A DNA stretch of 10,541 bases, taken from positions 26,351-36,891 of the forward strand of contig DIZT01000068.1 of NCBI GenBank assembly GCA_002427975.1, in the 5' to 3' direction. The translations under genes and the position numbers were made by a program. Shown one piece after another: positions 1-10,541 of the stretch (position 1 is the first letter of the stretch; each line of letters starts with the position of its first letter). The notes beneath the pieces are model-generated. The model made no database searches. It was not told where the DNA came from and saw nothing but the letters and a program-made list of their open reading frames with translations. Source of the DNA: Micrococcaceae bacterium UBA6021 (lineage in GTDB: Bacteria; Actinomycetota; Actinomycetes; Actinomycetales; Micrococcaceae).

Positions 1-543
1 CTCGACGAGAACGCCGACTTCCGCCACGCCAAGCACGCCCTCCTTGAAGACAAGGACGCTGCAGATCCGCTCGAGGCCAAGGCCAAGGCGCAGGACCTGA
101 ACTACGTCAAGCTGGACGGCGAAGTGGGCATCATCGGCAACGGTGCAGGCCTGGTCATGTCCACCCTGGACGTTGTTGCCTACGCCGGTGAAAACCACGG
201 CAACGTCAAGCCCGCCAACTTCCTGGACATCGGCGGTGGAGCTTCCGCCGAGGTCATGGCTGCCGGCCTTGACGTCATCCTGGGCGACCCGCAGGTCAAG
301 TCCGTGTTCGTGAACGTCTTCGGTGGCATCACCGCGTGTGACGCCGTCGCCAAGGGCATCGTTGGTGCCCTGGCAGAGCTGGGCCACAACGCGAACAAGC
401 CGCTGGTAGTCCGCCTCGACGGCAACAACGTTGAGGAAGGCCGCCGCATCCTGGCCGAGGCCAACCACCCGCTGGTTACCCTGGCCGCCACCATGGACGA
501 GGGCGCCGACAAGGCCGCCGAGCTCGCCAACGCAGCTAAGTAA
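1..543 (+). CDS. sucC: Succinyl-CoA synthetase (ADP-forming) beta subunit, C-terminal part
   Basis: Partial gene; the 5' end lies before the window. The reading frame is open from base 1 to TAA at 541-543 and gives the last 180 residues. SucC supplies the ATP-grasp subunit of succinyl-CoA synthetase, which interconverts succinyl-CoA and succinate with substrate-level phosphorylation in the TCA cycle, as a complex with SucD in the cytoplasm. What is visible is the C-terminal CoA-ligase-like domain: [14 protein letters not shown], then [27 protein letters not shown] and [13 protein letters not shown], all in the order known from SucC. A GTG at 124 is internal to this frame and is not a start. 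The sucD start follows 11 bases after the stop, as expected for an operon. The ATP-grasp nucleotide site is outside the window. Confidence 0.97.
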
Positions 544-554
544 AGGGACGCACC

Positions 555-1457
555 ATGTCTATCTATCTGAACAAGGACTCCAAGGTCATCGTCCAGGGCA
601 TCACCGGCGGCGAAGGCACCAAGCACACCGCCCTGATGCTCAAGGCCGGCACCAACATTGTTGGCGGCGTCAACGCACGTAAGGCCGGCACCACGGTCCT
701 GCACGGCGACACCGAAATCACCGTTTTTGGCACCGTCAAGGAAGCCATCGCCGAAACCGGCGCCGACGTCTCCATCGTCTTCGTCCCGCCGGCATTCACC
801 AAGAACGCCGTTGTTGAAGCCATCGAAGCCGGCATCGGCCTGGTCGTCGTCATCACCGAAGGCGTGCCGGTCCAGGATTCAGCCGAGTTCTGGGCACTGG
901 CCCAGTCCACGGTTGACGCCGACGGCAAGCAGGTCACCCGCATCATCGGCCCGAACTGCCCCGGCATCATCACCCCGGGCGAGGCCCTGGTGGGCATCAC
1001 GCCGGCCAACATCACGGGCAAGGGCCCCATCGGCCTGGTTTCCAAGTCCGGAACCCTGACCTACCAGATGATGTACGAGCTGCGCGACCTGGGCTTCTCC
1101 ACCGCCATCGGCATCGGCGGCGACCCCGTCATCGGCACCACGCACATCGACGCCCTGGCCGCGTTCGAAGCTGACCCCGAGACCAAGGCGATCGTGATGA
1201 TCGGCGAAATCGGTGGCGACGCCGAAGAGCGCGCTGCTGACTACATCAAGGCGAACGTCACCAAGCCGGTTGTTGGCTACGTCGCCGGCTTCACCGCTCC
1301 CGAAGGCAAGACCATGGGCCACGCCGGCGCCATCGTCTCCGGTTCCGCCGGAACCGCCCAGGCCAAGAAGGAAGCCCTCGAGGCTGCTGGCGTGAAGGTC
1401 GGCAAGACGCCGTCCGAGACCGCCAAGCTGCTGCGCGAAGTGTTCGCAACGCTCTAG
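555..1457 (+). CDS. sucD: Succinyl-CoA synthetase alpha subunit
   Basis: Complete 300-residue protein, the usual length for SucD. It binds CoA and carries the phosphohistidine intermediate of succinyl-CoA synthetase. An N-terminal Rossmann CoA-binding domain ([13 protein letters not shown], about residues 13-25) is followed by [12 protein letters not shown] with Cys135 and by [11 protein letters not shown]. The ligase-CoA domain carries the active-site motif [14 protein letters not shown], in which His256 is the expected phosphorylated residue. The ATG at 555 has a purine-rich AAAGGGA about six bases upstream and lies just after the sucC stop, so the start is secure. The stop at 1455-1457 is followed at once by a long hairpin (1465-1533) that separates it from the convergent marR. 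No frameshift or missing motif was seen. Confidence 0.98.
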
Positions 1458-1464
1458 TTCCACA

Positions 1465-1533
1465 AAGCAACGCGGGGTCACTTACGGCCTATTCCACAGG
1501 GTGGGATGGGCCGTAAGTGACCCCGCGTTGCTT
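1465..1533. terminator. Long hairpin between convergent sucD and marR
   Basis: The arms 1465-1489 and 1509-1533 are perfectly complementary over 25 bases (right arm begins GGCCGTAAGTGACCCCGCG). The interior continues to pair: one T-G wobble (1490/1508), then 1491-1497 with 1501-1507, including one wobble. The total is about 33 bp of stem closed by a 3-base AGG loop. It lies between two convergent genes and could act as a bidirectional terminator. There is only a weak T-rich tail (GCTTGTTTAAG) on the sucD side and none on the marR side. The stem is far longer than a normal intrinsic terminator, so it may instead be one copy of a dispersed palindromic repeat that has been co-opted; copy number cannot be judged here. 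Confidence 0.7.
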
Positions 1534-1538
1534 GTTTA

Positions 1539-1557
1539 AGTACGACGACGGACGGTC
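1539..1557 (+). repeat. 19-base repeat unit (copy also inside hairpin 4332-4386)
   Basis: AGTACGACGACGGACGGTC at 1539-1557 is identical to 4332-4350 and, inverted, to 4368-4386. It lies directly beside the sucD/marR hairpin, is preceded by GTTTAAG (1534-1540, overlapping its first two bases) and runs into GGTCTCGAC. The same GTTTAAG and GGTCTCGAC words flank the second locus. A shared 19-mer in two unrelated intergenic spaces argues for a dispersed element rather than chance. Here only one arm is present, so this copy looks like a remnant. Confidence 0.65.
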
Positions 1558-1575
1558 TCGACCTGTTCGCGGTGA

Positions 1576-2025
1576 TTAGGCGGCCGCGTGGAGCCGGGGC
1601 AGCGCGTCGACCAGCGCGGCCAGCTCCGGAACCTCCTGGGCCTCGGCCAGGGCGCGTTCCAGCGTCGCGTCGTGGACCGGCCGGGCCTCCTCCAGCAGGG
1701 CGACACCGTTGGGGGTGAGTTCGGTGTAGATCCCGCGGCGGTCGTCCGCGCAGAGGACCCGGGTCAGCAGGCCGCGGTCCTCAAGCCGGTTGACCAGCCG
1801 GGTGGTGGCGCTGGCGCTAAGGGCGGTGGCGCGCGCGAGCTGCTGCATGCGCATATGCCAGCCATCCTGCCGGCTGAGTGCGTCCAACACGGTGTACTCC
1901 ACCACGGACAGTTTTGATTCGGCCTGAAGGGAGCGTTCCAGCTCACCCTCGATCAGGCCGTGCAGCGCCGCGAGCGTGCGCCAACCCTGTGCACGGATCT
2001 CCACGGCGTCGTCCTTGATGCCCAT
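1576..2025 (-). CDS. MarR-family transcriptional regulator
   Basis: A 149-residue winged-helix DNA-binding protein, normal length for MarR. The helix-turn-helix and wing can be read directly: RMQQLARATALS (about 59-70), recognition helix ASATTRLVNRLEDRGL (71-86) and the wing with CADDRRGIYTELT (92-104), including the DRR signature. Helices at both ends would form the dimer interface. Members usually repress a divergent efflux or detoxification gene and let go of DNA on binding a phenolic ligand or on thiol oxidation; Cys92 is the only cysteine visible. The start at 2025 has AGAGGA about eight bases upstream on the minus strand. It diverges from the MFS gene across a 168-base space holding repeated GTTGC/GCAAC half-sites, so control of itself and the MFS/AKR unit is the likely role. 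The ligand is unknown. Confidence 0.93.
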   Translation of the reverse strand: MGIKDDAVEIRAQGWRTLAALHGLIEGELERSLQAESKLSVVEYTVLDALSRQDGWHMRMQQLARATALSASATTRLVNRLEDRGLLTRVLCADDRRGIYTELTPNGVALLEEARPVHDATLERALAEAQEVPELAALVDALPRLHAAA

Positions 2026-2087
2026 CTATAGTTCCTCTCGCGGTGCTCCGGACGCCTTGGCGGCATGATCCGGGACACATTCCATAA

Positions 2088-2143
2088 TAGTTGCTTGCGC
2101 GGTGTATCTGCTCATGCAACAATAAATAAAGCGCCTGCAACTA
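2088..2143. promoter_or_regulatory. Candidate MarR operator half-sites in the divergent marR/MFS region
   Basis: The 168-base divergent spacer (2026-2193) is unusually AT-rich in its middle. It contains TAGTTGC at 2088-2094, ATGCAAC at 2114-2120 and TGCAACTA at 2136-2143; the first and last are exact inverted copies (TAGTTGC / GCAACTA). MarR proteins bind short inverted repeats placed over such divergent promoters, and this is the only repeated dyad seen in the spacer. A TATTAT on the minus strand (2083-2088) could be the marR -10 box, which would put the first half-site on the promoter. The half-site spacing is irregular, so the exact operator is inferred. Confidence 0.45.
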
Positions 2144-2193
2144 CTAGCTTACGCGTCCTATCTCATCCCGTACATTTTCGAAGGAGCATCCCC

Positions 2194-3408
2194 ATGCCCA
2201 TTGGCCTGATAGCCCTCGCCCTCGGCGGGTTCGGCATCGGACTCACCGAGTTCGTCATCATGGGCCTGCTGCCCGAGGTTGCCGCCGACTTCCAGGTCAG
2301 CGAGGCCACGGCAGGCTGGCTGATCTCCGGCTACGCCCTCGCCGTCGTCGTCGGCGCATTGCTGCTGACCGCAGCGGTGACTCGCTTCGACCGCAAGCCC
2401 GTTCTCGCCGTCCTGCTGGTGCTGTTCATCGCCGGCAACCTGGTCTCCGCCATCGCTCCCGGATACGGGATGATGATGATCGGCCGGATCATCGCCGCCC
2501 TCGCCCACGGTGCCTTCTTCGGAATCGGAGCCGTGGTGGCCGCGGACATGGTGGCCCCCACCAAAAAGGCCGGCGCCATCGCCATCATGTTCACCGGGCT
2601 CACCGCCGCCAACGTCCTGGGCGTGCCGTTTGGCACCATGCTGGGACAGGCTGCCGGCTGGCGCTCGACGTTCTGGGCCATCACCGTCATCGGTGTCATC
2701 GCCCTGCTGGGAATCCTCGCGCTGGTTCCGAAGGCCGGACACGGCGACACCACGCCCGGAACCCTGCGCAGTGAGCTGCGCGCCTTCCGCTCCGGCCAGG
2801 TGTGGCTCTCCATTCTGGTCACGATCCTCGGCTATGGCGGCATGTTCGGCGCCTTCACCTACATCGCCTTCACACTCACCGAGGTCTCGGGCTTCGCGGC
2901 GTCCACCGTCCCGTGGCTGCTCATCGTCTTCGGCGTTGGCCTCTTCATCGGCAACACCATCGGCGGCAAGGCCGCAGACCGCAACGTGGACCGCACGCTC
3001 ATCGTGGTGCTCTCCGTGCTGGTGGTGGTGCTCGTCGGTTTTGCCCTGGCCGCCGGCAACCAGGTGCTCACCGTTGCCTCGATCGTCCTGATGGGCGGCT
3101 TCGGATTCGCCGCCGTCCCGGGCCTGCAGATGCGTGTCATGAAGTACGCGGCCAGCGCGCCCACCCTCGCGTCCGGCGCCAACATCGGCGCCTTCAATGT
3201 CGGCAACGCCCTCGGCGCCTGGCTCGGCGGCGTGACCATCACGGCCGGACTCGGCTACACCTCACCCATCTGGGCCGGTGCCGGTATTACGCTGCTCGGC
3301 CTGGCGGTGATGATCATCGCCGCCGCCGGAACCAAACGGGCCGCGCAGCAGGCATCATCCTCCGCCGGCGAACGCGTGGCTCCAGAGCCTGTCACCGTCC
3401 TTCACTGA
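2194..3408 (+). CDS. MFS transporter, DHA1 drug-efflux type (AraJ/YdhP/Cmx-like)
   Basis: A 404-residue integral membrane protein with about twelve hydrophobic helices (roughly 5-25, 44-64, 71-90, 95-117, 128-150, 158-179, then a loop, 204-228, 239-258, 268-287, 291-312, 330-352, 357-378). Typical MFS signatures are present: a motif-A-like LTAAVTRFDRKPVL between TM2 and TM3, and LGVPFGTMLGQAAGWRSTFW around TM5-6, the motif-C/antiporter region of the DHA1 drug:H+ group. The overall pattern (GLTEFVIMGLLPEVAADF at the N-terminus) is that of AraJ/YdhP and actinobacterial chloramphenicol-efflux (CmlR/Cmx) relatives. The substrate cannot be told from sequence. The frame is open back to an ATG at 2065, but the ATG at 2194 has AAGGAG seven bases upstream and starts at the family N-terminus. 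It lies beside marR and 40 bases before the aldo/keto reductase, with which it is probably co-transcribed. Confidence 0.92.
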   Translation: MPIGLIALALGGFGIGLTEFVIMGLLPEVAADFQVSEATAGWLISGYALAVVVGALLLTAAVTRFDRKPVLAVLLVLFIAGNLVSAIAPGYGMMMIGRIIAALAHGAFFGIGAVVAADMVAPTKKAGAIAIMFTGLTAANVLGVPFGTMLGQAAGWRSTFWAITVIGVIALLGILALVPKAGHGDTTPGTLRSELRAFRSGQVWLSILVTILGYGGMFGAFTYIAFTLTEVSGFAASTVPWLLIVFGVGLFIGNTIGGKAADRNVDRTLIVVLSVLVVVLVGFALAAGNQVLTVASIVLMGGFGFAAVPGLQMRVMKYAASAPTLASGANIGAFNVGNALGAWLGGVTITAGLGYTSPIWAGAGITLLGLAVMIIAAAGTKRAAQQASSSAGERVAPEPVTVLH

Positions 3409-3448
3409 ACCTTCAGCGCCCAATACCCAACCCTCAACAGGAGAACCC

Positions 3449-4294
3449 ATGACTTCCGCCCCCATCACCACGTCCATCCCCGAGATCACCCTCAATAACG
3501 GCGTGCGGATGCCGCAGTTGGGGTTCGGCGTCTTCCAGGTGTCCGACGACGACACCACCGCCGCGGTCAATCAGGCTCTTGAGGCTGGTTACCGGAGCAT
3601 CGACACCGCCGCCATCTACGGCAACGAGGCAGGTACCGGACGCGCCATCGCCGAGTCGGGCATCGCCCGGGAAGAGCTGTTCATTACGTCCAAGGTTTGG
3701 GTGGCTGACCTCGGCTACGACGCCACGCTGGCAGCGTTCGAGACCAGCCTGGACAAGCTGGGGCTGGACTACCTGGACCTCTACCTCATCCACTGGCCCG
3801 CGCCGGCCACGAACCTGTACCTCGAGTCCTGGCGTGCCCTGGAGCACCTGTTGGCCAGCGGCAAGGTCAGGGCCATCGGGGTATCCAACTTCCTCCCCGA
3901 ACACCTCCAGAAGATCATCGACCTGGGCGGCACCGTTCCGGCCATCAACCAGATCGAGCTCCACCCGGCGCTCCAGCAGCCGGACATTGCGGGCTTCAAC
4001 GCCGCCCATGGGATCGCCACGGAGGCCTGGAGCCCGCTCGCCCAGGGCGCCGTGCTGGCAGACCCGGCCGTTGTGGACATTGCGGCCGGGCACGGTGTGA
4101 GTCCCGCACAGGCCATTCTGCGCTGGCACCTGCAGCAGGGCCGGATCATCATTCCCAAGTCCGTAACGCCCCGGCGGATCCGGGAGAATCTGGACGTCTT
4201 CGGCTTCGACCTGACCGCGGACGAGCTGTCGGTCATCGACGGCCTGGAGCGGGACGGCCGCACCGGTCCGCACCCGGCTGAGTTCAACGGCTAG
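3449..4294 (+). CDS. Aldo/keto reductase (AKR5-like, 2,5-diketogluconate reductase family)
   Basis: A 281-residue NADPH-dependent (beta/alpha)8 oxidoreductase, typical length for the bacterial AKR5/DkgA group. The catalytic tetrad is complete: Asp52 and Tyr57 in GYRSIDTAAIYGNE, Lys82 in ITSKVW, His115 in LYLIHWP. GVSNF (144-148) and the C-terminal IPKSVTPRRIREN (235-247) form the usual nicotinamide-phosphate pocket, where Lys237, Ser238 and Arg243 would contact the 2'-phosphate of NADPH. Likely substrates are reactive aldehydes or ketones such as methylglyoxal or diketogluconate; the sequence does not decide. The start at 3449 has AGGAG six bases upstream. It follows the MFS gene closely under the same MarR-linked promoter region, which suggests a combined export and reduction response to a toxic carbonyl or xenobiotic (inference). 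A repeat and long hairpin follow the stop. Confidence 0.95.
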   Translation: MTSAPITTSIPEITLNNGVRMPQLGFGVFQVSDDDTTAAVNQALEAGYRSIDTAAIYGNEAGTGRAIAESGIAREELFITSKVWVADLGYDATLAAFETSLDKLGLDYLDLYLIHWPAPATNLYLESWRALEHLLASGKVRAIGVSNFLPEHLQKIIDLGGTVPAINQIELHPALQQPDIAGFNAAHGIATEAWSPLAQGAVLADPAVVDIAAGHGVSPAQAILRWHLQQGRIIIPKSVTPRRIRENLDVFGFDLTADELSVIDGLERDGRTGPHPAEFNG

Positions 4295-4309
4295 GAAAGG
4301 CGTCCCGCG

Positions 4310-4331
4310 GGTCTCGACAAGCTCGACCACC
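4310..4331. repeat. Micrococcales-type intergenic repeat (GTCTCGACAAGCTCGACC core)
   Basis: A 22-base imperfect palindrome directly after the aldo/keto reductase gene, with TCGA-CAAGC-TCGA at its centre and GGT/ACC ends. From general knowledge of Arthrobacter, Cellulomonas and Microbacterium genomes, this word (often as GGTTTCGACAAGCTCAACC) recurs in intergenic spaces and, when read through in the reverse sense, gives the peptide VVELVETR. It abuts the 26-bp hairpin at 4332, so the two may form one composite element. Its function is not established; a REP-like role or terminator activity is possible. Confidence 0.6.
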
Positions 4332-4386
4332 AGTACGACGACGGACGGTCGCCTTCCCCGGGAAGGTGACCGTCCGTCGTCGTACT
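4332..4386. terminator. Long hairpin between convergent aldo/keto reductase and SRPBCC genes
   Basis: Bases 4332-4357 pair with 4361-4386, giving a 26-bp stem with one G-T wobble (4351/4367) and a 3-base loop. It lies between two convergent genes, so bidirectional termination is plausible, followed on the plus side by the short T-run in CTCGTTTAAG. The outer 19 bases of each arm are the same word found singly at 1539-1557, which marks this as a complete palindromic repeat copy rather than a terminator unique to this site. Confidence 0.7.
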
Positions 4387-4401
4387 CGTTTAAGGCCTGT
4401 C

Positions 4402-4884
4402 CTAGACCTTGGCGCCGGTGAGCAGTTCGTCCAGCCGCTCGTAGCCTTCGGTCATGCCGCCTTCCATGCCGGATTGTGCCATGCCGTCGCGGGCCTCCTG
4501 GGTGGGATAGACGGAGTGGCCCCGGATGCGGGACCGGCCGTTGCCGAGGTCCTCGAAGGTGAGGAACTCGATGCTGACAACGTCGGGGTAGCCGCCGAAT
4601 TCGAACGTCTGGATGGCGAACTCGTTTTCGCGGACGGTGTGGTAGACGCCGCTGAATTCGTACGGGACGCCGTCTGGACCCGTGTGCAGGTAGCTGTAGC
4701 TGCCGCCGGTGCGGAAATCGAAGTGGTTGATTTCCATCTTCATGCCACGCGGGCCGAGCCACTGGGTGATCAGGGCAGGGTCCTTGTGGGCGCGGAAGAC
4801 GTCCGCAACAGGGAAGTCGAACTCGCGCTCAAAGTCGATGAAGGGGAGTCCTTCAGGAATGGTGAGGTGCAGTGCGTTGCTCAT
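4402..4884 (-). CDS. SRPBCC/AHSA1-domain protein (START-like)
   Basis: A 160-residue soluble protein of the AHSA1/YndB branch of the Bet v 1-like SRPBCC fold, which forms a deep hydrophobic ligand pocket. Family features: FEREFDFPVADVFRAHKDPALITQWLGP (about 18-45; in the family this opens the fold and ends in the W-x-G-P turn), GGSYSYLHTGPDG (60-72), FSGVYHTVRENEFAIQTFEF (77-96) and the C-terminal helix QSGMEGGMTEGYERLDELL (137-155). The start is the ATG at 4884, which overlaps the arsR stop as ATGA and has AAGGAA six bases upstream inside arsR. The frame stays open upstream to 5265, but that stretch is the arsR gene in another frame. ArsR plus AHSA1 pairs are common in actinobacteria; the ligand and physiological role are not known. 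Confidence 0.92.
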   Translation of the reverse strand: MSNALHLTIPEGLPFIDFEREFDFPVADVFRAHKDPALITQWLGPRGMKMEINHFDFRTGGSYSYLHTGPDGVPYEFSGVYHTVRENEFAIQTFEFGGYPDVVSIEFLTFEDLGNGRSRIRGHSVYPTQEARDGMAQSGMEGGMTEGYERLDELLTGAKV

Positions 4885-5240
4885 GATGGTTCCTTGGGGT
4901 GTTCGCCGCTGCTGGCGGCGCTGGATCTGAGCACGGCGTCCAGGCTGCGGAACTGCTCTTCGCGGACCAGCCGGTACTGGTCGATCCACGCTGTGAGTGC
5001 CTCCAGCCGTGCGGGATTCAGGTGGACGGGCCGGCGCTGCGCTTCCCGCGTACGGGTGACGAGCCCTGCCTGCTCCAGGACCTGGATGTGCTTCGAGACC
5101 GCCTGTTTGGTGATCGCGAAGGGTTCCGCCAATTCGTTGACTGTGGCCTGCCCGCGGCTGAGCCGGGCGATGATCCGCCGGCGCACGGGATCCGCCAGGG
5201 CCATAAAGGCCGAGTCCAGGGTGCCGTCGTCGGAGTTCAT
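4881..5240 (-). CDS. ArsR-family winged-helix repressor
   Basis: A 119-residue HTH_20/ArsR-type regulator. The N-terminal helix FMALADPVRRRIIARLSRGQ (12-31) is the family hallmark, followed by helix-turn-helix VNELAEPFAITKQAVSKHIQVLEQAGLV (34-61) and a wing with TREAQRRPVHLN (64-75). It contains no cysteine and no ELCVCDL-type metal site, so it is not a classical arsenite or cadmium sensor; it belongs to the non-metal group usually paired with SRPBCC proteins. The ATG at 5240 is preceded by AGAAAGG at a slightly long spacing of about 11 bases. Its stop overlaps the SRPBCC start (ATGA), implying translational coupling. Upstream (5268-5301) lie two tandem palindromic units that fit an autorepression operator. 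The tail after about residue 106 is low-complexity. Confidence 0.92.
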   Translation of the reverse strand: MNSDDGTLDSAFMALADPVRRRIIARLSRGQATVNELAEPFAITKQAVSKHIQVLEQAGLVTRTREAQRRPVHLNPARLEALTAWIDQYRLVREEQFRSLDAVLRSSAASSGEHPKEPS

Positions 5241-5267
5241 CGTGGTGCAGACCTTTCTGGATCATTA

Positions 5268-5301
5268 ATCAACTAAATCGTTGATCAACTATCTGGTTGT
5301 T
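5268..5301. promoter_or_regulatory. Tandem palindromic operator upstream of arsR
   Basis: ATCAAC-N6-GTTGAT at 5268-5285 is a perfect dyad. It is followed at a 16-base period by ATCAAC-N6-GTTGTT at 5284-5301, a copy with one mismatched pair. The two units overlap by ATCAAC/GTTGAT bases, so the region reads as a head-to-tail array. The spacing suits two ArsR dimers on neighbouring faces of the helix. The array lies 27 bases upstream of the arsR start codon, in an AT-rich stretch, where it would cover the arsR promoter. Binding by this particular ArsR is inferred from position. Confidence 0.65.
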
Positions 5302-5352
5302 TAACCATACCCCTGACCCGGCCTGTGCGGAAGGGGTCATGAAGGGTTTTCC

Positions 5353-5382
5353 TTGCTGACCGCCTTGCAAGTTTGTTAGTAT
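5353..5382 (+). promoter_or_regulatory. Candidate promoter of the tautomerase gene
   Basis: TTGCTG (5353-5358) and TAGTAT (5377-5382) are separated by 18 bases and make a moderate sigma-70-type pair (about 3/6 and 4/6 matches to the consensus). The start point would fall near 5389, giving a leader of about 22 bases that holds AGGGAG before the ATG at 5411. The -10 box lies inside the operator at 5373-5394, so a bound repressor would block it. Confidence 0.5.
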
Positions 5383-5394
5383 GTCAGGACAAAC
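5373..5394. promoter_or_regulatory. IolR-like operator, tautomerase copy
   Basis: This 22-base segment has the core TATGTCAGGACAAAC and differs at only three positions from 5877-5898 in front of iolC. Both have TTGT-N12-ACAA outer arms; here the arms extend to a perfect 8-base inverted repeat, AAGTTTGT (5369-5376) and ACAAACTT (5389-5396). The reverse strand of 5382-5391 reads TGTCCTGACA, which fits at every position the degenerate motif KGWCHTRACA that I recall for the GntR-type inositol repressor IolR of C. glutamicum. It overlaps the candidate -10 box, as a repressor site would. The regulator itself is not in the window. Confidence 0.65.
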
Positions 5395-5410
5395 TTAGGG
5401 AGATGAAGAA

Positions 5411-5815
5411 ATGCCACTGGTACGAATCGATGTTAATCAAGGGCGCAGCGCCGAGGAGTTGCGCCGCCTGAGTCAGGGAATCCATGACGCGATCCTCGCG
5501 GAGTATGCAATCCCGGAGCGGGACTACTTCCATGTTCTGACGGAGCATTCGCAGGGCCAGATTGTCGCCCAGGATGCGGGACTCGGCTTTGAGCGCACTC
5601 CCGATGTGGTGATGATCCAGATCTTTACGCAGGCAGGCCGGAGCCAGGAGGCTAAGCAGTCCCTCTTTGCGGCAATCGCGGACCGGCTGTCGGCACTGGA
5701 TGTTGCCGGTGAGGACGTGTTCATCGGATACGTGGAGAATGCCGCCGGCGACTGGTCGTTCGGCTTCGGGCGGGCCCAGTACATCACGGGAGAACTGGCG
5801 GTTCCCCGAAAGTAG
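5411..5815 (+). CDS. Tautomerase-superfamily protein, malonate semialdehyde decarboxylase-like
   Basis: A 134-residue protein starting Met-Pro, so removal of Met exposes the catalytic Pro1 of the tautomerase superfamily. The start at 5411 is fixed by that proline and by AGGGAG about eight bases upstream. From memory of Pseudomonas pavonaceae malonate semialdehyde decarboxylase (MSAD, about 130 residues), the match runs end to end: MPL, EGR/QGR, VPERD/IPERD, DTGLGF/DAGLGF, and DWSFG-GRA with TGEL near the C-terminus. In Pro1 numbering Asp37 is kept (PERD), an arginine before Ser aligns with Arg75 (here Arg76 after a one-residue shift), but the Arg73 position appears to be Gln. MSAD releases acetaldehyde and CO2 from malonate semialdehyde, an intermediate of the downstream inositol pathway. 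A tautomerase with another keto-acid substrate is equally possible. The gene shares its operator with the iol operon. Confidence 0.88.
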   Translation: MPLVRIDVNQGRSAEELRRLSQGIHDAILAEYAIPERDYFHVLTEHSQGQIVAQDAGLGFERTPDVVMIQIFTQAGRSQEAKQSLFAAIADRLSALDVAGEDVFIGYVENAAGDWSFGFGRAQYITGELAVPRK

Positions 5816-5876
5816 TCGCGGCCGGACCGTCCCGCAGAGAGGTCCCGCAGGCGCCAATGTGCCGCATTATGCCATG

Positions 5877-5911
5877 TTGTAAATATGTCAGTACAAACCT
5901 TTGACAGGACA
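5877..5911. promoter_or_regulatory. IolR-like operators and promoter region of the iol operon
   Basis: Bases 5877-5898 repeat the tautomerase operator (19 of 22 identical; core TATGTCAGTACAAAC; TTGT-N12-ACAA arms at 5877-5880 and 5893-5896). A second related decamer, TGACAGGACA at 5902-5911, matches the same KGWCHTRACA-type motif at nine of ten positions. The two decamers begin 16 bases apart, enough for two dimers. TAAATA (5880-5885) may be the -10 box by analogy with the tautomerase promoter. Alternatively TTGACA (5901-5906) is a perfect -35, but no good -10 follows at 17-18 bases. The operator assignment is firmer than the promoter assignment. Confidence 0.6.
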
Positions 5912-5937
5912 ATGATTCTAGGGCAAAGTAGTGGATG

Positions 5938-5958
5938 TGGCCCCGCTCACGGGGGCCG
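5938..5958 (+). other. GC-rich hairpin in the probable iol leader
   Basis: GGCCCC (5939-5944) pairs with GGGGCC (5952-5957) around a 7-base loop, plus one outer T-G pair. If transcription begins near 5892, this lies in a leader of about 100 bases upstream of the annotated iolC start. There is no T-run after it, so it is not an intrinsic terminator. It might protect or modulate the message, or be a chance product of GC-rich sequence. Confidence 0.3.
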
Positions 5959-5990
5959 GCCAGGAACCGGAGCTCTAGCTGTTCAGAGGT

Positions 5991-7058
5991 ATGGAGCTCA
6001 AACCAGAAAGGTCCGCGATTACCGTGACCCACGAACTGCTCACGATCGGGCGCATCAGCGTTGATATCTACCCGAACGACATCGGGGTGGATCTGGAGGA
6101 CGTGACGTCCTTCGGAAAGTACCTCGGTGGTTCCCCGTCCAATGTGGCCGTGGCCGCCGCGCGGCATGGCCGCAATGCAGGCGTGATCACGCGCACCGGC
6201 GACGACGCCTTCGGGAAATACCTCCACCGTGAACTGCGCAAGTTCAACGTGGATGACAGCTTTGTCACCCCCGTCAAGGAGTGGCCCACAGCCGTGACGT
6301 TCTGCGCCATCATGCCGCCGGATGATTTTCCGCTCTACTTCTATGGGCGTTTCCCCACGGCGCCTGACCTGCAGATCAAGGCCGCCGAGCTGGACCTGGA
6401 AGCCATCCGCGAGGCCAGGATCTTCTGGTCGACGGTGACTGGCCTGTGCCAGGAGCCCAGCCGCGAGGCCCACCTGGCCGCCCATGCTGCCCGTCCGCGG
6501 ACCGGTCTCAAGGAAGGCCAGTACACCATCCTGGACCTGGACTACCGGCCCATGTTCTGGGCCTCCGAAGAGGACGCCCGGGCCGAGGTTGCAAAGATCC
6601 TGCCGCACGTCACGGTGGCTATCGGCAATGACAAGGAATGTGCCGTCGCCGTGGGCGAAGGAACCCCTGACGAGCAGGCCGACCGGCTACTGGCCGCCGG
6701 CGTGGAGATCGCCGTCGTCAAGCTTGGGCCGGAAGGCGTTATGGCGAAGACCCGCACCGAACGTGTTGTCTCCGCGCCGGTTCCGGTGGAGACCGTCAAC
6801 GGCCTCGGTGCCGGCGACTCGTTTGGTGGAGCCTTCTGCCACGGACTGCTGTCCGGCTGGCCCCTGGCCCAGATCCTGGATTACGCCAACGCCGCCGGCG
6901 CCATTGTGGCCTCCCGCCTTTCCTGCGCCGACGCCATGCCGACGCCGGAGGAAGTCACCTCGCTGCTGGCCGAACGCGGCCGCCTGGTACCCGCCCTGGC
7001 CGGTGCCGCCGCCTCACGCCCGTCCCACACAACAGTTTCCGAAGGAGCAGCGTCTTGA
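5991..7058 (+). CDS. iolC: 5-dehydro-2-deoxygluconokinase (PfkB family)
   Basis: A 355-residue sugar kinase of the PfkB/ribokinase family that phosphorylates 5-dehydro-2-deoxy-D-gluconate to the 6-phosphate, a middle step of inositol breakdown in the cytoplasm. It has TIGRISVDIYPNDIG (18-32), the first PfkB signature GGSPSNVAVAAARHG (46-60), TRTGDDAFGKY (68-78) and the second signature with the anion hole and catalytic base, NGLGAGDSFGGAF (270-282; Asp276 is the base). The start is uncertain: the ATG at 5991 has AGAGG only one base upstream, which is too close. An in-frame GTG at 6024 has AGAAAGG about 12 bases upstream and gives the compact N-terminus (V)THELLTIGR. In many proteobacteria IolC is fused to a DUF2090 aldolase-like domain; here the protein ends after the kinase, and a separate aldolase gene follows, overlapping by four bases. 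Confidence 0.95.
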   Translation: MELKPERSAITVTHELLTIGRISVDIYPNDIGVDLEDVTSFGKYLGGSPSNVAVAAARHGRNAGVITRTGDDAFGKYLHRELRKFNVDDSFVTPVKEWPTAVTFCAIMPPDDFPLYFYGRFPTAPDLQIKAAELDLEAIREARIFWSTVTGLCQEPSREAHLAAHAARPRTGLKEGQYTILDLDYRPMFWASEEDARAEVAKILPHVTVAIGNDKECAVAVGEGTPDEQADRLLAAGVEIAVVKLGPEGVMAKTRTERVVSAPVPVETVNGLGAGDSFGGAFCHGLLSGWPLAQILDYANAAGAIVASRLSCADAMPTPEEVTSLLAERGRLVPALAGAAASRPSHTTVSEGAAS

Positions 7059-7984
7059 GCGCCAACGATGATCCCCGCCGCTATCAGCACCTCAGCGCCC
7101 TCCGGCTCGAAGACCCCGACGCCGTTGCCCGCGCGGCAGCCACCCGTCGCCGCCATCCGGGATTGAAGTATGGTGTGCAGAACTTCATTGTTGCCGCCGA
7201 CCACCCGGCCCGCGGCGCCCTGAGTGTCGGCAACGACCCCGTGGCAATGGCGGACCGCCGCCAGCTCCTTGACCGGCTGCAGATCGCCCTGGCCAACCCG
7301 GCCGTGGACGGCATCCTCGCCTCGCCGGACATCATGGACGATCTGCTCCTGCTGGGTGCCCTGGACGGAAAGCTCGTCTTCGGCTCCATGAACCGTGGCG
7401 GGCTCGCCGGTTTGGTCAACGAATTCGACGACCGCTTCACCGGGCACACCGCTGCGGCGCTGCAGGAACTCGGCGCCGATGGCGGCAAGATGCTCACCCG
7501 CATCTGCCTCGGCGATCCGGACACCGTTTCCATCCTGGAAGCCACCGCGAAGGCCATTGATTCACTCGCCGAACGCAAACTCATTGCCATGGTGGAACCG
7601 TTCCTGTCCGTCCGCGAAAACGGCCGGGTCCGCAACGATCTCTCAACGGACGCCGTGATCAAGTCCGTAGCCATCGCCCAGGGTCTGGGCTCCACGAGCG
7701 CCTACACCTGGATGAAGCTTCCTGTTGTGGCCGAAATGGACCGCGTTATGGCCTCCACCACCATGCCCACGGTGCTGCTCGGCGGGGACCCTGCTGGCAC
7801 CCAGGACGAGGTCTTTGCCAGCTGGCAGGCCGCCCTGGCCCTGCCGAACGTGCAGGGACTGACGGTAGGGCGCACCTTGCTCTACCCGCACGACGGAGAT
7901 GTTGCCGGCGCCGTCGCAACAGCCGCCTCGCTGCTGCAGCATTTCAGTCCCCTCAACCGAGTCCACGCAGAAGTATCGGAGTAA
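7055..7984 (+). CDS. Cgl0159-family (beta/alpha)8 aldolase, candidate DKG-phosphate aldolase
   Basis: A 309-residue class I aldolase-like barrel, often labelled deoxyribose-phosphate aldolase or Cgl0159 family in actinobacterial inositol clusters. Visible features are FIVAADHPARG (44-54), a candidate Schiff-base lysine Lys221 in YTWMKLPVV, IAMVEPF with Glu181 (177-183), LLGGDPAG (241-248) and VGRTLLYP (271-278), the last two placed like phosphate-binding turns of aldolase barrels. I infer that it cleaves 6-phospho-5-dehydro-2-deoxygluconate to DHAP and malonate semialdehyde (the IolJ reaction), because it lies between the kinase that makes this substrate and enzymes of the same pathway, and the fused DUF2090 domain is absent from IolC. 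It starts with TTG at 7055, overlapping the iolC stop as TTGA, with AAGGAG seven bases upstream inside iolC. The exact reaction is not proven by sequence. Confidence 0.88.
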   Translation: MSANDDPRRYQHLSALRLEDPDAVARAAATRRRHPGLKYGVQNFIVAADHPARGALSVGNDPVAMADRRQLLDRLQIALANPAVDGILASPDIMDDLLLLGALDGKLVFGSMNRGGLAGLVNEFDDRFTGHTAAALQELGADGGKMLTRICLGDPDTVSILEATAKAIDSLAERKLIAMVEPFLSVRENGRVRNDLSTDAVIKSVAIAQGLGSTSAYTWMKLPVVAEMDRVMASTTMPTVLLGGDPAGTQDEVFASWQAALALPNVQGLTVGRTLLYPHDGDVAGAVATAASLLQHFSPLNRVHAEVSE

Positions 7985-7987
7985 CCC

Positions 7988-9931
7988 ATGGCTACCCGCA
8001 GAATGACGGTCGCGCAGGCCGTGGTGGAGTATCTGTCCAAGCAGTACACCGTTGACCGGATCGGCGATCAGGACTACCGCGAGCGGCTGATTCCGGGCAC
8101 GTTCGGCATCTTCGGCCACGGAAACGTTGCCGGTGTGGGCCAGGCGCTGAAGCAGTACCAGCACGCCGATCCCACGATCATGCCGTACTACCAGGGGCGC
8201 AATGAGCAGGCCCAGGTGCACCAGGCAGTGGGCTACGCACGTCACACCCGCCGGCGGCAGACGTTCGCAATCAGCACATCGATCGGTCCGGGTTCCACCA
8301 ACCTGCTCACCGGTGCGGCGCTGGCCACCACCAACCGGCTGCCCGTGCTGCTGCTGCCCAGCGATACCTTTGCCACACGCGCCGCGGACCCGGTGCTCCA
8401 GCAGCTGGAACGCCCGGATGCCTATGACGTCACCGTCAACGATGCCTTCCGTCCGCTGTCCCGCTTCTTCGACCGGGTCTCACGTCCGGAGCAGCTGTTC
8501 TCCGCTTTCCATCACGGACTGCGCGTCCTCACGGACCCGGCCGAGACCGGCGCCGTCACCATCTCTCTGCCTCAGGACGTCCAGGCTGAGGCCTTCGACG
8601 TTCCCGAGGAATTCCTCGCCGAACGCGAATGGCGGATCCGACGCCCCGACGCGGACGACGACGACATCCGCCGCGCCGCCGACGCCATCCGCGCCGCCAA
8701 ACGCCCCCTGATCATCGCCGGCGGTGGCGTGCTGTACGCCTATGCCAACGATGAACTGGCCAGGTTCGTGGAGCTGACCGGCATCCCGGTGGGAAACACC
8801 CAGGCCGGCGTCGGCGTCTTGCCGTGGGACCACCGGTTCTCGCTCGGCGCCATCGGTTCCACAGGCACGACGGCAGCCAATGCCATCGCCGCCGAAGCGG
8901 ACCTGATCATCGGGATTGGCACCCGCTACGAGGACTTCACCACTGCCTCGCGGACCGCCTTCCAGAACCCTGACGTGAAGTTCATCAACATCAACGTTGC
9001 GCCGATTGATGCCTACAAGCACGGCACGTCGCTGCCGATCGTCGCCGACGCGCGCAAGGCCCTGATCAAGCTGAACCAGGCACTGGGCGGTTACCGCGTG
9101 GGTGCGGACCTCGAACGGGCCATCGCTTCCGAGAAGGAACGCTGGAATGCCACAGTGGACGAGGCCTTCGATACCCGCTTCACGCCATTGCCGGCGCAGA
9201 ACGAGATCATTGGCGCTACGAGCCGCGCCATGGACGCGCAGGATGTTGTCATTTGCGCCGCGGGTTCGCTTCCGGGCGACCTGCACAAGATGTGGCGCGT
9301 CCGTGACGCATTCGGCTACCACGTGGAATACGCGTACTCCTGCATGGGCTACGAAATTCCCGGCGGCCTGGGCGTCAAGCGCGCAGCGCTGGCGGAGGCA
9401 GCAGCGGGCGGCGCACAGCGCGACGTCGTGGTGATGGTGGGGGACGGTTCCTACCTGATGATGCACACCGAACTGGTCACCGCCGTCGCCGAACGGATCA
9501 AACTGATCGTGGTGCTGATCCAGAACCACGGCTACGCCTCGATCGGCTCCCTCTCCGAATCGCTGGGGTCCCAGCGATTCGGAACCCAGTACCGTGCCTT
9601 GGACGAGGACAACCACAGCTTCGACGACGGCGAGAGGTTGCCTGTTGATCTCGCACTGAACGCCGAAAGCCTCGGTGTGAAAGTGATCCGGATTGAACCG
9701 GGGGAGAAGGTCATCGCCGAGCTGGAGCAGGCCATCCGAGATGCCAAGGCGGCGCCTGAAAAGGGCGGCCCGATCGTCATCCACGTCGAATCCGATCCGC
9801 TGCTGGATGCTCCCAGCTCCGAGTCCTGGTGGGATGTTCCGGTGTCGCAGATCTCGGAACTCGAATCCACCCGGCAGGCCTTCAAGAGCTACACGACAAA
9901 CAAGAACCGCCAGCGCACGCTGCTGGGCTGA
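7988..9931 (+). CDS. iolD: 3D-(3,5/4)-trihydroxycyclohexane-1,2-dione acylhydrolase, ThDP-dependent
   Basis: A 647-residue thiamine-diphosphate enzyme, the normal size for IolD. It hydrolyses the C-C bond of trihydroxycyclohexane-1,2-dione (made from inosose by IolE) to 5-deoxyglucuronate. The N-terminal pyrimidine-binding domain has YYQGRNEQAQVHQAVGYAR with the cofactor-activating Glu73, followed by a TSIGPGSTNLLTGAALA stretch. A central domain (about 215-390) resembles the acetolactate synthase family middle domain. The C-terminal PP domain has the ThDP/Mg motif starting GDGSY (485-489) and ending at Asn513 in IQNHGY. The start at 7988 has GGAG six bases upstream and lies only three bases after the aldolase stop, so the operon is tight. 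The C-terminal ESWWDVPVSQ segment is typical of IolD. No motif is missing. Confidence 0.97.
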   Translation: MATRRMTVAQAVVEYLSKQYTVDRIGDQDYRERLIPGTFGIFGHGNVAGVGQALKQYQHADPTIMPYYQGRNEQAQVHQAVGYARHTRRRQTFAISTSIGPGSTNLLTGAALATTNRLPVLLLPSDTFATRAADPVLQQLERPDAYDVTVNDAFRPLSRFFDRVSRPEQLFSAFHHGLRVLTDPAETGAVTISLPQDVQAEAFDVPEEFLAEREWRIRRPDADDDDIRRAADAIRAAKRPLIIAGGGVLYAYANDELARFVELTGIPVGNTQAGVGVLPWDHRFSLGAIGSTGTTAANAIAAEADLIIGIGTRYEDFTTASRTAFQNPDVKFININVAPIDAYKHGTSLPIVADARKALIKLNQALGGYRVGADLERAIASEKERWNATVDEAFDTRFTPLPAQNEIIGATSRAMDAQDVVICAAGSLPGDLHKMWRVRDAFGYHVEYAYSCMGYEIPGGLGVKRAALAEAAAGGAQRDVVVMVGDGSYLMMHTELVTAVAERIKLIVVLIQNHGYASIGSLSESLGSQRFGTQYRALDEDNHSFDDGERLPVDLALNAESLGVKVIRIEPGEKVIAELEQAIRDAKAAPEKGGPIVIHVESDPLLDAPSSESWWDVPVSQISELESTRQAFKSYTTNKNRQRTLLG

Positions 9932-9946
9932 CCCAAGGAAGCCAAC

Positions 9947-10541
9947 ATGACTATCACCATCAAGCATTTCATCAACGGCGCTGAGACTGCCGGCGAGGGC
10001 GACCGCACCCAGCCCGTCTACAACCCCGCCACCGGCGCCGTCTCCGCAGAGCTGCGGCTGGCCAACCGGGCAGACCTGGACGCCGCCGTCGCGGCCGCCA
10101 AGGCAGCTGCGGTCAGCTGGGGCAATTTCTCCCTGGCCAAGCGCACAGGCGTGCTCTTCAAGTTCCGTGAACTCGTCGCAGCACATATTGACGAGCTCGC
10201 CGCCCTGATCACCGCCGAGCACGGCAAGGTCCTTTCCGATGCCAAGGGCGAGATCGGCCGCGGCCTGGAGGTCATCGAGTTCGCCTGCGGCATTCCGCAG
10301 CTGCTCAAGGGTGACTACTCGGACCAGGTGTCCACCGGGATTGACGTCTTCTCGTTCCGCGAACCGCTGGGCGTCGTTGCCGGCATCACGCCGTTCAACT
10401 TCCCGGTCATGGTGCCGCTGTGGATGGCTCCGATGGCGATCGCCACCGGCAACGCCTTCATCCTCAAGCCCTCCGAACGGGACCCCTCCGCGTCCATGCT
10501 GCTGGCAAAGCTGTGGAAGCAGGCCGGCCTGCCCGACGGCG
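9947..10541 (+). CDS. iolA: Methylmalonate/malonate semialdehyde dehydrogenase (CoA-acylating), N-terminal part
   Basis: Partial; the gene runs off the end of the window after 198 complete codons of an expected 490-500. It encodes an aldehyde dehydrogenase-fold enzyme that converts malonate semialdehyde (or methylmalonate semialdehyde) with CoA and NAD to acetyl-CoA (or propionyl-CoA), the last step of inositol catabolism. Family-specific segments are present: HFINGAE (7-13), YNPATG (25-30), AEHGKVLSDAKGEIGRGLEV (90-109), GITPFNFPVMVPLWM (146-160) with Asn151, and NAFILKPSERDPSAS (169-183), where Lys174 would bind NAD. The catalytic cysteine lies beyond the window. The ATG at 9947 has AAGGAA six bases upstream and starts 15 bases after the iolD stop. 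The alternative name mmsA, for valine catabolism, cannot be excluded by sequence, but the operon position favours the inositol role. Confidence 0.93.
   Translation, partial: MTITIKHFINGAETAGEGDRTQPVYNPATGAVSAELRLANRADLDAAVAAAKAAAVSWGNFSLAKRTGVLFKFRELVAAHIDELAALITAEHGKVLSDAKGEIGRGLEVIEFACGIPQLLKGDYSDQVSTGIDVFSFREPLGVVAGITPFNFPVMVPLWMAPMAIATGNAFILKPSERDPSASMLLAKLWKQAGLPDG

Follow-up and report, generated by a model that had tools for sequence, protein, structure and literature searches.

A predicted malonate semialdehyde decarboxylase gene of the iolK kind, linked to inositol catabolism genes in Micrococcaceae and their relatives

Background

For Lactobacillus casei BL23, an inositol operon is on record that includes both iolA and an MSAD-type gene: Yebra et al. 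2007 reportedly described the product of its iolK gene as a probable malonate semialdehyde decarboxylase (MSAD) and proposed two fates of malonic semialdehyde, including conversion to acetaldehyde. The iolK gene closes a single operon, which is controlled by a DeoR-type IolR. IolK of strain BL23 is counted among the studied MSADs (PMC10606566) and iolK is named as an iol gene of L. casei (PMC2530867), a precedent that contradicts the remark in the first-pass annotation of the DNA analyzed here that no established tautomerase step of the iol pathway is known.

Solved structures are available for the MSAD of coryneform bacterium FG41 (PDB 3mjz, 3mlc, 4lho, 4lhp) and for that of Pseudomonas pavonaceae (PDB 2aag, 2aal), two enzymes that are 39% identical to each other. 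FG41 is of chloroacrylate origin, and its enzyme has been studied in connection with haloacrylate degradation. Guo et al. 2013 are said to have found its decarboxylase activity to be comparable to that of the Pseudomonas enzyme and its hydratase activity to be much weaker. MSADs of the FG41 type are expected to be homotrimers that decarboxylate malonate semialdehyde. The best-known MSAD is an enzyme of the dichloropropene pathway (PMC10606566).

In Corynebacterium glutamicum, which was used as a control, iolB scores over the cut-off, and a PF14552 match is present somewhere in the genome. The iol regulator IolR of this bacterium is of the GntR type, and no MSAD is known from its iol cluster. 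As stated in PMC6856214, the Iol enzymes yield malonic semialdehyde, which IolA can convert to acetyl-CoA.

Results and Discussion

By sequence, an MSAD of the FG41 type

The window, i.e., the whole stretch of 10,541 nucleotides analyzed here, contains on the plus strand an open reading frame (5411..5815) for a protein of 134 amino acids that matches PF14552 (Tautomerase_2) over its whole length with 104.2 bits against a cut-off of 28, and PF01361 as well. A search for relatives among solved structures identifies the FG41 MSAD as the closest (3mjz, E 8.5e-47) and the Pseudomonas pavonaceae MSAD as the runner-up (2aag, E 7.8e-22); the three top matches are all MSADs. In the alignment, the identity to the FG41 MSAD is 56% over the whole length, and all nine compared active-site residues are the same, namely Pro1 (following the initial Met, which is left out of the numbering) and Asp37, Thr72, Gln73, Arg76 and Tyr123 of the set typical of FG41, and Trp114, Phe116 and Leu128 of the hydrophobic wall. 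The resemblance to MSAD along the length of the protein, the presence of Pro1 and Asp37 and the DWSFGFGRA region, all pointed out in the first pass, are borne out, and among the solved MSADs the FG41 enzyme is the closest, with its residue set present. The Pseudomonas enzyme belongs to the same family and shares Pro1, Asp37, Trp114 and Phe116 but possesses the pair Arg73 and Arg75 where the alignment places Gln73 and Arg76 in the present protein, with one inserted residue. The nine residues are those listed for the FG41 type in PMC10606566, with Thr72, Gln73, Arg76 and Tyr123 taking the place of this pair.

The letters of the FG41 protein at positions 1, 37, 72, 73, 75, 76, 113, 114, 116, 123 and 128 are all retained in 105 of 119 extracted proteins; this reading covers 119 of 142 loci, the crude pattern having missed 23, and includes some loci that are the same gene fetched twice. 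The NCBIfam models for 4-oxalocrotonate/2-hydroxymuconate tautomerases score 25.4, 23.0 and 19.8 bits, far under the respective cut-offs of 55, 103 and 86. In the databases, close relatives bear names such as “phenylpyruvate tautomerase PptA” and “tautomerase family protein”. By sequence, the product of 5411..5815 is an MSAD of the FG41 type. Of the two activities envisaged in the first pass, that of a hydratase appears less likely because Thr72, Gln73 and Tyr123 replace Arg73 and Arg75 and because the hydratase activity of the FG41 enzyme is reportedly weak; a decarboxylase that would open an acetaldehyde branch beside IolA seems to be the best reading.

The iol neighborhood

The MSAD gene is followed, on the same strand, by iolC (5-dehydro-2-deoxygluconokinase, 5991..7058; TIGR04382, 363.6 bits, cut-off 300), a Cgl0159-like gene for a probable aldolase with a putative IolJ function (7055..7984; PF22649, 396.5 bits), iolD (THcHDO hydrolase, 7988..9931; TIGR04377, 827.9 bits, cut-off 715) and the N-terminal part of iolA/mmsA ((methyl)malonate-semialdehyde dehydrogenase, 9947..10540), which runs off the window, so that the score of this partial gene with TIGR01722 (262.6 bits) is under the cut-off of 448.5. 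The GTG at 6024 (VTHELL...) matches the ORF start MTHELL in another genome (G388), and iolC probably starts there rather than at the ATG at 5991. Further downstream on the contig, iolE-, iolG-, iolH- and transporter-like genes are recognizable by resemblance, the TIGR04379 score of iolE being below the cut-off. The MSAD gene is therefore located, in the manner of iolK, in an iol cluster together with iolA, iolC and iolD.

As iolB lies outside the window, the tautomerase was considered as a substitute for an absent iolB. This reading was rejected: iolB is present in the organism's own assembly (contig C293). Among the genomes searched for this gene, 21 of 22 possess it. The ExaC model, the only one searched for acetaldehyde dehydrogenase (4 genomes), has no match in the iol locus; elsewhere in the genome, it scores over the cut-off in three of the four and just under it in the window organism's assembly.

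Several additional features of the window were noted. Two genes that overlap by 4 bases, one for an ArsR-type regulator and one for an AHSA1/SRPBCC protein (4402-5240, minus strand), are divergent from the MSAD gene; the same pair precedes iolC in G177, a genome without MSAD. To the left of this pair and near the MSAD gene, there is an aldo/keto reductase gene (3449-4294, plus strand, PF00248), beside which the assembly search for the operator described below reported no match. Downstream of sucD, two arms of 25 bp form a perfect inverted repeat (AAGCAACGCGGGGTCACTTACGGCC at 1465-1489, complement at 1509-1533), which would be a terminator or a repeat element. The sequence GTACGACGACGGACGGT is found at 1540 (1540-1556), again at 4333 and in inverted orientation at 4369-4385, in the manner of a short interspersed repeat (both detected by eye).

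An operator common to the MSAD gene and iolC

The MSAD gene and the iolC operon are preceded by nearly identical operators, TTGTTAGTATGTCAGGACAAACT at 5373..5395 and TTGTAAATATGTCAGTACAAACC at 5877..5899, respectively, both on the plus strand. The similarity of the MSAD promoter region to that of iolC had been observed in the first pass and extends well beyond this genome: the two operators are present in 30 of 30 and 29 of 30 orthologous loci (the window's own, 28 of the same genus and one of another genus). Inside the MSAD operator, there is a -10-like TAGTAT (5377-5382), and the hexamer TTGCTG (5353..5358), located 18 bp before it, is a candidate -35 element chosen by eye. Directly after the iolC operator comes a -35-like TTGACA (5901..5906; all three hexamers are on the plus strand, and their letters and those of both operators were verified in the sequence), and TTGACAG is found directly 3' of this operator in 29 of 30 loci. 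The placement of the operator over a -10-like element at the MSAD gene and before TTGACAG at iolC fits repression of the promoters predicted from these hexamers.

The pattern TATGTCAGKACAAAC has exactly two perfect matches in the 3.79-Mb assembly, the MSAD and iolC operators; with up to two mismatches, there are 6 sites, compared with 1 for the reversed pattern. A one-mismatch match represents a third site on the same contig. This third operator copy, AATGTCAGGACAAAC, follows a LacI gene (L008:9133, i.e., near 45932 on the organism's own contig C280, and L044:4616); in G388, the third site directly precedes an operon for a sugar-type ABC transporter that may be an inositol importer. Across 12 near-complete genomes, there are 24 exact matches to WATGTCAGNACAAAC, each of them no more than 9 kb from iolD, and the reversed control yields 0. 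These assembly-wide and 12-genome counts, set against the reversed controls, rule out an operator that arose by chance. An inositol regulon that extends to many other places in the chromosome was also considered and rejected given that exact sites outside the iol locus are absent from the 12 genomes. Read on their reverse strands, the MSAD operator (TGTCCTGACA) agrees with KGWCHTRACA, the putative IolR motif of C. glutamicum, and the iolC operator does so with one mismatch; the literature search found no paper on this motif.

Gene neighborhoods in relatives suggest a candidate regulator. A GntR/UTRA gene adjoins iolB in those Micrococcaceae loci of relatives where both were found, and in most Curtobacterium loci among the best 80 of 383 related loci, it is located next to the MSAD gene, in convergent orientation. 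Rothia has a GntR-iolB pair with the MSAD gene beside it in divergent orientation. The 10 MSAD/GntR intergenic regions of the Rothia type include 6 distinct ones, of which 3 contain TGTCCTRACAAAC-type sites, that is, the same core reversed, and the other 3 only the related TTTGTWAGGACAAA form; in a locus of genus g8 (L149), TTGTTAGAATGTCAGGACAAAC is found about 40 bp before the MSAD start. Judging by gene position in these relatives rather than in the window's assembly, a GntR/UTRA (IolR-like) protein probably represses both the MSAD gene and iolC. The presence of an iol operator at the MSAD gene agrees with an iolK-type assignment. The arrangement differs from that described for L. casei iolK: here, in Actinobacteria, the gene is a leading one that has an operator and apparently also a promoter to itself, and it is probably under a GntR regulator.

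Linkage to iol genes in the family and the phylum

In a sample of 395 genomes of the family, an MSAD match (E<=1e-10) is present in 132 and an IolD match in 185. When only MSAD matches of at least 150 bits are considered, 116 genomes have both genes, 0 have MSAD only, 69 have iolD only and 210 have neither. A failure to co-occur with iol genes had been named in the first pass as grounds for abandoning its proposal; within the family, the association holds in 116 of 116 genomes, which, because these genomes are related, are not independent events. The MSAD step appears to be optional because 57 of the 185 iolD-bearing genomes lack a match at 60 bits or more, and 69 lack one at 150 bits or more. 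A match of at least 60 bits is found in 67 of the 69 iolD-bearing genomes of the window's genus, two of these being fragments, and in 61 of 116 from other genera of the family. In the genome G177, the iol operon is retained together with the iolC operator, but there is no PF14552 match at all.

Of the 117 MSAD copies with at least 150 bits, 114 are within an iol locus; 102 of these, as measured against the 150 iolD matches listed, are about 2.0-2.3 kb upstream of iolD on the same strand. Twelve further copies belong to the iol locus in another gene order: four of genus g8 are located after the operon (G062, G163 and G176 as inspected, G122 by coordinates), seven of the Rothia type adjoin GntR-iolB, and one is near iolB and GntR (G316). 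The remaining three are outside the iol locus shown, at a distance of 457 kb (G301) or on another contig (G106 and G324). No iol gene was found in the stretches fetched around four weaker MSAD copies (G355, G169, G085 and G356). The differing gene orders are a stronger argument for the connection between MSAD and the iol genes than the genome counts.

Two genomes of this sample show peculiar arrangements. Contig C1 of G227 carries two iolD genes, near 3.04 Mb and 4.13 Mb, each with an MSAD gene about 2.2 kb upstream. In G106, there is no MSAD gene upstream of iolC, and a 62%-identical copy is found on another contig (L045, L046); in the tree, this copy forms a long branch among Curtobacterium proteins and was possibly acquired by transfer.

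Linkage across the phylum was examined and discarded. In 376 genomes, MSAD matches (E<=1e-8) occur in 10 and iolD in 56, and linkage is seen only in the window's genus. None of the eight MSAD matches outside this genus is beside iolD: one is about 0.6 Mb away (G607), one is on another contig (G691), one is megabases away (G521), and five are in genomes without iolD.

Named relatives and phylogeny

For the best 80 of 383 related loci, flanks of at most 10 kb were fetched and scored for six iol-specific genes (iolB, iolC, iolD, iolE, iolH and the Cgl0159 gene). Two or more of these accompany the MSAD gene in 55 loci and at least one in 56. The linked loci come from Curtobacterium, the largest group, Frigoribacterium, Frondihabitans, Rathayibacter, Rothia, Kocuria, Arthrobacter, Pseudarthrobacter and others. 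No iol-specific gene is found in the flanks of the other 24, which include loci from Mycobacteroides, Mycolicibacterium, Streptomyces, Pseudoclavibacter, Cryobacterium, two Rothia and Acidipropionibacterium. In five Pseudoclavibacter loci of this set, a GntR gene adjoins the MSAD gene, and in one of these loci (L080), the other side encodes a TIM-barrel protein and an oxidoreductase that are 81% and 79% identical, respectively, to proteins of the window organism's iol contig. In one Cryobacterium locus (L070), the MSAD gene follows by 111 bp a gene for an aldehyde dehydrogenase of TIGR01722, the IolA family (695.4 bits, cut-off 448.5), and no other iol gene is found in the fetched flanks; this neighbor points straight to malonate semialdehyde as the predicted substrate. 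The flanks fetched for another Cryobacterium locus (L111) contain no iol gene.

A tree was constructed for 143 rows, i.e., 141 of 142 loci (at least 105 amino acids), some of them duplicates, and two PDB sequences. A large clade of 113 rows (support 99/90) includes 97 iol-linked and 16 unlinked ones. Nine other rows form a clade apart from it (100/95), namely two unlinked rows and the seven copies of a second MSAD type from another genus (g6; L139-L144 and L050), which are 43-49% identical and have Phe123 in place of Tyr123; all seven are located in an iol cluster. The tree forces at least nine changes between linked and unlinked states, its deep joins being rough because there are few columns and the bootstrap is unsettled. 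Either the iol-linked MSADs were repeatedly taken up into iol clusters or there was one old uptake followed by many losses. The FG41 MSAD itself, unlike the protein of the window, groups with Mycobacteroides proteins for which the fetched flanks, in the set of the best 80 of 383 loci, contain no iol genes. Given this grouping and the 24 unlinked loci among the best 80, enzymes of the FG41 type are not all inositol enzymes.

These data bear on two other readings of the gene. The g6-type copies are divergent from iolE in four of seven loci and near iolB in the other three, and enol-keto tautomerization is a main reaction type of the superfamily (PMC5818174); both observations would suit an enzyme that serves another iol intermediate in an enol-keto step, e.g., the IolE product or the deoxy-keto-gluconate stage. 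We consider this improbable in view of the conserved FG41 residue set, the low scores with the 4-oxalocrotonate tautomerase models and the Cryobacterium gene that is accompanied by a malonate-semialdehyde-type dehydrogenase and by no other iol gene in its flanks. Even less credible is an accidental iol neighbor, that is, an MSAD of a haloacrylate pathway or a general detoxifier. An MSAD does act in 1,3-dichloropropene degradation (PMC10606566), and FG41-type copies without iol neighbors occur among the best 80 of 383 loci, but the linkage extends across several gene orders and two clades, and the MSAD gene has an iol operator at its own promoter.

Predicted role in inositol catabolism

The observations described above are best compatible with an iolK-like MSAD of the FG41 type that would convert malonate semialdehyde to acetaldehyde and CO2 as a second exit beside IolA, under the control of the iol operator; we put the probability of this reading at about 0.83. 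Under this scheme, inositol would be converted to malonate semialdehyde by the Iol enzymes, and MSAD, without a cofactor, would then act on it beside the CoA- and NAD-dependent IolA. Since IolA consumes malonate semialdehyde and the cofactor-free decarboxylase is under an iol operator, its reaction would constitute a second exit; with iolA present, MSAD would be unnecessary for clearing this compound. By analogy to the studied enzymes, Pro1 is expected to act as the general acid, together with Asp37, whereas the substrate would be gripped by Thr72, Gln73 and Tyr123 against the hydrophobic wall formed by Trp114, Phe116 and Leu128. The general acid role of Pro1 in MSAD is stated in PMC5818174 and PMC11641302. 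In the absence of inositol, the GntR/UTRA (IolR-like) protein would probably repress transcription through the TGTCAGNACA operator, which is located over the -10-like region of the predicted MSAD promoter and upstream of iolC. Induction by inositol, decarboxylation of malonate semialdehyde in vivo and subsequent use of the acetaldehyde are predictions of this model.

Under a variant of this scheme, the enzyme would not provide a carbon route but would mainly keep the toxic aldehyde or the redox balance in check, removing malonate semialdehyde only when a shortage of CoA or NAD limits IolA. The optional presence of MSAD among iol-bearing genomes and the retention of iolA alongside it are compatible with such a function; the common iol operator, however, is explained by it no better than by the branch model, and the two would look alike at the level of sequence. 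We regard this variant as rather unlikely, although its odds overlap with those of the second-exit reading. The most likely role of the MSAD appears to be that of a second, regulated way out for malonate semialdehyde that is optional among genomes with iol genes.

The kind of gene is known from iolK of Lactobacillus casei; the new parts are its wide conservation and its own operator in the relatives of Arthrobacter. The literature search, with most subscription papers beyond reach, found no paper that deals with MSADs in iol clusters of actinobacteria. On balance, we favor, with some reservation, a regulated decarboxylase exit that is conserved in the inositol catabolism of Micrococcaceae and several Microbacteriaceae and was apparently taken up more than once from different MSAD clades.

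If this is the case, Arthrobacter relatives fed on inositol would routinely produce acetaldehyde, and the usual end of inositol breakdown, conversion to acetyl-CoA by IolA, would be incomplete as a description of these bacteria, as the present analysis suggests. For many proteins that are currently named PptA or “tautomerase family”, the linkage together with the common operator allows a concrete natural substrate and regulon to be proposed. Inositol breakdown would then be a natural setting for MSADs that are otherwise known from pesticide degraders.
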